Assembly (NCBI RefSeq): GCF_000317045.1
Contig: NC_019703.1
Coordinates: 3,150,501 to 3,214,500 of the forward strand
DNA: 64,000 bases
Source: Geitlerinema sp. PCC 7407
Lineage (GTDB): Bacteria > Cyanobacteriota > Cyanobacteriia > PCC-7407
Reading direction: 5' to 3'
Shown piece by piece: positions 1 to 64,000 of this stretch. The notes beneath the pieces are model-generated. The model saw nothing but the letters and a program-made list of their open reading frames with translations. It ran no database searches and was not told the DNA's origin. The position numbers were made by a program, and so were the translations under genes. Numbering within the stretch: position 1 is the stretch's first letter; each line of letters starts with the position of its first letter.

Positions 1-788
1 GCTTGCTCGGCTTCGCTGACCCCCGTGACGTGAGGATCGTCAATCAGGGTTGCGATCGCGCATTTGAGATGGGCTAATCGAGTCTGATCGAGGGCCGCCG
101 CGACCACCGGAACATCGGTCACAACCGAGCACCCGGCCTTCAGCGCCTCTCGGGCAGCGGCGATCGCCCCTGAGCTCAGCCGCACAGCGCTCACCAAGCT
201 GACATCGCCACACGCCAGCACCAGCTGGTGCAGCAGATGGACCGTGATTTCAGAATAGCCAGACAAATCCGGCAGCAGGTGTTGCAGGGACTCCTGAAAT
301 GCTTCTGGATGGTTGGTCGTCTCGGCGTCCAGATTGAGCCACAGCTGGTCGAGCTTTCCCAAGCCCTCCTGGGCGTCGACATCTAGCTGCTTGAGCTGTG
401 CCAGCGCTTCGGCTTGGGTGATTTGGCAGTCTTGGTCGCGCCCCAGCAATCCCTCCAAGGCCGATGCCGTCTGGCGGAGGCGAGTAATCTGCTGAATCAC
501 CGAGCGATACTGCTGCTGTAGCTGCGCCATCAGGGTGGGATCGCCATCGTCGTCTGAATGGCTGTCGAGCAGGTGCCGAATGTGGGACAGCTGAAACCCC
601 TGCTGCTTCAGGGCGATGATCCGCTGGAGCCGCTGCACGTCCTGCTGAGTATAGAGGCGGTAGTTGCCTTCGGAGCGCTGGACCGGAGGCAGCAGTCCGA
701 GGGTGTGATAGTGGCGCACCATGCGGGGCGTAACGCCACCGCCAACCGCATCGGTTAGTTCTTTGATCGTTAGGGGGTCGGTCTTCAT
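1..788 (-). CDS. coaR: CoaR-like MerR-family cobalt-responsive activator (C-terminus cut by window edge)
   Basis: Reading from an ATG at 788, the frame is open for 262 codons to the window edge. Residues 1-75 form a MerR winged helix (TPRMVRHYHTLGLLPP, then EGNYRLYTQQDVQRL), followed by a Q-rich dimerisation helix. The last ~100 visible residues (CGDVSLVSA, GAIAAAREALKAGCSVVTDV) resemble precorrin-8X methylmutase (CbiC). This MerR-CbiC fusion is the known architecture of CoaR, which senses cobalt and activates coaT. Divergent coaT starts 82 bp away across a MerR-type operator, which fixes the assignment. The usual C-terminal Cys-rich metal motif would lie outside the window. Confidence 0.93.
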   Translation of the reverse strand, partial: MKTDPLTIKELTDAVGGGVTPRMVRHYHTLGLLPPVQRSEGNYRLYTQQDVQRLQRIIALKQQGFQLSHIRHLLDSHSDDDGDPTLMAQLQQQYRSVIQQITRLRQTASALEGLLGRDQDCQITQAEALAQLKQLDVDAQEGLGKLDQLWLNLDAETTNHPEAFQESLQHLLPDLSGYSEITVHLLHQLVLACGDVSLVSAVRLSSGAIAAAREALKAGCSVVTDVPVVAAALDQTRLAHLKCAIATLIDDPHVTGVSEAEQ

Positions 789-803
789 TTTTTCAGTTTA
801 CTC

Positions 804-840
804 AAACCTTGACATTGACACTAATGTCAAGGTTTAGGCT
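804..840 (+). promoter_or_regulatory. MerR-type coaT promoter with CoaR operator dyad
   Basis: A perfect inverted repeat with 13-nt arms, AAACCTTGACATT (804-816) and AATGTCAAGGTTT (823-835), is separated by 6 nt. A -35 TTGACA (809-814) and a -10-like TAGGCT (835-840) are 20 bp apart, the overlong spacing that MerR activators correct by DNA distortion. The dyad sits inside the spacer between coaR and coaT. It probably also serves coaR autoregulation. This is read directly from sequence; the regulatory role is inferred from the known coaT system. Confidence 0.9.
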
Positions 841-869
841 AGGAGGGCAGAAATCTGACGTTTTGAAGC

Positions 870-2795
870 ATGGTTGCAGCTCCCCCTCCTATCCCTCGAT
901 TTTCTAACCTTCTCAAGGATCACCCTGACGCAGGAGCGGCGATCGCCTGCGCGGTGCTCGTCTTCCTAGGCTGGCAGATGCTCAACTTCGGCTGGCTGGG
1001 CATAGCCCTCTGGGTCCTGGCGGCAGCCTATGTGATCGGTGGGTTCGAGAGTGCCCGCGAGGGGCTCACCACCCTTTTTGAAGAAAAAGAACTGGACGTG
1101 GACCTGCTGATGATCGTGGCCGCGCTGGGAGCCGCAGGTCTGGGACTCTGGCGACGGGAGTATTACCTGATCGTCGATGGGGCGGTTCTGATTCTGATTT
1201 TTGCGATCAGCGGGGCGCTAGAGGGGTACGCGATGCAGCGCACCGAGCGGAGCATCCAGGGTCTGATGAGCCTCACCGCTGATACGGCGCGCGTGATGCG
1301 CAGCGGCCAGGAGCACATTCTTCCCGTTGCGGACCTCCAGATCGGCGATCAGGTGCTGGTGAAGCCGGGAGAACTGGTGCCAACCGATGGCTTGGTGATC
1401 GAAGGATTTAGCACGCTCAACCAGGCTTCGATCACCGGAGAATCCATCCCGGTGGAAAGGACGATCGGCGATGAGGTCTTTGCAGGCACCCTCAACGGCA
1501 GCGGGGCGCTGCGGCTAAAAATTCACCAGCCGCCCGAAAGTAGCTTGATTCAGCGGGTGATCCGTCTGGTGCAGCAAGCGCAAACGGAAGCGCCCCCCTC
1601 TCAGCAGTTCATTGAGCGATTTGAGCGCGGCTACGCCAAGGTGATTGTGCTGGCCGGGATCTTGCTGGGTACGCTGCCTCCCTTTCTGCTGGGCTGGAAC
1701 TGGGAAGAGACGATCTACCGAGCCCTAATTTTTTTGGTAGTGGCATCTCCCTGCGCTTTGATGGCTTCGATTATGCCTGCGCTGCTGTCGGGCATCGCCA
1801 ATGGGGCGCGCCAAGGCATCTTGTTCAAGAACGGGGCGCAGCTAGAGCAGATCGGGCGCGTGCGGGCGATCGCCTTTGACAAGACCGGAACGCTGACCAC
1901 AGGCAACCTGCAAGTCGTGAGCGTGCTCTCGGCCCAGCCCTCTACCAACAAACTTCTGCAAGTGGCGGCGGCGCTGGAAAGCTTGTCCGAGCATCCCATC
2001 GGGGAGGCGATCGCCCAGTTCGCCCGCCAGCAAAACCTGACCTGGGCCGCCGCCGTGAACGTTCAGGCCCGGGCGGGCCAGGGAATCACGGGAGACATCG
2101 AGGGTCAAGGCGCGATCGCGGGCAAAGCGGCCTTTGTCCAGGCACAGGTCAGCACGGCGGCCCAACCCCTCCGAGAACAAAGCCAGCAGTGGGAAGCTGA
2201 TGGCAAAACCGTGGTTTGGGTTGCCTACGCCGGAGAAATCTTGGGCATCATCGCGGTGGCGGATACGGTGCGACCAGCAGCAGCCAAGGCGATCGCCCGA
2301 TTGAAGCGGTTAGGCGTTGAGCAGATTGTCATGCTGACAGGAGACAATTCGCGCACCGCCCACAGCATTGCTCAGCAGGTGGGAGTCGATCAGGTCTATG
2401 CAGAGCTCTTGCCCGAAGAGAAAGTAGACGTCATTCGCAAGCTCCAACAGCAGTATCAGTCCGTGGCCATGGTTGGCGACGGCATCAATGACGCTCCGGC
2501 CTTGGCACAGGCATCCGTTGGCATTGCCATGGGAGCCGCAGGCAGTGACGTGGCCCTGGAAACGGCAGATATTGTCTTGATGGCGGATCGCCTGGAGCGC
2601 CTAGAGCACGCGATTCGCCTGGGTCGGCGCGCTCAAGGGGTGGTCAAGCAAAACATTGTGTTTGCCCTCAGTTTCGTGGTGATTTTGTTAATTGCAAACT
2701 TCGCCGGAGATATCACCTTGCCGCTGGGAGTGCTGGGGCACGAAGGCTCGACGGTGATCGTGACGCTGAGTGGGTTGCGATTGCTGAGAGGGTGA
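870..2795 (+). CDS. coaT: Cobalt-exporting P1B-4 type ATPase CoaT
   Basis: A 641-residue P-type ATPase that would pump Co2+ (perhaps Zn2+) out of the cytoplasm. Visible motifs in order: actuator TGES (ITGESIPVE), the P1B-4 membrane motif SPC (VVASPCALMAS), phosphorylation DKTGT (AFDKTGTLTTG), the HP motif SEHPIGEAI, hinge GDGINDAPA, and HEGST in the last membrane helix, diagnostic of the P1B-4 group. There is no N-terminal CxxC heavy-metal domain. The ATG at 870 lies about 23 nt after the predicted start of transcription, so the leader is short. Expression should be CoaR-dependent through the operator at 804-840. Confidence 0.95.
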   Translation: MVAAPPPIPRFSNLLKDHPDAGAAIACAVLVFLGWQMLNFGWLGIALWVLAAAYVIGGFESAREGLTTLFEEKELDVDLLMIVAALGAAGLGLWRREYYLIVDGAVLILIFAISGALEGYAMQRTERSIQGLMSLTADTARVMRSGQEHILPVADLQIGDQVLVKPGELVPTDGLVIEGFSTLNQASITGESIPVERTIGDEVFAGTLNGSGALRLKIHQPPESSLIQRVIRLVQQAQTEAPPSQQFIERFERGYAKVIVLAGILLGTLPPFLLGWNWEETIYRALIFLVVASPCALMASIMPALLSGIANGARQGILFKNGAQLEQIGRVRAIAFDKTGTLTTGNLQVVSVLSAQPSTNKLLQVAAALESLSEHPIGEAIAQFARQQNLTWAAAVNVQARAGQGITGDIEGQGAIAGKAAFVQAQVSTAAQPLREQSQQWEADGKTVVWVAYAGEILGIIAVADTVRPAAAKAIARLKRLGVEQIVMLTGDNSRTAHSIAQQVGVDQVYAELLPEEKVDVIRKLQQQYQSVAMVGDGINDAPALAQASVGIAMGAAGSDVALETADIVLMADRLERLEHAIRLGRRAQGVVKQNIVFALSFVVILLIANFAGDITLPLGVLGHEGSTVIVTLSGLRLLRG

Positions 2796-2905
2796 CAGGC
2801 CCCGCGCTGAGGCGACAAGGGTCTTGGCGCAACGCGATCGCTCAGGTTCAGCGATCGGTGCCAGACAGCGCAGCGGCCCAGCCCCAACCTGCTAACCCCA
2901 ACCCG

Positions 2906-3229
2906 CTAGATAGGAATGCAGCAGGGAATGATGATGCATCCACTCTGGGCGTTTTGGGACTGGAGGGTCTGGGCCGCCGCCTTGCAGGCTCTGAAGCGAT
3001 CGGGAGAAAGGCGAAGCGCAGCGCTGAAGTTTTGCTCGGTCAGGATGCGCTTGACGTAGTCCGAGCAGGACTCACCCTGGTGCAAAAGGCGATGGGGGCA
3101 ACCGAAGCCTTTTCGCGGGGAAATGTGGGCGCGGTAGACATCCAAAGAGGCGATCGCCGCTTGAGTCGCCAAGGTTTCTAAAGAGTAAGCCGTCATGGGA
3201 TTAGCCAAGAGATGAAGACTGACCCTCAC
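2906..3229 (-). CDS. YidD-like membrane protein insertion efficiency factor family protein
   Basis: A 107-residue product with the YidD core: DVYRAHISPRKGFGC, then GESCSDYVKR, and a late RFRACKAA. This follows the family pattern of a YxxxISP start and two conserved Cys-containing blocks. YidD proteins are small, peripheral to the inner membrane, and assist YidC-dependent insertion; this cyanobacterial branch is not functionally tested. The listed start is a GTG at 3229; an ATG at 3196 (MTAYSLETL) is an equally good start with no clear ribosome-binding site at either. It converges with coaT. Confidence 0.7.
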   Translation of the reverse strand: MRVSLHLLANPMTAYSLETLATQAAIASLDVYRAHISPRKGFGCPHRLLHQGESCSDYVKRILTEQNFSAALRLSPDRFRACKAAAQTLQSQNAQSGCIIIPCCIPI

Positions 3230-3336
3230 CTTGTAGCTAACATATCCCCATCAAAGCTCTATCAATAGGTCTATCTACAAGATTTGCAAGACCTGTAGCC
3301 CTAGACATAGGTTCCTAATTAGAAAATTAGTTCATT

Positions 3337-4653
3337 TTAGGTATACAAATAAATCTCCAATTCAATATCACCAGATTCTACTGCTTCCTTTATTGCTGAG
3401 GAAAGATAACCAAAATCATACCCATCAAGAGATGTACTACTTTTTATCACTACGTAGTCCCAGTCCAAATCTTGCAAGTCTGACAATCTAATGTTTACAT
3501 CTTTGAATTCAATATCATGCCTGTAGGAGTAGCAGTCATCATTGGAGTCATCAAACCAGTCATCAGTGGAGTCATCATCAACGGTTTTGACCATTTTTGA
3601 GACTTCTTCTCCAAACCCCATGTCAAGCATTAAATCTGAAAATCTATCCCAGCTTTTCGCAATTCTTATGCGATCTATACAGTCATATTTTACAAACGTG
3701 TCTTCATCTAACCACAGCCCTTGATAGGAAGATGGATGAATATCTTCAGGGAATTGCGTAGTTTCATCATACCGAACACCATCTAAATCAGCACCCCGTA
3801 AATCCGCATTCTCGAAATTAGCACCCTTCAGATCAGCGTATGAAAGGTTAACGTTACAGAGGTTGGAGCCGCGAAGATTGGCATTGATCAGAATAGAATT
3901 TTCTAAATTCACCTCTCGCAAATCTACATTCTCGAAATTAGCGCCTTTAAGCTCGGCTCGGAAAAAGTTGGCATTCGATAGCTTTACATTGCGAAAATCC
4001 ACATTTACAAAACTGGAATCCGTTAGATTCGCTCCTTGTAAATCTGCCTCTTGCAAAGAGGCATTGCTGAAGTCGACACAAGCCAAATTAGCATTTGGCA
4101 GAATAATTTTGTCTAGATTTGCACCACACAAAAGAGCCTGGCCTAAATTGGCTTCACGCAAATCTGCATCTTCAAAATTAGCCCCTTTAGCATCAATGTC
4201 TGACAAGTTAGTATTTCGTAAATCTGCACCGCGAAAATCTACATTTATCAGCTTAGAATTACACAGATCTGCTCCTTGCAGATTTGCCTCTCTCAAAGAA
4301 GCATCATTTAACTCAGCATTATCTAATTTGGCATCCGACAGAACGGCCTTGTCAAGTTTTGCTCGGTGTAGGCAAGAATAGCCTAGGTTTGCTGAGCTCA
4401 AGTTTGTTTCGCTTAAATCGGCTTCTGTCAAATTATTGTCAGACAAATCGACGCGACTAAAATTGGCACCAACTATCTTCGATTTGATCATCGATAGATA
4501 AGAGAGATTGGCATCTTGCAAATCAACTCCTGTAAAGTCCACACCATCGAGATTTAGGTCATCTTCTTGAGAGGAGAAGTCTCGCACTCCTGAGGCATAG
4601 AGCTCTTGTATTTTTTTGACCTTTGCGGCTTTATCCTTGGGATACTTCTGCAT
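3337..4653 (-). CDS. Pentapeptide repeat protein with acidic C-terminal domain
   Basis: A 438-residue protein. Residues ~30-300 are near-continuous A(N/D)LXX pentapeptide repeats (NLSYL, NLTEA, DLSET, NLSSA and so on), which fold as a right-handed quadrilateral beta-helix. Such proteins are abundant in cyanobacteria and mostly of unknown role; a few mimic DNA. The last ~130 residues are non-repetitive and strongly acidic (a run around DDDSTDDWFDDSNDDC). The gene is clearly more AT-rich than its neighbours, and stands alone on its strand with no operon partner. AT bias suggests acquisition or relaxed selection, which is inference. Confidence 0.9.
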   Translation of the reverse strand: MQKYPKDKAAKVKKIQELYASGVRDFSSQEDDLNLDGVDFTGVDLQDANLSYLSMIKSKIVGANFSRVDLSDNNLTEADLSETNLSSANLGYSCLHRAKLDKAVLSDAKLDNAELNDASLREANLQGADLCNSKLINVDFRGADLRNTNLSDIDAKGANFEDADLREANLGQALLCGANLDKIILPNANLACVDFSNASLQEADLQGANLTDSSFVNVDFRNVKLSNANFFRAELKGANFENVDLREVNLENSILINANLRGSNLCNVNLSYADLKGANFENADLRGADLDGVRYDETTQFPEDIHPSSYQGLWLDEDTFVKYDCIDRIRIAKSWDRFSDLMLDMGFGEEVSKMVKTVDDDSTDDWFDDSNDDCYSYRHDIEFKDVNIRLSDLQDLDWDYVVIKSSTSLDGYDFGYLSSAIKEAVESGDIELEIYLYT

Positions 4654-4697
4654 GGCGATCGCTAGAAAGGAGCGTTTGTTTGTCGATCAAAACCACT

Positions 4698-4719
4698 AGC
4701 AGAAATCATATTTTCTGCT
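4698..4719. other. Perfect 8-bp hairpin between kef-type gene and pentapeptide gene
   Basis: AGCAGAAA (4698-4705) and TTTCTGCT (4712-4719) flank a 6-nt loop. It lies in the 206-bp spacer on the promoter side of the pentapeptide gene. There is no strong T-run on the minus strand, so an operator or a weak terminator for the upstream antiporter gene are both possible. Confidence 0.4.
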
Positions 4720-4859
4720 GAATAAGTTTTTATTTCTGACTATGCTATCCCTAACTCAAAGGCTTTTGGGCTGAAAAAAGATTAATTTTTCCTGATCTTA
4801 TTGGCTCATTAAATCCACAAAATCAAGCATTTTCTGTCTTATTGTGCAGTTGAGGCGAA

Positions 4860-6863
4860 TTAGGAAGCGGCGTGTAGAAGCTGCTCAAAAGCGGCTTGTT
4901 CTTCGGGGTTGCCGACGACCAAAAGGCGATCGCCTGGGGCAAGGGTCACCTCGCCCGTCGGGTAGCGATGAAGCTGCTTGTTGCGCTCAATGGCCATCAC
5001 CGTCGCCCCAGTCCGTCGTCGAATATTGGACTGGGCCAGACTGAGCCCCTGCAACGGCGAATCGTCCTGGAGCACGTACCAGGTGTGGGGCAGGCCATCC
5101 AGCGTCGTCTCCCAGTCGGTCACGCCCCAGTACTCTGCCCGCTCCGGCAAAATCTCGCGATAGCGGCCTCGGCGATAGCGATTGACCGCCTGCTGCACCG
5201 CCGGGGCCGAGTCCCCCAGTTGCAGGAGCATGTGGGCTCCCATCTCCAGCGCCGCTTCAAACTCCGGCTGCACCACCTCCTGGGCTCCCAGCTGATACAG
5301 CGCGTCGATTTCGTGGTTGGCGTGGGCTCGCACGGTGACGTCGAGATCCGGCGCTAGGCTCAAGGCGCGGTTGAGGGTGAGACGAGTGGCCAAGGGATCG
5401 GGAAGGGCGATCGCTAGGGCGCGAGCCTTCGGCAGATTGGCTTTTTCTAGGACCAGCACACTCGACGCATCGCCAAACAGATAGGGAATTCCCCGATCGC
5501 GCAGGGCCGGCAGCGCCGCTTCATTACTGTCAATCACCAAGATCTGGTGCCCCTGGAAATAGAGCATCCGAACCAGGGTTTGGCCCACCCGGCCGTAGCC
5601 CACCACCACAATATGGTCTACCAGCTCTCCTTCCTCAGCCCCCACCAGCACCGGCGGCGGACTGAGGCGCAGCCAGTAGCGCAGCCGGGGCATGTCCTCC
5701 AGGACGCGCAGCAGCACCGGCGTCAGCCGGAGAAAAAGAGGCGCCAAGAGCAGCGTTGCCGCCGTGGTGCCCACCACCAGGCCGTACACCCTCGGCGTAA
5801 AGAGTCCCTGGGACTGGGCCATGCTAGCCAGCACAAAGGAAAATTCCCCGATCTGGTTGATGCCCAGACCCACGGCGATCGCCGTCCTGAGCGGGTAGCC
5901 AAACCCCCGGACCACCAGCCCCACAATGGCCGCTTTCCCAACCATCGACACCGCCACCAGCCCCAGCAAAATTCCAGCGTTCTCCCAGAGAAACTGGGGG
6001 TCGATCAGCAGACCAATGGAGGCGAAAAACAGGGTGGCGAACACATCCCGCATGGGCAGCACCCGATCGAGGGCGTGATCCGCGTACTCGATATTGGAAA
6101 TCATCAGCCCCGCCACAAAGGCCCCCATGGCAATGCCCAGCCCCATAAAGTACGTCATCAGGGCAATGCCCAAGCACAGCACCAAAATCCCCAGCAAAAA
6201 CAGCTCCTGGGATCCGCTGCGGCCAATGATGCGCACCAAAGGCGGAATCAGCCACTTCCCCGCAAACACCGCCGCAACGAGGAACAGCACCGCCTTGAAA
6301 AGCGCAAAGAGCAGCGCGCTGCCAATGGCCTCCGGCGGCTGGGTCAGAGCCGGCAATACCGCCAGCATCAGCCCCAGGCCCAAGTCCTGGACGATCAGCA
6401 TGGCCAGCATGACTTGCCCATTCACCGTTTGGGCTTCGTTGCGCTCGATCAGGGTTTTCAGGACGACGGCGGTCGAGGACAGCGACAGCACCGCCCCCAG
6501 AAAAATCGCTTTGGGAATCGTGCTCACCCAGCCCAGCAGGTAGGCGAGGCCGCCCCCCAGCAAGATCGTCAGCAAGATCTGGAGCGAGCCGCCGCCCAGG
6601 GCGATCTTGCGCATCCGCAGAAGATCTTTGAGGGAAAACTCGACGCCCAGGGCAAACAGCAGCAGGGCCACGCCGACTTCGGAGAGCACCTGGATGTCAC
6701 CCTCGAGGGCGACCAGCCCAAACCCCGCTGGGCCAATGACCATGCCACCCACGAGGTATCCCAGCAAAACGGGTTGGCGGAGCTGGTGGGCCAGGTAGCC
6801 GCCGGCGGTGGCTGACCCCAAGACAGTCACCATGTCAACAATGAGTTTCAGCTCACTCGCCAT
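4860..6863 (-). CDS. Kef-type CPA2 cation:proton antiporter with RCK_N and RCK_C domains
   Basis: A 667-residue inner-membrane antiporter. Residues ~5-385 hold about 12 hydrophobic segments of the Na+/H+ exchanger fold (LGYLVGGMVIGPAGFGL, GINQIGEFSFVLA). Residues ~410-540 are a TrkA-N/RCK nucleotide-binding domain with the Rossmann motif VVVGYGRVGQTLVRML, and ~575-660 a TrkA-C domain (PGDRLLVVGNPEE). Similar KefB/C proteins exchange K+ (or Na+) for H+ under NAD(H) or ligand control. A good ribosome-binding site (CAGGAGA) precedes the ATG at 6863. Substrate cannot be decided from sequence. Confidence 0.92.
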   Translation of the reverse strand: MASELKLIVDMVTVLGSATAGGYLAHQLRQPVLLGYLVGGMVIGPAGFGLVALEGDIQVLSEVGVALLLFALGVEFSLKDLLRMRKIALGGGSLQILLTILLGGGLAYLLGWVSTIPKAIFLGAVLSLSSTAVVLKTLIERNEAQTVNGQVMLAMLIVQDLGLGLMLAVLPALTQPPEAIGSALLFALFKAVLFLVAAVFAGKWLIPPLVRIIGRSGSQELFLLGILVLCLGIALMTYFMGLGIAMGAFVAGLMISNIEYADHALDRVLPMRDVFATLFFASIGLLIDPQFLWENAGILLGLVAVSMVGKAAIVGLVVRGFGYPLRTAIAVGLGINQIGEFSFVLASMAQSQGLFTPRVYGLVVGTTAATLLLAPLFLRLTPVLLRVLEDMPRLRYWLRLSPPPVLVGAEEGELVDHIVVVGYGRVGQTLVRMLYFQGHQILVIDSNEAALPALRDRGIPYLFGDASSVLVLEKANLPKARALAIALPDPLATRLTLNRALSLAPDLDVTVRAHANHEIDALYQLGAQEVVQPEFEAALEMGAHMLLQLGDSAPAVQQAVNRYRRGRYREILPERAEYWGVTDWETTLDGLPHTWYVLQDDSPLQGLSLAQSNIRRRTGATVMAIERNKQLHRYPTGEVTLAPGDRLLVVGNPEEQAAFEQLLHAAS

Positions 6864-7049
6864 GCGGGTCTCCTGGAAAACTAGAACAAATATTGGGGAT
6901 GAAAAAGGTTGGCTAGAGCGCTGCGATCGCCTTGCGGAGGCGGGCGAGAAAATTTCCCGCTGACGATCGTTTTCGGCTAGGGTCTAGCTAAGGGCGATCG
7001 CCCGTTCAGCGTTCCGAGAGCGCCCCAAATCGTTGATGAGCATACCGCC

Positions 7050-7907
7050 ATGCTAGAGCTTCATTGCCATACCACCTATTCTGATGGCACCTTGACGCCC
7101 ACAGAGTTAGTGGCTGCGGCCCTCGCTCGGGGGGTCAGGGCTCTGGCGATCACGGATCATGACACAATTGGCGGCTGGGATGAAGCCTACGCCGCTGCTG
7201 CGGGCACAGATTTGGAGATTATTCCCGGTCTAGAGCTGAGCACGGTCAAAAATGGGCGATCGCTGCATATTTTGGGCTTTTATCCAGATCCGGAGCGCCT
7301 GAAGCCGGTGCTGGCCGAGCGGCTGGCCGGTCGTCAGCGCCGCGCCCAGGAGATGGCCGAAAAGCTGGCGGCGCTGGGCTATCCCATCGAGCTGCCCACC
7401 CTCGGCCCCGCCATGGCCCCCGGACGGCCCCACCTGGCGGCGGCCCTAGTAAAAGCGGGTCACGTGCGATCGCCCGAGGAAGCCTTCGATCGCTTTTTGG
7501 GAGACGATCGGCCCGCCTGCGTCAGCTACGAGCCCCTCAGCAGCGAAGAAGGCGTGGCCCTCCTGCGCCAGAGCGGCGCGGTGCCCGTGTGGGCGCATCC
7601 TTATCTGTTTCGGGGCGGCGGTCTGGAGCTGACCCTGCGAAACCTGGTCGAGGCGGGGCTGCTGGGCATCGAGGTCTACCATCCCCATCACTCCTTTCAG
7701 CAGGTGGCGACCCTGGAGTCCCTCAGTCAGCAGTACAAACTGCTCAAGACCGGCGGCAGCGACTACCACGGCCCCCAGGCCAACGCCAAGCCCGACGACT
7801 GGGGCCTGCTCAATCTGCTGCGGGTGCCCCTGGATCTGCTGACTCCGCTGAAGGACACCGCCCAAACCCTACGTCAAGAGGGCCTTTCGGGGGCGATCGC
7901 TCAGTAG
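7050..7907 (+). CDS. PHP-domain metal-dependent phosphoesterase (YciV/RNase AM-like)
   Basis: A 285-residue PHP protein: the metal-binding HCHTTYSDGTLTP starts at residue 5, ITDHDTIGGWDEA follows near 38, then PVWAHPYLF and GGSDYHGP later, giving the usual His/Asp metal ligands. Members of this stand-alone PHP group hydrolyse nucleotide 3',5'-bisphosphates or short RNA 5' ends. The start ATG is at 7050. Its 3' end overlaps the convergent membrane-protein gene by 39 bp. Confidence 0.9.
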   Translation: MLELHCHTTYSDGTLTPTELVAAALARGVRALAITDHDTIGGWDEAYAAAAGTDLEIIPGLELSTVKNGRSLHILGFYPDPERLKPVLAERLAGRQRRAQEMAEKLAALGYPIELPTLGPAMAPGRPHLAAALVKAGHVRSPEEAFDRFLGDDRPACVSYEPLSSEEGVALLRQSGAVPVWAHPYLFRGGGLELTLRNLVEAGLLGIEVYHPHHSFQQVATLESLSQQYKLLKTGGSDYHGPQANAKPDDWGLLNLLRVPLDLLTPLKDTAQTLRQEGLSGAIAQ

Positions 7908-8480
7908 GCTAATCAGGTTGAGGCCGCTGAGCATGGCCGCCACCAGCCAGACAAGGCCCAGCCCCACCACTTCTCCCCCAAAGACGCCGGTCACCTGCCG
8001 CAGGACCCCACCCACAACCCAGCCCAGGGCCAGGGCGGTCGACCAGCTCACCACATTCACCGGAATCCACAGCCAGGTTTGATCCTGGCCCTGGCGCAGC
8101 ACCCACCACTGGGCGCTCCCCAGGATCACGCCGACCTTGAGGCCGTCCAGCAAGCCGTAGACGAGGCGCGGCCCGATGTCGTGGGTCTGGGGCACCACCC
8201 AGCCCAGGGCACCCACCCCCAACAGGCCCAAAGCGGCCCAGCCCAGGGCGGTCGCCAAGGCCCAGCGCCAAGCACACAGGCCCCAGCGCCGCAGTCGCCA
8301 GCCCTGGGCCGCTCCGACGCACAGGCCGCCCAGCCCCCCGGCGATCGCCCCCAAGTCGCTGCGATAGCCCACCTCGATCCAGTAGAGACTGAGGCCAAAG
8401 GCCAGCACCGTCAGCGCGACCCACTGCAGCCAAAATCCAAAACCCACCTCTGCGCGAGAGGCGATGCGGCTAGGGCTCAT
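7869..8480 (-). CDS. Multi-pass membrane protein of unknown function
   Basis: 203 residues with about five hydrophobic segments rich in Gly, Leu, Val and Trp (WLQWVALTVLAFGLSLYWIEV, GAIAGGLGGLCVGAAQGW, WALATALGWAALGLLGVGALG). No family was recognised. Its ATG overlaps the stop of the upstream GHL10 gene (ATGA, 8477-8480), so the two are translationally coupled. Its 3' end runs 39 bp into the PHP gene on the other strand. Confidence 0.75.
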   Translation of the reverse strand: MSPSRIASRAEVGFGFWLQWVALTVLAFGLSLYWIEVGYRSDLGAIAGGLGGLCVGAAQGWRLRRWGLCAWRWALATALGWAALGLLGVGALGWVVPQTHDIGPRLVYGLLDGLKVGVILGSAQWWVLRQGQDQTWLWIPVNVVSWSTALALGWVVGGVLRQVTGVFGGEVVGLGLVWLVAAMLSGLNLISLLSDRPRKALLT

Positions 8481-9853
8481 GTTGCTTGCTCCAACGGATC
8501 AAAGAGGGTCTGGAAGGCGGCGCGGCGCTGGCGGGGCGCTTCGGGGGTCAGGTAGCTCCACAGGCTTTCCCAGTAGAAGAACGAAACACCGCGCAAACCG
8601 CGATCGCGCACGGCCTGCACCTGCTGCTCGATTTGAGCCATTTTCACCGGCTTCTTCCAGGATCCCGTCAAGATGCCGACTCCCACCGGAATCTTGGCCT
8701 GGGCCTGCTGGAGGGCGGGCTGGTCCAGCTCGAGCAAAAAGGCGTCGAGGTGACGGCGATAAACCTGCACCACCAGCTCATCGACCCATCCCCGCTCGAC
8801 CCAGGTGCTCCAGTCTTGCAAATAGGCTGTGTAGGCAAAGCCCTGGGAGTTGGGGGACAGCGACACGATGCAGCCCGGCCGGGCCTGGTGGACCGCCTCA
8901 GCAATTCGGCCCATGAATGCCGTCAGCCGATCGGCCCGCCAGCGCACCCACTCCGGATCGCGGGGGTCCCGGGGCGGACGAGCGCCCCCGTGGTCGAGCT
9001 GGTAGCGGGCGACGGTGTAGGGGTCGTAGCCAAACTCCACGGGCAGACCAAAGTGATCATCGAGCTGAATGCCCGCAATGTGGTCATAGCGGGTGACCAC
9101 TTCTAGGACCAGCTGCAAAATGAAGTCCTGCACCTCGGGGTGCAGAGGATTGAGCCAGACTCGCTGGCCCACGACGCGATCGCCTAGGTGCGATCGCAGC
9201 CGCTGCCAGCCCGATTCTCGCGATCGGCCAGAGAGCTCTAGGGCCGCCCCCTCAAAGTCGCCCACGGTTTGGGAGCCGTCTTGGCGCTGGGTCAGCCAGT
9301 GGGGATGCTGGCGCACGAGGGGCGATCGCGCAGGGGCCATGAACCCATACTCAAACCAGGGAATCACCCGCAGGCCGTAGTGCTGCCCTTCCCGCGTCAT
9401 CTCCGCCAGCACGTCGCGCCCCGCCCGCCACAGCCGCAGCGTCGGGTCCTGGTCGCGGCCCGTAAAGCGCTGGCTCACGTCACTGGGATAAAAAGTATGG
9501 CCCCGATTCCAGACCACGGGGTATACGGTGTTGAAGTGCAGGGTCGCTAGCTGGCGAAAGGCGCGGTTGATCGCCCAGGGAGCAAAGAGGACGTTGCTGC
9601 TGACATTGGTCAGCCACACCCCCCGCAGCTCTGCCGGTGGCGATGCAGGCGCTGAGGCCGTCGGGGCCTGCCGAAGTGCCTGGGGCACGCCCGCCATGAG
9701 CAAAACCGCCAGCAGTAGGGCAGCCAGCAGCCAACGGCCCGGCCGGGGCGATCGCCCTCCCAGAGCATGCCAACAGGCTCTCACCGGGGCGATCGCCCGC
9801 TGGCAAATTAGGACCGCCTGGCGACCCAGGAGTGGGGACGATTGACGAGCCAT
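8477..9853 (-). CDS. GHL10 (DUF187) glycoside hydrolase-like protein, membrane-anchored or exported
   Basis: A 458-residue protein. A hydrophobic segment at ~42-60 (RWLLAALLLAVLLMAGV) acts as signal or anchor. The body starts ELRGVWLTNVSSNVLF near residue 75 and includes HFNTVYPVVWNRGHTFYPS, GIQLDDHFGLPVEFGYD and VSLSPNSQGFAY, the signature of the GHL10/DUF187 TIM-barrel family. Homologues are thought to act on extracellular glycans or peptidoglycan, but activity is largely untested. Coupled by a 4-bp overlap to the membrane protein downstream. Confidence 0.88.
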   Translation of the reverse strand: MARQSSPLLGRQAVLICQRAIAPVRACWHALGGRSPRPGRWLLAALLLAVLLMAGVPQALRQAPTASAPASPPAELRGVWLTNVSSNVLFAPWAINRAFRQLATLHFNTVYPVVWNRGHTFYPSDVSQRFTGRDQDPTLRLWRAGRDVLAEMTREGQHYGLRVIPWFEYGFMAPARSPLVRQHPHWLTQRQDGSQTVGDFEGAALELSGRSRESGWQRLRSHLGDRVVGQRVWLNPLHPEVQDFILQLVLEVVTRYDHIAGIQLDDHFGLPVEFGYDPYTVARYQLDHGGARPPRDPRDPEWVRWRADRLTAFMGRIAEAVHQARPGCIVSLSPNSQGFAYTAYLQDWSTWVERGWVDELVVQVYRRHLDAFLLELDQPALQQAQAKIPVGVGILTGSWKKPVKMAQIEQQVQAVRDRGLRGVSFFYWESLWSYLTPEAPRQRRAAFQTLFDPLEQAT

Positions 9854-10001
9854 AGCCTATCGTTCAGCCCGCTCCAGACCATCCACACAGCCCCCTTTTT
9901 CATCCCCCTTCAAAGCATTCACGGCGTCTTTCCTGAGCTGATTTCTCGCGATTTTATTGTTCCGTCTACGGTCCAGGAGAGCAGCGTTTGTTGGCATATC
10001 T

Positions 10002-10256
10002 TTACGCAGGGCTGCTCTGGGACTTCGCGCGCTTGAGGACTAGGTGCAGGTCGGTGATCGTGGCCGAAAGGGCCGTGGTGCCTGCCGCCAGCTCCCACTC
10101 TTGCTCTCCCAGCGCATCTAGAAGCCCATCTAGGGTTCCCGTCCAGCTCTTGAGGGGGCCGAGCTTCGTCGCGTCGCCCCGCACCGCCTGGACCCAGCGC
10201 TCTCCGTTCTTGTCGTAGCTCAACAACAGCCGCACAACCAAATATTCCAGTTTCAT
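10002..10256 (-). CDS. Small conserved hypothetical protein downstream of the PAS kinase
   Basis: 84 residues starting MKLEYLVVRLLLSYDKNGERW, with GTLDGLLDALGEQEWELAA in the middle. The beta-strand/helix pattern resembles small DUF4177-type proteins, though no firm assignment is possible. It begins 18 nt after the end of the histidine kinase gene on the same strand, so the two are likely cotranscribed. No catalytic motif or membrane segment is visible. Confidence 0.65.
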   Translation of the reverse strand: MKLEYLVVRLLLSYDKNGERWVQAVRGDATKLGPLKSWTGTLDGLLDALGEQEWELAAGTTALSATITDLHLVLKRAKSQSSPA

Positions 10257-10274
10257 CAGATCGGACTCACAGGC

Positions 10275-13200
10275 TCAAGCTTGGTGGGGAGTGATGGGCT
10301 GACGAATGGGGATCGTGATGATGAACTCGGCTCCCTGCCCCGGGGAGGAAACGCAGTGCAAAGAGCCGTGGTGCTTTTCGGTCACGATTTGGTAGCTGAT
10401 GGACATCCCCAGGCCCGTCCCCTTGCCCACCGGCTTGGTGGTGAAGAAGGGGTCAAACAGCCGCTGCTGGATGCTTTCGGGGATGCCGGGGCCGTTGTCG
10501 ATCAGGTGAATCGCTACGCGATCGCCCTCAAGCAGGACCGTTTTGATGGTGATTTGGCTGAGGCACGTTTGGCGGTCGGCGGGCGATCGCCCCTCGTCCC
10601 GCTCCTCTAGGGCGTCGATCGCATTGGTCAAGATATTCATAAACACCTGGTTGAGCTGGCCTGCGTAGCACTCCACCAGGGGCAAGCTGCCGTACTCCTT
10701 CACCACGGCGATCGCGGGCATATAGGACTTGGCCTTGAGGCGATTTTGCAAAATCATCAGGGTGCTGTCGATGCCCTCGTGGATGTTCACCGCTTTCATC
10801 TCAGCCTCGTCCATGCGGGAGAAGGTGCGCAGGGACGTCACGATGGACCGAATGCGATCGGCCCCTACGCGCATCGAGCTGATCAGCCGGGGCAAGTCTT
10901 CGAGCAAAAAGTCGAGGTCCACGGCCTCCGAGCGATCGCGAATCTCGGGCACAGGGTCGGGGTAGTGCTGGTTGTACAGGGTCATCAGCGCCAGCAGATC
11001 GCGGGTGTACTCGCTGGCGTGGGTGAGGTTGCCCGAAATGAAGTTCACCGGGTTGTTGATCTCGTGGGCGACTCCCGCCACCAGCTGGCCGAGGCTCGAC
11101 ATCTTTTCGCTCTGGACGAGCTGCGTCTGGGTGCGCTGGAGCTCCCGCAGGGTCTGGGCAATCTCGTCGGCCTGCTGACGGAGCTGGGCCTCGGTGCGCT
11201 TGCGATCGCTGATGTCCCGCGCCACCGTGGACAAAAACTCGACATTCCCTTCGGGGTCTCGGTGGATGATGATCACCTGGGACACGGGCACCTCCGCGCC
11301 GCGATACCCCATGACGTTCTCCCCAGACCACAGGCCGTGCTCGAGGGCAAAGGGCATCGCCTCTCGCTGAAAGCGCTCTCGCTGGGCCGGCACCACAAAG
11401 TCGCAGCAGGGAATCCCGCTAATATCGGCATCCTCTGCCAGCCCCATCATGCGGCGACCGGCCTTATTGAGATAGATACTCTGGCCCGTCGCATCCCCAA
11501 TTCCCACCAAGTCGCTGGTCGCCTCCAGGATGGCGGTCAGACGGGCCTGCTCTTTTTCGACCCGCTTGCGATCGCTCACGTCCGAGGCCGTCATCACCAA
11601 ACGGTAGACTTCGCCTGCCTCATTGCGCAGGGGCGTGATGTGGGAGAGCCACCACGACTCTTGGCCATTGAGGCAGTAGAGATCCTCGTAGGTGAGGGTC
11701 TCCCCCGTGGCCACGGCCTGGGCGTAGCGCTGACGCCACTGGCGGCCATTTTCTTCGCCCAGCGCTTCTTCGAGGGTGCGGCCTTGGACCTGGGCGCTGG
11801 TCAAGCCGATGATGCGCGTCGCGACGTGATTCCAGCCCAGGACGCGGAAGTCGCGATCGGGCCGCACATCCAGCACGCTGATGATTTGCTCAATGCCGTC
11901 GTAGATGGTGCGCAGAAACTGCTCGCGCTCCAGCAAATTCGCCTCAAACCGTTTGCGATCGCTGATGTCCCGGAAGATCGTCGCCAGACACAGCGGCTCG
12001 TTGCTGGTGGGACTGGCGATCACGAAGGTGTTGTGCTCCACCACGACCTCGGCGTTTCCGGCCACGGGCTGCAGCCGCACTTCTCCTTGGGCGGCCCCGT
12101 CGCGCAGCACCCGGGGCAGCACCTCCTGCGCAAAGGCGTCGCGCTGGTGGGGCACCAGAAACTCAAACAGCCAGTAGGCCTTGGCGGCGGCCAGACTCTC
12201 GACGCCAGCGAGGCGCTGCCCAGCGGGGTTGAGGTAGAGCACGCGGCCATCGAGGGCGGTCAGGCAAATAAAATCACTGCTGTTTTCGATCAGGGCGATC
12301 AGCTTGCGGTGCTCTTTTTGGGCCTGCTTGAGGTGGGTGATGTCGCGGGCCACGGCGTAGACGAGGTCATCTTCGCGGGACACCGTTGAGTTCCAGGCCA
12401 GCCAGCGGTAGGTGCCGTCCTTGGCCCGGTAGCGGTTTTCCAGGTAGGCGGTGTCTTGGTCGCGCAGGCGGCGGGCCTCGGCGAGGGTGGCCGCGCGATC
12501 GCTCGGGTGCACGAAATCCAGCAGGGGGCGCGATCGCAGCTCGGCTTCGGTGTAGCCCAGCACGGTCTCCCAGGCCGGATTGACCCGGCGAAAGTAGCCG
12601 TCGAGGGTGGCCACGCACAGCAAATCCTGGGACACCGCAAAGAAGCGATCGCGATCGCGCTCGGCCCGCTGCCGCTCGTGGATCTCCAGGGCCAGCGCAG
12701 CAATGTCAGCCAGCGATCGCGAAAAGGTCTGCTCCGCCTGGGACCAGTAGCGGGGCTCACCCACCTGCTCAAAGCACACCACTCCCACGATCTTGCCGCC
12801 CAGCTGAATCGGCGAATCTAGCAGCGACATGATGCCCAGGGGCTGGAAATAGTTTTCGGTAAACTCGCGCGTACTCGGATCGGTGCGCGCTTCGCTCGCC
12901 ACAATGGTCGCCTGATGCTCAAGGGCCGCAAAGTATCCCGGATAGTCTTCTATCCGCAACTCGATGCCCTGGGAATGGCAACCCAGGGAAAGCTGATAGA
13001 GATCCTGGCATTGCAGCTGGGTGCGATCGGCATCAAACAGCCAAATGCTCGCCCGCTCAATGCCCAGGGTGGTAGCGGCTACCACCGTCATCTCCTGAAA
13101 CGCCTTCTCCAAAATGCCGCTGCTGAGCACCTTGTTTTTTGAGAGGTCCAGGAGGGCCTGGTTTTGGCGCTGGATTTGGTACTCCTGGGTGCGCTGGGCT

Positions 13201-14027
13201 TCTTCGAGCTGCTTGCGGTGGGAGATATCCAGGGCAACGCCGATCACGCCGACGATCGCGCCTCCCTTGTCACGGCAGGGAATGCAGGAGTTCTCGAAAT
13301 AAACATCCCCGACCTGAATCGTGGCGATGGAGGCCTCCCCCGCCAAGGCCCGATCGACGGCTACCAGGGCCTCCTGGCAGTCTTGATAGAGGTCATACAC
13401 CAATGCGCCGACCACCTGCTGGGGCTGGAGGCCCAGCAGTCGCAAACCGCTGCCCGCCGAGAAGGTGAAGCGGCCCTGGGTGTCGAGGGTGTAGAGGATC
13501 AGCGGGGCATTGTCGAGGAGGATGGTCAGCCACTCGTCGCGCTGCTCGGGGGAATGGGCCGCGATCGCCGCTACCGTCGAGAGTTCTGCCTCTTTGCGCA
13601 CCGTAATGTCCAGCCACAGCCCCGCCCACACCACGGTTCCCCCAGGCAAAGTTTGGGGATTGGCCGTGGTTTCGAGCCATTTGATCTCCCCCGTCGGCAG
13701 GCAAAAGCGTCCCTGCCAGTGCCAAGCCCCCTGAGCCTGCTCCGCAGCCTGGAGCGATCGCCAAAACTCCCCTAGGTCCTCAGCCACGATCCGGTCAAAC
13801 AGCAAATGCGGGCGATCGCGCACCGCCTCCGCCTCTAGGCCCAGGAGCCCCCAACAGGCCGCACTCAGGTAGGAAAACAGCCATGACCCATCCCCATGAT
13901 GCTGAAGCTGATACACCACCCCCGGCAAGTGGGTCAGCATCGCCTCTAGCCCGGTATCTTCCTCCAAGTTCACGCCCCCGTCACTGCGAAAGTGGGCATC
14001 CTGCGGCCCGCGTCGATTGTATTGCAT
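10275..14027 (-). CDS. Large multi-PAS/GAF sensor histidine kinase
   Basis: 1250 residues with no convincing transmembrane segment, so probably cytoplasmic. In order: PAS (~25-145), PAS (~165-275, closing VGVIGVALDISHRK), GAF (~300-455), then about four further PAS/PAC units (~460-950; repeated closing motif near ARDITHLK, FRDISDRK, ASDVSDRK, ARDISDRK), a coiled coil, a HisKA-like dimerisation region with phosphoacceptor His988 in AGVAHEINNPVNF, and an HATPase domain (NQVFMNILTNAIDAL, DNGPGIP, GTGLGMSIS). No response regulator lies nearby, so it is an orphan kinase. No haem- or bilin-attachment motif was recognised; the ligand is unknown. Confidence 0.93.
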   Translation of the reverse strand: MQYNRRGPQDAHFRSDGGVNLEEDTGLEAMLTHLPGVVYQLQHHGDGSWLFSYLSAACWGLLGLEAEAVRDRPHLLFDRIVAEDLGEFWRSLQAAEQAQGAWHWQGRFCLPTGEIKWLETTANPQTLPGGTVVWAGLWLDITVRKEAELSTVAAIAAHSPEQRDEWLTILLDNAPLILYTLDTQGRFTFSAGSGLRLLGLQPQQVVGALVYDLYQDCQEALVAVDRALAGEASIATIQVGDVYFENSCIPCRDKGGAIVGVIGVALDISHRKQLEEAQRTQEYQIQRQNQALLDLSKNKVLSSGILEKAFQEMTVVAATTLGIERASIWLFDADRTQLQCQDLYQLSLGCHSQGIELRIEDYPGYFAALEHQATIVASEARTDPSTREFTENYFQPLGIMSLLDSPIQLGGKIVGVVCFEQVGEPRYWSQAEQTFSRSLADIAALALEIHERQRAERDRDRFFAVSQDLLCVATLDGYFRRVNPAWETVLGYTEAELRSRPLLDFVHPSDRAATLAEARRLRDQDTAYLENRYRAKDGTYRWLAWNSTVSREDDLVYAVARDITHLKQAQKEHRKLIALIENSSDFICLTALDGRVLYLNPAGQRLAGVESLAAAKAYWLFEFLVPHQRDAFAQEVLPRVLRDGAAQGEVRLQPVAGNAEVVVEHNTFVIASPTSNEPLCLATIFRDISDRKRFEANLLEREQFLRTIYDGIEQIISVLDVRPDRDFRVLGWNHVATRIIGLTSAQVQGRTLEEALGEENGRQWRQRYAQAVATGETLTYEDLYCLNGQESWWLSHITPLRNEAGEVYRLVMTASDVSDRKRVEKEQARLTAILEATSDLVGIGDATGQSIYLNKAGRRMMGLAEDADISGIPCCDFVVPAQRERFQREAMPFALEHGLWSGENVMGYRGAEVPVSQVIIIHRDPEGNVEFLSTVARDISDRKRTEAQLRQQADEIAQTLRELQRTQTQLVQSEKMSSLGQLVAGVAHEINNPVNFISGNLTHASEYTRDLLALMTLYNQHYPDPVPEIRDRSEAVDLDFLLEDLPRLISSMRVGADRIRSIVTSLRTFSRMDEAEMKAVNIHEGIDSTLMILQNRLKAKSYMPAIAVVKEYGSLPLVECYAGQLNQVFMNILTNAIDALEERDEGRSPADRQTCLSQITIKTVLLEGDRVAIHLIDNGPGIPESIQQRLFDPFFTTKPVGKGTGLGMSISYQIVTEKHHGSLHCVSSPGQGAEFIITIPIRQPITPHQA

Positions 14028-14470
14028 TGCGTCAGCGTCCTACGTTGAGGGGGTCAGGGTCAGGAAAGTAGACGATCGCTCAACCAAGGCTAGACCTTTG
14101 GACACAGCCATTTTGATACTGGCAGCAATCCGCAAAAGCACTGGGCAGCTTGCTCCTCCATCAAGCCGCGATCGCTCCCCAAAAAATTTAATATCCAGTT
14201 CAAACCTACCGTTAGCGTGCCCGGCATTCCCCAAAACTTTAACGAAGAGTGAAGAAGCGATCGCCCCTTTGCAGCGCCTCTTGTTCTTAGTAGCACCCCT
14301 TCAGCCCCGAAAATTCCCAGAGTCCTCCAGACGCTTTATTTTCTTTTATTAAGATCTACTAGGGGCGATCGCATTTGTCCGCCTCAGCGAAGCTTCGCTG
14401 TTTTCGTCCCGTCCTACCCCAGCCCACGCCGCCAAGAGACCCTATCCTCGCCCTCAGCGCTTTTGAATTC

Positions 14471-15070
14471 ATGCTCATTGACGCCCACTGGCTCAGTCGC
14501 CCTTCCACCGAAGTTGCTCCAGACCTGATTGGCTGCACCCTCCTGCGGCGACTACCCGACGGGACCTGCCTCGCGGGCACCATCGTCGAGACCGAAGCCT
14601 ACGGTCCTGGAGACCCCGCCATGCACGCCTATCAGCGCCCCACCCCCCGCAACAAAGTGATATTTGGGCCTGCCGGGACGGCCTATATCTATTTGATCTA
14701 CGGGTGCTATCACTGTCTCAATGTCGTGACTGACCAAGATGGCATCGCCAGCGCTGTGCTGATTCGGGCTCTGCAACTCGCCAGCGTCCCGGCCTGGGTC
14801 GACCCCCAGCGCGAACCCAAGCCCCATCGCATCGCCGCTGGCCCCGGCAAGCTCTGTCGCACTCTCCAGATCGATCGCTCTCTCAACGCAACCCCCCTCC
14901 AACCCGGTCAGAGCCTCTGGCTAGAGCACCGCTCTCCTGACTGGCAACACCGCTTCGATCAACAAACTTTTTCCATCACCCAAACCACCCGCATCGGCCT
15001 CACCAAAGGCGTCGATCTCCCCTGGCGCTGGTATCTCAACCACTGCCCCGCCGTCTCCCGCAAAGGCTAA
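14471..15070 (+). CDS. DNA-3-methyladenine glycosylase (AAG/MPG family)
   Basis: 199 residues from the ATG at 14471 (MLIDAHWLSRP). Motifs: VAPDLIGCTLLRR, the catalytic-glutamate block IVETEAYGPGDPAMHAY, the product-site loop NKVIFGPAGTAYIYLIYGCYHCLNVV, and AAGPGKLC. This base-excision enzyme removes 3-methyladenine and other alkylated or deaminated purines. The frame is open upstream to a TTG at 14375, but that extension is Pro-rich, unlike the family, and would make the protein too long. Confidence 0.93.
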   Translation: MLIDAHWLSRPSTEVAPDLIGCTLLRRLPDGTCLAGTIVETEAYGPGDPAMHAYQRPTPRNKVIFGPAGTAYIYLIYGCYHCLNVVTDQDGIASAVLIRALQLASVPAWVDPQREPKPHRIAAGPGKLCRTLQIDRSLNATPLQPGQSLWLEHRSPDWQHRFDQQTFSITQTTRIGLTKGVDLPWRWYLNHCPAVSRKG

Positions 15071-15426
15071 AGTTTCAGCCTCATCTAAACAAGCCCGATC
15101 AGCTTTCTGTAAATATCACGTTTGGCGATCGCAAATTTGGGAATACTGAAAAAGTCTTGTTTTTAGAATGATGCCATGCTCTTTATATCCAAAGAGAGTA
15201 AATTAAAGCCTATAAAGATGATGAGGCTTTGGCTTTATTCGATCAGACAATAGAAAACATTTTCTTACGCATCAATACAGTACCAAAAGGAAGCTTTTAC
15301 TTTTAATCTAGAGACACGGCTTTATATGAAACAATCGTTGAATCAGACAGAAGCATTCAAGCTTCCCAAGCTTCGACTTTAGAGATTTCACTCAAATTCA
15401 TAGTAAATCAAAAACCAAAACAGAAA
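15071..15426. other. AT-rich gene-free spacer with a possible coding remnant
   Basis: About 350 bp, much more AT-rich than the upstream gene. A plus-strand frame near 15200-15308 would read KDDEALALFDQTIEN and end FYF-stop, which looks protein-like but has no plausible start. It may be a decayed gene. Nothing else is supported here. Confidence 0.3.
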
Positions 15427-15741
15427 ATGAAGCCAAAATCTCCCTGGAACACCATCATTAAGTTTTTGGGTGGCGCTGGACTTTTCGTCTTAGCTTCTAG
15501 TCAATTTTTTGACAACTTCAATCCAGTCTCCAAGAGCCCCAGTCAAAGTTCTAGCAACTCCTCTATTCGTTCGGAATGCAATATCAAAGGCAACATCTCT
15601 ATAGATTCAGGAAGAAAGCTTTATCATGTACCTGGAATGGAAGATTATGAATCTACCAGAATCGATCAATCTGCTGGCGAAAGGTGGTTTTGCACTGAAA
15701 ATGAGGCGATCGCCAGCGGCTGGACAAGGGCTCCAAGATAG
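15427..15741 (+). CDS. Small membrane-anchored or exported sunset-domain protein
   Basis: 104 residues: a short basic N-terminus and one hydrophobic segment (FLGGAGLFVLASSQFF, ~13-28), a Ser/Pro-rich linker, then a compact C-terminal domain (~50-104) with CNIKGNIS, YHVPGMEDYE, GERWFCTENEAIASGW. The paired Cys and the Y-x-P-G...GERWFC pattern match the sunset domain often found beside thermonuclease-type domains in cyanobacteria. The domain's function is unknown. Composition is AT-rich and it lies next to a transposase remnant. Confidence 0.72.
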   Translation: MKPKSPWNTIIKFLGGAGLFVLASSQFFDNFNPVSKSPSQSSSNSSIRSECNIKGNISIDSGRKLYHVPGMEDYESTRIDQSAGERWFCTENEAIASGWTRAPR

Positions 15742-15823
15742 AGAAAAATCTCTCGAAATCAGTGCCCCTGTCAATAGATTTTTTTGGTGATAACCACCTA
15801 ACAAGAAATGATCAGTCAATACA

Positions 15824-15997
15824 TCAATTCTTGTAGAAACTCTTTGCCGTAGAGAGAATTGCACGAGTAGCAGGGGCAATTAGCTCAGAAACGCATTTGC
15901 TAACCCCGAAGCACTCCGCCACTGCGCGAATTGATGTGTTTCCTTGCTTAGAGACCTCAATGATTTTTTGGCGCAGGTCTCTAGAGTAAGCTGGCAT
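15824..15997 (-). pseudogene. IS630-family transposase N-terminal fragment
   Basis: An ATG at 15997 opens a 57-codon frame starting MPAYSRDLRQKIIEVSKQG and continuing NTSIRAVAECFGVSK, the N-terminal helix-turn-helix of IS630 (Tc1/mariner-like) transposases. After about residue 40 the similarity fades, and the frame stops at 15824 without any catalytic DDE domain. No terminal inverted repeats were found. This is a decayed fragment, not a mobile copy. Confidence 0.75.
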
Positions 15998-16063
15998 GAT
16001 GGCATTTTGATGTTATGGCTTATCTTATAGTGTCTGATAATTGTGAAAACCGCTGTATTAAAA

Positions 16064-16927
16064 TCATGAGAAGCCCATTAAGATCAAATGCTTGACGTAG
16101 CACACACTTAATTCACTTACCGAAAGTATTGATTCTTGATTACAAGGATTCAAATGACAGATCGCAATAAAAAAGTGAATTTCCTTCTTGTCTTTTGGTT
16201 TTACAGCTCTGACATAGACGGGAATCATTGGAATATAGGCTGGCACCTTAGATCGCAAAGCAAGTATTGGATAAACCAGCTTATGTTTTGACAATGACTC
16301 AAAACTATCAGATGTTTTCGCTTCAATTACAAATAGGGTTTCTCGCTTGTTTTTCCTTCCAACAAATAAAGCATCTATTTCAACTTGGCCATTGATATGA
16401 TTCCACGCTGAGGGTGCCAAAGGACTTGGTTTAAAGTCAAACGTAAAGGTTCCTTGACCAGACGCAGGCGCAGCTAGGCCACCTTGCTCTTCAACCTGTA
16501 AGGCTGCAGCAAGTAATCCTGAGGATGTTGCTAAATTGATGAGCGAATTTTCCGTAAGATTTGCAAGCAGATTAAAAGCAAACAACTGTCTTATAGAAAC
16601 ATTGGGCAAGAATATTTCTGGCTCAACGCCATCAAAAATCAGCTTGTCTATCAAAAAATATTCTGACCAATCACTAGAATTATGAAGTTTTGCCAATCCA
16701 AAATATGTATTTGAGTCGTTAAATCTACAACCCAACCGAAAAACCATATATTCATTTTTACGAAGCTCTGGCTTCAAATCTTCTAATTTTTGAATTGAAA
16801 TACAGGCAGCCGTCTTTTGAGACTTAATCTCATACTCTTTAAGATAGCCTTGAAAAGATTGAGGCTCTGAGTAGCAAACTCCTTGACTTTTCAAGATAGA
16901 GATTGCCTGATCAAAAACACCACTCAT
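16064..16927 (-). CDS. PD-(D/E)XK-like nuclease candidate of unknown family
   Basis: 287 residues. The C-terminal half carries QVEIDALFVGRKNKRE followed by TLFVIEAKTSDSF: Asp185 and Glu202-x-Lys204 spaced as in PD-(D/E)XK restriction-type nucleases, then a helix with KHKLVYPILALRS. The N-terminal ~150 residues look like a recognition or winged-helix region. It resembles uncharacterised restriction-endonuclease-like proteins (DUF6997-like), an assignment made by pattern only. AT-rich; it follows the truncated HNH-family gene by 65 bp on the same strand and lies next to an IS630 remnant. Confidence 0.55.
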   Translation of the reverse strand: MSGVFDQAISILKSQGVCYSEPQSFQGYLKEYEIKSQKTAACISIQKLEDLKPELRKNEYMVFRLGCRFNDSNTYFGLAKLHNSSDWSEYFLIDKLIFDGVEPEIFLPNVSIRQLFAFNLLANLTENSLINLATSSGLLAAALQVEEQGGLAAPASGQGTFTFDFKPSPLAPSAWNHINGQVEIDALFVGRKNKRETLFVIEAKTSDSFESLSKHKLVYPILALRSKVPAYIPMIPVYVRAVKPKDKKEIHFFIAICHLNPCNQESILSVSELSVCYVKHLILMGFS

Positions 16928-16992
16928 ACTTGAATAGTTTAGACAGTGATATTGACTGAGATGTTTTAGCTAGAGAACCAAAGCCAAAAGCC

Positions 16993-17652
16993 CTAGCGCA
17001 GTTTTTCAGCCATTTGGTCAACGCCTGGATTGGATCGTTCCATATAGTCTACCCACGCATCAAACGCCCAGTCTTGAATTTGGGCATCATTTTCTTGTAG
17101 ATAAGTCGCCCAATCAGGGTGAACGATGATCGCCTGTGCATCATCGGTAAAAGTGTAGAGTGGCTTGCGAGTTTCAAACTCGTCTTGGGACAGCACCAAA
17201 ATCTTTTGATTAACCTGGGCATCCTTAACCCTTACTAGTTCGTCATCAAAGAAGGGGCGGATCAGGCGAAAAGGGACATAGCGCAAGAGTTCAACAGTGG
17301 AATCGACGACCCGGCCCTGAACCATTCCTCGAAGATCACTCCGACTAACATCGCTAACGCGAAACAAGGATTTTGGCAGAGCATCGTCTAATTCTTTCAG
17401 CTTCTCTACAATTCGATCTTGTACCCCAAATTTCAGTTGGTAGATAAAGTAAGGTCTCCAAGCTCTAGCCAACATCTCTACTACTACATCCTTAAGCAGG
17501 ATTGGCATAGAAACATCAAACTGGCGTTGATGCAATCTATCTATCAGCCCCAGAAAGAATAGATATTTATAAGAATTCGTTGTGTGATCAAACAATCGGC
17601 TTAGTGCCTCAGTATTCAGAGCTTCAGAGGGGGATAATCTCATAGTCACCAT
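16993..17652 (-). CDS. HNH-endonuclease-family protein lacking the HNH domain
   Basis: 219 residues. The N-terminus LSRLFDHTTNSYKYLFFLGLIDRL and the late block VHPDWATYLQENDAQ, then WVDYMERSNPGV, follow the non-catalytic part of a known group of phage-defence-like HNH proteins. In those proteins the HNH catalytic domain comes next, but here the gene stops right after MAEKLR. The 65 bp downstream do not restore a frame with HNH residues. It is either a decayed nuclease or a domain retained as partner of the PD-(D/E)XK-like gene downstream. Start at 17652 or the ATG at 17643. Confidence 0.55.
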   Translation of the reverse strand: MVTMRLSPSEALNTEALSRLFDHTTNSYKYLFFLGLIDRLHQRQFDVSMPILLKDVVVEMLARAWRPYFIYQLKFGVQDRIVEKLKELDDALPKSLFRVSDVSRSDLRGMVQGRVVDSTVELLRYVPFRLIRPFFDDELVRVKDAQVNQKILVLSQDEFETRKPLYTFTDDAQAIIVHPDWATYLQENDAQIQDWAFDAWVDYMERSNPGVDQMAEKLR

Positions 17653-17725
17653 ACTTCCTTAGTAGTATTTTCGGGTCTGTGGGCGATCGCCTGCTGCTCT
17701 GGGAAACAAAAATTCTTAGATAAGG

Positions 17726-18703
17726 CTAATACTGATATTTGAAGTGCCAGCGATCGCTGATTTTCTCGTCTAGTTGGGTGAGGGGAGAGGCTGGATCTTG
17801 GTGATAGACGAAGGTGGTCCTGACATCCTTGAAGCTGCGAGTGCTGTGGGTGAAAACGAGCGCCAGGTTATCGGCGGTTTTGAGGATTTCTATAGTGCCA
17901 TTGCGCGAGAGACCTTGGTACTGGGGCGGAAGCGCGATCGTATCTCGGCAAATAGCGTCAAACTTTTCTAGGATTTGCAGCGTGCTGTCTAGAAAACAGT
18001 TGTTGCTTCCCTTGGGCTGGGTGGTCTCGACCCAGCGAACCACCGATTCTCGATCGCTGCGATAAAGATTGAAATCAACCAGCGGATCGCTGATGTAGTG
18101 GCTGTGAATCAGGCCGATGGAAAGGGCGATCGCCCCCAGAGAGATCGCCAAAAACAGGCCAGCATTCATCCTGCGGTTGAGGGGCGATCGCTCCTGGACT
18201 TGGCAAAAGTAAATCACGCCCAGCATCGACCAATCGAAGATGAGCAGCGGCCCAATCAGCAGGAAGAGCGCAAATCCCAAGCTAATATCAACCAGCGGCG
18301 TGTAGGCGGTCCAAAAGGGAACCAAGGTGGCCGTTGCCTGACCGGTGAACAGGAGCGCGATCGCCCCAAAGAACCGCACAGCCAGATTGCCGAGGGTCGA
18401 TCGAGGGGGTGGAAAGGGCGATCGCACCAGGGGAATCGCCAGCGCGCCCAAGAAAGCGGCCAGAGCGAGCCAGACCAGTAGCGATCGCCCTGGGAAGATC
18501 ACCGCGATCGCCTGGAAAGAGAGCAAAAACAGACCCGACAGAATGGCCCAAAAAACGGGCAGATAGCGCTCTGGGAGTTTGGCGGTTGCAGGGGCGATCG
18601 GGCCTCGGGACAGTCGGCCCAAAAACTGCGCCAAAATCAGGAGCGTCACGCCCAAACTGAAGCCACCGAACGTCAAAAGCGCTTTTACGAGACTCTCCAG
18701 CAT
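17726..18703 (-). CDS. Multi-pass membrane protein with C-terminal soluble domain, unknown function
   Basis: 325 residues. Residues 1-210 contain about six hydrophobic segments (SLGVTLLILAQFLG, FWAILSGLFLLSFQAIAVIF, FALFLLIGPLLIFDW, LFLAISLGAIALSIGLI). The last ~110 residues are soluble, with two Cys (NNCFLDS, FDAICRDT). No family recognised. The two genes upstream on the same strand (membrane methyltransferase-like, SDR) suggest a loose lipid-related cluster, which is inference. Confidence 0.7.
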   Translation of the reverse strand: MLESLVKALLTFGGFSLGVTLLILAQFLGRLSRGPIAPATAKLPERYLPVFWAILSGLFLLSFQAIAVIFPGRSLLVWLALAAFLGALAIPLVRSPFPPPRSTLGNLAVRFFGAIALLFTGQATATLVPFWTAYTPLVDISLGFALFLLIGPLLIFDWSMLGVIYFCQVQERSPLNRRMNAGLFLAISLGAIALSIGLIHSHYISDPLVDFNLYRSDRESVVRWVETTQPKGSNNCFLDSTLQILEKFDAICRDTIALPPQYQGLSRNGTIEILKTADNLALVFTHSTRSFKDVRTTFVYHQDPASPLTQLDEKISDRWHFKYQY

Positions 18704-18784
18704 GGCTCGCCTTCAGATATTCCACGACCTTCGATCGGGGAACTTCAGCAAAAAGCGGCCAAATTCTGCAAGCAGCCTGGATAT

Positions 18785-19450
18785 TTACCAGATAAAGGGA
18801 ATCAAGCGCTTGGTTTGGGCGCGGTATTGCTCGAAGTTGCTGTATTTCTCGGCCATGCTGGCTTCTTTTTGGTTGATGCGCTGCGCATAGATCGCGGCCA
18901 CGAGCACCGGCAGAAAATAGGCCCAGGGTGAGCCCGCCACCACTGAGAAGCTGAGATAGCGCAGCAGATCGCCGAGATAGTTGATGTTGCGCGACAGCCG
19001 CCATGGGCCATCCTGCACAAGCTGCGCCCCCATTTCCTTGGCCGTGAGTTTTTGGACGTCTGCGGTCGCGTTGATCAAGCTGCCAAAGATGTACAGGATG
19101 AGGGCGATCGCCGCGGTGAGCAGAGAAATCGGCGCTGGATTGGTGTAGGCGAAGTAACCCGGCACGGCGTAGATAATGCCCAAGAACGCCACGATGAGCG
19201 CCGCCCTGGGGAGCGTCGTCGGCGTGGCAAACATGTAGCGGCTCCGGGCGGGATAGAGCCACTGCTCCAGCAGCCACCAGACGCAGTAGCCGCCGTGGAG
19301 GCACAAGTACAGCACGCCGCGCAGATCGTCCTGGGCGCCATAGAACCACAGGCCCCCCAGGAGCAGCACGCCGGTGAGCCATTTACCAATATTGATCGCC
19401 ATCAGCTCTGTGAGAGCACTGGCTGGGGTTGCGGGAGAACGGTCTTCCAT
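18785..19450 (-). CDS. DUF1295/isoprenylcysteine methyltransferase-like membrane protein
   Basis: 221 residues, about five membrane segments, ending with DGPWRLSRNINYLGDLLRYLS and a basic-aromatic tail (FEQYRAQTKRLIPFIW). The RNINYLGD block near the C-terminus is typical of the DUF1295/ICMT/steroid-reductase superfamily, where it forms the cofactor pocket. Substrate unknown. It starts 20 nt after the SDR gene ends on the same strand, so cotranscription is likely. Confidence 0.75.
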   Translation of the reverse strand: MEDRSPATPASALTELMAINIGKWLTGVLLLGGLWFYGAQDDLRGVLYLCLHGGYCVWWLLEQWLYPARSRYMFATPTTLPRAALIVAFLGIIYAVPGYFAYTNPAPISLLTAAIALILYIFGSLINATADVQKLTAKEMGAQLVQDGPWRLSRNINYLGDLLRYLSFSVVAGSPWAYFLPVLVAAIYAQRINQKEASMAEKYSNFEQYRAQTKRLIPFIW

Positions 19451-19469
19451 GGGGATTCCTCAAAACGCT

Positions 19470-20249
19470 TTAGGGGGCTGGACGACGATGAACCAGGGTG
19501 GCGTTGGCCTGGTCGGTGGGGACCACCAGCAGCTCGCTGATGTTGACGTGGGGGGGCCGGGTGGCGCAGAAGAGCACCAAATCGGCGATGTCCTCGCCGA
19601 TGAGGGGGGTCAGGCCTTGGTACACGGCCTTGGCGCGATCGCGATCGCCGTGAAAACGCACTTCGCTAAACTCCGTCTCTACCAGACCCGGCTCGATCAG
19701 GCTGACCCGCACCGCCGTTCCCAGGAGATCTTGCTTGAGGCCTTCGGAGATCGATCGCACCGCCGCCTTGGAGCCGCAGTAGACGTGGCCACTGGGGTAG
19801 GCCGCCCGACCGGCAATGGAACCAATGTTAATCACATGGCCGCGATCGCGCGCCACCATACCCGGCACCACCGCCCGCGTCACGTAGAGCAGACCTTTGA
19901 CATTGGTGTCGATCATCTCTTCCCAGTCTTGGATGTCGGCTTGATGAAACTTTTCGAGGCCGCGACTGAGACCGGCATTGTTGACCAAGATGTCGATGGC
20001 GGACCATTCCTCAGGGATGGCGGCGATCGCCGCCTCGACCGCCGCGCGATCGCGCACATCCAGGGTTATTAGATGAATCTGCGTGTCAAACTCTGCTCGC
20101 AAATCCTGGGCTAGGGCTTCGAGGCGATCGCCCCGCCGCGCCGCCAAAATCAGCCGCGCCCCCGCCTGGGCAAAGGCATAGGCGCAGGCCTCCCCGATGC
20201 CGCTGCTCGCCCCCGTAATCATCACCACGCGATCGCTCACCGAAATCAC
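19470..20249 (-). CDS. Short-chain dehydrogenase/reductase (YdfG-like)
   Basis: A 259-residue classical SDR: cofactor motif TGASSGIGEA (~13-22), Arg residues after beta-2 (RRGDR) favouring NADP(H), NNAG near 90, and the catalytic Tyr-Lys pair in YCGSKAAV near 158, followed by a PG motif (IEPGLVETEF). It matches the YdfG/serine 3-dehydrogenase-like group, which reduces small hydroxy acids or aldehydes. The substrate cannot be told from sequence. Likely cotranscribed with the downstream membrane protein. Confidence 0.9.
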   Translation of the reverse strand: MISVSDRVVMITGASSGIGEACAYAFAQAGARLILAARRGDRLEALAQDLRAEFDTQIHLITLDVRDRAAVEAAIAAIPEEWSAIDILVNNAGLSRGLEKFHQADIQDWEEMIDTNVKGLLYVTRAVVPGMVARDRGHVINIGSIAGRAAYPSGHVYCGSKAAVRSISEGLKQDLLGTAVRVSLIEPGLVETEFSEVRFHGDRDRAKAVYQGLTPLIGEDIADLVLFCATRPPHVNISELLVVPTDQANATLVHRRPAP

Positions 20250-20400
20250 ACAACACCCCTTTTCTGCGCTCTACATCATTTACTACAGCTACGCTCGGCC
20301 CGACCGGCCCACGCAAAGGCCCGTGACGCGATCGCCTTTCCAGGCATCATCCCGCACGGGCCAACGCTCATCGCACCTTCATCTCCGAACTGCCACAGTC

Positions 20401-21279
20401 CTAGCGGGGCTGCTTGACCGGTCCGCCCCGGCCCTGCACCTGGAGCCGCTGGGTCGAGAAAGTCATACCGTCCGAACGGACCAGCGCCGTCGTAATCCAG
20501 TAGTTATCCGGCACATTGGGCGCACTGCCCTCCCGGAAAATCCCGCCCGCCGTCAGGGGCACCAGGTCCAGCTTGTCCGCCTTGAAGTAGGCATCGGGGC
20601 GCACTCGCTCTTCGAGCGCCGCTCCCAGGAGCACATCTTCGCCCAGGGGCTCCTGGACAATGGCGTCTAGGTTGTAGCGCTGGCCCACGCTCACCGTTTC
20701 CGGCAGCCGCACCTCAACGGTCGGGGGCTTGTCGCCCGCCGAGAGGGACGACTTCTCTGACAGGATTTCCTGACGAATCATCCGCTGGCCGTCAAACTGC
20801 TGCCGGGACTTCACCGTCGCCGTCAGCTGGAAGTTGTGCTCGCCGACGGTCTGAGTACCCGTGATGGTCGTCAGGGTTTCCGCCGTCAGAATGTCGCCGT
20901 TTTGCTCCCAAGACAGCAGCTCCGTGTCGTAGTTGAGAGTCGAGTAGCGCTCCCAAAATTCCCGCACCGCCTGTTCGTAGCGCTGGCGGTTGAGGCCGTC
21001 GGCGTGGTTGAACTTGGGACCGTAGAACTGCATCAACGCCTTGAGGTCGCGCTGGTTGGCAGCGGTGTCGATCTGGTCGATGGTCTGGACGAGGCTGGCC
21101 GGTGCCGACTCGGGACCCTCTGCCGCACGGGCTGCCTGGGGCAGAAACCCACCAAGCCCAACCACGAGTCCTAGCGCTAGGGACGTCAGCCAGCTAGAGG
21201 ACGACGCGATCGCCCCTTGTTGCCCACGGTTGGGGGTCTCGCTATGGGACGCTCGTGCAGTGAGATACTTCAACATCAT
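20401..21279 (-). CDS. Exported NTF2-like domain protein
   Basis: About 292 residues from the ATG at 21279 (an ATGATG pair). A signal sequence at ~28-52 (WLTSLALGLVVGLGGFLPQAARAAEG) ends with an AxA-type cleavage site. Residues ~60-175 form a cone-like NTF2/SnoaL domain (DTAANQRDLKALMQFYGPKF, WERYSTLNYDTELL). The C-terminal ~110 residues form beta-rich repeats (ETVSVGQRYNLDAIV). Probably periplasmic; function unknown. The frame extends 14 codons further upstream, but that would bury the signal peptide. Confidence 0.72.
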   Translation of the reverse strand: MMLKYLTARASHSETPNRGQQGAIASSSSWLTSLALGLVVGLGGFLPQAARAAEGPESAPASLVQTIDQIDTAANQRDLKALMQFYGPKFNHADGLNRQRYEQAVREFWERYSTLNYDTELLSWEQNGDILTAETLTTITGTQTVGEHNFQLTATVKSRQQFDGQRMIRQEILSEKSSLSAGDKPPTVEVRLPETVSVGQRYNLDAIVQEPLGEDVLLGAALEERVRPDAYFKADKLDLVPLTAGGIFREGSAPNVPDNYWITTALVRSDGMTFSTQRLQVQGRGGPVKQPR

Positions 21280-21523
21280 CGGTGATAGGGTTGTGATGTA
21301 TGGGCAGGAAAACTGGGCCATTGTGAAGGGCTTCGACGCCAGAGCCGCAATTGACCCATTAATAGCAGAAATGGCAGATTGATATCCCTAAGGGTAACGC
21401 GAGTTTCCAGGAGGGTCTGACCAGATTTGGGGGCGATCGCCCTAGAAGCCCCAAGCCATCGGCTGTTTCCTGCGCTTTGCTTGCACTCTGACGTTCAATC
21501 TTGCTATCTGTTTCCCCAATTTC

Positions 21524-22621
21524 GTGACTATGTCCGACGCCACCGCCCGTCCTTCTCATCGGTCTGCTCCCCGCCTGCTCGTGGCCGCCAGCGGAACGGG
21601 GGGTCACCTATTTCCGGCGATCGCCCTAGCAGAGCAGCTTTCGGACTATCACATCGAGTGGCTGGGCGTCCCCGATCGCCTCGAAACCCAGCTCGTTCCC
21701 AAGCAATACCCCCTCCACACCATCCGCGTCGAAGGCTTCCAGTCGCGCAGCATCAAAGCCGTCAAGGTTCTCTTTCGCTTGATTAGCGGCATTTTTCAGG
21801 TGCGCAGCCTCCTCAAGCAGGGCAACTTCCAAGGCGTCGTCACCACCGGCGGCTACATCGCCGGGCCGGCCATCTTGGCGGCCCGATCCTTAGGGCTGCC
21901 CGTGATTCTCCACGAGTCCAACGCTCTCCCCGGCAAAGTGACCCGCTGGCTTAGCCCTTGGTGCACCAAAGTCGCCCTCGGGTTTGACACCTCGAGCCAG
22001 TACCTGCCCCGCGCCCACACAGTTTGCGTGGGTACCCCTGTTCGGCCCGATTTCCTCACCCCGCCGTCCCTCAACCTGCCGATTCCCCCCGAGGCCTTCC
22101 TGATCGTGGTGGTTGGCGGCAGCCAGGGGGCCGTCGCCCTCAACCGGCTAGTGCGTCAGGTGGCGCCTGTGTGGCTGGAGGCGGGGGCCTGGATTGTGCA
22201 CCTGACCGGCGACAGCGATCCCGAGGCCGACACGCTGCACCACCCGCGCTATCTGGTGATGCCCTTCTATCCTCATATGTCGGCGCTTTTTCACCGCGCC
22301 AATCTGGCCCTGAGCCGGGCCGGAGCGGGCACTCTGACGGAGCTGGCGGTGACCCAGACTCCGTCGATCCTGGTGCCCTATCCCTTCGCGGCGGAAGATC
22401 ACCAGGCCTTTAATGCGGCGGTGTTTGGAGCGGCGGGGGCTGGTATCGTGTGTCGCCAAGGGGACCTGACGCCGGACCTGCTGCGCGACAAGGTGCTTCA
22501 CCTGATGAATTCGCCGGAGGTTCTCGCCGAAATGGCCCAGCGCTGCCAGGATCTGGCAGAACCCGACAGCGCGGCTCAGCTCGCGACGCTGGTTCGCCAA
22601 ACCCTGGCCGCTCGCGCCTAA
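21524..22621 (+). CDS. murG: UDP-GlcNAc:lipid I N-acetylglucosaminyltransferase MurG
   Basis: 365 residues. Peptidoglycan synthesis: adds GlcNAc to lipid I to give lipid II at the cytoplasmic face of the membrane. Motifs: the G-loop SGTGGHLFPAIALAE near the N-terminus, GGYIAGPAILAA, HESNALPGKVTRWL, VVGGSQGAVALNRLV, and the UDP-binding block SRAGAGTLTELA...PYPFAAEDHQ. The start is the GTG at 21524 or the in-frame ATG at 21530; no clear ribosome-binding site decides. It converges with the VWA-macro gene 18 bp downstream. Confidence 0.96.
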   Translation: MTMSDATARPSHRSAPRLLVAASGTGGHLFPAIALAEQLSDYHIEWLGVPDRLETQLVPKQYPLHTIRVEGFQSRSIKAVKVLFRLISGIFQVRSLLKQGNFQGVVTTGGYIAGPAILAARSLGLPVILHESNALPGKVTRWLSPWCTKVALGFDTSSQYLPRAHTVCVGTPVRPDFLTPPSLNLPIPPEAFLIVVVGGSQGAVALNRLVRQVAPVWLEAGAWIVHLTGDSDPEADTLHHPRYLVMPFYPHMSALFHRANLALSRAGAGTLTELAVTQTPSILVPYPFAAEDHQAFNAAVFGAAGAGIVCRQGDLTPDLLRDKVLHLMNSPEVLAEMAQRCQDLAEPDSAAQLATLVRQTLAARA

Positions 22622-22639
22622 GAGTAGGGGGCGATCGCC

Positions 22640-24400
22640 CTACAGACCAGACTGCTGGAACTCAGTGCGGTACGTTTGCAAGACGGCCTCATTGAAGCAG
22701 ACCAGCCGCACCGTGCCAATTTCGCTGTGGGTCGTCAGGTAGCGCCCGACGGTGGCGATCGCCACTCGAGCGGCGATCGCCACGGGGAAGCCCAGGGCTC
22801 CTACTCCTAGCGCCGGGAAGGCGATCGATTGCAGGCCCTTGGCAGCCGCCAGTTCCAGACAGCTGCGGTAGCACTGGGCCAGGATCTCGGTCTCCTGGCG
22901 ATCGCCCCCCTGCCACTCGGGACACACCGTGTGAATCACCCAGGGCGATCGCAGCTGAAATCCCGGCGTCAGCTTCGCTTCGCCCACCGGACAGCCCCCC
23001 AGTTCCTGGCAGGCCACCAGCAGCTCTGGGCCAGCCGCCCGGTGAATCGCCCGCGAAACCACGCCGCTGTCCGACAGAAAGCGATCGGCTGAATTGACAA
23101 TGGCATCGAGCTCTTGCTGCGTAATGTCGCCGAGCTTGGGGCCACCCTCCAGGGCATAGAGCAAGCTGTTGTGGCCACGGCTAAAGCGTCCGCTGCGGCT
23201 GTACACCTGCTGGGTCGCCATTTTGCGGTACTGGAGGTACTCCCGCTTCTGGAGCCGATCATCGAGATCTGCAAGGGCAGCTGCCTCGGGAGCCGACATC
23301 GGCAGCTGAAAGTCCAGCATTTGCTGCTTCGTCGATTGGAGCACCTGGCTGGCCGCCGCGTAGTCTCCGCGATCGACTAGCTGCACAGCTTCTTTCTTGG
23401 CCCGAGCCGCCATCATCAGCGCCACTTGCTGCTGCACGTCTTGATTGAGGGGCAGCTGCTCCCACTGGGCGAGGTCGACCACCGGCAGCTGGAGGGTTGC
23501 GCGCACCTCCTGGGGCCGCTGGTCCGTGTCGGTCCAGGCGAGATGAAAGCTGCACAGAGGCATGAGCTGGGCCAGGGCAGGCACCTTGAGGCGCACCACG
23601 ATGTCGATGGGCTGCTCCTGGAGCAGGTTGGGCAGCTTGAAGCGACCGCCCTCGTCCACCTCCAGGTCATTGAGCACCGCCTCGACCGCGACGGCCCCTT
23701 GGGGCTCGAAGCCCAGGGTGACGGCCTTGCCAACGATGGTGGTCAGGCCCTGCAGCTCTTGCTCAAAGATGCTGGGCAGCTGCTCCGCTCGGGCGACGTA
23801 GTAGTAGTTGCCATCCCCGCTGCGGGCCATGGCCTGGAGCAGGTCTTCGTTGTAGTCGTCTCCGAGGCCCAGGGTGGAGGTGCTGACGCCCCGCTGAGCC
23901 AGGCCGTGGACATCGCTAGCGATCGCGTCAGGATTGGTTTCTCCAACATTGGCCAAGCCATCGGAGAGCAAAATAATCCGGTTCAGGTCGGCGGTGAGGG
24001 ACTGGCTGACCTGGATTCCCCCTTGCACCCAGCCTCCATGGAGCGCCGTGCTGCCCCCCCGATAAATCTGCTGCACCCTGCGAATAAAGCTGGCTTTGTT
24101 GTTGACGGGGGTGCTGGGAATGATGGTTTGAATTTGGTCATCAAAGATCGTGACGCTGAGGCGATCGCTCGGCAGTAGCTGCTCGATTGCGTAGCAGACC
24201 GCCTTCTTGGCGTAGTCCAGCTTGTTGAGCGAGGCCATGGAGCCCGAACGGTCAATCACAAAGCCCAGGTTGAGGCTGGGGCGGCGATCGCTCCGACTGC
24301 TTGCCTGCGGCGGCACAATCCGCACCACCACATCCAGGGTCGTCGCTCGATCAGCACACACCGCAGCCCGCAACGGAATCAGCTCAAGTTGAGGAGTCAT
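22640..24400 (-). CDS. VWA domain-macro domain fusion protein
   Basis: 586 residues. Residues ~40-230 are a von Willebrand A domain with the MIDAS motif DRSGSM (Asp50), a GGSTAL loop and LLSDGLANVG. A middle region of ~190 residues contains a helical linker. Residues ~425-580 are a macro domain (DAIVNSADRFLSDSGVV, AIHRAAGPELL, FPALGVGALGFP) of the kind that binds ADP-ribose. The usual catalytic NAAN is NSAD and the GGGGV loop is SDSGVV, so it may bind rather than hydrolyse. No signal peptide, hence cytoplasmic. Its ATG overlaps the stop of the MerR-like gene (24397-24400). Confidence 0.9.
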   Translation of the reverse strand: MTPQLELIPLRAAVCADRATTLDVVVRIVPPQASSRSDRRPSLNLGFVIDRSGSMASLNKLDYAKKAVCYAIEQLLPSDRLSVTIFDDQIQTIIPSTPVNNKASFIRRVQQIYRGGSTALHGGWVQGGIQVSQSLTADLNRIILLSDGLANVGETNPDAIASDVHGLAQRGVSTSTLGLGDDYNEDLLQAMARSGDGNYYYVARAEQLPSIFEQELQGLTTIVGKAVTLGFEPQGAVAVEAVLNDLEVDEGGRFKLPNLLQEQPIDIVVRLKVPALAQLMPLCSFHLAWTDTDQRPQEVRATLQLPVVDLAQWEQLPLNQDVQQQVALMMAARAKKEAVQLVDRGDYAAASQVLQSTKQQMLDFQLPMSAPEAAALADLDDRLQKREYLQYRKMATQQVYSRSGRFSRGHNSLLYALEGGPKLGDITQQELDAIVNSADRFLSDSGVVSRAIHRAAGPELLVACQELGGCPVGEAKLTPGFQLRSPWVIHTVCPEWQGGDRQETEILAQCYRSCLELAAAKGLQSIAFPALGVGALGFPVAIAARVAIATVGRYLTTHSEIGTVRLVCFNEAVLQTYRTEFQQSGL

Positions 24401-25068
24401 GACCTAGAAGACCTCCGTTTGGAAGTAGTGAGGGATATCAGCGCTTGGAACAGTCGCTGGAGCAGGGTTTGCTGCTCCTGGGTCGTCGACGGCAGCACAA
24501 AGTCACTGCGCACGTGCAGCTCCAGTCCCGGCAAGATTTCGAGGCGCGTCCACTGGAGGGTCGGCGGCGAAACGGGAGCCGGAGAGACGGGGGACGAAGG
24601 CGGCGAAGGAGCAGGTCGGGACACCGCTGGGGGCGCGATCGCCGGTTTGGGCGCACTCTCGACCTGGCGCTGCTGGATCTCCTGCAAAAAGGCCAAAGCA
24701 GGATTGGCCGGAGCCATGGTCAGCTGGACGCCGCCGTAGAGCAGCGCTTCTAGCTCGGCGTTGCTCTTGGAGCGGGCCAGGGTGTCGATTACGCTGGCCC
24801 CGTACCCCTCGGTCAGCAGCCGCCGCACCAGCAGCACTTGCAGCAGATGCCGGTAGGTATAGCGGGCTTCGCGCCCCTCTTTGAGCGGTTCGTCCAGCAT
24901 CCCCTGGCTGGTGTAGTGCCGCACCAGGCGGGGGGTGACCTCCTCGCGGACCCGTGTATGGGCCTTTTCGTCGGGCAAAAACTGGGGCAAGAACCGGTTG
25001 GCGACCTGCACCAGCTCATCCAGGGACCAGTGAGGATTTTGCTGAGCGATTTGCTGCAAAGTTTCCAT
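24397..25068 (-). CDS. MerR-like HTH regulator coupled to the VWA-macro gene
   Basis: 223 residues. Residues ~42-110 resemble a MerR winged helix (EEVTPRLVRHYTSQGMLDEP, then REARYTYRHLLQVLLVRRLL). A Pro/Ser/Ala-rich linker (~135-172) leads to a small C-terminal domain (ILPGLELHVRSDFVLP). The N-terminal ~35 residues (HWSLDELVQVANRFLPQF) are an extra helical element. It overlaps the VWA-macro gene by 4 bp, so both are made from one transcript. A dyad in its own promoter suggests autoregulation. Confidence 0.82.
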   Translation of the reverse strand: METLQQIAQQNPHWSLDELVQVANRFLPQFLPDEKAHTRVREEVTPRLVRHYTSQGMLDEPLKEGREARYTYRHLLQVLLVRRLLTEGYGASVIDTLARSKSNAELEALLYGGVQLTMAPANPALAFLQEIQQRQVESAPKPAIAPPAVSRPAPSPPSSPVSPAPVSPPTLQWTRLEILPGLELHVRSDFVLPSTTQEQQTLLQRLFQALISLTTSKRRSSRS

Positions 25069-25074
25069 GTACCT

Positions 25075-25103
25075 ATGCTATTTATGACAACTGCAAGTGT
25101 CAA
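25075..25103 (-). promoter_or_regulatory. Candidate promoter and operator of the MerR-like/VWA-macro operon
   Basis: On the minus strand TTGACA (25103-25098) and TAGCAT (25080-25075) are 17 bp apart. The predicted transcription start then falls at about the ATG (25068), implying a leaderless or nearly leaderless mRNA. A dyad TGACA-N8-TGTCA (25085-25102) sits in the spacer, where MerR-type regulators bind, and a second dyad ACAATT-TG-AATTGT (25106-25119) lies just upstream. The match is by eye only. Confidence 0.5.
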
Positions 25104-25164
25104 TGACAATTTGAATTGTAAGTTTAGCCAACGAAAACGCCGGGGCGGCTCGGGCGGCGATCGC

Positions 25165-28100
25165 CTAGCGCCACTCTCCCTGGAGCGTGAAAGCCGCCCA
25201 GTAGTAGGGCGATCGCCACTGAGGGTCTTGGGACATCTCGATCTGGGCGGCCCGCAGTGCGGCCCCCGGGGCGAGCTGCTCCTGCAACAGCTTGCGATAG
25301 AAGAGGCTCATCAGGACCGACGTCCCCTCATCATCGACGCTCCACAAACTCACCAGCACCCGCGGCGCCCCCGCATACATAAAGCCCCGCGTCAGGCCAA
25401 CCATGCCCTCTCCCCGCACATTCTGGCCGAGGCCCGTTTCACAGGCGCTCAGGACCACCAGCTCAACGGGCAGCTTCAGGTTAAAGATGTCTCGCAGGCG
25501 CAAAAAGCCGTTTTGGGATTCCCCATCGGCGCTAAACAGCGACAGCACGATGCCCGAGAGCTCGGGGTTTTGGGCATTGAGCAGGCCATGGGTGGCGAAG
25601 TGAACAATGCGGTACTGGCTCAGATCGGTGTCCAGCACCTTCTCGCGACTGGCCTCAAAGCCCGACGCCACAAACTCTTGAGCATCCGGCACGATCGCCC
25701 CGATTTTTTCGGCCTCCACCGACGTAAAGGGCAAGCGCCCCAGACCCATTCCCCAGGATTGGCGGGCCTGCCGAAACGCGACTTCCTCCAAATCTGGCGC
25801 TGGCTGCGGGGGCGGCACCTTCCAGAAGGTCTGGAAGCGCTCATCGCCTAGGGTAAAGACCGGATCGGCAAAGATGGCCACGGTCTTGGGGGCGGGGGCG
25901 CGTTGCGCCGTCTCACGGCGCAGCAGCCCTAGGGTCGAGGCCGACGGCAAATGAATGACTTCATGCTGGGTGATCAGGGGGGCTTTGCCAGCGCCCGGTA
26001 TCTGCAAGGCTGAAAAGGGAACGTATTGCAGCGCTCCGTCGGCCACGATCAGCAGGCGCTGACCCTGGAGCCGATCGGCGATCGGCCCCAAAAGGACCTG
26101 GCTGATCTGGGCATCGTAGGAGGTACCCGCTGGGGGCGGCGGACCCTCCCGCGGAATGGCAATAATCGCGCGATCGTCGCTGAAGGTGGGCGTGGTATCC
26201 AGCCTCGGCATCTGTTGATAAAAGGCCTGGGCAGCGGCCTCCAGGCTGGCCCGGCCCGGCAGGGTGTAGCTGCGCAGGTCCGTCGGGCTGACCACCCACA
26301 GATAGCTGCGCTCTTCGCCCAGGCTGTACTGCAGCAGCAGGGTTTGGTCATCGAGGACCTGCTGCTGAATCTCGGCGAGGCTGAGAGGCTGGGGCTGGGT
26401 CAAGTCCGCGTAGCGGGGGCTGGTGGCGCGAATCTGGGCTTCGAGGGTTTGCAGGCGGGCCAGCAAGCTGTCGACCTCTTGCTGGAGGCCGGTGAGCCGC
26501 TCCGGGCTGGCGCTGCGGTTGAGCAAGGTGACTCGCTGTTTTTCGGCTGCTTCGATCTGCTGACCGAGGGTTTCGGCTTCGGCCAACAGCTTGGGGTCGA
26601 CTCCCGCCCGCACATCGGCCCGAGCGAGGGCAAGGAGATCTAGCAGGCTGCGGGCGCGCGCCCGCTCGCTAGCCTGGAGAGCCATGGCTGCGTAGCCCTG
26701 CTCGGGCGCTCGGTCGTGGAGCTGCATCAGCACGTCGATGTACAGCTCGTAGTAGGCCTGCTTGGAGGCAAAGAAGCTGGTGCGCAGTTTGTCGGTGGTG
26801 ACGCCCGTGCGCAGGGCTTCGACTAGGGCGATCGCCCGCTCTAGGGACGCTTTGGCAGCGGGCAGATTGGCCTGGTCTCGCTCCACCAGGGCTAGCTGGT
26901 ACAGGGACTCGGCCTGTCCCTCGCGATCGCCCAGGATCTCCCGCAGGCGCAGCTCCCGATCGAGGGCGGCGCGGCCATCGGCAAACTTGCCCTGGAGCCG
27001 ATAGACCTGGGCCAGGTTCCGCAGGATGTTGGCCTCGGCGACGGGGACCTGGGCTGACCGAATCCGATCTAGGGCGTCTTCGAGGATGGCAGCGGCGCGA
27101 TCGTACTCCTGGAGGCTGGTGTAGAGGCGGCCCATCTGTCCCAAGGCGGCGGTTTCGCCCAGGAGATTTCCTTGTCGGCGATAGATTTCGAGAGCTCGGT
27201 TCAGGCTCTCCGCCGCCGCCTGGGGCCGCTGGTTTTCGGTGTGCAGGCGGCTGAGGCTGGCCAAAAAGGTGGCCTCTTGGAGGGGGTTTTGCTGCTGGCG
27301 AGCGAGGGCGATCGCCTGCTCGTAGGACTGGAGGGCCGCAGGGTCGTTTTGGGCCTGCCGCTGGACCGAGCCCATGGACTCCAAGATCAAGGCTTCGGTG
27401 CCGCGATCGCCGATCTCCCGCTGGATGGCCAGCGCCCGCTCATAGGTCGAGAGGCTCAGGTCGTAGCTTCCGAGCTGGCGGTAGAGGTTTGCCATGGTGA
27501 CCACGGTTTCGGCCTCTCCAGGGAGCTGGCCGATCTCGCGCTGAAGGGCGATCGCGTCTGCGTAGCGCTTGAGGGCCTGTTGATAGTTGCCGAGGCCCGC
27601 GTCGATGCTGCCCAGGGTGGTCAGAGTGCCAGCTATTTCGGCCTTGTCGTCTAGGCGCTCATAAATTTGTAGCGCCATTTCGGCCATTTCCCGAGCCTGC
27701 TGATACTGTCCCCGCTGGCTGTAGACATTTCCCAAACTGGAGTGCACAGCGGCGATCAGGTTTTGATTGCCCACGCGCTGCTGCTTTTCGAGCACGGACT
27801 CAAAGGCGGCGATCGCCTTTTGGTGATCGCCCTGCCGAAAATACGCGCCCCCCAAGGCATAGAGCGTCAGGCTCTGGCCCGCCAGATCTTCTTGGGCACC
27901 CTGGAGCGTCGCAGCTTCCTGGAGATAGGTGATGCCCTGGTCCGTTTCGCCCATGGCCAAATAGGTGTAGCCCAAGGCCACCAGGGTTCGGGTCAAGACC
28001 GCCGTCTGGTTGGGCAGTTCCCGGGCTCCGTCGTAGGCTTGGCGCAGGTACTCGAGGCCCTTGGGGAGCTGTCCGAGCTCGGTGTAGAGCGTGCCGAGGG

Positions 28101-28770
28101 AATAGAGCACCTCTGCCTTACCCGCCGGGTCGCCCAGGGTTTCGTAGACTGCGAGAGCCTCCTGGTAAGCGTCGATCGACCGCTGGGTCTGGCCCAGGTT
28201 GTTGTAGAGAATGCCCAAGAACTGGAGCTGGGTAGCTTCCATCTCGGGCAGGCGCAGTTCTCGGGCGATCGCCAGAGACTTTTCGTAGGTCGCGATCGCT
28301 TTTTGGGTTTCGCCGGTCTGTTCGTAGATCCCGGCCATGCCGCTCAGGGTGACGGCTTCTGCCTCACGGTTGGGCAGCGCTTCGTAGATGGTCAGTGCGC
28401 TCTGGTAGGCAGCCAGGGCCTGCGGCAGCTCGCCCCGCAGCACGAAAATAAAGCCGAGGGCCTGGAGGGTCAGGCCTTCCTGAGCGCGATCGCCTCTCTG
28501 CTGCCAGAGGGTCCGGATCGCCTGCAAGTCGGCGATCGCCTGCTCGACTTCTGCCGGATCGCCGCTTCCGGCTCGCTGGAGAGCGTCGTTGTAGCGCTCC
28601 CGGAGCTGAGCCTGGCTCGACAGGTTATCCTCCGTCGTTTCAGCCGCCGGGGCCGCCTGCCCCCACACAGGTCCACTCGGCGCCACGCCCAGCAGACATC
28701 CCAAGGCGATCGCGCTGCCCCACAGCCCACCAAACTTAGCCCCAGCCATCATCTGCAACCCGCCCAACAA
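25165..28770 (-). CDS. Exported TPR-repeat CHAT-domain (caspase-like) protein
   Basis: 1201 residues. The N-terminus has a signal-like segment (LWGSAIALGCLLGVAP; cleavage near VWGQA). Residues ~50-640 are about 15 tetratricopeptide repeats (for example AIADLQAIRTLW, LGNYQQALKRYADAIALQRE). A coiled coil follows near 730-790, and a CHAT domain fills ~870-1201 with catalytic His1061 (VHFATHG) and Cys1110 (LSACETG). CHAT domains are caspase-superfamily peptidases; TPRs recognise partners or substrates. A periplasmic location is inferred from the signal segment. It stands alone on its strand, divergent from the membrane protein at 29041. Confidence 0.93.
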   Translation of the reverse strand: MLGGLQMMAGAKFGGLWGSAIALGCLLGVAPSGPVWGQAAPAAETTEDNLSSQAQLRERYNDALQRAGSGDPAEVEQAIADLQAIRTLWQQRGDRAQEGLTLQALGFIFVLRGELPQALAAYQSALTIYEALPNREAEAVTLSGMAGIYEQTGETQKAIATYEKSLAIARELRLPEMEATQLQFLGILYNNLGQTQRSIDAYQEALAVYETLGDPAGKAEVLYSLGTLYTELGQLPKGLEYLRQAYDGARELPNQTAVLTRTLVALGYTYLAMGETDQGITYLQEAATLQGAQEDLAGQSLTLYALGGAYFRQGDHQKAIAAFESVLEKQQRVGNQNLIAAVHSSLGNVYSQRGQYQQAREMAEMALQIYERLDDKAEIAGTLTTLGSIDAGLGNYQQALKRYADAIALQREIGQLPGEAETVVTMANLYRQLGSYDLSLSTYERALAIQREIGDRGTEALILESMGSVQRQAQNDPAALQSYEQAIALARQQQNPLQEATFLASLSRLHTENQRPQAAAESLNRALEIYRRQGNLLGETAALGQMGRLYTSLQEYDRAAAILEDALDRIRSAQVPVAEANILRNLAQVYRLQGKFADGRAALDRELRLREILGDREGQAESLYQLALVERDQANLPAAKASLERAIALVEALRTGVTTDKLRTSFFASKQAYYELYIDVLMQLHDRAPEQGYAAMALQASERARARSLLDLLALARADVRAGVDPKLLAEAETLGQQIEAAEKQRVTLLNRSASPERLTGLQQEVDSLLARLQTLEAQIRATSPRYADLTQPQPLSLAEIQQQVLDDQTLLLQYSLGEERSYLWVVSPTDLRSYTLPGRASLEAAAQAFYQQMPRLDTTPTFSDDRAIIAIPREGPPPPAGTSYDAQISQVLLGPIADRLQGQRLLIVADGALQYVPFSALQIPGAGKAPLITQHEVIHLPSASTLGLLRRETAQRAPAPKTVAIFADPVFTLGDERFQTFWKVPPPQPAPDLEEVAFRQARQSWGMGLGRLPFTSVEAEKIGAIVPDAQEFVASGFEASREKVLDTDLSQYRIVHFATHGLLNAQNPELSGIVLSLFSADGESQNGFLRLRDIFNLKLPVELVVLSACETGLGQNVRGEGMVGLTRGFMYAGAPRVLVSLWSVDDEGTSVLMSLFYRKLLQEQLAPGAALRAAQIEMSQDPQWRSPYYWAAFTLQGEWR

Positions 28771-29040
28771 ATTAAAAGCTGAGCCTTATTCTAGAGAGCG
28801 CTTTAGGGAAACGGTATCTCGATCGCCCGTTTTGCAATCCTTATTTAGGATTTTCTTTCGCTTTGTAGCGAGTTTTTCAAGCAAGATAATGCCAAGAGCG
28901 CGCGCCATGCAAAAACAATGTCAGACTAAAATCTTTGACAAAATCTTGGGCAATTAGAAATCGGCATATCCCAGCGATCGCAAGCTTTTAGAAATCTTGG
29001 ATTGATTCATCAAAACGTCGTCAACCCTAGCCAAAGAAGC

Positions 29041-29778
29041 ATGAATTTAGATCAAGAACCCCAAAAATTACGTCTGAACAGTTTCCGCCAGAAAAGATTG
29101 CTTGGCTTACTGATCATCAGCATCAGTGTCTTGCTGATTATTGTCCGCCAGCAGCTCGCGTTTGTTTGGGACGTTTCTTTACAAGTTCTTGGGCCTTTTA
29201 TTACCTATGCCTTTCTGATTTTTCCTTATATTCTTTTGATCTTAGGGTTCTTTTTGTACCTTCAAACCGAGAGCACTGGCTCAAAATTTGAAGAAAAAGC
29301 CTACCAACAGGCTCAAGTCAGACACGCAGAGGAGCCTGATAAGGCAAAACCAGTCTGGGATATGGCGCAGCTCACCCTAGAAAGCTATTTCAGGCGCAAT
29401 CTCAGTCAAATACAGTGGATTTTCTGGCTCAGCATTGTTGTTATGACCCTGGGGTTTCTTTTGATTCTCTATGGTGTGGCTCTGAGCTATCAAAATCCTC
29501 GTGAAAACTGGATCGTGGGCGCGATCGGCGGCATTGCGGGCATCATGACCGAATTCATTGGCGCGACGTTTTTGTATGTTTACCGATCCAGCATTGAGCA
29601 GGCCGGCAAGTATGCAGAGATTTTGGAGCGTATGAATATCGTGGGAATGTCGATGCAGATTTTAGACAGCGTTGCAGACCCTAATTCTGACCCAGACGCG
29701 ATCGCCGAAGCCAGCCCAGACAATCGGTTGCTTCAGGCAAAAATCGAGATGGCAAAAGCACTCCTAGACAAGCTCTAG
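29041..29778 (+). CDS. Membrane protein resembling the cyanobacterial TRADD-N-associated TM family
   Basis: 245 residues from the ATG at 29041 (an upstream TTG is unlikely). Two N-terminal hydrophobic segments (LLGLLIISISVLLIIV; ITYAFLIFPYILLILGFFL) are followed by the block WDMAQLTLESYFRRNLSQIQWIF and a second hydrophobic pair (WLSIVVMTLGFLLILYGVAL; AIGGIAGIMTEFIGATFLYVY), then a helical tail. The AQLTLExYFxRNLSQ motif plus paired helices matches the two-transmembrane domain found with TRADD-N-type domains in cyanobacterial conflict systems. Assignment is from memory of the pattern. AT-rich; divergent from the TPR-CHAT gene. Confidence 0.68.
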   Translation: MNLDQEPQKLRLNSFRQKRLLGLLIISISVLLIIVRQQLAFVWDVSLQVLGPFITYAFLIFPYILLILGFFLYLQTESTGSKFEEKAYQQAQVRHAEEPDKAKPVWDMAQLTLESYFRRNLSQIQWIFWLSIVVMTLGFLLILYGVALSYQNPRENWIVGAIGGIAGIMTEFIGATFLYVYRSSIEQAGKYAEILERMNIVGMSMQILDSVADPNSDPDAIAEASPDNRLLQAKIEMAKALLDKL

Positions 29779-29819
29779 CCTCCAGCGATCGCTTCAAGCG
29801 CGAATTGAGGGGCGATCGC

Positions 29820-30494
29820 CTATTCCAAAACCACGAGGGACTGAACCACTTTTTCCAGTTCCTGGGGCGTCACGCTGGCATTTTCGCCACAGCCGTAGGT
29901 TTCGCGGTAGTACTCGCCGTCGCCCACCACGACGTTGTAGAGCGGCGAAGGAGATCGCCCACTGAGCGGCGCCGGGAAGCTGCCTAGGCTGGTCTGGGGA
30001 GTCGTCAACTGATCAGCTGAGGGAGCCTGATTTTCGCCCGTGGGCGGCCCAAATAGGATCGTCACTTCCCCCAAGACCTCCGTCGGCGTCTGGAACTCGA
30101 ACTCACTAGAGCCGCCACCCACACCGCCACTGACGCCATTCACCAGCAGGCAGGTATTTTGGGCATTGCGATAGACCAGGGTGTAGCTAGAGCCCTCTCG
30201 GCAGTTGCCCCGCTGAGGCGCGTCGGGGCCGCAGAGATTGGCCTTGACCTCCGATATTTCGAAGACATCCGGCAGATACCTCGGCACCACCACCGGTATA
30301 TCGAGGGCCTGGAGAGAAGATTTTTGCTCGGGGGTGAGCCGATCCGCAGACGCCACTTCGGTGGCGACGGGGCTAGCGGCAGGCGATCGCGTTTCCTCTG
30401 CGACAGGTAGGCTCTCGACCCTCGCCTGAGCACAGCCAAAGAGACCCAAGAAAATGACAGACTGAAGCGCTAATACGATCGGCGAGTGAGACAT
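29820..30494 (-). CDS. Hypothetical lipoprotein
   Basis: 224 residues from the ATG at 30494. The signal sequence SPIVLALQSVIFLGLFGC gives a lipobox-like LFGC with Cys20, so a lipid-anchored periplasmic protein is likely. After a Ser/Ala-rich linker comes a domain with VVPRYLPDVFEIS, CGPDAPQRGNC, TCLLVNGVSGGVGGGSSEF and YYRETYGCGE. Four conserved-looking Cys suggest disulfides. No family recognised. The frame extends upstream of 30494 but would mask the signal peptide. Confidence 0.75.
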   Translation of the reverse strand: MSHSPIVLALQSVIFLGLFGCAQARVESLPVAEETRSPAASPVATEVASADRLTPEQKSSLQALDIPVVVPRYLPDVFEISEVKANLCGPDAPQRGNCREGSSYTLVYRNAQNTCLLVNGVSGGVGGGSSEFEFQTPTEVLGEVTILFGPPTGENQAPSADQLTTPQTSLGSFPAPLSGRSPSPLYNVVVGDGEYYRETYGCGENASVTPQELEKVVQSLVVLE

Positions 30495-30720
30495 TTTCTC
30501 AGATCCCTTGGAAAATTTGCGGAGATAGATACACTCTATAATTGGGCATTTCCGAAGGATAAAGGGAGATGGCGGGCGATCGCCCAATTTCCTGCCCTGT
30601 CTACCTCGCAGCTCAGCAAGTCTCCCATTTTTTAGCCTTTTTCCAAGGCTCTACCAACCGATAGAATTATCCCAAAGTCTCCACGAAGCGCTATCAGTCA
30701 AGCTCTATTTAAATTCCAAA

Positions 30721-31095
30721 GTGATAAATCTCCTCAAGAAGCTGCGTGGCGGCACCCTGATCGGCCTGGGCTATATGCTCTCTCCTCTATCTTGGTGGAA
30801 CGATATCTTTTTTAATCTGCCGATCGCCCTTGTGTTTGGATATGCCGTGAGCTGGATCAAGGCCGACTGGTTTCTGGCAGGAACGGTCGTGGGCTACTGG
30901 CTCTCAAATGTTCTGGGCATCTTGATGATGCAGTTTGGAGCGGTGGATGTCTTCATGGATGAGGAGAAGCGAAACACCCGGCGAGATCTGCTGCTGGGGT
31001 TGGGCGGCTCGACGCTCTATACCGTGGTTATTGCCGCCCTGGTCTATTTCCACGTTTTAGACGTGCCTGACTTTTTGATGGACTTACATCCTTAA
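30721..31095 (+). CDS. Small multi-pass membrane protein, unknown function
   Basis: 124 residues starting at a GTG (30721). Three hydrophobic segments (LSWWNDIFFNLPIALVFGYAV, WFLAGTVVGYWLSNVLGILMM, LLLGLGGSTLYTVVIAALVYF) separated by charged loops (VFMDEEKRNTRRD). The PLSWWNDIFFNLPIA block looks conserved-type, but no family name is known to me. A strong hairpin follows 32 bp after the stop. Confidence 0.7.
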   Translation: MINLLKKLRGGTLIGLGYMLSPLSWWNDIFFNLPIALVFGYAVSWIKADWFLAGTVVGYWLSNVLGILMMQFGAVDVFMDEEKRNTRRDLLLGLGGSTLYTVVIAALVYFHVLDVPDFLMDLHP

Positions 31096-31127
31096 TTCTC
31101 AGCTATTTTCCAAAAGTGTATTTTTTG

Positions 31128-31164
31128 GCTTGAAATTGCAATGAGAGCAATTGCAATTTCAAGC
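31128..31164. terminator. Perfect 15-bp hairpin downstream of the small membrane-protein gene
   Basis: GCTTGAAATTGCAAT (31128-31142) and ATTGCAATTTCAAGC (31150-31164) flank a 7-nt loop. The position, 32 bp after a stop, suggests a terminator, but only TCATTTG follows, a poor U-tract. An mRNA-stabilising hairpin or a remnant repeat is also possible. Confidence 0.45.
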
Positions 31165-31294
31165 TCATTTGACCTGCACAGCATTAAAATTCGAGAATTA
31201 ATTGGGTCTTTAAATCAAATGATTTTCGATCAACTAAAAACCATTGCAAATGGATTATCATAAATTGAAGATTTAATTTTTCGGTATCGACAAA

Positions 31295-31546
31295 ATGCCA
31301 AAATCAGGCTGGATTATTGCATTTGCGGATGATGAGTCCGCTCCTGTCAAAGGATTCTGGGCTAAGAATAAGTGGGTCACAGTTGATGATCCCAACGCTC
31401 CTGGAGCATTTGATAGAGCATTGTTTTATCCTGAGTCATGTCACACTGTTCAAGCAATGCGAATGACAAAGGGGAGTTTGCAAAGCAGAAACCAAGATCG
31501 CGACGTTCGTCTTGTCAGAGCTGAACAATCTTTGCGTTTGATCTAA
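31295..31546 (+). CDS. Small hypothetical protein
   Basis: 83 residues starting MPKSGWIIAFADDESAPVKGFWAK, soluble, with no recognised motif. Evidence that it is real: an independent ATG, acceptable codon use, and a strong terminator 38 bp after its stop with no other plus-strand gene in between. AT-rich like its surroundings. Function unknown. Confidence 0.5.
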   Translation: MPKSGWIIAFADDESAPVKGFWAKNKWVTVDDPNAPGAFDRALFYPESCHTVQAMRMTKGSLQSRNQDRDVRLVRAEQSLRLI

Positions 31547-31583
31547 AGTAATCGTCTATTTCTTATTTCTGAGTAACTCTTGC

Positions 31584-31618
31584 GAAAAGCCGAGGCCTGT
31601 GTAAGGCCTCGGCTTTTC
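31584..31618. terminator. Strong intrinsic terminator, usable on both strands
   Basis: A 14-bp perfect stem GAAAAGCCGAGGCC (31584-31597) / GGCCTCGGCTTTTC (31605-31618) with a 7-nt loop. A-run and T-run are part of the stem. It lies between the small plus-strand gene and the convergent DUF6335 gene. Confidence 0.85.
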
Positions 31619-31652
31619 AGTATCAAGAACTATCGACAGCTAATCTTTGAAC

Positions 31653-31913
31653 CTAGCGATCGCCCTCTTCCAGATCTCTAGCGTCGCTGTCCGAATCGGG
31701 ATCGAGTTCCCAGCGGCGATCGTCTCGCTGCTCTAGCAAGTCGCGAGTGTGGAGCGGATGGCGATCGCGCACTTCGATACCCGCCGCCGCTGCCAGATCC
31801 TCCGTATCATCTTGGTCCGGCGTCGGAGCCGTCCCGCCAACAGCCTCTTCACCGCTCACCGCCGCCTGGTAGTCATACATATCGCGAGCGTTGCGGGGGT
31901 CTGGGGTCACCAT
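31653..31913 (-). CDS. DUF6335 family protein
   Basis: 86 residues, acidic, with AAVSGEEAVGGTAPTPDQD, LAAAAGIEVRD and a closing RDDRRWELDPDS. This is the GEEAxGGxxPTPDQ...RWELDP pattern of the cyanobacterial DUF6335 family. Members are small and soluble, with no known function. Monocistronic by context. Confidence 0.8.
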   Translation of the reverse strand: MVTPDPRNARDMYDYQAAVSGEEAVGGTAPTPDQDDTEDLAAAAGIEVRDRHPLHTRDLLEQRDDRRWELDPDSDSDARDLEEGDR

Positions 31914-32174
31914 AGCAATTGCGCCTCTCAGCAGCCTTCTTTCACTGCCACCTTACGATCGCTGCCCCAACCTGCACCTCTTCAGCAAGACAGAAGCTAG
32001 AAGGAATAGCCGCCCCGAGCAAAATCAAAAGGCGATCGCCCCCTTGGTTCGTCATGCCTTTTTAACGGTTTAATTTGCGATTGCGTCAGCAGGCCCATCG
32101 CTGTCACTATATGCAGGGTGCTGCGTGGTACCACACCTGCACCCTCGAAACATTCACCCCAGCCTGCTAACGCA

Positions 32175-32687
32175 ATGGATCTCAAGTCCCTCATTCGCGA
32201 CATCCCTGACTTCCCCAAGCCCGGCATCATGTTTCGGGACATCACCACCCTGCTTCGCAACTCCGACGGCCTGCGCTACACCATCGACACCCTCGCCGAG
32301 CACTGCGCAGACATGAATGTCGACTACGTTGTCGGGATGGAGTCTCGGGGCTTTATCTTCGGGACACCCCTGGCCTACAAGCTCAATGCCGGATTCATCC
32401 CCGTGCGCAAACCGGGCAAGCTGCCCGCCGCCGTGCACACCGTCGAGTACGAGCTGGAGTACGGCACCGACAGCCTCGAAATTCACCAAGATGCCCTGCA
32501 CGAAGGCAGCCGCATCTTGATCGTCGATGACCTGATCGCCACGGGCGGCACCGCCAGCGCCACCGCAGATCTGATCCAGCGCTCCGGCTGCGAACTCGTG
32601 GGCTTTGGCTTTATTATCGAGCTACGCGACTTGGGCGGCCGTCAGCGCCTGCCCGAAGTGCCCATTGTGTCGCTGGTTGAGTACTAA
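32175..32687 (+). CDS. apt: Adenine phosphoribosyltransferase
   Basis: 170 residues from the ATG at 32175. Purine salvage: adenine + PRPP gives AMP + PPi. Diagnostic blocks: [21 protein letters not shown] at the N-terminus, [14 protein letters not shown], and the PRPP-binding motif [16 protein letters not shown]. The frame extends 19 codons further up, but homologues begin at [15 protein letters not shown] permease gene starts 45 bp downstream on the same strand. Confidence 0.96.
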
Positions 32688-32732
32688 GGCGCCTCACGCC
32701 ATCGACAAACGCTCCGCAGAGGTCTACAGGTC

Positions 32733-33791
32733 ATGACATTCAGCAGCCTCGATCGCTTCCGAAACTGGGCTAATCCCAAGGGCGGACCGGCGCGGTTTTT
32801 GAGGAGTGAAACCACTGTTTATATTCTCAAGCGACTCTTGCAGGCGCTGATCACGCTGTTGTTTGCCTCTGCGTTGAGCTTTTTCGTGATCCAGCTGGCA
32901 CCGGGCGACTACCTCAGCACCCTGCGCCAAAATCCCCAGATTTCGCCCCAGCGCCTAGAGGAGCTGCGCCAGCAGTTCGGCCTCGATCGCCCGTGGATCG
33001 AGCAGTATGGCCGCTGGCTCTGGCAAATTGTCAGCCACGGCAACTTCGGCACCAGCTTTGTCTATCAGCGATCGGTGGCGTCTCTGCTGTGGGAGCGCGT
33101 ACCGGCGACGCTGCTGCTGGCCTTTTCTTCCCTGGTGATCACCTGGGCGGTGGCGCTGCCCCTAGGGATCATCGGCGCCGTGAATCAAAACAAGCGCGTG
33201 GACCGGGTCCTGCGGGTGCTCAGCTATGTCGGTCAGGGCTTTCCTAGCTTTGTGACGGCGCTGCTGCTGCTGATCCTGGCCCAAAATCTGTCGCCGTGGC
33301 TGCCCGTGGGCGACATGACCAGCATTGATCACGCTGACCTCAATCCGGTGGGGAAAGCCCTAGATATCGGCTGGCACATGATCTTGCCGACGATCGCCCT
33401 CAGCGTGGCCAGCTTCGCGGGGCTCCAGCGGATCACGCGGGGAGAGCTGCTGGACGTGCTGCGCCAAAACTATATCCAAACGGCTCGGGCGAAGGGCCTG
33501 CCCGAAAACCGGGTGATCTACGTTCATGCGCTGCGCAACGCGATCAATCCCCTGATTACGCTGCTGGGGTTTGAGTTCGCCAGCTTGCTGAATGGGGCCT
33601 TTGTGACGGAGTTTTTCTTCAACTGGCCGGGGCTGGGGCGCTTGATTTTGGGCGCGGTGCAGTCCCAGGACCTGTACCTGGTGATGGCGAGTCTGATGAT
33701 GGGCGCGCTGATGCTGATTTTGGGGAACTTGCTGGCGGATCTGCTGCTGAAGTTCGCCGATCCGCGGATTCGTCTAGAAGATCTGCGCTAG
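32733..33791 (+). CDS. ABC transporter permease, DppB/OppB family
   Basis: 352 residues. After a ~30-residue tail, VYILKRLLQALITLLFASALSFFVIQLAPGD is the typical first helix of peptide/nickel-type permeases, with six membrane segments in all. The cytoplasmic coupling loop reads ENRVIYVHALRNAINPLITLLG (EAA motif). Such subunits form the channel for oligopeptides, Ni2+ or similar with DppC, two ATPases and a binding protein, none of which is nearby. It is an orphan here, as is common in cyanobacteria. Confidence 0.93.
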   Translation: MTFSSLDRFRNWANPKGGPARFLRSETTVYILKRLLQALITLLFASALSFFVIQLAPGDYLSTLRQNPQISPQRLEELRQQFGLDRPWIEQYGRWLWQIVSHGNFGTSFVYQRSVASLLWERVPATLLLAFSSLVITWAVALPLGIIGAVNQNKRVDRVLRVLSYVGQGFPSFVTALLLLILAQNLSPWLPVGDMTSIDHADLNPVGKALDIGWHMILPTIALSVASFAGLQRITRGELLDVLRQNYIQTARAKGLPENRVIYVHALRNAINPLITLLGFEFASLLNGAFVTEFFFNWPGLGRLILGAVQSQDLYLVMASLMMGALMLILGNLLADLLLKFADPRIRLEDLR

Positions 33792-33834
33792 AGCGCCTGT
33801 GGTCTCGTTTTGACACCCTATTGGGCCATCAGCC

Positions 33835-34134
33835 ATGGTTTATGAGGTTTATCATTTGCTGCGATCGCGCCAGGATGGGCGCTACTTGGCGGCTCGTCAG
33901 CGATCGCCCGACGCCAGCGAGGGAGCGCCGACCCAGACCTATGTGCTGGTTTTTCGGGAGCACGCGGACGCCCTGAGCTATCTCAACACCCACGCGCCCG
34001 ATGTGGCGACGAGCTTTGCGGTGGAGTCGGTGCCGAGCTCCCAGCTCTCGTCGGTGCTCCAGCGCTGGAGCTTCACAGGCTTTGGGGTGGTCGGCGATCC
34101 GCTGCTGCCAACGGTCGAGTTTTTCCGGGTTTAG
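33835..34134 (+). CDS. Conserved hypothetical protein
   Basis: 99 residues, soluble: MVYEVYHLLRSRQDGRYLAAR, then TYVLVFREHADALSYLNTHA and a hydrophobic C-terminal strand (PTVEFFRV). The alternating strand/helix pattern suggests one small alpha/beta domain. No family recognised. Its TAG stop shares TTAG (34131-34134) with the stop of convergent cutA. Confidence 0.65.
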   Translation: MVYEVYHLLRSRQDGRYLAARQRSPDASEGAPTQTYVLVFREHADALSYLNTHAPDVATSFAVESVPSSQLSSVLQRWSFTGFGVVGDPLLPTVEFFRV

Positions 34135-34448
34135 GGGGCGGCGGTGCTTTCGCCGATCCATTGCAGATAGGCCGGGAGGCCAGCGGTGATGGGCAGGGCA
34201 ATGATTTCGGGCACGTCGTAGGGGTGCGCTGACTTTATGTGGGCGGCGATCGCCTCAAACTGGCCCAGGTCCGTCTTGATCACCAGCTGCCATTCGGGCT
34301 CGTCGTAAATCGTGTCCTGCCAGCGATAGATCGACGTGATGGGCGTGAGGCTGACGCAGGCCGCCAGCTTCGCCTCGACAAGAGATCGAGCGAGCGATCG
34401 CCCCACCGCTTCAGAGGGAGCGGTCACGAGCACCACACCATAGGTCAT
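34131..34448 (-). CDS. cutA: Divalent-cation tolerance protein CutA
   Basis: 105 residues, the usual CutA1 length. Motifs: VLVTAPSEAVGRSLARSLVEAKLAACV, then SIYRWQDTIYDEPEWQLVIKT and HPYDVPEIIALPI. CutA1 forms a very stable trimer; a link to copper tolerance comes from E. coli genetics, while its general role is unsettled. Stop codons overlap the convergent gene by 4 bp. Confidence 0.96.
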   Translation of the reverse strand: MTYGVVLVTAPSEAVGRSLARSLVEAKLAACVSLTPITSIYRWQDTIYDEPEWQLVIKTDLGQFEAIAAHIKSAHPYDVPEIIALPITAGLPAYLQWIGESTAAP

Positions 34449-34524
34449 GTCTTTGGTTCCTCCTCAGATTCGAAAGCCTCGGCCTACCATAATAATTTGG
34501 CGTTCAAATTCACCATTCATCACC

Positions 34525-35196
34525 ATGATCAGAAAACTCGGCTTTGGGCTGCTGTGGCTGGGCTTCGCGATCTATGCCTTCGGCTTTGCGCCACCGAACC
34601 AGCCCGACACCCTCGACCTGATTGTCCGGCTCTCATCCGGCCAGTGGGACGCGATCAATCCCCTGCTCGTGGCGGAGTTCAACATTATGGGCATCTGGCC
34701 CATGATTTACGGGGCGGTTCTCTACGCCGACGGCCACGGCCAAAAGCTGCCGGCTTGGCCCTTTGCCGCCCTTTCCTTTGGCGTGGGGGCTTTTGCGCTG
34801 CTGCCTTACCTGGCCCTGCGCCAGCCCAACCCGACCTTCTCAGGCGAAAAAAGCCGCCTGCTTCAGTTTTGGGATAGTCGGCTGCTGGGGGTGGTCCTGA
34901 GTTTAGGGGCGATCGCCTGTTTGGCCTACGGCCTCAGCCAGGGAGACTGGAGCGCCTTTGTTGCTCAGTGGCGCAGCGATCGCTTTGTTCACATCATGAC
35001 CCTTGACTTCTGTTTGCTGTCGCTGCTGTTTCCGGCGCTGCTGGGCGATGATCTGCGGCGGCGCGGCTTGACTCTGGCGTCGGGGCTAGGGGCGATCGCC
35101 CTGGTTCCCCTGATCGGCCCTCTGGTCTATCTGTGCCTGCGGCCCTCGCTACCGGGCGCGACCCGCTCCAGCGAAACCGTCAGCACCGCCTCCTAG
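34525..35196 (+). CDS. Conserved multi-pass membrane protein
   Basis: 223 residues from the ATG at 34525, about five or six hydrophobic segments (FGLLWLGFAIYAFGF, FNIMGIWPMIYGAVL, FAALSFGVGAFALLPYLAL, ALVPLIGPLVYLCLRP). The block HIMTLDFCLLSLLFPALLGDDLRRRG recalls conserved cyanobacterial/plastid membrane proteins of unknown role. Its stop shares CTAG (35193-35196) with the convergent gene. Confidence 0.72.
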   Translation: MIRKLGFGLLWLGFAIYAFGFAPPNQPDTLDLIVRLSSGQWDAINPLLVAEFNIMGIWPMIYGAVLYADGHGQKLPAWPFAALSFGVGAFALLPYLALRQPNPTFSGEKSRLLQFWDSRLLGVVLSLGAIACLAYGLSQGDWSAFVAQWRSDRFVHIMTLDFCLLSLLFPALLGDDLRRRGLTLASGLGAIALVPLIGPLVYLCLRPSLPGATRSSETVSTAS

Positions 35197-35876
35197 AGCC
35201 ACATCTTCACATCCGTGGGCTTGCCCGCCGCCGCCACCACCCGGTGGCAGCCCGAGTCGGGGTAGGCCCACTGGCAGTGATACTCCTTGGGATCGCCCCA
35301 GCACAGCCCCAGGTACAGCTCCGCCTGAATGGCCGAAATCTCCGCCCACTCCGCCGCCTCAATCAGCTGCTCTACCGCCGCGCGCGACAGCGGCGGCGGG
35401 TCATAGGCCGCCCCCCACAGGGTCAAGGACTCAGCAGCGTCCCACCAAAACGCCAAAATTTCCGCCTTGGCCGCCATCAGGGTTTCTTTGTCGCCCTCCA
35501 CCGCCGACAGCTGGGGATGCAGCTCTGGCACGTAGACACTCTTGCCGCGAAAGCGACACTCGTGCCACACCAAACCCGAGATCTGGTGCTTCTGCTGGTA
35601 GCGGTGGATTTCGGTCCGGAAGTCCTGGTAGGCCATGATCCGGCTCATCTGATCGGTGCCCAGCGCTTTGGCCAGGACCGGATCGTTGATGCGGTCTTCT
35701 GGCGACAGCAGCACGCGCTGGCCTAGACGGGTTGCGCGCAGCTCCTGATCCAGTATGCGAATGAGATCAGCGGTGGTGTAGGGCATCGGCTCAGCAAGCG
35801 TGGAGGGAGCAAGCAAAAGCAGCGTGGCGATCGCGCCAACAGGTAGAAAGAAGATTGGGCTGGTTTGGATGACCAA
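35193..35876 (-). CDS. Exported hypothetical protein
   Basis: 227 residues with a signal peptide (FFLPVGAIATLLLLAPSTLAEP, cleavage after LA/E). The mature part is helical and rich in acidic and aromatic residues (HECRFRGKSVYVPELHPQL, WAEISAIQAELYLGLCWG, CQWAYPDSGCHRVV), with four Cys that could form disulfides. No family recognised. Probably periplasmic. Confidence 0.7.
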   Translation of the reverse strand: MVIQTSPIFFLPVGAIATLLLLAPSTLAEPMPYTTADLIRILDQELRATRLGQRVLLSPEDRINDPVLAKALGTDQMSRIMAYQDFRTEIHRYQQKHQISGLVWHECRFRGKSVYVPELHPQLSAVEGDKETLMAAKAEILAFWWDAAESLTLWGAAYDPPPLSRAAVEQLIEAAEWAEISAIQAELYLGLCWGDPKEYHCQWAYPDSGCHRVVAAAGKPTDVKMWL

Positions 35877-36591
35877 ACGCCTATGGGAGGCTGCGATCGC
35901 CCCTAGAAGGGCGTCTTTGAGCCTGAGACGGCTCTTCTTCCATTTTTAAAGCAAATTTCTGCCCCTTGCACAGTCAAGGCAGCAAACTCACGGCAATCGG
36001 CGATCGGGGATCCTTTTTCAAGTACCCAGCCTTTTCCTGAGCTGCCTGAGCGCCCTCGTCACCTATCGCACCCTAGACCTTGCTCTACTCCGACCTCAAA
36101 ACAAGCGCTTAATATGATTCCCTGGACCCAAAATTCTTAAGCTTTTCTATAGTCAGGTCAGAAAATCTCAGACCCTAAAATCAGACGCAAAAGATGATCG
36201 GTTTGTCTATTTTTTCATCAAGAAAACCAATCATCACCGCAGGGAAAATCCTATCGTTACTATTTACTATTATTAATCACTTGGGGCATACAAACTTGAG
36301 AAGATGAGCCGGCGCGCTTGGCAGTCATCCGTCTTGGCAAGATCTCCTAGCATACCCAAAGAGATTGACTTTAGGGGTCTTTAGCCCGTTCGATCGAGGT
36401 GATTGGCTCACTGGCTCCAAGGGCGATCGCTCCCGTCTCGAGGTACGCCAGACAACAGCAATTCCCTAGAACAGAGCCGATAGTGATAGCATCCCTTCGG
36501 AGTCATTCTTCTATCCCTTGAACAAAACCATTTCCTGTCATCCCAAACGTTCCGTTTCTTTTTGCGCGATCGCGCCCTGAGTTACCCCTCT
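35877..36591. other. Long non-coding spacer before the antiporter gene, with one imperfect hairpin
   Basis: About 715 bp with no supportable gene. An imperfect inverted repeat GATGATCGGTTT (36193-36204) / AAACCAATCATC (36224-36235) has one mismatch and a 19-nt AT-rich loop. A TATAGT-like -10 lies near 36148. It could be a long 5' leader or hold a small RNA; nothing firm is visible. Confidence 0.35.
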
Positions 36592-38643
36592 ATGGAATCT
36601 GTCATTACGTTTTTTCAAGAGGAACCCATCGTTCCTTTCACCCTTTTATTGGCCGTCATCTTGATGGTCCCCCTCATTTTTAAACGCTTGGGCCTGCCCG
36701 AACTAGTAGGACTTTTGGTCGCTGGAATTGTCCTAGGCCCCAATGCCCTAAACCTTTTACAATCCGACTCCAAGATCATTGCCCTCCTGTCTGACATTGG
36801 TCTTGTCTACCTGATGTTTGTGGCAGGTCTCGAAATTGATATTCAACAATTTCGGGTGACCCGAAATCGGTCAATTGGCTTTGGCAGTCTGACCTTTGCA
36901 GTGCCAATGGTTACCGGGATTATTTTGGGGCGAGCCTTCGGATTTGGCTGGAATGCTTCGATTCTGATTGGCTCTTTGCTCGCCTCCCATACTCTACTGG
37001 CCTACCCGATCATCAGCCGCATGGGCGTCGTCAAAAACGAGGCTGTTACCGTTACTATTGGCGCCACCATCTTTACCGATATTGGCGCGCTCTTGGTGCT
37101 GGCCGTCTGTGTCGGCATTCATGCGGGGGACTTCACGACCCTGAATTTGATCACCTTACTGGGATCTTTGATCATCTATTCCTGTGTCGTGTTGTTTGGG
37201 TTTGACTGGGTTGGTCGGCACTTTTTCAAGCAGTCCGGTGATGAAGAAGGCAACCAATTTTTGTTTGTGTTGCTGTCAGTTTTCTTGGCGGCTTTAGGTG
37301 CGCAGCTCATCGGCGTTGAGAAAATTATTGGGGCCTTTTTGGCAGGCCTCGCCGTGAACGATGTGGTCGGCGAAAGTCCGGTCAAAGAAAAGGTCATCTT
37401 TGTCGGCAGCGTTTTGTTTATTCCCATCTTCTTTATTGATATGGGGCTGCTGATCAATGTGCCGGCGTTTATCAAGACGCTGACATCCTTTGGTCTGACT
37501 CTGGCGATCGTTCTGTCGCTGATCGGCAGCAAGTTTGTGGCGGCGCTGTTGGCCAAGCTGGCCTACCGCTACAGCTGGCAGGAGATGATCGCGATGTGGT
37601 CGCTGTCGCTGCCCCAGGTGGCCGCGACGCTAGCTGCGACGCTGGTGGGCTACAAGGCGGGCCTGCTCACCGAGGAAGTTCTCAACAGCGTGATCGTCTT
37701 GATGCTGGTGACCGCGACGCTGGGGCCGATTATCACAGCGCGATCGGCGGTTGGCCTCAAGCTGCCGGCCGAAGAACTAGCCCTAGAAGCAATGCCCCTG
37801 GGCAGCCACGCGACGCCCCAGCATCCTTTTACGATTGTGGTGCCCGTCTCTAACCCCAATACACAGAAGAATCTGATCGAGATGGCGGCGCTGCTGGCCA
37901 AGCAGGCCCAGGGGCGTATCGTGCCCTTGGCGATCGCCCTCGGCCACACCCAGAGCCCCACCGAGGAGCTGACCAGCGCCTTCACTCAGGGTCAAAATCT
38001 GGTGCAGCGGGCGGTGGAGCTGAGCCGGGAGCACGGCATCGAGGCCCAGCCCCTCGTCCGCATTGACAACAATGTCGCCCAGGGCGTGAGTCTGGCCAGC
38101 CTGGAACAAGACGCCCAGCTGATCGTGATGGGCTGGGGCGATCAAACCAGCCTGCGAACTTGGCTCTTTGGCAACATGATCGACAATGTCCTCTGGGCCT
38201 CCCACTGCACAGTAGCCGTCACCCGCTTGCTAGACGCTCCCCACAAGATTCAGCGGATTTTGGCGGTGATCGAAACGGTGACCACCCAAGCCGTCCCGGT
38301 TTTGCAGTTTAGCCAGCTCCTCGCCGCCCAAAATCAAGCCAACGTGACGCTTCTGCATGTATGCACCCCTCTCACGCCCGCCGCTCAGGTCAATTGGCTC
38401 CAAGAGCAGCTGACGGCCATGGCAACTCAGGTCGGCCTACCCAAGGCAACCCCGGTTTGGGTGGTGTCCTCGGAGGATGTGGCAAAGGTGGTCCTGGGCC
38501 TAGAGTCTGATTTTGATTTGGTAGTTCTGCGCTTTATCTCCCGCCGAACCAGTGCTGGGGGCTTGGCGATCAGCGATCTGCTCACCCCCATCATCGAGAA
38601 TCTCGAAGGCTCCGTGGTCCTGCTGGGCGAACCCCACCACTAG
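36592..38643 (+). CDS. CPA2 Na+/H+ antiporter with C-terminal universal-stress (Usp) region
   Basis: 683 residues from the ATG at 36592 (a TTG ten codons earlier is less likely). Residues ~8-400 form about 12 membrane segments of the NapA/CPA2 fold (LPELVGLLVAGIVLGPNAL, TIFTDIGALLVLAVCVG, FLAGLAVNDVV). The remaining ~270 residues are two Usp-like halves (HPFTIVVPVSNPNTQKN; IQRILAVIETVTTQAVPV, with a later FDLVVLRFISRR), a common cyanobacterial arrangement that may bind nucleotide and gate transport. Ends before a strong terminator. Salt or pH homeostasis is inferred. Confidence 0.92.
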   Translation: MESVITFFQEEPIVPFTLLLAVILMVPLIFKRLGLPELVGLLVAGIVLGPNALNLLQSDSKIIALLSDIGLVYLMFVAGLEIDIQQFRVTRNRSIGFGSLTFAVPMVTGIILGRAFGFGWNASILIGSLLASHTLLAYPIISRMGVVKNEAVTVTIGATIFTDIGALLVLAVCVGIHAGDFTTLNLITLLGSLIIYSCVVLFGFDWVGRHFFKQSGDEEGNQFLFVLLSVFLAALGAQLIGVEKIIGAFLAGLAVNDVVGESPVKEKVIFVGSVLFIPIFFIDMGLLINVPAFIKTLTSFGLTLAIVLSLIGSKFVAALLAKLAYRYSWQEMIAMWSLSLPQVAATLAATLVGYKAGLLTEEVLNSVIVLMLVTATLGPIITARSAVGLKLPAEELALEAMPLGSHATPQHPFTIVVPVSNPNTQKNLIEMAALLAKQAQGRIVPLAIALGHTQSPTEELTSAFTQGQNLVQRAVELSREHGIEAQPLVRIDNNVAQGVSLASLEQDAQLIVMGWGDQTSLRTWLFGNMIDNVLWASHCTVAVTRLLDAPHKIQRILAVIETVTTQAVPVLQFSQLLAAQNQANVTLLHVCTPLTPAAQVNWLQEQLTAMATQVGLPKATPVWVVSSEDVAKVVLGLESDFDLVVLRFISRRTSAGGLAISDLLTPIIENLEGSVVLLGEPHH

Positions 38644-38688
38644 GTCAGGCCACTGGTTCGAGATTGATGCAATTCCAGCCTGATTTTT

Positions 38689-38729
38689 AACCACAAAAAG
38701 CGCCCCTAGTAGGGGCGCTTTTTGTGGTT
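38689..38729. terminator. Strong bidirectional intrinsic terminator
   Basis: A 19-bp perfect stem from 38689-38707 to 38711-38729 (core AAAAAGCGCCCCT / AGGGGCGCTTTTT) with a 3-nt loop, carrying A and T runs on both strands. It lies between the convergent antiporter and ABC-2 permease genes and can serve both. Confidence 0.9.
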
Positions 38730-38749
38730 TCTAGAGCCGCGCTCCAAAG

Positions 38750-39538
38750 CTAAGCGCCCATGCCGGAGTAGCGCTTGAGGCCGCGTTTCCAGAGCCAGCG
38801 GTTGAGCACCCAGAAAAAGAGTCCCCAGAGGGCGATCGCCAAAAAGCCTTGGCCCACGTTCACCGGCAGGCCCGTCAGCAAAGCAGCCGGAAAATACACC
38901 AGGTACGGAAAGGGCAGCCAGCTGACAACGGCTCGGAGCCCTTCAGGAAAGACATCGAGGGGGGCGATCATGCCCGACAGAAACAGATAAATCAGAAACC
39001 AAAACTGCTCAATGGCAGTGGCTCGCTCAGTCCAAAACGAGAACATAGCGAAGGTGTACTGGATCAAAAATCGCAGCGCGAAAACCAGGATAACGGCGAT
39101 CGCAAACAGCAAAAACTGTCCCGGTTGCGGCACCCAAGCAGCCCGAGGATAGAGCACCAAAAACAGGGCCAGCAAAATCAGCACAAACGGCAACCGGGCA
39201 AATCGCTCTGCTGCATGCTCCGCCACATGGCGCCACACCGGATCGATCGGCTGGAGCAGGTAGTTGGATAACTGCCCCTGCACCACCTCTTTTTCAAACT
39301 CCCAAATCACCCAAACAACGGTGATTTGGCGCACCATAAAGGCCACCAAGAAATAGCGCACAAATTGCAGCGGCTCGAGGCCAAACTGGCCCTGCTGCGC
39401 CGCCTGATTCCAAATTCCCATCAAAATCAGCGGCAGCGAGCCCGACAGCACCCACAGCACCAGCTCCGCCCGGTATTCCAGCATGTAGGCGTAGTACACC
39501 GACAGCAGCGTCCCAATCCGCTTCCAAGCCTGATTCAT
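38750..39538 (-). CDS. ABC-2 type exporter permease
   Basis: 262 residues from the ATG at 39538 (MNQAWKRIGTLLSVYYAYMLEYRAELVLW). Six hydrophobic segments, with EVVQGQLSNYLLQPIDP in the cytoplasmic loop, match ABC-2 family permeases. The frame stays open upstream inside the ATPase gene, but that stretch is Arg/Gly-rich shadow sequence. ATGA overlap (39535-39538) couples it to the ATPase. Substrate unknown; a homodimer or a second permease elsewhere would complete the exporter. Confidence 0.85.
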   Translation of the reverse strand: MNQAWKRIGTLLSVYYAYMLEYRAELVLWVLSGSLPLILMGIWNQAAQQGQFGLEPLQFVRYFLVAFMVRQITVVWVIWEFEKEVVQGQLSNYLLQPIDPVWRHVAEHAAERFARLPFVLILLALFLVLYPRAAWVPQPGQFLLFAIAVILVFALRFLIQYTFAMFSFWTERATAIEQFWFLIYLFLSGMIAPLDVFPEGLRAVVSWLPFPYLVYFPAALLTGLPVNVGQGFLAIALWGLFFWVLNRWLWKRGLKRYSGMGA

Positions 39539-40518
39539 GCCACCACTCCCGAGCGAAACACGCTGCCAATGACCTCTTCGAGGGGCGGCTCCGTCACTGA
39601 CAGGTCCAGCACATCCAGCTCCGCCAAGATCTGCGAGACACTGCGCGTCAGGCTCTCGCGCTCCACCATCCAGCGCACCGATCGCCCTTCCACCGCCTGC
39701 ACCGTCCCATAGATCGCCAAGCGCTCCGCCGATTCGGGCATAGCCAGCTCGACCTTGATTTCTCGGTAGGGCGCGAAGCGCTCCAGCAGGCCGTCGAGGC
39801 TGCCGTCGTAGATCAGCTCTCCGGCATAGATCAGCAGCACGCGATCGCACAGGGCCGTGATATCGGCCATGTAGTGGCTCGTCAGCAGCACCGTCGCCTG
39901 GTAGCGCTGATTGTAGAGACGCAGAAACTCCCGCACGCTGGCCTGGGCGTTGATGTCGAGGCCCAGGGTCGGCTCATCGAGAAACAGCACCTTCGGCTGG
40001 TGGAGCAGGGCCGCCAAAAGCTCAGCCTTCATGCGCTCGCCCAGGGAGAGCTTGCGGATCGGCTGGTTGAGCTTGCTCTCTAGGGACAGCATCTCGGTCA
40101 GCTCCCCCAGGCGCTGCCGGAAGTCTCGATCCGAGAGGCCGTACACCGTCGCGTTGATCCGCAGCGAGTCCAGAGCTGGCAAATCCCACAGGAGCTGCTG
40201 CTTTTGGCCCATGACCAGGGTGATCTGGCGCAGAAAGGCCGCCTTGCGCTGAAAGGGCACATGGCCTGCCACCTGGATCTGGCCCGAGGAGGGATGGATC
40301 AGCCCCGTGAGCATTTTGAGGGTGGTGGTTTTGCCAGCGCCGTTGGGTCCCAAGAAGCCCACAATTTCCCCAGGCTCAATGGAGAAAGAAACGCTTTGAA
40401 CCGCTTTGATCTGGCGGTAGGTGCGACGGAAAAAATGCCGAACCGTCCCCCCCAGACCAGGGTCTTTGAGGGCGACGGGGTAGACCTTGCTCAGATCTTG
40501 AACGGAAATAATAGACAT
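39535..40518 (-). CDS. ABC exporter ATP-binding protein
   Basis: 327 residues from the ATG at 40518 (MSIISVQDLSKVYPVALKDPG). Walker A GPNGAGKTTTLKML, Q-loop MGQKQQLLWDLP, signature LSLGERMKAELLAALL, Walker B VLFLDEPTLGLD and a switch His in LLTSHY. A C-terminal extension of ~90 residues follows. It energises the ABC-2 permease with which it overlaps. The class resembles drug/polysaccharide/Na+ exporters of the NatA or DrrA type; the cargo is not deducible. Confidence 0.93.
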   Translation of the reverse strand: MSIISVQDLSKVYPVALKDPGLGGTVRHFFRRTYRQIKAVQSVSFSIEPGEIVGFLGPNGAGKTTTLKMLTGLIHPSSGQIQVAGHVPFQRKAAFLRQITLVMGQKQQLLWDLPALDSLRINATVYGLSDRDFRQRLGELTEMLSLESKLNQPIRKLSLGERMKAELLAALLHQPKVLFLDEPTLGLDINAQASVREFLRLYNQRYQATVLLTSHYMADITALCDRVLLIYAGELIYDGSLDGLLERFAPYREIKVELAMPESAERLAIYGTVQAVEGRSVRWMVERESLTRSVSQILAELDVLDLSVTEPPLEEVIGSVFRSGVVA

Positions 40519-40780
40519 TATCGAGAAAGGGGCGATCGCGCAGACAGGGGTCACCGAAGACGCGGCTTCTCGCCAGGAACCAGCAGCGTTGGAAGAGCGG
40601 CCAGTACTTTTTATTCATGGGGAGAACCGCGATTCCACTGTAGCGGAAATGGGTTCGCCATGGCCGAAGGTCCTTGCAGAATGGGCGATCGCGGCGCAGG
40701 TGTTGAGGCGGTTTAAGAATTTACCGAAAATTAAGAAATTCCGGTGATGTCCGCGCGGCCTTGTGATATACCGTTAGTCA

Positions 40781-40808
40781 GAAAAACCCCAGTTGCTCAG
40801 AACTGGGG
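40781..40808 (-). terminator. Minus-strand intrinsic terminator-like hairpin
   Basis: Read on the minus strand, CCCCAGTT-loop-AACTGGGG (8 bp, 40808-40787) is followed directly by TTTTT (40786-40782). It could end a minus-strand transcript coming from the 40.9-41.1 kb spacer; no gene is evident there. Confidence 0.5.
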
Positions 40809-40842
40809 CAGTGAATGAGTCTGTCTTTATTAAGAGACTACA

Positions 40843-40874
40843 ACCCCTGGAGGGATTCCTCCGGGGGTGTTTTG
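40843..40874 (+). terminator. Plus-strand intrinsic terminator
   Basis: 11-bp stem ACCCCTGGAGG (40843-40853) / CCTCCGGGGGT (40858-40868, one G-T pair) with a GATT loop, followed by GTGTTTTG. It lies 276 bp before the mannosidase gene, so it must end an upstream non-coding transcript. Confidence 0.65.
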
Positions 40875-41149
40875 TAAAAAGTTAGAGGTGCATGACCGCC
40901 AGCAGTCTCGCACAAAGGCGATTGGGGCTGAGATTGAGCGGGCGATCGCTCTTGGAGAAAGCCGCCTCGCCCTCCCCAGGCAGCCGAGCCCGTTGATCAG
41001 GCTGAGCGTTACAAAGCCTTACAATCGGAACCTCTCGCTTCAAAGCGCGCAGCTTTTGGAGTTTTTCCGTAAAACCCCGTGAATCTGGCTTTTTGCCTTG
41101 ATTTTTGATACTTCTGCGGGGGAGTTTTTGAGCCGTATCGGAGCGTTTC

Positions 41150-44100
41150 ATGTCGGATTTGCCAGCCTCTCTCGCCGCTTCAGAAAAAATTGCTTCGGCG
41201 ATCGCGCGTTTGCGATCGCTAACCCAGCAGGATTTGCAGCAGCAGTGGCGCTGGCACCTAGGAGAGTGGGCAATCGCCGAGGCAACGGACGCGCGCACCT
41301 GGGACGCCTGGACCCCAGCGCCCCTAAACGATCGCCGACACATTGCGTGGTCCCGCGGACAGCAGGTGCTGTGGCTGGGCCAGCGGGTGGTGATCCCGGC
41401 GACGCTGGCGGGGTATCCGCTGACGGGGCTGACGCTGCGGGTGGCCCTGACTTGGTGGGCGGAGTCTGCCGAGGTGTTTGTCAATGGTCAGCGGGTGCAG
41501 GTCGGGGACCTGTTTGACTGCTCGGCGCGAATCTTGCTGGCGGCGGCGGCCCAGCCGGGAGAGGCGATCGACTTGGCGATTCGGCTGGTCAGTCCAGGCC
41601 ACGACGACGGAGCGCTGGTGCGATCGCAGCTGATCTTTGAGGCCCTCGGCGATGAATCTCGGCCCGAGCCGGGCTTTGTGGCCGATGAGCTGACCGTGGT
41701 GCAGGGCTACCTGAGCGCTTTTCGGCCAGAGCAGGAAGCGGAGCTGGCCCAAGCGCTAGGGGGGCTGGCCTGGGAACAGGTGGGCGATCGCCCGGTGTTT
41801 GATGCGTCTTTGGTTCGTCTGCGGGCGGCGATCGCCGCTGAGACGCCCTGGATTCGCGATCGCCGCCTGCACCTGCTGGGCCATGCCCACCTCGATCTGG
41901 CCTGGCTCTGGCCGATTCCCGAGACTTGGGAGGCCGCCGAGCGCACCTTCCAGTCGGCCCTGGACCTGCAGCGCGACTATCCTGAGCTGCTGTTTGGGCA
42001 CTCCAGCCCCGCCCTCTACGCCTGGCTCGAAGCCAACCGGCCCGAGCTTTTTGCCGCCATTCAGGCGCAGGTCCGGGCGGGCCGCTGGGAAATCATCGCC
42101 GGTCTGTGGGTGGAGCCGGAGTTTAACGAAGTTAGCGGAGAGTCGATCGCTCGCCAAGTCCTCTACGGCCAGCGCTACACCGAGGCCAAGTTTGGCCAGA
42201 TTAGCCGCGTGGCCTGGCTGCCCGACAGCTTTGGCTTTTGCTGGCAGCTACCCCAGATCTTTCGGCAGGGGGGCATCGATTACTTCGTCACCCAGAAGCT
42301 GCGCTGGAACGACACGACCCAGTTTCCCCACGGCTTCTTTCGCTGGCGATCGCCCGATGGCACCGAGATCCTCAGCTGGATGTCGCCGCCCATCGGCGAG
42401 GCGACCGACCCGGTCAAGATGGGCACCTACGCCCGGGACTGGGAGCAGCAAACCGGCAGTCGTCAGGCCTTTTGGCTGCCGGGGGTAGGGGACCACGGCG
42501 GCGGCCCCACCCGAGACATGCTGGAGGTGGCGCGGCGCTGGACGCGATCGCCCCTATTTCCGCAGATCCAGTTCACCCCCATGGCGGCCTATCTCGACGC
42601 GATCGCCGCTGAGCTGCCCGAGCCGCTGCCCCAGTGGCAGGACGAGCTGTATCTGGAGTTTCACCGGGGCTGCTACACCAGCCACGCTGACCAAAAGCTC
42701 GCCAACCGGCGCTGTGAGCAGCTTTTGTACCAGGCTGAGCTGTTTGCGTCGCTCGCAAGCTGGGTCGCCAGCGCGTCCTATCCCCAGAGCGCCCTTGAGC
42801 AGGCCTGGAAACAGGTTTTGTTCAATCAGTTCCACGACATTTTGCCCGGATCGTCGATTCCCGAGGTCTTTGAGGAGGCAAATCAGTCCTGGGCCACAGC
42901 AGCCGAAACGGCTCGCCAGGTCCGAGACCAGGCCCTCCAGGCGATCGCCGCTGCCCTGGCGCTCCCGAGCCCGCCCTGGCTAGAGGCGCGGCCCATCGTG
43001 GTCTTCAACGCCCTCAACTGGTCGCGCGCTGAGCTGGTCACCCTGGCGCTGCCCAGCTCCCCGGACCCAGGCCACGCTTGGCAAGTTTGGGACCTAGACG
43101 GTCAGCCGATTCTGTCCCAAGTGCTCCAGGAAGATCCAGATTTCCCAGAACCTCGGCTCATCTTTGCCGCCGAGGTGCCCGCCTTGGGCTATCGCACCTA
43201 CTGGCTCAGGCAGCAGGCGATCGCCCCCGTCCCGGCTCCAGCAGAAACGCCGCCCTGGCGCTTAAGCAACGAGTTTTTGCAAATTGACGTTGACCCTGAC
43301 AGCGGCGACCTTCAGCGCGTCTTTGACAAGGCGCAGCAGCGCGAGGTGCTCAGCGGTCCCGGCAACCAGCTCCAGGCCTTTCGCGATCGCGGCCAGTACT
43401 GGGACGCCTGGAATATCGATCCCAACTACGAAGCGCACCCCCTGCCCGCCGCCACCCTAGAGGCGATCGCCTGGATCGAGCGTGGCCCCCTGCGTCAGCA
43501 GATTCGGGTCCAGCGCCGCTTGGGGGACTCTATCATTCGCCAAGACTACATTCTCGATGCCGGGACCGACCTGCTGAAAATCGCCAGCCAAGTGGACTGG
43601 CGCGATCGCCAAGTCCTGCTCAAAGCCGCCTTTCCCCTGGCGGTGGAGAGCGATCGCGCCACCTACGAAATTCCCTTTGGCGCCATCGAGCGGCCCACCC
43701 GGCCCCAAACCTCCGCCGAAACCGCGAAATGGGAGGTGCCCGCACTCCACTGGGCCGACCTCAGCCAGGACGACTACGGCGTCAGCCTGCTCAACGACTG
43801 CAAGTATGGCTACGACGCCCGCCCGAGCCAGCTGCGCCTCAGCCTCCTGCGTAGCCCCAACTGGCCCGACCCCAACGCCGATCGCGGCCAGCACCGGTTT
43901 ACCTATGCGCTCTATCCCCACCGCGATCGCTGGCAAAGCGCCCGCACCGTCCACCGGGGCCACGAGCTCAACCAGCCCCTTCAGGCCCTTTTGCTCCGCT
44001 CAGCTCCCCATCAGGGCACCTTACCCCCCAGCCAGAGCCTGCTGCCGATGAGCGACGGCGTAATTCTCAGCGCTTTCAAGCGCGCGGAAGATGGCAACGG

Positions 44101-44341
44101 CTGGATCCTTCGCTGCTACGAAGCCCAAGGCAGCGCCAGCACCCTCACCCTCCAAAATTCTGGGGGGTTGGCGATCGCCCAGGGTTTGGACATCCTAGAG
44201 CGATCGCTCGACCCTTGCGCTAGTGCACCAGAGTCCCCCGAAAATCTTTCTTTTTCTGCGTTAATTCAACCTTGGCAAATTGCAACTTTTCGGCTGCAAA
44301 ATCACTCTTTATTGCCCCAGGATTGTAATGAACTTTTGTGA
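41150..44341 (+). CDS. Glycoside hydrolase family 38 alpha-mannosidase
   Basis: 1063 residues, full GH38 length. An N-terminal beta-domain (~1-235) leads to the catalytic barrel with zinc ligands in GHAHLDLAWLWP (His245, His247, Asp249 region), catalytic nucleophile Asp359 in WLPDSFGFCWQLP, then a helical bundle (ELYLEFHRGCYTSHA, QFHDILPGSS) and C-terminal beta-sandwiches. It cleaves alpha-mannosides, probably in polysaccharide or compatible-glycan turnover. No signal peptide, so cytoplasmic. GGAG lies 7 nt before the ATG. A candidate sRNA/terminator sits upstream. Confidence 0.95.
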   Translation: MSDLPASLAASEKIASAIARLRSLTQQDLQQQWRWHLGEWAIAEATDARTWDAWTPAPLNDRRHIAWSRGQQVLWLGQRVVIPATLAGYPLTGLTLRVALTWWAESAEVFVNGQRVQVGDLFDCSARILLAAAAQPGEAIDLAIRLVSPGHDDGALVRSQLIFEALGDESRPEPGFVADELTVVQGYLSAFRPEQEAELAQALGGLAWEQVGDRPVFDASLVRLRAAIAAETPWIRDRRLHLLGHAHLDLAWLWPIPETWEAAERTFQSALDLQRDYPELLFGHSSPALYAWLEANRPELFAAIQAQVRAGRWEIIAGLWVEPEFNEVSGESIARQVLYGQRYTEAKFGQISRVAWLPDSFGFCWQLPQIFRQGGIDYFVTQKLRWNDTTQFPHGFFRWRSPDGTEILSWMSPPIGEATDPVKMGTYARDWEQQTGSRQAFWLPGVGDHGGGPTRDMLEVARRWTRSPLFPQIQFTPMAAYLDAIAAELPEPLPQWQDELYLEFHRGCYTSHADQKLANRRCEQLLYQAELFASLASWVASASYPQSALEQAWKQVLFNQFHDILPGSSIPEVFEEANQSWATAAETARQVRDQALQAIAAALALPSPPWLEARPIVVFNALNWSRAELVTLALPSSPDPGHAWQVWDLDGQPILSQVLQEDPDFPEPRLIFAAEVPALGYRTYWLRQQAIAPVPAPAETPPWRLSNEFLQIDVDPDSGDLQRVFDKAQQREVLSGPGNQLQAFRDRGQYWDAWNIDPNYEAHPLPAATLEAIAWIERGPLRQQIRVQRRLGDSIIRQDYILDAGTDLLKIASQVDWRDRQVLLKAAFPLAVESDRATYEIPFGAIERPTRPQTSAETAKWEVPALHWADLSQDDYGVSLLNDCKYGYDARPSQLRLSLLRSPNWPDPNADRGQHRFTYALYPHRDRWQSARTVHRGHELNQPLQALLLRSAPHQGTLPPSQSLLPMSDGVILSAFKRAEDGNGWILRCYEAQGSASTLTLQNSGGLAIAQGLDILERSLDPCASAPESPENLSFSALIQPWQIATFRLQNHSLLPQDCNELL

Positions 44342-44362
44342 AGCAAAGCGACCATTGCCTCT

Positions 44363-44497
44363 TTAGTCTTCATGCTCATCGTAGGGATCAGCCAAGTTCT
44401 TGGCCGGCGGCCCAAAGGCAGTGTAGATAGAGAGTGCCGTAATGACGACTAGAAATGCACAAATCGAAACACCAAGGGCAAGAGCGGTGGTATCCAT
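44363..44497 (-). CDS. psbN: Photosystem II protein PsbN
   Basis: 44 residues: MDTTALALGVSICAFLVVIT, then ALSIYTAFGPPAKNL and an acidic end (DPYDEHED). One transmembrane helix followed by the invariant IYTAFGPP motif identifies PsbN, an assembly factor for photosystem II repair rather than a stable subunit. It lies opposite and divergent to psbH, the conserved arrangement in cyanobacteria and plastids. Confidence 0.96.
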   Translation of the reverse strand: MDTTALALGVSICAFLVVITALSIYTAFGPPAKNLADPYDEHED

Positions 44498-44584
44498 AAA
44501 AATTAAGGATGCAGTTGAAACATTATGATATTAGTATTACAGAACATTAAAAAATTCTCTCCAAATTTAGGTTATAGGTGACTC

Positions 44585-44788
44585 ATGGCACAGCGGACTA
44601 GGTTGGGAGATGTCCTCAAGCCTCTGAACTCCGAGTACGGCAAGGTTGCCCCAGGCTGGGGAACCACCCCTGTGATGGCAGGCTTCATGCTGCTATTCCT
44701 CGTTTTCCTGCTCATCATTCTGCAAGTCTACAACTCCTCCATCCTGCTCGAAGGCATCAACGTGGATTGGAGAAGCCTCGGCGGCTAA
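44585..44788 (+). CDS. psbH: Photosystem II phosphoprotein-type subunit PsbH
   Basis: 67 residues, one transmembrane helix ([21 protein letters not shown]) framed by [20 protein letters not shown] and [12 protein letters not shown], all PsbH hallmarks. It stabilises the QB site and the CP47 side of photosystem II in the thylakoid. The phosphorylated N-terminal extension of plants is absent, as usual in cyanobacteria. Followed by its own terminator, then tatA and pth. Confidence 0.97.
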
Positions 44789-44847
44789 GCGTCGATCGCA
44801 CAGCACGCTAGCGAAGACCTGTTTCACCCAGCGGTCTTTCCAGCACT

Positions 44848-44870
44848 GACCCGGCCCTGCCGGGTCTTTT
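44848..44870 (+). terminator. psbH intrinsic terminator
   Basis: 8-bp stem GACCCGGC (44848-44855) / GCCGGGTC (44859-44866), 3-nt loop CCT, followed by TTTT. Located 60 bp after the psbH stop. Confidence 0.85.
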
Positions 44871-44937
44871 CGTTTAAATCGCTGCCTGGGCGCACACTAT
44901 ACTAAAAGCTAAGTGACCCTGCCTGGAGGATGACTGC

Positions 44938-45255
44938 ATGAACGTTTTCGGCGTTGGCTTACCGGAAATGGCCATAATCATGGTCGTTGCACTACTCGTT
45001 TTCGGCCCCAAAAAACTTCCGGAGATCGGTCGCAGCCTCGGCAAAGCCATTCGCGGCTTCCAGGATGCCTCCAAAGAATTTGAGAATGAGTTTCGGCGAG
45101 AGGCCGAGCAGATCGAGCGGGCCATGCAGCCCCCTATGCAGGCATCCCTAGAAACCACGCCACCAGCAGCCCTGTCTCCGGCGACCGAAGGTGCCGGAAA
45201 CGCTGCCAACAGTACTGAAACTCCCTCTGAGGCAACGGCCGATCGGGTTGGCTAA
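44938..45255 (+). CDS. tatA: Twin-arginine translocase subunit TatA/TatE/Hcf106-like
   Basis: 105 residues. A short N-terminal membrane helix (FGVGLPEMAIIMVVALLVFG) is followed by the hinge and amphipathic helix FGPKKLPEIGRSLGKAIRGF, then a Pro/Thr-rich tail. This is the pore-forming TatA class, which exports folded proteins across the thylakoid and plasma membranes. GGAGG lies 10 nt upstream of the ATG. Neighbours psbH and pth form a recurrent cyanobacterial block. Confidence 0.94.
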   Translation: MNVFGVGLPEMAIIMVVALLVFGPKKLPEIGRSLGKAIRGFQDASKEFENEFRREAEQIERAMQPPMQASLETTPPAALSPATEGAGNAANSTETPSEATADRVG

Positions 45256-45311
45256 AAACGCTTCATCACAGCGTTCTATCGCCGCCTCTCCCAGCGAAAC
45301 GGCGATTTTCT

Positions 45312-45338
45312 AGCGCCTATCTAGGCGCTCGTTTTCTT
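45312..45338 (+). terminator. tatA intrinsic terminator
   Basis: Near-continuous palindrome AGCGCCTA (45312-45319) / TAGGCGCT (45322-45329), followed by CGTTTTCTTT. The loop is effectively ATCT. It lies 57 bp after the tatA stop and 29 bp before pth. Confidence 0.75.
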
Positions 45339-45366
45339 TGTCCTTCTGCAATTTTGTTTTCCTCCC

Positions 45367-46008
45367 ATGCCCGCAGCGTCCTCAGGCCCGGTGGTTCCAC
45401 AACTCATCATTGGGCTCGGCAACCCTGGCTCCAAGTACGACCACACTCGCCACAACATCGGCTTCGATGCCATTGACCGGCTGGCGTCGGGGTGGAGCGT
45501 TTCGCTGAGCGAGGAGCGCAAGTTTCAGGGCCTGGTGGGCAGCGGTCGCGGCCCCCATGGCGACAAGATTCACTTGCTCAAGCCCTTGACCTTCATGAAC
45601 CGGTCGGGGCAGTCTGTGCGGGCTGTCTTGGACTGGTACAAGCTACCGCCTGAGTCTGTGCTGGTGATCTACGACGATATGGACCTGCCGCTCGGGAAGC
45701 TGCGGCTGCGGTTGTCTGGATCGGCGGGCAGCCACAACGGCATGAAGTCTCTGGTGGCTCATCTGGGCACCCAGAATTTTCCTCGTCTGCGCATCGGCAT
45801 CGGGGCGCCCAAGACGCCCTCAGGCCACGACAAGGACACGGTGTCCCACGTGCTGGGCCAGTTCGCAGCGGAGGAAAAGCCCCTGGTGACGGCGGTGCTG
45901 AACATCGTCACGGAGGTGACGGAGGTTTGCCTAGGACGCGGGGTCGAGATGGCGATGAATCGCTACAACAATCTCAATTTGGCGGAAACTGCCAAGTCAA
46001 CCCCCTAA
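45367..46008 (+). CDS. pth: Peptidyl-tRNA hydrolase
   Basis: 213 residues. Releases tRNA from stalled peptidyl-tRNA. Motifs: IGLGNPGSKYDHTRHNIGFD (with the catalytic His of RHNIGF), KPLTFMNRSGQSV, VIYDDMDLPLGKLRLR and GSAGSHNGMKSLVAHLG. The start is the ATG at 45367 with a ~12-residue extension before the conserved core. Confidence 0.96.
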   Translation: MPAASSGPVVPQLIIGLGNPGSKYDHTRHNIGFDAIDRLASGWSVSLSEERKFQGLVGSGRGPHGDKIHLLKPLTFMNRSGQSVRAVLDWYKLPPESVLVIYDDMDLPLGKLRLRLSGSAGSHNGMKSLVAHLGTQNFPRLRIGIGAPKTPSGHDKDTVSHVLGQFAAEEKPLVTAVLNIVTEVTEVCLGRGVEMAMNRYNNLNLAETAKSTP

Positions 46009-46311
46009 GGACGGAAAAACGCAGCGTTTTGGGTAATTTGCCCGTTGGCACGGGGCGATCGCTGGTCATAGATTTGGAGCTATCTCCACGACTGAGATTG
46101 CTGGCGATCGCCCCTCTCCTTCTTTTTGAAAATCATTGCCAATGCCAGGGAACGCACGCTTCAAATCCCTTTGCCTTGCTGCACTCTAGGGGTAGACTGC
46201 TCAGATTAGGGTGCTTTTGCTGGAGTGGGCGGCTGCGGGCGAAAGCAGAAAGAGGATGGCCATCCCTTCGCGCAGTCTGCCTTGGAGATGCCAGTTTTGC
46301 AGCCCTAGGAG

Positions 46312-46647
46312 ATGCCCTTTTTTATGTCCAGCTACTCTTTGTCTGACTGGCAAACTGATTGGCAACCCGCAGAGACCTTGGCCGAGGCGAGGGTGCTGGA
46401 TAGTCGCGAGGTTCAGCACTGCCACATTACGGCGCCGGATTTGCCCAGACCAACGGGGGCGATCGCCCATGGCGGCCAGCTCTACAGCTATTTGCGTTTG
46501 TTTCCGACCCTCGAAGCTGCCCAGCGAGCCGCCGCTCGCTCTATGAGCCGCGGCAATCAAGTCCTCTTGACGCACGTCCCAAAAGGTTTTGTACTCTGGA
46601 TACTAGAGCCTGAGGCTCGACGTCTCACCAAGCAAAAACCTTTCTAA
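46312..46647 (+). CDS. Conserved hypothetical protein
   Basis: 111 residues (or 107 from the ATG at 46324): SLSDWQTDWQPAETLAEARVL, then QLYSYLRLFPTLEAAQRAAARS and GFVLWILEPEARR. Soluble alpha/beta pattern, no recognised family. It ends 4 bp before the next small gene, so the two are very likely cotranscribed. Confidence 0.68.
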   Translation: MPFFMSSYSLSDWQTDWQPAETLAEARVLDSREVQHCHITAPDLPRPTGAIAHGGQLYSYLRLFPTLEAAQRAAARSMSRGNQVLLTHVPKGFVLWILEPEARRLTKQKPF

Positions 46648-46651
46648 CCTC

Positions 46652-46915
46652 GTGAGTGCTCATCGGTTGCCCAACACCACCGCCTACGTCCGGATTACTC
46701 ATCAGTCTTGGCACCACGGCAAAATCGAGGGGGAGGTCACGGCTAATCAGTTTGCCTGGCAGTTTGCGTGGCACTTTCGCCGGGGCGAGTTGCAGGTCCA
46801 GCCATCCCTCGGACGGGCGCTGATTCGCGAGCCCCTGACCCGCTTCCTGGAGCAAAGCGACTACAAGCTAGAGCCCGGGGGCGACTACTCTTTCACCATT
46901 CGCGCCAAGCTCTAG
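46652..46915 (+). CDS. DUF3146-like conserved protein
   Basis: 87 residues: LPNTTAYVRITHQSWHHGKI, EGEVTANQFAWQFAWHFRRGEL, LGRALIREPLTRFLE and YKLEPGGDYSFTIRAKL. The alternating W/H-rich strands and the EPGGDYxFTIRA end match what I recall of the cyanobacterial DUF3146 family. Soluble, function unknown. The start appears to be a GTG at 46652. Paired with the preceding small gene. Confidence 0.7.
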   Translation: MSAHRLPNTTAYVRITHQSWHHGKIEGEVTANQFAWQFAWHFRRGELQVQPSLGRALIREPLTRFLEQSDYKLEPGGDYSFTIRAKL

Positions 46916-46950
46916 GCGCACCGAACGCTCCAGCCCTCAGCCTAGCCACC

Positions 46951-47355
46951 CTAGGACAAGCCCTGGGCAAGGTATCGCTCAATCAGCAGGATAGCCACGA
47001 TATCGTCAATGGGCCGCGGAATGGACCGCAGCGATCGCGGCATCCAGCGTCCGAGCCCCTTGGGCGGATACATCTGCCAGTAGCGATCGCGCGCCTCCAG
47101 GGTGCTGTAGCGCTCATCGACGCGCACCACCGGCACCGCAGGCTGGAGCTCAGCTTCTAGGCGCTTTCGCCATTCTTTGGAGGTCGTTTGGTCCCCCATC
47201 ACCACCAGCTCGATCGCGTAGCGCTGGCGCAGCCCCTCTAGATGGGCGATCGCCGCCTCCGACGCCACGATCTGATGGTCATGCAGCGTGCGATCGCGCC
47301 CCATCACCGCCACGCCGCACTTTTGGCGGCCCGGATCAAACCCTACAATCACCAT
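46951..47355 (-). CDS. YqgF/RuvX-like RNase H-fold protein
   Basis: 134 residues. Starts VIVGFDPGRQKCGVAVM, the first acidic strand of the RuvC/YqgF fold, with VVMGDQTTSKEW and VVRVDERYSTLEARDRYW providing further acidic residues and RPIDDIVAILLIERYL the last. Related YqgF proteins process pre-16S rRNA ends; this cyanobacterial branch is usually annotated resolvase-like and is not tested. It follows the DUF3084 gene by 9 bp. Confidence 0.85.
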   Translation of the reverse strand: MVIVGFDPGRQKCGVAVMGRDRTLHDHQIVASEAAIAHLEGLRQRYAIELVVMGDQTTSKEWRKRLEAELQPAVPVVRVDERYSTLEARDRYWQMYPPKGLGRWMPRSLRSIPRPIDDIVAILLIERYLAQGLS

Positions 47356-47364
47356 TTCTGCTCC

Positions 47365-48831
47365 TCAGTTGGCCGTGACACCCGCTTCCTCCTCCGGTGG
47401 TGCCTCCAGCCCCGTCTCCGGGGTTTGGAACAGCACGCGACTGCCCTGCATCGCCATCAGGTTCACCCTTAGCGGGCTGCCGGTAAACGTATTTTCCGAA
47501 GCTACCGCCTGGATATTCACCAGCCCCTCCTGGGCCTGGAGCTGCTCTACAAAGCTCACCAGCGTATCTAGGCGGCCATCCCCAATCTGAATCGACTCCG
47601 AGAACAAAATGCCCGCCTGACGCGCCCGAAACTGCGACAGGCGCAGCAGCAGATCGATGCGCTGAGAAAGCTCGTCATTGCTCAAGGTGGCCAGATCCGC
47701 CGAGGTCGAGGCAATCACCTCCCCCTCAGCAAATACCAGGCGATTGAGCACCGCATCGGCAAACACCAGAACCTGCGCCTCACCCACCAGGTAGTTCCCC
47801 GCCGACAGAATGCGCACCACGTAGTCGCGCCCATCACTGATCTGCTCAATCAGCTGGTCCACCTCGGCCTGGGGCACCTGGATAACCCGCTCATTGAAAA
47901 CCGTGGTGCCAGGCCGAGTTTTGCGGATGGCGACCCGATTGGCCTCCTGGAGCAGGCGATCGACAACGCTGCTGGCCGTGGCGGGCGACGGAATTCGCAC
48001 CACTGCCGAGGCCAGAGACTCGTTGCGCAGAAGGGCCACATTTCCCTGGCGCAGCACCTGGAAGTTTCGCTCGAGGGTCCGGACATCCTGCTCCAAAAAT
48101 TCTCGCTGGGCCTCCAGATCCCGCAGGCGCGCCTCTCGCTGAGCCAGGGTCTGGTCTCGCTGGGCAATTTCGGCATCCCGAGCGCTGATTTCGGCTTCGC
48201 GATCGGCAATTACGGCGTCCCGCTCTGCCAGTTCAGCATCTCGCTGACGAATCAACTCGGCCCGCTCTGCCTGGATCTCCTGAATTTCATTGCGCAGGAT
48301 GCTAGCCTGGCGGGTCACTGTGGCCAGACGATCCTGGGCGATCTGGAAATTGGAGGCGACCTGGCTGAGCTGATCTTCGGTGCGATCGAGCTGGCTTTGG
48401 GCCTGGTTCAGCTGCTCCTCGGTGCGGGTCTGGCGCTCCAGCGCCTCGGACAAAAAGCGATTGGTTGCATTCAGGCGGCGCTGAGCGGCTTCTTGGCGCG
48501 ATCGCGCTTCGCCCAGTTCGGCTTCAACGCCGTCTTTTTGCTCGCGGGTCTCTTCTAGTTCTCGCTGGGCCATCGCCAGCCCATCTTGGATCTCTTGTAG
48601 CTCAAAAATCCCGGTGCGCAAGCGGCTATCAATGGCTAACAACACGCCTAAGGTTGCAGCCGAAATCACGCTCCCCGTCAAAATCGTAATCAGCACCGCC
48701 GTTTGCCGGGGGCGAAGATTGAACAGGCTCAGGCGAGCTTTGCCAACTTTGGTGCCCAGGCGATCGCCCACAGTGGCGATCACGCCGCCTAGCAGCAACG
48801 TTGCCAAAATTAGGATGTACCCAGTGGTCAT
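47365..48831 (-). CDS. DUF3084 membrane-anchored coiled-coil protein
   Basis: 488 residues from the ATG at 48831 (MTTGYILILATLLLGG). Two N-terminal membrane segments (~3-22 and ~42-65) are followed by a ~200-residue coiled coil full of Q/E/R heptads, including a regular run of RDAELAERDAVIADREAEI-type repeats, then a globular C-terminal domain (QVPQAEVDQLIEQISDGRDYVV). This is the DUF3084 arrangement in cyanobacteria. The role is unknown, perhaps in envelope or membrane organisation. Cotranscribed with the YqgF-like gene. Confidence 0.9.
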   Translation of the reverse strand: MTTGYILILATLLLGGVIATVGDRLGTKVGKARLSLFNLRPRQTAVLITILTGSVISAATLGVLLAIDSRLRTGIFELQEIQDGLAMAQRELEETREQKDGVEAELGEARSRQEAAQRRLNATNRFLSEALERQTRTEEQLNQAQSQLDRTEDQLSQVASNFQIAQDRLATVTRQASILRNEIQEIQAERAELIRQRDAELAERDAVIADREAEISARDAEIAQRDQTLAQREARLRDLEAQREFLEQDVRTLERNFQVLRQGNVALLRNESLASAVVRIPSPATASSVVDRLLQEANRVAIRKTRPGTTVFNERVIQVPQAEVDQLIEQISDGRDYVVRILSAGNYLVGEAQVLVFADAVLNRLVFAEGEVIASTSADLATLSNDELSQRIDLLLRLSQFRARQAGILFSESIQIGDGRLDTLVSFVEQLQAQEGLVNIQAVASENTFTGSPLRVNLMAMQGSRVLFQTPETGLEAPPEEEAGVTAN

Positions 48832-49259
48832 TAACTCCCCACAAACCCCTACGGCTGATACCAACGCTCCCTTGAACAATCGAGAGAAATTGATTTTCTC
48901 AATTGCCCGAGTCTGCCGCTAGGGCAGGCTTTGTCACGGTCAAGGCAGGCCGTCTCGCTGAGCCTTGCTTTTGTTGTACAGCAGATGCCAACAAAAGTCG
49001 TCATGAACCCTAGCCTAACGCTTCTAGCCGCTAGTCCCCCCTGGTCCGTTTGTTTAACACGGTGGCAGAGAATGGCAGGCGATCGCGCTCAGCAGGGTCA
49101 ACAGCTCAGGATCGAGCACCCCCAAGGACAGTATCCCAGCCCCTGGCGGGAAACAATCCAGGTAGATGTATTTTCTATCATGGCTGCAAATCAACCGGGA
49201 AAAGCGGGGCGCAGGGGAACCCTGGAAAAGGGTGGGTTTTGGCCCTCCAGCAGCCTCGC
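48832..49259. other. Gene-free spacer between DUF3084 and ntcA genes
   Basis: About 430 bp holding the DUF3084 promoter region and the ntcA 3' flank. A small hairpin GAGAAA-N5-TTTCTC lies at 48884-48900. A weak ACCC...GGGT hairpin near 49223-49237 could end ntcA. Overlapping short frames show no protein-like sequence. Confidence 0.4.
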
Positions 49260-49931
49260 CTAGGTAAACTGCTGGCTCAGGGCGACTGGGTTGTGCACCG
49301 TGATCTTTTTCTTGTGGATCGCGATCATTTCTTCTTGGCGCAGATCGCCTAGCAGGCGGGTCACCGTCACCCGCGTGGAGCCAATGGCCTCCGCGATCGC
49401 CTGGTGGGAGAGCTTGAGGTCGATCGTGATGCCCTCGGGGCTCGGCACCCCAAAGTCCCGGCACAAGATCAGCAAAAAGCTCACCAGCCGAGACCCCATA
49501 TCCCGGTGAGCTAGGGTTTCGATCATCATCTCCGTTTGCAGGATTCGCGACGAGAGCCCCTGAAGCAGCACCATCGAGAGTTCTGGGTCTTCCTTGAGGG
49601 CCTTCTCCATCTGCTCGATGGGCACCGACAGCAGCTCCACCGGCGTAAAGGCCACCGCATGGTAGAAGCGATCGGAGCGATGCCCCGTAATCAGCGACAA
49701 AACGCCAAAAACACTGTTTTCTCGCAGTAGCGCAACGGTGATTTCTTCCCCGGCTTCGTAGACCCGCGAGAGCTTCACGGCCCCTTTCAGGAGAAAGTAG
49801 ACCCGCTCAGCGGGATCACCAGGAAAAAAGATTGTCTTGCCGCGCTCAAAGGTTTCCACAACGGGTGGAAACGCACCGCCACTGATCTGGCGGAAAACGG
49901 CTGCTAACGGTTTGTCCTGCGTCACGACCAT
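49260..49931 (-). CDS. ntcA: Global nitrogen regulator NtcA
   Basis: 223 residues from the ATG at 49931, the standard NtcA length, preceded by an AAGGGGAT ribosome-binding site. CRP/FNR family: cyclic-nucleotide-like domain ([52 protein letters not shown]), dimer helix, and a C-terminal HTH ([25 protein letters not shown]). NtcA binds 2-oxoglutarate and activates nitrogen-assimilation genes at GTA-N8-TAC. The frame extends 68 codons upstream, but that stretch covers the promoter. A matching site lies 150 bp upstream. Confidence 0.97.
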
Positions 49932-50081
49932 ATCCCCTTCCCTGCCATTACTCCAGCAACTCCGCTGGACCACGCGTGATGAGTCGTCTGAATCAATCAC
50001 AGTCGCTGCGAGTCGAGTGTGAGCAATTGCTGACTTTACGACGACTTTAGAACACTTAAACGCACTCCCAAGGGCTTTTTT

Positions 50082-50095
50082 GTACTGCTTGTTAC
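50082..50095 (-). promoter_or_regulatory. NtcA-binding site upstream of ntcA
   Basis: A perfect GTA-CTGCTTGT-TAC (GTA-N8-TAC) is 151 bp upstream of the ntcA start codon. Autoregulation of ntcA is well known in cyanobacteria. On the minus strand a TTAAGT-like -10 lies about 23 bp downstream of the box, near the class II spacing, but the match is imperfect. Confidence 0.65.
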
Positions 50096-50298
50096 ACAAT
50101 GGCCCTCGAAACTGCCTCGCGACCAGGAGCGCCATAGAGAAAAGTGATCCCCGGAGTCATCCGAAAATCTACGAATTGGCCAAGCTTTTGCTTTTTTCGG
50201 AGTCTTGCAGCATAACCTAGCCTGGGATAGTTGACAAAGCAAAAATATTTTTGGCTGAGACTATCTTAGCGGCAGTCGGGGGAAAGTCAGCGATGGGT

Positions 50299-50754
50299 CT
50301 AGCGCCCCGCCAGGTCCGGGCAATAGTGCTGTAGGGCCAGGGTGTGAATGAGATCTTGGCGGGCGGAGCCGCTGGCAGAGCCAGTGAGGGCCGCCAGACG
50401 GGCCTTGCGCTGCTGGGCGGCAGCGGGGCCAGCAAAGCGCAGGACCCGACAGGTGGTTTTGGCGGCGGCGATCGCGCTGTCAGGGAAGTCAGTGATGCTG
50501 CTGACCAGATCTGGCTGGACGCTGGCCGGGGACTGGCGGGCGATCGCCTGAAAGTCCTGGAGAAATAGGGTGTTGGCGTCTTCGGGCGATCGCCCGCCAC
50601 CGCGACAGAGGCCCGAGAGATCCACGACTGCCCCGGAGTCATCCTGCCAGTAGCACAGAAAATCGGGCTCCCGAGCGATCGCCTTCGGGCTGGCGACGCT
50701 CACTCCCCACAGCAGAAGCAGCGCACTTTGAAAAAGGGGGTGACTGATTTTCAT
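50299..50754 (-). CDS. Exported hypothetical protein with paired cysteines
   Basis: 151 residues with a signal peptide (LFQSALLLLWGVSVASPKAIA). The mature part begins FLCYWQDDSGAVVDLSGLC and ends ALQHYCPDLAGR. The three Cys blocks and the HYCP end recall small secreted DUF732-like proteins, but the assignment is loose. Probably periplasmic. Function unknown. Confidence 0.7.
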   Translation of the reverse strand: MKISHPLFQSALLLLWGVSVASPKAIAREPDFLCYWQDDSGAVVDLSGLCRGGGRSPEDANTLFLQDFQAIARQSPASVQPDLVSSITDFPDSAIAAAKTTCRVLRFAGPAAAQQRKARLAALTGSASGSARQDLIHTLALQHYCPDLAGR

Positions 50755-51416
50755 TTTTCAAACTGTTATGAATCTTTGAGATTGAGTTCTAGAAAAAATA
50801 ATTTACGTAAAATTACGGCCATTTTGGCAGGACCACGGGATTCTACGGATTAAAGATTAGAGGGGAAGCAAAGCTGGACAAGGGGCGATCGCCCCTCGAA
50901 GGGCAGGAGGGTCAGCCTCGAAAAATCACAACTCTGGTCACAATTGATGCTGCGATTTCTTTAATCACTTCTTCTGTCGAGTCCTTTGGGCAATTCAATT
51001 GAGATCATTCATTTTTATTCTCAGGAAACTCAAAAATTTTTAAAGCAAATCAAGCATTTATTTGCGTCAGACAATATAAGCTATACATCAACTCAATAAT
51101 GCGCTTCAAATCGTTTTCAGATCGATCGCAACAGGTTTTATTTTGTAAACCAATCGCTCCAAGAACCTTTTGGTGAAGGGTTTGTGGAGAGGGTGGGTTT
51201 AGGGCCACAGATGACCCTCAAGGTGCCCATCAAGGGGTTCATCCAAGCTGGCAAAGGCAGAGTCCCGATCGTCGAACATTCGACGGTTTTAGCTGAATTT
51301 TGGAGCGCCAGAGTCAAGGGTTCATGTGAATTTTGATCAAGATTTCGGCTACAGGCCTGGGGAAGCGATCGCCCGATAAAGCGCGATCGCTGGTTCTGTA
51401 GAGCGGCGGTTAATTC
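50755..51416. other. AT-rich spacer with no supportable gene
   Basis: About 660 bp. A short palindrome GTCGAA-CA-TTCGAC lies near 51277, and promoter-like TATAAG/TATACA stretches near 51075. A minus-strand frame of 108 codons (51138-51464) looks random in composition. Probably the regulatory region for the cytochrome gene. Confidence 0.4.
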
Positions 51417-51476
51417 ATGAATTGGCTTCCAATTTTTTGCTGCTTTGTCGAGTCTTTTAATCACGTTCTAAAAAAC

Positions 51477-53519
51477 ATGCGCTGGCACAAACGCGTTTTA
51501 ACTTTCTTGCTGATCTTCTTGGCAAGTCTTGCCGCTTTTTTCATCTCTACGATCACCATGGGAGCCCGCAAAAGCTTGGCAATGGACCCTCTATTGCGCC
51601 CCGTTCCTACTCAGCCCACAGGCCACTACGACTACTTTGGTGAGCTTTTGAATCCGGCTCAGGCAGCCCGCTTGGTTCGTCGGCAAGGGCTCGATCCCAG
51701 GAATGCCGAGTCCTATCTCAAAGTTGGCGCTGTGGAAATTACAGAGGACCTGATCGATCAGGGAGAGAAAATTTTCTTCGAGCGTAAAATTGGCGACACC
51801 TTTGGACTTCAAGGTGTCTTTGGGTTTGGGACCGGCCTACAAACGGTTTTCCCGGAGCTGGGGGCGGCGATCGCGGGTCTAGGCGGAGAGCCTACCAACA
51901 ACGTCGTTCTTCAGCTGCAAAAAGAGATTTCCCTGGGCGGCTGGACCTATCCTGCTGGGGCTTCGGTCCCCACCGGCCTCGATGTCCCCAGAAACGGCAG
52001 TTTCCCCATCGGTCTCACCTCCCAGGGCAACATCACCTGTGCCATTTGCCATGTGACCCAGTCTCCCGGGGGCGATCGCCTAGATGGCGTGCCCAACGGC
52101 GACCTGAATATTCCCCTACTCGTCGCCCTAGCCCCCAACTCCGCTGCGGCTTTCGCTCGCCTAAACATCAACCCCCTCGATCCCCAGTACCAGGGCAATG
52201 GCAAAACCATCCTAGACAGCAACAATCAACCCGTTCAGCTGCCAGATCCTCAAAAATTTGAGGAAGCCTTTGATCGGCTCGTGCTCCAGGTGCCCTTTGG
52301 CCACTTCGAAAGCTCGCCCGACAGTATCAGCAACACCACCCAAATTCCCAGTCTCTTCACCTTCCAAAACCATCCCTACACGGCTGGTGGTGAATTTGCA
52401 GTGGGGCCTTTTGCCGGTCTGAGCGTCACCAACAACGCTGTTCACTCTTCCGAAATCAACCTCTTGGCCGCAGCGCAGATCAGCGCCGAAACCATTGGCA
52501 TCGATCCCGAGGTCTACCTCGGCACCATGCTGCAAAACGCCGCCAATCCGCAGCTCCGGCTCCCCGACGGCCCACCCATCAAGCCTTCCCAGTGGCTCAG
52601 ATTGGTTGCGCCAAACCCAGCCCAGGCTGAACTAGAAGATCAGATCGTCGCCCCCGGCGCTGGGCAGTATCCCAACGCTCGGCCCAGCCTTGCCACCTAT
52701 AACGGACTCGTGTTTACCCCCGACTCCGGTCAATCGGACGATGTCGCCAGTGGTCCTTTCATGTTCGCCAATAACGCCATGTCCGCCTGGCAAAACAGCC
52801 TCGTGCCGCCAGCCAACAAGACCCCGGCGAACCAAGAGGCGATCGCGAGCGGATCCGTCCAGCGGGGTGCCAAGGTCTTCCGGCAGGCCAACTGCGCTAG
52901 CTGCCACGTAGCGCCCTTTTTCACGGATAACCGCATTCACCCGCTGCGCCGCATTGGCACAAACCCCGCTCGGGCCGAATCTCGCCTGTCTCTCAATGAG
53001 CTGCTGGTAGCGCCCCAGCTCTACAGCTTTGATGCCTCCGTGCCGGTCTCCGAGACGGCGCAAGTGCTGGATGTGCCGACGCGGGGAATCTCAAAGTCAT
53101 CGACGTCTCTGCCGCGAGGGGTGCTGCCCGATGGTGGTTACAAAACCACTTCCCTGCTGGGTCTGTACCTGAGCGCGCCCTATCTCCATGATGGCGGCGT
53201 GGCCGTGAGAGAGGGCGCTTTGGAGGTGTCTGAAGATGGTCGCTTCACGGTCGAAGATGAGAGCGGCTTGGGCCTGTGGGGCACCCTCAGCAAGGGCATT
53301 GCGGCGGATCCGGCCAGCAGCCTGCGGGCCCTCGTCGATAGCCAGCTGCGACGCGAGGTCGTGCAGGCCAACCGATCCCACCCAGAGTTGGTCAACGCCA
53401 ATCTGGATGGCAGCGGCCACGACTTCTTTGTCGATCGGACAACGGGCTTTAATCCTCGTCAGCAAACGGACCTGATCAATTTCTTGCTGGCCCTCGACGA
53501 TCATCCGGGGCAGTTCTAG
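51477..53519 (+). CDS. Exported di-haem cytochrome c (peroxidase/oxygenase-like)
   Basis: 680 residues from the ATG at 51477, which gives a normal signal sequence (MRWHKRVLTFLLIFLASLAAFF); the frame also opens at 51417. Two haem-binding CxxCH motifs: CAICH near residue 188 and CASCH near 473. The block GGYKTTSLLGLYLSAPYLHDGG near the C-terminus is typical of the bacterial cytochrome c peroxidase/MauG superfamily. At ~680 residues it is about twice the usual peroxidase length, close to RoxA-type di-haem oxygenases. Likely periplasmic or lumenal. Substrate unknown; no partner gene adjacent. Confidence 0.85.
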   Translation: MRWHKRVLTFLLIFLASLAAFFISTITMGARKSLAMDPLLRPVPTQPTGHYDYFGELLNPAQAARLVRRQGLDPRNAESYLKVGAVEITEDLIDQGEKIFFERKIGDTFGLQGVFGFGTGLQTVFPELGAAIAGLGGEPTNNVVLQLQKEISLGGWTYPAGASVPTGLDVPRNGSFPIGLTSQGNITCAICHVTQSPGGDRLDGVPNGDLNIPLLVALAPNSAAAFARLNINPLDPQYQGNGKTILDSNNQPVQLPDPQKFEEAFDRLVLQVPFGHFESSPDSISNTTQIPSLFTFQNHPYTAGGEFAVGPFAGLSVTNNAVHSSEINLLAAAQISAETIGIDPEVYLGTMLQNAANPQLRLPDGPPIKPSQWLRLVAPNPAQAELEDQIVAPGAGQYPNARPSLATYNGLVFTPDSGQSDDVASGPFMFANNAMSAWQNSLVPPANKTPANQEAIASGSVQRGAKVFRQANCASCHVAPFFTDNRIHPLRRIGTNPARAESRLSLNELLVAPQLYSFDASVPVSETAQVLDVPTRGISKSSTSLPRGVLPDGGYKTTSLLGLYLSAPYLHDGGVAVREGALEVSEDGRFTVEDESGLGLWGTLSKGIAADPASSLRALVDSQLRREVVQANRSHPELVNANLDGSGHDFFVDRTTGFNPRQQTDLINFLLALDDHPGQF

Positions 53520-53751
53520 TCCTGAGCTGCTGAGATGGAGCTGTGGGGAGGAACTCAGCAGGAGGATTTGGCAACTTCTCCCTGCAATGACAGTTCACTC
53601 AGACCTGGACCACAAGAGCAGAGCCGGAGGGTGATGACAGACTCTCCGCTCTCTTCCCGGAGAGCGTGGGGCTTCCCGCCTATCTTGCTAAAATGCAAGA
53701 CCGGTGGCGATCGCCCCCCGGCTTATCCTCTATATTTGTTGGGTCGATATT

Positions 53752-54684
53752 GTGAATACGGCTGCCTCTCTCTCATCTACAACCGTCGTCGTACCGGGCA
53801 CTACGGCCAACCTTGGCCCTGGCTTTGACTGTCTCGGCGCGGCCCTGACGGTGCACAATCAGTTTGGCTTTCGGTTGCAGGAGACCAGCGACAGCGCGGT
53901 CACCATTACAGTGAGCGGCACCGAAGCCGATCGCGTGAATGTCGATGCCAACAACTTGGTCTACCAGGCCTTCGTCAAAGTCTTCCAGTTTTTGGGTCAT
54001 GCGGTGCCGCCAGTGGCGATCGACATTGAGCTGGGCGTTCCGCTGGCCCGGGGCCTGGGCAGCTCGGCGACGGCGATCGTGGGGGGCCTGATGGGGGCCA
54101 ATTCCCTGGCCGGGGAGCCGCTGAGCGAGGCTCAGCTCATGGAGTTGGCGATCGCCATGGAGGGGCATCCTGACAACGTGGTGCCTGCGCTGATCGGTGG
54201 GTGCCGGTTGGCGGCCTCGCGCACCGATGACTCCTGGGAAATCTGCGAGATCGACTGGCACTCGGACATTGTGCCTGTAGTAGCCATTCCCAACTTTGAG
54301 CTGTCCACGGAGGAGGCGCGGCGCGTCCTGCCCAGCAGCTACAGCCGAGCGGATGCGGTGTTTAATGTGGCCCACCTGGGTCTGCTGGTGCGCGGCCTGG
54401 AGAGCGGGCGGGGCGACTGGCTGGCGACGGCGCTGCAAGACCGGATTCATCAGCCCTACCGGCAAGCTTTGATTCGTGGCTTCAACGCGGTGTACCAGAG
54501 CGCGCTGGATTCTGGCGCTTACGGCTTGGTGATCAGCGGCGCGGGACCGACCCTGCTGGCGCTGACCAGCGCAGAGGCAGCCCCCACGGTGGAGCAGGCC
54601 ATCCAGACCGCCTGGGCGGAGCAAGGGATCGAAGCCGAGGTGCGATCGCTCGCTGTGGATCAGCAGGGGGCGCGGCTCGTCTAG
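53752..54684 (+). CDS. thrB: Homoserine kinase
   Basis: 310 residues from a GTG at 53752, which suits the family: the conserved start STTVVVPGTTANLGPGFDCLG follows closely. The ATP-binding GHMP motif PLARGLGSSATAIVGG lies near 90-105, and ISGAGPTLLAL near the C-terminus. It phosphorylates homoserine for threonine synthesis. An upstream GTG at 53704 would add a hydrophobic stretch that overlaps a HIP1 site and is unlikely. The stop shares CTAG with the convergent peptidase gene. Confidence 0.95.
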   Translation: MNTAASLSSTTVVVPGTTANLGPGFDCLGAALTVHNQFGFRLQETSDSAVTITVSGTEADRVNVDANNLVYQAFVKVFQFLGHAVPPVAIDIELGVPLARGLGSSATAIVGGLMGANSLAGEPLSEAQLMELAIAMEGHPDNVVPALIGGCRLAASRTDDSWEICEIDWHSDIVPVVAIPNFELSTEEARRVLPSSYSRADAVFNVAHLGLLVRGLESGRGDWLATALQDRIHQPYRQALIRGFNAVYQSALDSGAYGLVISGAGPTLLALTSAEAAPTVEQAIQTAWAEQGIEAEVRSLAVDQQGARLV

Positions 54685-55775
54685 CCTGAGGGCGGCAATG
54701 CAGGCCCCGGCACACCCAGGGGCTCGGCGCTATCGAGGATGGACGTCACGGCGTTGACAACAATCTGGGCCGTCCCAATGAAAAAATCCCGATCGAGGGT
54801 CTCAGGGCGATCGCTCCTCGTGTGGTAGTGGGGGTTGCGCAGATTGGCCGTGTCCGTCACCAAAACCGCTCCGAGCCCCCGATACCAAAAGGGCGCGTGG
54901 TCGCTGCGCATGGTGTCGGGGGTGAGCAGCCCTTTGAAGGGTACGGGCAAAGTGAACACGCCGGGGGAGTCGCTCTGGCGGGCCTCCTGAAACGCGGTCA
55001 GCAGGCCGGGATGCTCGATGTCGCCCACCACGGCCACAAAGTCGCCGGTGTTGCTGGGCGGCTGGATGGGCAGGTTCTCGGGATAGGTTTGGCAGTCGGG
55101 CTCGCGGCAGGCGTAGCCGACCATGTCGAGGACCACCGCTCCGGCCAAGTCGGCGATCAGCCCATCTTCAGCGGCCATGGCCAAACTGCCCCGCAAGCCC
55201 GCTTCTTCGAGGTCAAAAAAGGCCAGCTTGAGCCCCCGAACCGTGGGGCGATCGCCCAGCAGGCGGGCCGCTTCTAGCAAGACCGCCAGCCCGGTGGCGT
55301 TGTCGTCGGAGCCTGGAGAGTCCGCCACGGTGTCATAGTGGGCCCCCAGCAGCAGGGTGTCAGCGGTGGGCGCGGCCCCCGGGCGCTCCGCCAGCAGATT
55401 CACCCCGGCCCCGTCGTCAAAGGGCTGGGGCGTGACGGTCCAGCCTGCGGCCTGGAGCTGCTGGGTGATGTAGGCTTGGGCGCGATCGCGATCGGCCACC
55501 GAAAAGCGCTCAAAGCTCAGGGCTTCGAGGTCTTGCCAGAGGCGATCGCCCACGACTTGGGGTATTGGTGTTGGGGTTGGTTCAGCAGCAGGGACGGGGG
55601 CGATCGCGGGCGATCGCGGCGTCGGTGACGGGGCCTCCGTGGGCAAGGGCCGCGGCGCTAGCCCATCGCCCAAGCGCAACAAATCTCGAGGCTGGCAGGC
55701 CACCACGACCCCCACCGTCAGCAGCATTAGCAGCAGCGCACGAATCCACACACCCATCACTCTGGTCGGCAGCAT
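54681..55775 (-). CDS. M28-family zinc peptidase, lipoprotein
   Basis: 364 residues from the ATG at 55775 (or 358 from 55757). The signal segment WIRALLLMLLTVGVVVAC ends in a lipobox-like VVAC. A Pro/Thr-rich linker (~30-70) precedes the M28 domain with zinc ligands in LLGAHYDTV, GSDDNATGLAVLLEAAR, AFFDLEEAGLRGS, VVLDMVGYACREPDC and a late NPHYHTRSD. Predicted aminopeptidase or glutaminyl-cyclase-like enzyme on the outer face of the plasma membrane. The frame extends upstream of 55775 with low-complexity sequence. Confidence 0.88.
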   Translation of the reverse strand: MLPTRVMGVWIRALLLMLLTVGVVVACQPRDLLRLGDGLAPRPLPTEAPSPTPRSPAIAPVPAAEPTPTPIPQVVGDRLWQDLEALSFERFSVADRDRAQAYITQQLQAAGWTVTPQPFDDGAGVNLLAERPGAAPTADTLLLGAHYDTVADSPGSDDNATGLAVLLEAARLLGDRPTVRGLKLAFFDLEEAGLRGSLAMAAEDGLIADLAGAVVLDMVGYACREPDCQTYPENLPIQPPSNTGDFVAVVGDIEHPGLLTAFQEARQSDSPGVFTLPVPFKGLLTPDTMRSDHAPFWYRGLGAVLVTDTANLRNPHYHTRSDRPETLDRDFFIGTAQIVVNAVTSILDSAEPLGVPGPALPPSG

Positions 55776-55900
55776 GGTTTCCACTCTAGCGTCTGCCCTC
55801 CGTTGACGACGGCGATCGCCAGAAGCTCCCGCACTTCCCGTCAAAGGAGCGGCAGAGCGTAGGCTAGGATATTGCTGAAATTTGAAGCCCACAGACGTTT

Positions 55901-56962
55901 ATGACCAGCCCTTTGATTCCCGTTATCCTGGCCGGTGGTAAGGGGGAGCGGTTTTGGCCCCTGAGCCGCCGCGATCGCCCCAAGCAGTTTCTCAGCCTCG
56001 ACGGCAGCGGCACCAGCCTCTTGCAGGCCACCGCCCAGCGCCTCTTGGCCACCGCGAATGGCTGGGATAACTTGTGGGTGATCACCGCCTCCCATTTGGA
56101 AAGCGGGATTCAAACCCAGCTGCCAGAGCTGCCCCCAGCTAACCTACTCGTGGAGCCCGAGGGCCGCGACACCGCCCCCGCCGTCGCCTGGACCACCCTA
56201 GAGGTCGCCAAGCGCTACGGCGAAGACGCCATTGTCGGCTTCTTTCCGGCGGACCACTGGATCAGTGATGAAGCAACGTTTCAGCGCACCCTGGCCGCCG
56301 CCGCCGAGCTGGCCCAGCACCAAGACGCCATCGTGACCCTGGGCGTCCAGCCCGCCTACGCGGCCACGGGCTACGGCTACATCGAAGCGGGCGAAGCCGC
56401 AGGCACCTACCAAGATCTGCCGGCCTACCGCGTGAGCCGCTTCACCGAGAAGCCCGACGTGGCCACCGCTGAGCAATTTTTGGCCAGCGGCCGCTTTAGC
56501 TGGAACAGCGGCATTTTCATTTTCCGGGCGGGCGTGGCGCTGCGAGAGCTGCGCGCCCACGCCCCGCAGATCCTCGAGCCCCTGGCCGCGGCCGGTGCCC
56601 AGGCCTACAGCAACGTGCCCAAGACCAGCATCGACTACGCCTTGATGGAGAAGACGGGTCAGGCCTACGTGCTGCCGGTGGCGTTTGGCTGGGATGACCT
56701 AGGAGACTGGAACGCCCTGGAGCGGCTGGTTCAGGCCGACCAGCCCAATGTGGAGCTGGCCGCTCACATCGGCATGGATACCGAGGGCACCATTCTATAT
56801 TCCGAAAACCCAGAAGATTTAATTGTCACCATTGGCCTGGAAGACACGGTGGTGGTGCGCGATGGCAATGTGACGCTGATCGTGCGCAAGGACCGCACCC
56901 AGGACATCAAAAAGGTGCTCAAGGAAATCCAGGCAGATCCGCGATTCCGCGATCGCCTCTAG
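55901..56962 (+). CDS. manC: Mannose-1-phosphate guanylyltransferase
   Basis: 353 residues. Makes GDP-mannose from mannose-1-P and GTP for polysaccharides and glycans. The pyrophosphorylase signature VILAGGKGERFWPLSRRDRPKQF starts at residue 8; others are VEPEGRDTAPAVAW, FFPADHWI, FTEKPDVATA and SIDYALMEK with FGWDDLGDW. This is the short single-domain type without the isomerase domain. The mannosidase at 41 kb is the only other mannose-related gene here. Confidence 0.93.
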   Translation: MTSPLIPVILAGGKGERFWPLSRRDRPKQFLSLDGSGTSLLQATAQRLLATANGWDNLWVITASHLESGIQTQLPELPPANLLVEPEGRDTAPAVAWTTLEVAKRYGEDAIVGFFPADHWISDEATFQRTLAAAAELAQHQDAIVTLGVQPAYAATGYGYIEAGEAAGTYQDLPAYRVSRFTEKPDVATAEQFLASGRFSWNSGIFIFRAGVALRELRAHAPQILEPLAAAGAQAYSNVPKTSIDYALMEKTGQAYVLPVAFGWDDLGDWNALERLVQADQPNVELAAHIGMDTEGTILYSENPEDLIVTIGLEDTVVVRDGNVTLIVRKDRTQDIKKVLKEIQADPRFRDRL

Positions 56963-57160
56963 GCCGCTCCTGAGAATGCTCCAGCCCAGCACCTACCCCC
57001 AGCTCAGTGGCTTCTAGGGTGAATGCTGGGCAGCGCAGTCTAATTCGGCCGTTTTCGGGAGAAGGTTCTATCTGGCGCAGGTGGGCGATCGCCGTGAAAG
57101 TTGCTCTACTAAAGCAAGAGAGCCTTTTAGCTTTCCCTTTCATCCCCGGAGGCCCCCGCC

Positions 57161-58813
57161 GTGTTTGCCCGCATTACCCAAACCAGCTCCCGTCAGCGTG
57201 ACATCGCCGAAGTCGTCCTGCGCAACGGCTGGGACTACATGCGGCGCCTCCTCACCGGCGGTAAAGCCAACGAGCCAGACCTGCCCACTCCGGCCGTCTT
57301 GCGCAATATCTTGACCGAGCTCGGCCCCGTCTACGTCAAGCTGGGCCAGCTCCTGAGCACCCGCCCCGACATTCTCTCGGCGGACTACATCGACGCCCTG
57401 AGCGATCTCCAGGCCAATGTCCCGCCGGTCGCCTGGAGCGAGGTCGAAGGGGTCCTGCGGCAGCAGCTCGGTCAGCCCATCAACAGCGTCTTTGCCCAGG
57501 TTGACCCCCAGCCAGTGGCCGCAGGCTCGATCGCCCAAACCCACCAAGCCATCCTGGCGGACGGCCGCACCGTCGCCCTCAAGATCCAGCGTCCCGGCAT
57601 CGATGAGGTCATCGAGCAAGACATCTCCCTGATCAAAGGACTCGCGGAGCTGGTCGCCCTGACAGACTTTGGCAAAGACTACGACCTGGTGGCGCTGGCA
57701 GAGGAGTTTACCGACGCGCTGCGGGCCGAGCTGGACTTCACCAGTGAGGCAGCCTACACCGACCAGCTGCGCCGCAATCTCTCCCAGTCAAAATGGTTCG
57801 ATCCCGATCGCCTGGTCGTCCCCAAAATCAACTGGGAGCTGACCAGCGAAAAACTGCTGGTGATGGAGTGGCTGGACGGCGAAGCCCTGCTCAAAGCCAC
57901 GCTGCAAACCGCCAAAAACAACGGCGACAGCCAAATTGAGCGGCAAGCGGTGACCACGATTCTCTTTCGGGCCTTTTTTCAGCAGATCTTCATTGACGGC
58001 TTTTTTCACGCCGACCCCCATCCCGGCAACGTGTTTTACCTCAAGGATGGCCGGCTCGCGCTCCTCGACTGCGGCATGATGGGCCGCCTCGATCCGCGAA
58101 CCCAGCGCCTCCTGACAGAAATGGTGCTGGCTATTGTCGACCTGGACGCCCAGCGGTGCTGTCAGCTCACCCTAGAAATGTCGGAGTCAAGCCAGATCGT
58201 CAGTCCGGCGCGCCTGGAGAGCGACTATACGCGCCTGCTACGCAAGTACTACAACCTCAGCTTGTCCCAGCTCAACTTCAGCCACGTATTTTATGAAGTG
58301 CTGGAGGTGGCGCGGGAGAACCGCGTGAAGCTGCCGGGAAATCTGGGGCTCTATGCGAAGTGTCTGGCCAATCTGGAGGGCGTCGCGCGCCAGTTCAATC
58401 CGGAGGTGAATCTCCTGGACGAAATCCGGCCGCTGATGACGGATCTTTTTCAGCGACAGCTTGTGGGGGACAACCCGACCCAGACCCTGCTGCGGACGGC
58501 CCTGGATGTGAAGAGTCTGTCGCTGCAAACGCCGCGCAAGCTGGAGATGCTGCTCGATCGCATGACCTCGGAAACCCTCCGCTGGAATCTCACGCTCCGA
58601 GATATCGACGGTCTCCGCCGCAGCCTAGATGACTCTGCGAATCGTCTCTCGTTCAGCATTTTGGTGGGGTCTCTGGTGATCGGTGCAGCCACGATCGCCA
58701 GCAAGGACCAAACCAGCCAGCTCTATCTCGTCAGCACGATTCTCTTTAGCGTTGCCAGTCTCCTCGGCCTCTGGCTGATCATCAGCATCCTGCGATCGGG
58801 CCGCCTGCGCTAG
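57161..58813 (+). CDS. AarF/UbiB (ABC1) family atypical kinase
   Basis: 550 residues from a GTG at 57161 supported by GGAGG 8 nt upstream. ABC1 motifs: GPVYVKLGQLLSTRPDIL (KxGQ), QRPGIDEVIEQD, TDALRAELDFTSEA, HADPHPGNVFY and LLDCGMMGRL. Two C-terminal membrane segments (LSFSILVGSLVIGAATIAS; STILFSVASLLGLWLIISIL) anchor it. Family members support quinone synthesis; in cyanobacteria and plastids they act in plastoquinone/tocopherol or stress metabolism. Confidence 0.93.
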   Translation: MFARITQTSSRQRDIAEVVLRNGWDYMRRLLTGGKANEPDLPTPAVLRNILTELGPVYVKLGQLLSTRPDILSADYIDALSDLQANVPPVAWSEVEGVLRQQLGQPINSVFAQVDPQPVAAGSIAQTHQAILADGRTVALKIQRPGIDEVIEQDISLIKGLAELVALTDFGKDYDLVALAEEFTDALRAELDFTSEAAYTDQLRRNLSQSKWFDPDRLVVPKINWELTSEKLLVMEWLDGEALLKATLQTAKNNGDSQIERQAVTTILFRAFFQQIFIDGFFHADPHPGNVFYLKDGRLALLDCGMMGRLDPRTQRLLTEMVLAIVDLDAQRCCQLTLEMSESSQIVSPARLESDYTRLLRKYYNLSLSQLNFSHVFYEVLEVARENRVKLPGNLGLYAKCLANLEGVARQFNPEVNLLDEIRPLMTDLFQRQLVGDNPTQTLLRTALDVKSLSLQTPRKLEMLLDRMTSETLRWNLTLRDIDGLRRSLDDSANRLSFSILVGSLVIGAATIASKDQTSQLYLVSTILFSVASLLGLWLIISILRSGRLR

Positions 58814-58892
58814 ACAGTGCCATTGATTAGCTCAAAAGTCGATTCATACAGCAAATCAAGCAAGCCACATCCCTTGTCTACAGAAGTTCAGC

Positions 58893-59534
58893 CTACAAAT
58901 TTTTTCCCACAAGCAGCCAGAACAGCCAAGCAAAATAGTGAACTACAACGATCGCCCAGAAAACACTTTGATAAGACTGTTTTCGGCTTTTGTGACGCAA
59001 GATTTTCTGAGCGAGGAATCCTCCTATCCATCCGCCTGCAAGTTCACAGATATGCAGCGTTTTTTCAGAAGTTCGCCAATCGTCTCGTTTGGCTCGAGAT
59101 TTATCGTCAGCATATAAAACATAGGTCGCCAAGCTCATGCCAGGATACAGGAGAACCGGAATGGCGTTTCCTGTTGTCCGTGCGTAGTAGGCGGCAGCAA
59201 GCACAGGAATCAAGGACAGCAAAACTGTCTGAAGAATTAGAGAGCCCAGCTTAAGGGCGTTAGAAGATCGTGCAGTATTTGTTGAAGAGGTCGAAGCAGT
59301 ATTTATTTTGCTTCTAGCTCCCAGAATGAATGCATTAGAAGCACGAATTTTTCCTTTTGAGTCAGCTACGCAGTAGTAGTAGATCGTGTCGTCTGTCCGC
59401 GGTCGACGAGTCGCATCTTTCAGCTCGGAAATATGCAGAAAGACTTCTTCGCCTCCGTCAGCGGGTCGAATAAAACCGAACCCACGGCCATCATTCCACT
59501 TTGTGAGCTTTCCGCTGCGCAGACCAGATTTCAT
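58893..59534 (-). CDS. Cold-shock domain-DUF1294 membrane protein
   Basis: 213 residues from the ATG at 59534. Residues ~5-70 are a cold-shock/OB domain (GKLTKWNDGRGFGFIRPADG, EEVFLHISEL) with RNP-like aromatic residues. After a Ser/Thr-rich linker, two to four membrane segments and the DUF1294 block YADDKSRAKRDDWRTSEKTLH, ELAGGWIGGFLAQKILRHKSRKQSYQ follow. This fusion is found in many bacteria; function unknown, perhaps nucleic-acid linked at the membrane. AT-rich. Last gene of the minus-strand island. Confidence 0.9.
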   Translation of the reverse strand: MKSGLRSGKLTKWNDGRGFGFIRPADGGEEVFLHISELKDATRRPRTDDTIYYYCVADSKGKIRASNAFILGARSKINTASTSSTNTARSSNALKLGSLILQTVLLSLIPVLAAAYYARTTGNAIPVLLYPGMSLATYVLYADDKSRAKRDDWRTSEKTLHICELAGGWIGGFLAQKILRHKSRKQSYQSVFWAIVVVHYFAWLFWLLVGKNL

Positions 59535-59607
59535 AGGTATTTCAGTGATGGATTTTCGCAAATCCAGGAAGCCAATTTTATCTATGATATTGCTGCGTTA
59601 GAGCTTT

Positions 59608-60300
59608 TCACCCTGTATAGGGCACAATGTGGCGACATTTAGGATAAGCCGTACACCCATAAAATTTTTTACCCACATTCGCACCGCTGCGGGCCGTTCG
59701 TAGGGTCAGCGGGCTGCCACATTTCGCACAGGTTGTTGTGCTGGAGAGACGTTCCTTGACTGAGTCAATATGTGCGTTTCGTGTTGCCCACGTCTTCGGA
59801 AGCGCGCCGCTGCGAAGGGCTTCAACCATACTGACAACTTCATCATCCGCAAAGAGTTGCTGATCAAAGCTCTTGATATAGGTTGCGTAGCCTTTATTCA
59901 TAACGTTGGCTGGCATTTCGGTTTTGAACTGACACTTTCCCCAGAACATAACGACGGAGTGAATTTTCGATTCTTCGATTTTGAGAAAATCGACGATCGC
60001 TTTTACATGTCTGTAGTTTTGGCGCAATGGGTTTTGCATCTGAAATTTGCGACCCGGCTTGGAAACGGTCCACTGGGCAGCTTTGGGGTTACCGAAGATC
60101 CAGCCTTCGATATTCTTGGATTCGACGACGAAGATTCCGTATTTTGAAACGATTACGTGATCGATCTGCGTCGTGCCATTGTTTGTTTGCAACGTCACAT
60201 TGTTGAGAGAAGTATAAACTTTACTGTCGAGAAAAGCCCATTGAGCGATCGCCCCTTTCGTTTCGCCAATCCAGCCTTTGATACTATTTCTTAGGGACAT
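59608..60300 (-). CDS. NERD-domain protein with C-terminal topoisomerase-type zinc ribbon
   Basis: 230 residues. Residues ~8-125 form a NERD (nuclease-related) domain with QIDHVIVSKYGIFVVESKN: Asp47, Glu60 and Lys62 fit a PD-(D/E)XK-type site. Residues 187-225 carry a zinc ribbon (Cys191, Cys194, Cys216, Cys222; TTTCAKCGSPL, FYGCTAYPKCRHI) like the C4 fingers of DNA topoisomerase I. A DNA-processing role is likely. It is 9 bp downstream of the phospholipase D-like gene, so the two form an operon. Confidence 0.88.
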   Translation of the reverse strand: MSLRNSIKGWIGETKGAIAQWAFLDSKVYTSLNNVTLQTNNGTTQIDHVIVSKYGIFVVESKNIEGWIFGNPKAAQWTVSKPGRKFQMQNPLRQNYRHVKAIVDFLKIEESKIHSVVMFWGKCQFKTEMPANVMNKGYATYIKSFDQQLFADDEVVSMVEALRSGALPKTWATRNAHIDSVKERLSSTTTCAKCGSPLTLRTARSGANVGKKFYGCTAYPKCRHIVPYTG

Positions 60301-60309
60301 TTTTTCATC

Positions 60310-61050
60310 CTAATTATCAGACTTTAGCTTGGGCTTCAAAGTCAGCACGTTATTTGGGAACTGAAGATTTTCAGGCCAGATAAAGTACGGACCAAACTTT
60401 GAACCCATGCGAAACTCACCACCAGCTTCCTTACCCGTAGCAGTTATAAAGTACTTGCCATTTCGGGTCTCCAAGAACCCAGCCTGCACAAGCTTCTCAG
60501 TCAGCTCGACAGTTTTCATTCCTAGTTTTTGAGCAAGCTTCGAGGTGCTCAGCTTACCGATGGTTTTTTCCTCAGCTTCAGGCTGGCCTTCAGGCTCACT
60601 CGATAGACGCTCCAGCGAGATTCGAACCTCTTCGCTAATACGAATAATGCGTTGTGCTTCCTCATAGGTATCTTTGTAGAGTTCTACATCGTCGGCGCGA
60701 CGGATGAGCACACCCATTTCGTTATTATTGACCTGACTAAATTCATAAAGATTAAGACTCGTAATAATGCACAGCTCTTCATTCATATAGCACTTGGCAT
60801 AAAGATTTTTGCAGAAGCTTGTGCGGATATAGGTCATTGCCTTGAGCCAGTCAATCTCTTCAGGCTGAAGCTCACTTTTGCCATAGACAATACGCACATC
60901 GATTTTCAGGCGGTTCTTGTCAGCGAGAAGCTCTTTAATGCGATCGTTGAGTTTCAAGAAGGGACTAATCAAGATAAGGCGGTCCTTCGCACCCTTTATC
61001 AGCTCTTCAAGGAAGTAGTTGGTAGCACTGGTATTCAGAAACTTTGGCAT
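60310..61050 (-). CDS. Phospholipase D-like protein with winged-helix tail
   Basis: 246 residues. The N-terminal ~150 residues match the PLD-like fold (ATNYFLEELIKGAKDRLILISPFL, KNLYAKCYMNEELCIITSLNLYEFSQ, NNEMGVLI). The usual HxK motif reads YAK: the His is Tyr, so the PLD active site looks degenerate. The C-terminal ~90 residues (LSTSKLAQKLGMKTVELTEKLVQAGFLE) look like a winged helix. The N-terminal domain may bind DNA or act with the NERD partner 9 bp downstream. Confidence 0.82.
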   Translation of the reverse strand: MPKFLNTSATNYFLEELIKGAKDRLILISPFLKLNDRIKELLADKNRLKIDVRIVYGKSELQPEEIDWLKAMTYIRTSFCKNLYAKCYMNEELCIITSLNLYEFSQVNNNEMGVLIRRADDVELYKDTYEEAQRIIRISEEVRISLERLSSEPEGQPEAEEKTIGKLSTSKLAQKLGMKTVELTEKLVQAGFLETRNGKYFITATGKEAGGEFRMGSKFGPYFIWPENLQFPNNVLTLKPKLKSDN

Positions 61051-61170
61051 CTTATAATCTCGACTTTAAAACGATAGAGCTATTGTGATCGCTAGCGCTC
61101 CTATTCAGTGATGACTAGTACTTTTGTCTTGTACACAAGCAGGTTCAGGTAATTCACTTCATCAGAGTTG

Positions 61171-62082
61171 TCAAGTATCAGTTTGGGCCTTGAAGCGAAT
61201 TAATCGTGACTTAAGTTCTTCAATACTTAGCGGTGAGGAAGAACGATGAATCATTGCGTGACAGTTGGGACAAACTGGGCGCAAATCTTTTATGGGATCA
61301 ACCTCATACTCTTCAGCTATTTCAAAAATAGGGCGTAAATGGTGAACATGGATAAAGCCTTCGCCTAGTTCACCAAAAGACTTGCCGAAGTTAAAGTCAC
61401 AAACTGAGCAACTCGTACCGTAACGATCAATACATTTTTGGCGTGCTTTTGAATTTCTCTCATAATACTTTGTCAGAACTTGACGTACTGATCCTTCTTG
61501 AAAAATCTCCTTTGAATTCACTTCATCAGAATAGTCATCATAAAAAATCTCGTCAAGAGACAATTTTCTAAAGCCCAAATCAATAACTAATTCATAAAGA
61601 AAAGGCTTATGAAAACGCTTATAAGGAGATTTGTCACAGCGTTCCATTTCATCTAAAACAGCTCGCTTCCAAGCAATTTTTTGCTTAATAGTTAATAGCC
61701 TCTCTGGAAAGCCCTCAAAAGCCAAAAAGTAAGGACATTTTTCTGCAACTTCTCCTGCATGAGGTTTCCACTGTCGCGATCTAAATTCTGGCATCTCAGA
61801 TCGAGATATTAATTCAGATAAACCTTCAAAGCCGTAGGGCAGAGTGAAGCCTACTAGCGGTCTGCCTTTACGAAAGGCAGAAAGAACATATCTCCCATTA
61901 ATGGTTACAGAGAATTTTTTAGCCGAATTTATAGACAACACAAATCGGGGATCATCATTCTCAAATCTTCCTATGTGAATTACCTCTTCTATCAAATCAA
62001 GATACTGCTCCATCCATTCTCGATTCGGGGCTTGCCTAATAACTTGTGTCAGATGTTTTTGAGTAGAATTATCTATATTCAT
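61171..62082 (-). CDS. HNH endonuclease (McrA-like)
   Basis: 303 residues from the ATG at 62082 (upstream frame extension is low-complexity and rejected). Residues ~215-285 hold an HNH domain: CSVCDFNFGKSFGELGEGFIHVHHLRPI and LRPVCPNCHAMIH, with two Cys pairs for zinc and the central HH. The N-terminal ~200 residues (LVGFTLPYGFEGLSELISRS) are a probable recognition domain. HNH proteins of this build act in methylated-DNA restriction or other defence. AT-rich; 120 bp upstream of the PLD-like gene. Confidence 0.88.
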   Translation of the reverse strand: MNIDNSTQKHLTQVIRQAPNREWMEQYLDLIEEVIHIGRFENDDPRFVLSINSAKKFSVTINGRYVLSAFRKGRPLVGFTLPYGFEGLSELISRSEMPEFRSRQWKPHAGEVAEKCPYFLAFEGFPERLLTIKQKIAWKRAVLDEMERCDKSPYKRFHKPFLYELVIDLGFRKLSLDEIFYDDYSDEVNSKEIFQEGSVRQVLTKYYERNSKARQKCIDRYGTSCSVCDFNFGKSFGELGEGFIHVHHLRPIFEIAEEYEVDPIKDLRPVCPNCHAMIHRSSSPLSIEELKSRLIRFKAQTDT

Positions 62083-62748
62083 AATTAAGCTTAAGCTACA
62101 GTATTTTGTCGTACAGACATAGATCTTGAGTTTTGTAGCCAAAACCCAAATACACATTTTGTTAGTGAATTTATCAATTTTCATGTTAAGCATTAGGTTT
62201 TTAGTTATTTTTATATATGATTCAGCTGGCTTATATAATAACAAGCAGGTCTATGACAAATTCTGACTTTTAAGGAAAAAAATAGAACGCGAGCGGGACC
62301 CAGACAAGATTTTTAAAAATTACACAACAAGCTAAGCGGTTAGTCTGGGGAATTAGATTGCCACCTCAGCTCTCAAGTACAAGATCAATCTTGTCCACAT
62401 GTACAGAGGCAAGCTATCCCAGCTCAAGATAGCTTGTTTGACCTAGGCGATCGCCCCTGTTGCGCGCTTGATCAGCAGCTAGGGGCCACATCAGGCCAGA
62501 GCAAGTCAAAAAACTTTATACTTTTTTGGATCAAAAATACTACCGATAGAGTTTTGCTTATAGCACGTCCAAAAAAGATTGATTTTTAATTATAGCTATT
62601 TGGATTTATGCTTTTGATAGAGCGGACTTGATCCAAGTCCTCATTCTTCATAGTTGTTTGACTGCTTTTAGGCAGCTCTTTCATTTTCGGAGAGAGCCGC
62701 CTTCGTTGCACTCACCGATTTTTGCTCGAAGTCCTACAGGTAAACTGG
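62083..62748. other. Spacer between HNH gene and ndhF, with hairpins and the ndhF leader
   Basis: About 665 bp, no gene supported. Two adjacent hairpins: ACAAGAT-CA-ATCTTGT (62379-62394) and the 9-bp CAAGCTATC (62410-62418) / GATAGCTTG (62428-62436) followed by TTTG, a possible plus-strand terminator of a short transcript. A further imperfect hairpin (62671-62679 / 62693-62701) lies in the ndhF leader. Regulator sites (for example NdhR/CcmR) were looked for, none convincing. Confidence 0.4.
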
Positions 62749-64000
62749 ATGGCTCAATTTCTGCTGCAAACCGTTTGGCTGATTCCCTGCTACGCGATCA
62801 CCGGAGCAGTGACGTCCGCTCTGTGGTCACCAGCCTTGATTCGGCGTACAGGGCCTCGTCCTGCAGGCTACGTCAATGTCTGCATGACTTTTCTCGCATT
62901 TCTTCACAGCTTGAGCGTTTTCCCCCTGACTTGGCAGCAGCCAGCTCAGCAGCTCTCGCTTCCGTGGCTGCAGGTGGCCGGGCTAGATTTATCGTTTCCA
63001 GTCGAAATTTCTAGCGTGACCGTCGGCGCCAGCCTGGTCGTGACAGGCCTCAATTTGCTGGGGCAAATTTACGCGATCGGCTATATGGAAATGGACTGGG
63101 GCTGGTCGCGTTTCTTTGCGCTGCTGGCTTTGTTCGAGGCGGGAATGTGCAGTTTGGCTTTCTGCAACTCGCTCTTTTTCACCTATATCTTCCTAGAAGT
63201 TCTGACCCTGGGAACCTACTTGATTGTGGGTACTTGGTTCAATCAATCCTTGGTAGTTACGGGCGCTCGGGACGCTTTTTTGACGAAGCGGATCGGCGAC
63301 TTGTTCTTGCTGATGGGTGTGCTGGCGATCTATCCGCTGGCTGGCACTTGGAACTTTGACGAGCTGGCGCAGTGGGCGGAGACGGCTCAGCTCGATCCGG
63401 CGGTTGCGACGCTGGTAGGGCTGGCTCTGCTAGCAGGTCCGATCGGCAAGTGCGCTCAGCTGCCGCTGCACCTATGGCTGGACGAGGCGATGGAAGGCCC
63501 TGTTCCCAGCACGATTTTGCGTAACTCGGTGGTGGTGGCGACGGGGGCTTGGGTGCTGATCAAGCTCCAGCCTGTGATAGCGCTTTCGCCGGTTGTGCTG
63601 ACGGCAATGGTTGTGATCGGCAGTGTGACGGCGGTCGGGGGCACGCTAATTGCGATCGCCCAGATTGACGTCAAGCGCTCCTTGTCCTACTCGGTCAGTG
63701 CCTACATGGGCCTGGTTTTTGTGGCGGTGGGCACGGGGCACACCGATGCGGCGCTGATGCTGATTCTCAGCCACGCGCTGGCCCAAGCGCTGCTGGTCAT
63801 GAGCACGGGTTCGATCGTGCTCAACAGCATTACCCAAGATCTGACCCAGCTGGGTGGTCTGTGGAGTCGTCGTCCGATTTCGGGTTTGTGCTGTCTGGCT
63901 GGCATTGCGGGCTTGATTGGCCTGCCGCCGCTGGGTGGTTTTTGGGCGCTGCTGAAGCTGGCCGATGGTCTTTGGGAGAGTCGCCCAGAGCTAGTTGCCA
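62749..64000 (+). CDS. ndhF: NAD(P)H-quinone oxidoreductase subunit 5, CO2-uptake NdhF type (C-terminus cut by window edge)
   Basis: 417 codons from the ATG at 62749 (MAQFLLQTVWLIPCYAITG) to the window edge. A polytopic membrane protein with NuoL/NdhF proton-channel motifs: RRTGPRPAGY, SLVVTGLNLLGQIYAIGYM, FLTKRIGDLFLLMGV, PIGKCAQLPLHLWLDEAMEGPVPST. The RRTGPRPAGY start and the IGYMEMDWGWSRFF block point to the NdhF3/NdhF4 type of specialised NDH-1 complexes for CO2 uptake, rather than NdhF1. Which of F3 or F4 cannot be decided without the following ndhD and cup genes. Confidence 0.9.
   Translation, partial: MAQFLLQTVWLIPCYAITGAVTSALWSPALIRRTGPRPAGYVNVCMTFLAFLHSLSVFPLTWQQPAQQLSLPWLQVAGLDLSFPVEISSVTVGASLVVTGLNLLGQIYAIGYMEMDWGWSRFFALLALFEAGMCSLAFCNSLFFTYIFLEVLTLGTYLIVGTWFNQSLVVTGARDAFLTKRIGDLFLLMGVLAIYPLAGTWNFDELAQWAETAQLDPAVATLVGLALLAGPIGKCAQLPLHLWLDEAMEGPVPSTILRNSVVVATGAWVLIKLQPVIALSPVVLTAMVVIGSVTAVGGTLIAIAQIDVKRSLSYSVSAYMGLVFVAVGTGHTDAALMLILSHALAQALLVMSTGSIVLNSITQDLTQLGGLWSRRPISGLCCLAGIAGLIGLPPLGGFWALLKLADGLWESRPELVA

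Follow-up and report, generated by a model that had tools for sequence, protein, structure and literature searches.

The locus described here raises the question of whether a gene for a phospholipase D (PLD)-like protein and a gene for a NERD nuclease, lying next to each other in the genome of Geitlerinema sp. PCC 7407, belong together as a functional unit or merely ended up side by side. The window, that is the whole 64-kb stretch of DNA that was analysed, carries them among four minus-strand genes in an AT-rich gap, flanked by an ABC1-kinase gene and by a gene for an NDH-1 antiporter-like subunit:

58893..59561, minus strand: CSD-DUF1294 protein, 222 aa (ORF and Pfam)
59608..60300, minus strand: NERD nuclease with a C-terminal Top1-type C4 zinc ribbon, 230 aa (Pfam, conservation, AlphaFold2)
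60301..60309, minus strand: 9-bp gap from the PLD stop to the NERD ATG (ORF ends, junction sequence)
60310..61050, minus strand: PLD-like nuclease homologue, 246 aa (Pfam, PHROG, conservation, AlphaFold2, Foldseek)
61171..62082 from the ATG, minus strand: HNH endonuclease, 303 aa (ORF and Pfam); a TTG extension to 62244 is possible

The CSD, NERD, PLD and HNH genes showed a GC content of 0.466, 0.473, 0.448 and 0.383, respectively, whereas the genes on either side have 0.612 and 0.583. The open reading frames, the Pfam matches and the 38-47% GC thus agree with a preliminary description in which four AT-rich minus-strand genes with these domains had been named, and the ORF ends and Pfam confirm that the NERD gene with its zinc ribbon follows the PLD gene at 9 bp. 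AT-rich pockets are not rare in the 64 kb (15% of the 1-kb windows, island included, are below 48% GC), and further ones lie near 3, 15, 29, 31, 36 and 51 kb. Scanning the island for promoters and terminators gave results at chance level, and the repeat search there found only short or imperfect repeats, none marking an insertion. Judging from their spacing only, the PLD and NERD genes are probably a two-gene operon.

The NERD protein matches Pfam NERD (PF08378) at 3e-29, with 102 bits against a cut-off of 22, and Zn_ribbon_Top1 at 4e-10, and its PD-(D/E)XK residues D47, E60 and K62 are intact; of the 41 other rows of the alignment, 40 have the D, 40 the E and all 41 the K, so that Glu60 and Lys62, which had been singled out beforehand, are both present and conserved. 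The AlphaFold2 model (mean pLDDT 93) has a PD-(D/E)XK fold, with VIA Z scores of 8-9 to Can2, McrBC and Cdn1 and weak Foldseek matches (best E 0.0025), and the structure comparison also matched a GRF zinc finger. Zinc ribbons of this type are used by topoisomerases and GRF proteins on single-stranded or irregular DNA. The protein lacks the hydrophobic N-terminus found in most of its relatives; its best NCBIfam matches are MAD6 and PglW (7e-6), a PDB sequence search with its profile gave only weak matches to topoisomerase, NEIL3 and other zinc-finger-type chains, and a search of IMG/VR returned no relative.

The PLD protein is assigned to its fold by Pfam PLDc_2 (2e-6) and by Foldseek, whose best matches to the AlphaFold2 model (mean pLDDT 76) include NucT and Nuc (E 6e-7 to 1e-6) as well as TrmBL2, an archaeal DNA-binding chromatin protein; it matches PHROG 9329 at 2.6e-103, and a PDB sequence search with its profile found no match at E 1. 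A Nuc/NucT-type PLD domain (residues 1 to about 140) is followed by a low-confidence linker and by a winged-helix-like domain (about 166-233), overlooked in the preliminary description, which is modelled as helix-helix-strand-strand and matches the PADLOC profile PDC-S69 at 1.8e-15. Like the single-HKD enzymes Nuc (PDB 1BYR), which is plasmid-borne (pKM101), and NucT of H. pylori (PDB 6EHI), the window protein has a single HxK position per chain, but its family differs from them by the additional C-terminal domain and by the motif HAKxYxNE...TSxN. The family shows 63-82% identity across phyla, mostly as a standalone gene. One Aeromonas copy has a zinc ribbon as its C-terminal DNA-binding domain in place of the usual winged helix.

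As had been noticed beforehand, and in further contrast to Nuc and NucT, the catalytic histidine is absent from the window copy, which reads YAK instead of HAK (His84 to Tyr). The histidine is found in all 95 other rows of the conservation alignment, from which fragments covering under 60% of the query length were left out, and in 11 further plasmid or phage copies. Lys86, Asn90, Glu91, Ser98 and Asn100 are kept, and Tyr84 is the sole deviation over 96 conserved columns. Since the nucleophile of the PLD is lost in this genome, cleavage would be expected from the NERD protein alone, and the PLD may be either freshly disarmed or retained for DNA binding. The latter would suit the mechanism put forward in the preliminary description, in which a catalytically dead PLD recognises DNA and brings in the NERD, which cuts: the other 95 conserved columns are kept as if DNA binding were still used, TrmBL2 is among the best structural matches, and an intact NERD is encoded 9 bp away. 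However, the six other PLD proteins found paired with a NERD (see below) all keep the histidine, as do the homologues, so recognition by a degenerate PLD cannot be the rule of the module and would be true of one lineage at most; the NERD also has a DNA-binding-type zinc ribbon of its own, and the PLD occurs more often unpaired. As a mechanism for the family the proposal fails, and we consider it improbable overall.

In regards to the recurrence of the pair, a PLD gene followed by a NERD gene on the same strand, with gaps of 9-99 bp, was found in the window and at six other loci, namely Plasticicumulans (L043), Aeromonas lacus (L060), A. caviae (L107) and rep_cluster_1864 conjugative plasmids (L119, L170 and L171). 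The conserved pairing that had been predicted therefore holds in at least three further lineages besides that of the window, but it is infrequent, a NERD gene being directly beside the PLD gene at only 4 of 80 chromosomal PLD loci; two of these have the window's order, and in the other two (L050 and L051) a NERD of another type is upstream of the PLD. Among the immediate same-strand neighbours at these 80 loci, Mrr-type genes are found at nine. Where a NERD gene lies within 10 kb of the PLD, it is the immediate neighbour in four of seven loci against about one expected (p 0.008), NERD having been set in advance by the window pair.

The same-order recurrence and this adjacency are arguments against another explanation, according to which four solitary genes were independently acquired in a tolerant AT-rich gap and the PLD and NERD have no functional link. 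That explanation draws on the mostly solitary occurrence of both families, on the differences among the four genes in GC content and distribution, on the loss of the PLD active site without visible decay elsewhere in the protein, and on the sampled cyanobacteria: the PLD is present in 4 of 145 genomes, counting that of the window, and in none of the others did we find the pair or a close relative of the NERD with its zinc ribbon. Given that order, strand and short spacing are repeated in at least three other lineages, we regard a chance accumulation as unlikely, although it deserves serious weight.

The two outer genes seem to have no link with the pair. The HNH protein, encoded 120 bp upstream of the PLD, consists of an unclassified N-terminal domain and an HNH domain (Pfam HNH 2e-4); of 145 cyanobacteria, 32 (counting the genome of the window) carry relatives of it, which mostly share the HNH half only, whereas it has none at the 80 genome, 7 viral and 1 cyanobacterial PLD loci, and was rejected as a module member. 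The CSD-DUF1294 protein (CSD 8e-9, DUF1294 3e-22) is probably not part of the pair either; its membership was mostly rejected because relatives are common in cyanobacteria, although there is also a relative 3 kb beyond the Plasticicumulans pair. A CSD protein encoded about 40 bp after the NERD gene of locus L078 proved to be CSD-Excalibur and not DUF1294.

The idea of a DNA-targeting module loses its HNH component, which as a rule does not accompany the pair, and keeps a PLD that is unusually often beside PD-(D/E)XK nuclease genes. Nuclease families were found for 15 of 120 near genes of the PLD loci and for 3 of 120 far ones (Fisher p 0.006), a difference that weakens to p 0.08 when the Lysobacteraceae Mrr clade is counted once. 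The scan covered 120 genes in each set, out of 132 near and 139 far candidates; genes below 100 or above 700 aa and neighbours more than 500 bp away were dropped, and L043, L045, L054 and L055 were left out because the PLD ORF was replaced there by a longer overlapping one, so that the L043 pair is outside the near set. The far NERD count is a single gene (L078), known from the gene list and not from the best 25 rows, and the far HNH count likewise covers those best 25 rows only. Restriction-type nuclease profiles lead in the 120 near genes. Housekeeping contexts, which the preliminary description had named as evidence against its module, nevertheless count partly against it: the genes beside chromosomal PLDs are mostly housekeeping or unrecognised ones, and a NERD gene usually lacks an adjacent PLD.

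Seen from the NERD side, none of 20 independently sampled gammaproteobacterial NERD genes has a PLD next door; the sample centre G154, where the pair is present, is not in this count. At 17 of the loci the sequence was read for up to 6 kb in either direction, and for the other three (G302, G449 and G523) the absence comes from the PLD search of the same genomes. A NERD was found (E 1e-20 or better) in 11 of 39 PLD-bearing genomes compared to 21 of a gammaproteobacterial sample of 369 that includes G154 (p 5e-5), but this is only suggestive because the 39 were hand-picked from 80, with most short contigs left out, and are of mixed phyla. The paired NERDs sit in separate places of the NERD tree, and therefore the pairing either arose repeatedly or was often lost. 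In that analysis, where the PLD tree is a quick one, the Plasticicumulans row (L166) lacked the label for paired genes, so that the NERD tree gives an incomplete number of label changes, or one that is too low. Overall, the PLD-NERD pairing looks real but facultative.

Both genes belong to mobile families. The PLD family has matches in 620 plasmid records, 576 of them conjugative, and in seven Vibrio phage records, of which the two inspected were both filamentous (Tubulavirales). Among gammaproteobacterial genomes it is present in 4 of 369. In conjugative plasmids the PLD is located between an OmpA-like gene and the NERD, near HU and DUF1173 genes. These carriers could also point to DNA processing or repair for the element itself, for instance on replication intermediates of a plasmid or inovirus, rather than to defence. 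NucT is a DNA-uptake nuclease, and six of the seven Vibrio phage records call the PLD a 'DNA repair protein'. That name is an untested label, however, and in the accessible part of a paper on Vibrio inoviruses (PMC10790759) the terms 'DNA repair', 'phospholipase', 'nuclease' and 'cargo' do not occur. The sporadic presence in gammaproteobacteria and cyanobacteria, and the unrelated carriers, argue against a required role in replication, and we hold this explanation to be very unlikely.

Profile searches, PADLOC included, revealed no known defence system at the window pair or among the adjacent genes; the only defence-type gene nearby is the HNH, along with a weak type IV restriction match (0.015). 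In DISARM, the helicase genes drmA and drmB (DUF1998) adjoin drmC, and one Vibrio phage record does label its PLD copy 'DISARM__drmC'. However, the window PLD matches the DrmC profile NF038319 only at 2.8e-6, with 27 bits against a cut-off of 133 (PADLOC DrmC 2e-5), neither a DrmA/DrmB helicase nor a methylase is encoded by the adjoining genes, and the genome has a single MZB/DUF1998-type match, at a distance of 0.48 Mb. MkoA of Mokosh type I is a large RNA helicase bearing the NERD domain, with the PLD in MkoB, whereas the window NERD protein consists of the NERD and zinc ribbon only. In the accessible part of PMC10952713, a NERD domain is assigned to Mokosh type I, and a PLD domain to that type and to type II; in this the window pair resembles type I. 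The PADLOC matches to MkoA (0.0018) and MkoB (3e-4) are weak, no helicase is adjacent, and the window proteins of 230 and 246 aa are far shorter than the MkoA and MkoB profiles, which span 1607 and 610 residues.

AgaP of haloarchaeal Argonaute systems is, in the portion available of PMC11442185, a PLD-family effector that is toxic alone and whose catalytic centre restricts plasmid DNA; its partner is an Argonaute, which was found neither among the genes read around the window pair nor, as a pAgo-PLD (APAP) arrangement, among the scanned neighbours of the PLD. In YprA-helicase 'Dpd-like' systems, PLD nucleases are occasionally replaced by PD-(D/E)xK ones (PMC12458937, accessible text), which recalls the alternation of NERD and Mrr partners beside the PLD gene, but as described there the nucleases serve a helicase system, and no helicase adjoins the window pair. 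The window NERD resembles, as far as the available parts of both sources go, the standalone NERD nucleases that border Dnd systems (PMC10853773) and the NERD carried by PglW (PMC12839542), which are accessory nucleases of conflict systems, but the window NERD has no adjacent kinase, Dnd or BREX genes.

We tentatively favour, at close to an even chance, a facultative two-gene PLD-NERD element drawn from a pool of mobile accessory nucleases and acting on foreign or competing DNA, its PLD half being disarmed in this genome. The usual PLD would be a Nuc/NucT-like phosphodiesterase, dimeric if it follows Nuc, which is probably so, and its C-terminal domain (winged helix, or zinc ribbon in the Aeromonas copy) would keep it on DNA. 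The NERD would act as a PD-(D/E)XK nuclease whose zinc ribbon is suited to single-stranded or irregular DNA, and possible targets are single-stranded or branched intermediates; the likely role would be an attack on foreign or competing DNA on behalf of the carrying element or the host. A bolder version, which we think distinctly unlikely, is an as yet undescribed two-nuclease weapon in which the PLD-winged-helix protein has an interchangeable PD-(D/E)XK partner, either NERD or Mrr and in many cases bearing a Top1-type zinc ribbon. It would have been put together independently several times and would serve conflict between elements, with conjugative plasmids and single-stranded DNA phages as its vehicles, and in the cyanobacterium the His to Tyr change would have made the window PLD a non-cutting DNA reader for the NERD.

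In open-access PMC we found no paper with both 'phospholipase D family protein' and 'NERD domain-containing protein', nothing on Mokosh together with phospholipase D and NERD, and nothing on PDC-S69. Should the two genes prove to work as a unit, they would bring PLD and PD-(D/E)XK nucleases together in a very small helicase-free system carried by conjugative plasmids and, for its PLD half, also by filamentous phages. Through the interchangeable partner, the role of a widespread and apparently unstudied PLD-winged-helix family can be probed directly, and the natural single catalytic substitution in Geitlerinema sp. PCC 7407 is a ready-made experiment on what the PLD half may do other than cutting.

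Four minus-strand genes, encoding the HNH, PLD-like, NERD-zinc ribbon and CSD-DUF1294 proteins, lie between an ABC1 kinase gene and an NDH-1 gene in the source genome (one contig, 4.68 Mb):

57161-58813, ABC1 kinase domain gene (Pfam), island flank
58893-59561, minus strand, CSD-DUF1294 gene
59608-60300, minus strand, NERD-zinc ribbon nuclease, 230 aa (NERD)
60310-61050, minus strand, PLD-like nuclease homologue, 246 aa (PLD)
61171-62082, minus strand, HNH endonuclease gene
from 62722, NDH-1 antiporter-like subunit gene, other island flank

The ORFs, the Pfam domains and the GC content of the four genes (38-47% versus 58-61% in the flanking genes) confirm the AT-rich island first noted there. 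Low GC alone is weak evidence of foreign origin, since the window has several further AT-rich pockets. One lies at 14700-18100, where GC is 37-46% and a DUF6997 protein is encoded at 16064-16927, and an AT-rich gene at 3337-4653 encodes a long pentapeptide-repeat protein. The genome has a single PLD-family gene and a single NERD domain.

The preliminary description proposed that PLD, NERD and HNH form a DNA-targeting module in which a degenerate PLD recognises DNA and NERD cuts it. This was half-right: the PLD-NERD arrangement recurs elsewhere, but on present evidence neither HNH nor CSD-DUF1294 is part of the pair.

Same-strand occurrences of PLD with NERD as the next gene downstream, with the gap between the genes:
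window, 9 bp
Plasticicumulans lactativorans (locus L043), 99 bp
Aeromonas lacus (L060), 23 bp
Aeromonas caviae (L107), 25 bp
three related conjugative plasmids (Acidovorax pAOVO01, Pandoraea, Cupriavidus pRK1-4), 11-12 bp, computed from the longest ORF

Of the best 17 plasmid PLD records, all but H45, H46, H49 and H57 were examined (13 in total: H41-H44, H47, H48 and H50-H56), and four of these 13 carry the pair; NERD was absent from all seven IMG/VR PLD loci. Seven of the 80 chromosomal loci have a NERD-domain gene no more than 10 kb from PLD. It adjoins PLD in L043, L060, L050 and L051 (upstream, and of other NERD types, in L050 and L051), follows downstream at a distance of about 1 kb or less in L084 and L092, and is 5 kb off in L078. 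At least four adjacent genes out of seven would be rare under random placement among about 15 genes (p 0.008). The paired NERD proteins are scattered over separate parts of the NERD tree, and the pair is therefore not one simply inherited operon.

Other nucleases are also found beside PLD. An Mrr-type nuclease follows it in seven Lysobacteraceae loci (gap -41 to 64 bp), and one with a Top1-type zinc ribbon precedes it in L085 and L100, these nine assignments being made by Pfam on L065, L069, L083, L085 and L100 and by BLAST cluster on the remaining four. HNH_2 proteins account for three near genes and were assigned by cluster in L064, L081 and L086, and an SNase lies near PLD in L078. Mrr, NERD or HNH_2 families make up 15 of 120 genes near PLD versus 3 of 120 far ones (p 0.006, or 0.08 once the Lysobacteraceae clade is collapsed), in a test tilted in their favour, as these families were partly chosen after being seen beside PLD. 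The association of PLD with nuclease neighbours is probably real but loose, since the genes around PLD are in most cases housekeeping or unrecognised ones and none of 20 NERD genes in an independent gammaproteobacterial sample has PLD next door. On IncHI1 and Vibrio MOBH plasmids (L109, 4501-6780, and L115, 4109-5630), thermonuclease-family genes near DUF1173 were also seen, one gene before PLD in L109 and beside NERD in L115, a nuclease cluster that recurs on conjugative plasmids.

Relatives of HNH were detected in 32 of 145 cyanobacteria (source genome counted), mostly with the HNH half alone in common. Its unclassified N-terminal half recurs in a second cyanobacterium (L213, 1495-2601), joined there to an HNH domain of another class, and HNH is therefore a separate, modular restriction-like protein. 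The fusion suggests that this half is a putative reader domain, as of a nuclease that depends on DNA modification. Two directly repeated 23-nt copies, 91% identical, lie inside the gene (61515-61537) and at its 3' end (61151-61173). CSD-DUF1294 is common in this group, with a match in 39 of 145 cyanobacteria, again counting the source, the best 15 other matches being near full length at 47-64% identity.

In data with one genome per species, the best 80 of 340 PLD matches have 63-82% identity and span Pseudomonadota, Cyanobacteriota, Planctomycetota, Thermodesulfobacteriota, Lentisphaerota and Sumerlaeota. PLD is present in only 4 of 145 cyanobacterial relatives (source counted) and 4 of 369 gammaproteobacteria (pair-bearing centre G154 counted). 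Being uniform across phyla yet sporadic, it shows the pattern of a horizontally moved gene under strong constraint. Among 72,556 plasmid records 620 carry it, and 576 of these are conjugative. Among 50,697 phage records only 7 do, each from a Vibrio phage 9-11 kb long; the two opened are both filamentous (L200, 9001-9711; L201, 7111-7821). The Vibrio phage records give the copy the unsupported labels 'DNA repair protein' or 'DISARM drmC'. PHROG 9329, a family without an assigned function, spans the protein nearly end to end.

The AlphaFold2 model of PLD (mean pLDDT 76; poor at 100-109, at 143-163 and over the final 13 residues) matches Helicobacter NucT, Nuc, TrmBL2 and SauUSI in Foldseek. A winged-helix-like unit makes up its last 70 residues, with a match to the start of PDC-S69, a phage-defence candidate profile of PADLOC. 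In A. caviae L107 (NZ_AP026896.1, 8001-8633) a Top1-type zinc ribbon replaces this unit and NERD follows directly, so that the tails of these nucleases are swapped; the PLD tail is therefore probably a DNA-binding module.

NERD is by its residues (D47, E60, K62) a complete PD-(D/E)XK nuclease with a confident model (mean pLDDT 93), comparable in fold with Can2, Cdn1, McrBC and others (VIA Z 8-9; Foldseek alone is weak), and its tail is a C4 zinc ribbon resembling those of topoisomerase I and the NEIL3 GRF fingers. Most relatives, judged from the sequences, have a hydrophobic, anchor-like N-terminus, missing in the window copy and the plasmid relative L108. Of 368 gammaproteobacteria sampled (pair-bearing centre excluded), 20 have a member of the family. 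It is also present, at a loose cut-off, in 1,972 plasmid records and is generally solitary, with few recurrent neighbour families besides PLD and mobile-element or transporter genes. The nearest relative of the window NERD (58%) is that of gammaproteobacterial locus L144/L078, where PLD, SNase, NERD and a CSD-Excalibur gene lie within about 7 kb.

Single-stranded DNA may be the favoured target, judging by the Nuc/NucT fold and the GRF-type zinc ribbon and by carriage on filamentous phages and conjugative plasmids. The weakness of this reading is that a phage of single-stranded DNA would endanger itself if the target were not somehow discriminated. Restriction by a PLD nuclease has a precedent in the haloarchaeal Argonaute-PLD system, where plasmid DNA is restricted by the PLD catalytic centre and the PLD protein is toxic when on its own (PMC11442185).

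An alignment with 95 distinct other copies has 96 columns that are conserved in at least 95% of them, and the window PLD deviates in a single one: the HxK nucleophile, His84, is Tyr. His is also found in 11 additional plasmid and phage copies. Since the other conserved columns are intact despite an end branch of about 0.25 changes per site (quick tree), either the loss is very recent, or it is a sequence error, or PLD is kept for a role other than cutting. Toxicity of PLD, if it resembles that of the haloarchaeal protein, would give a simple reason for the loss. We found no description of the PLD-NERD pair in the open-access PMC literature searched; what is new here is the recurrence of PLD-NERD and PLD-Mrr, their mobile carriers, and a naturally occurring copy in which one catalytic residue is substituted.
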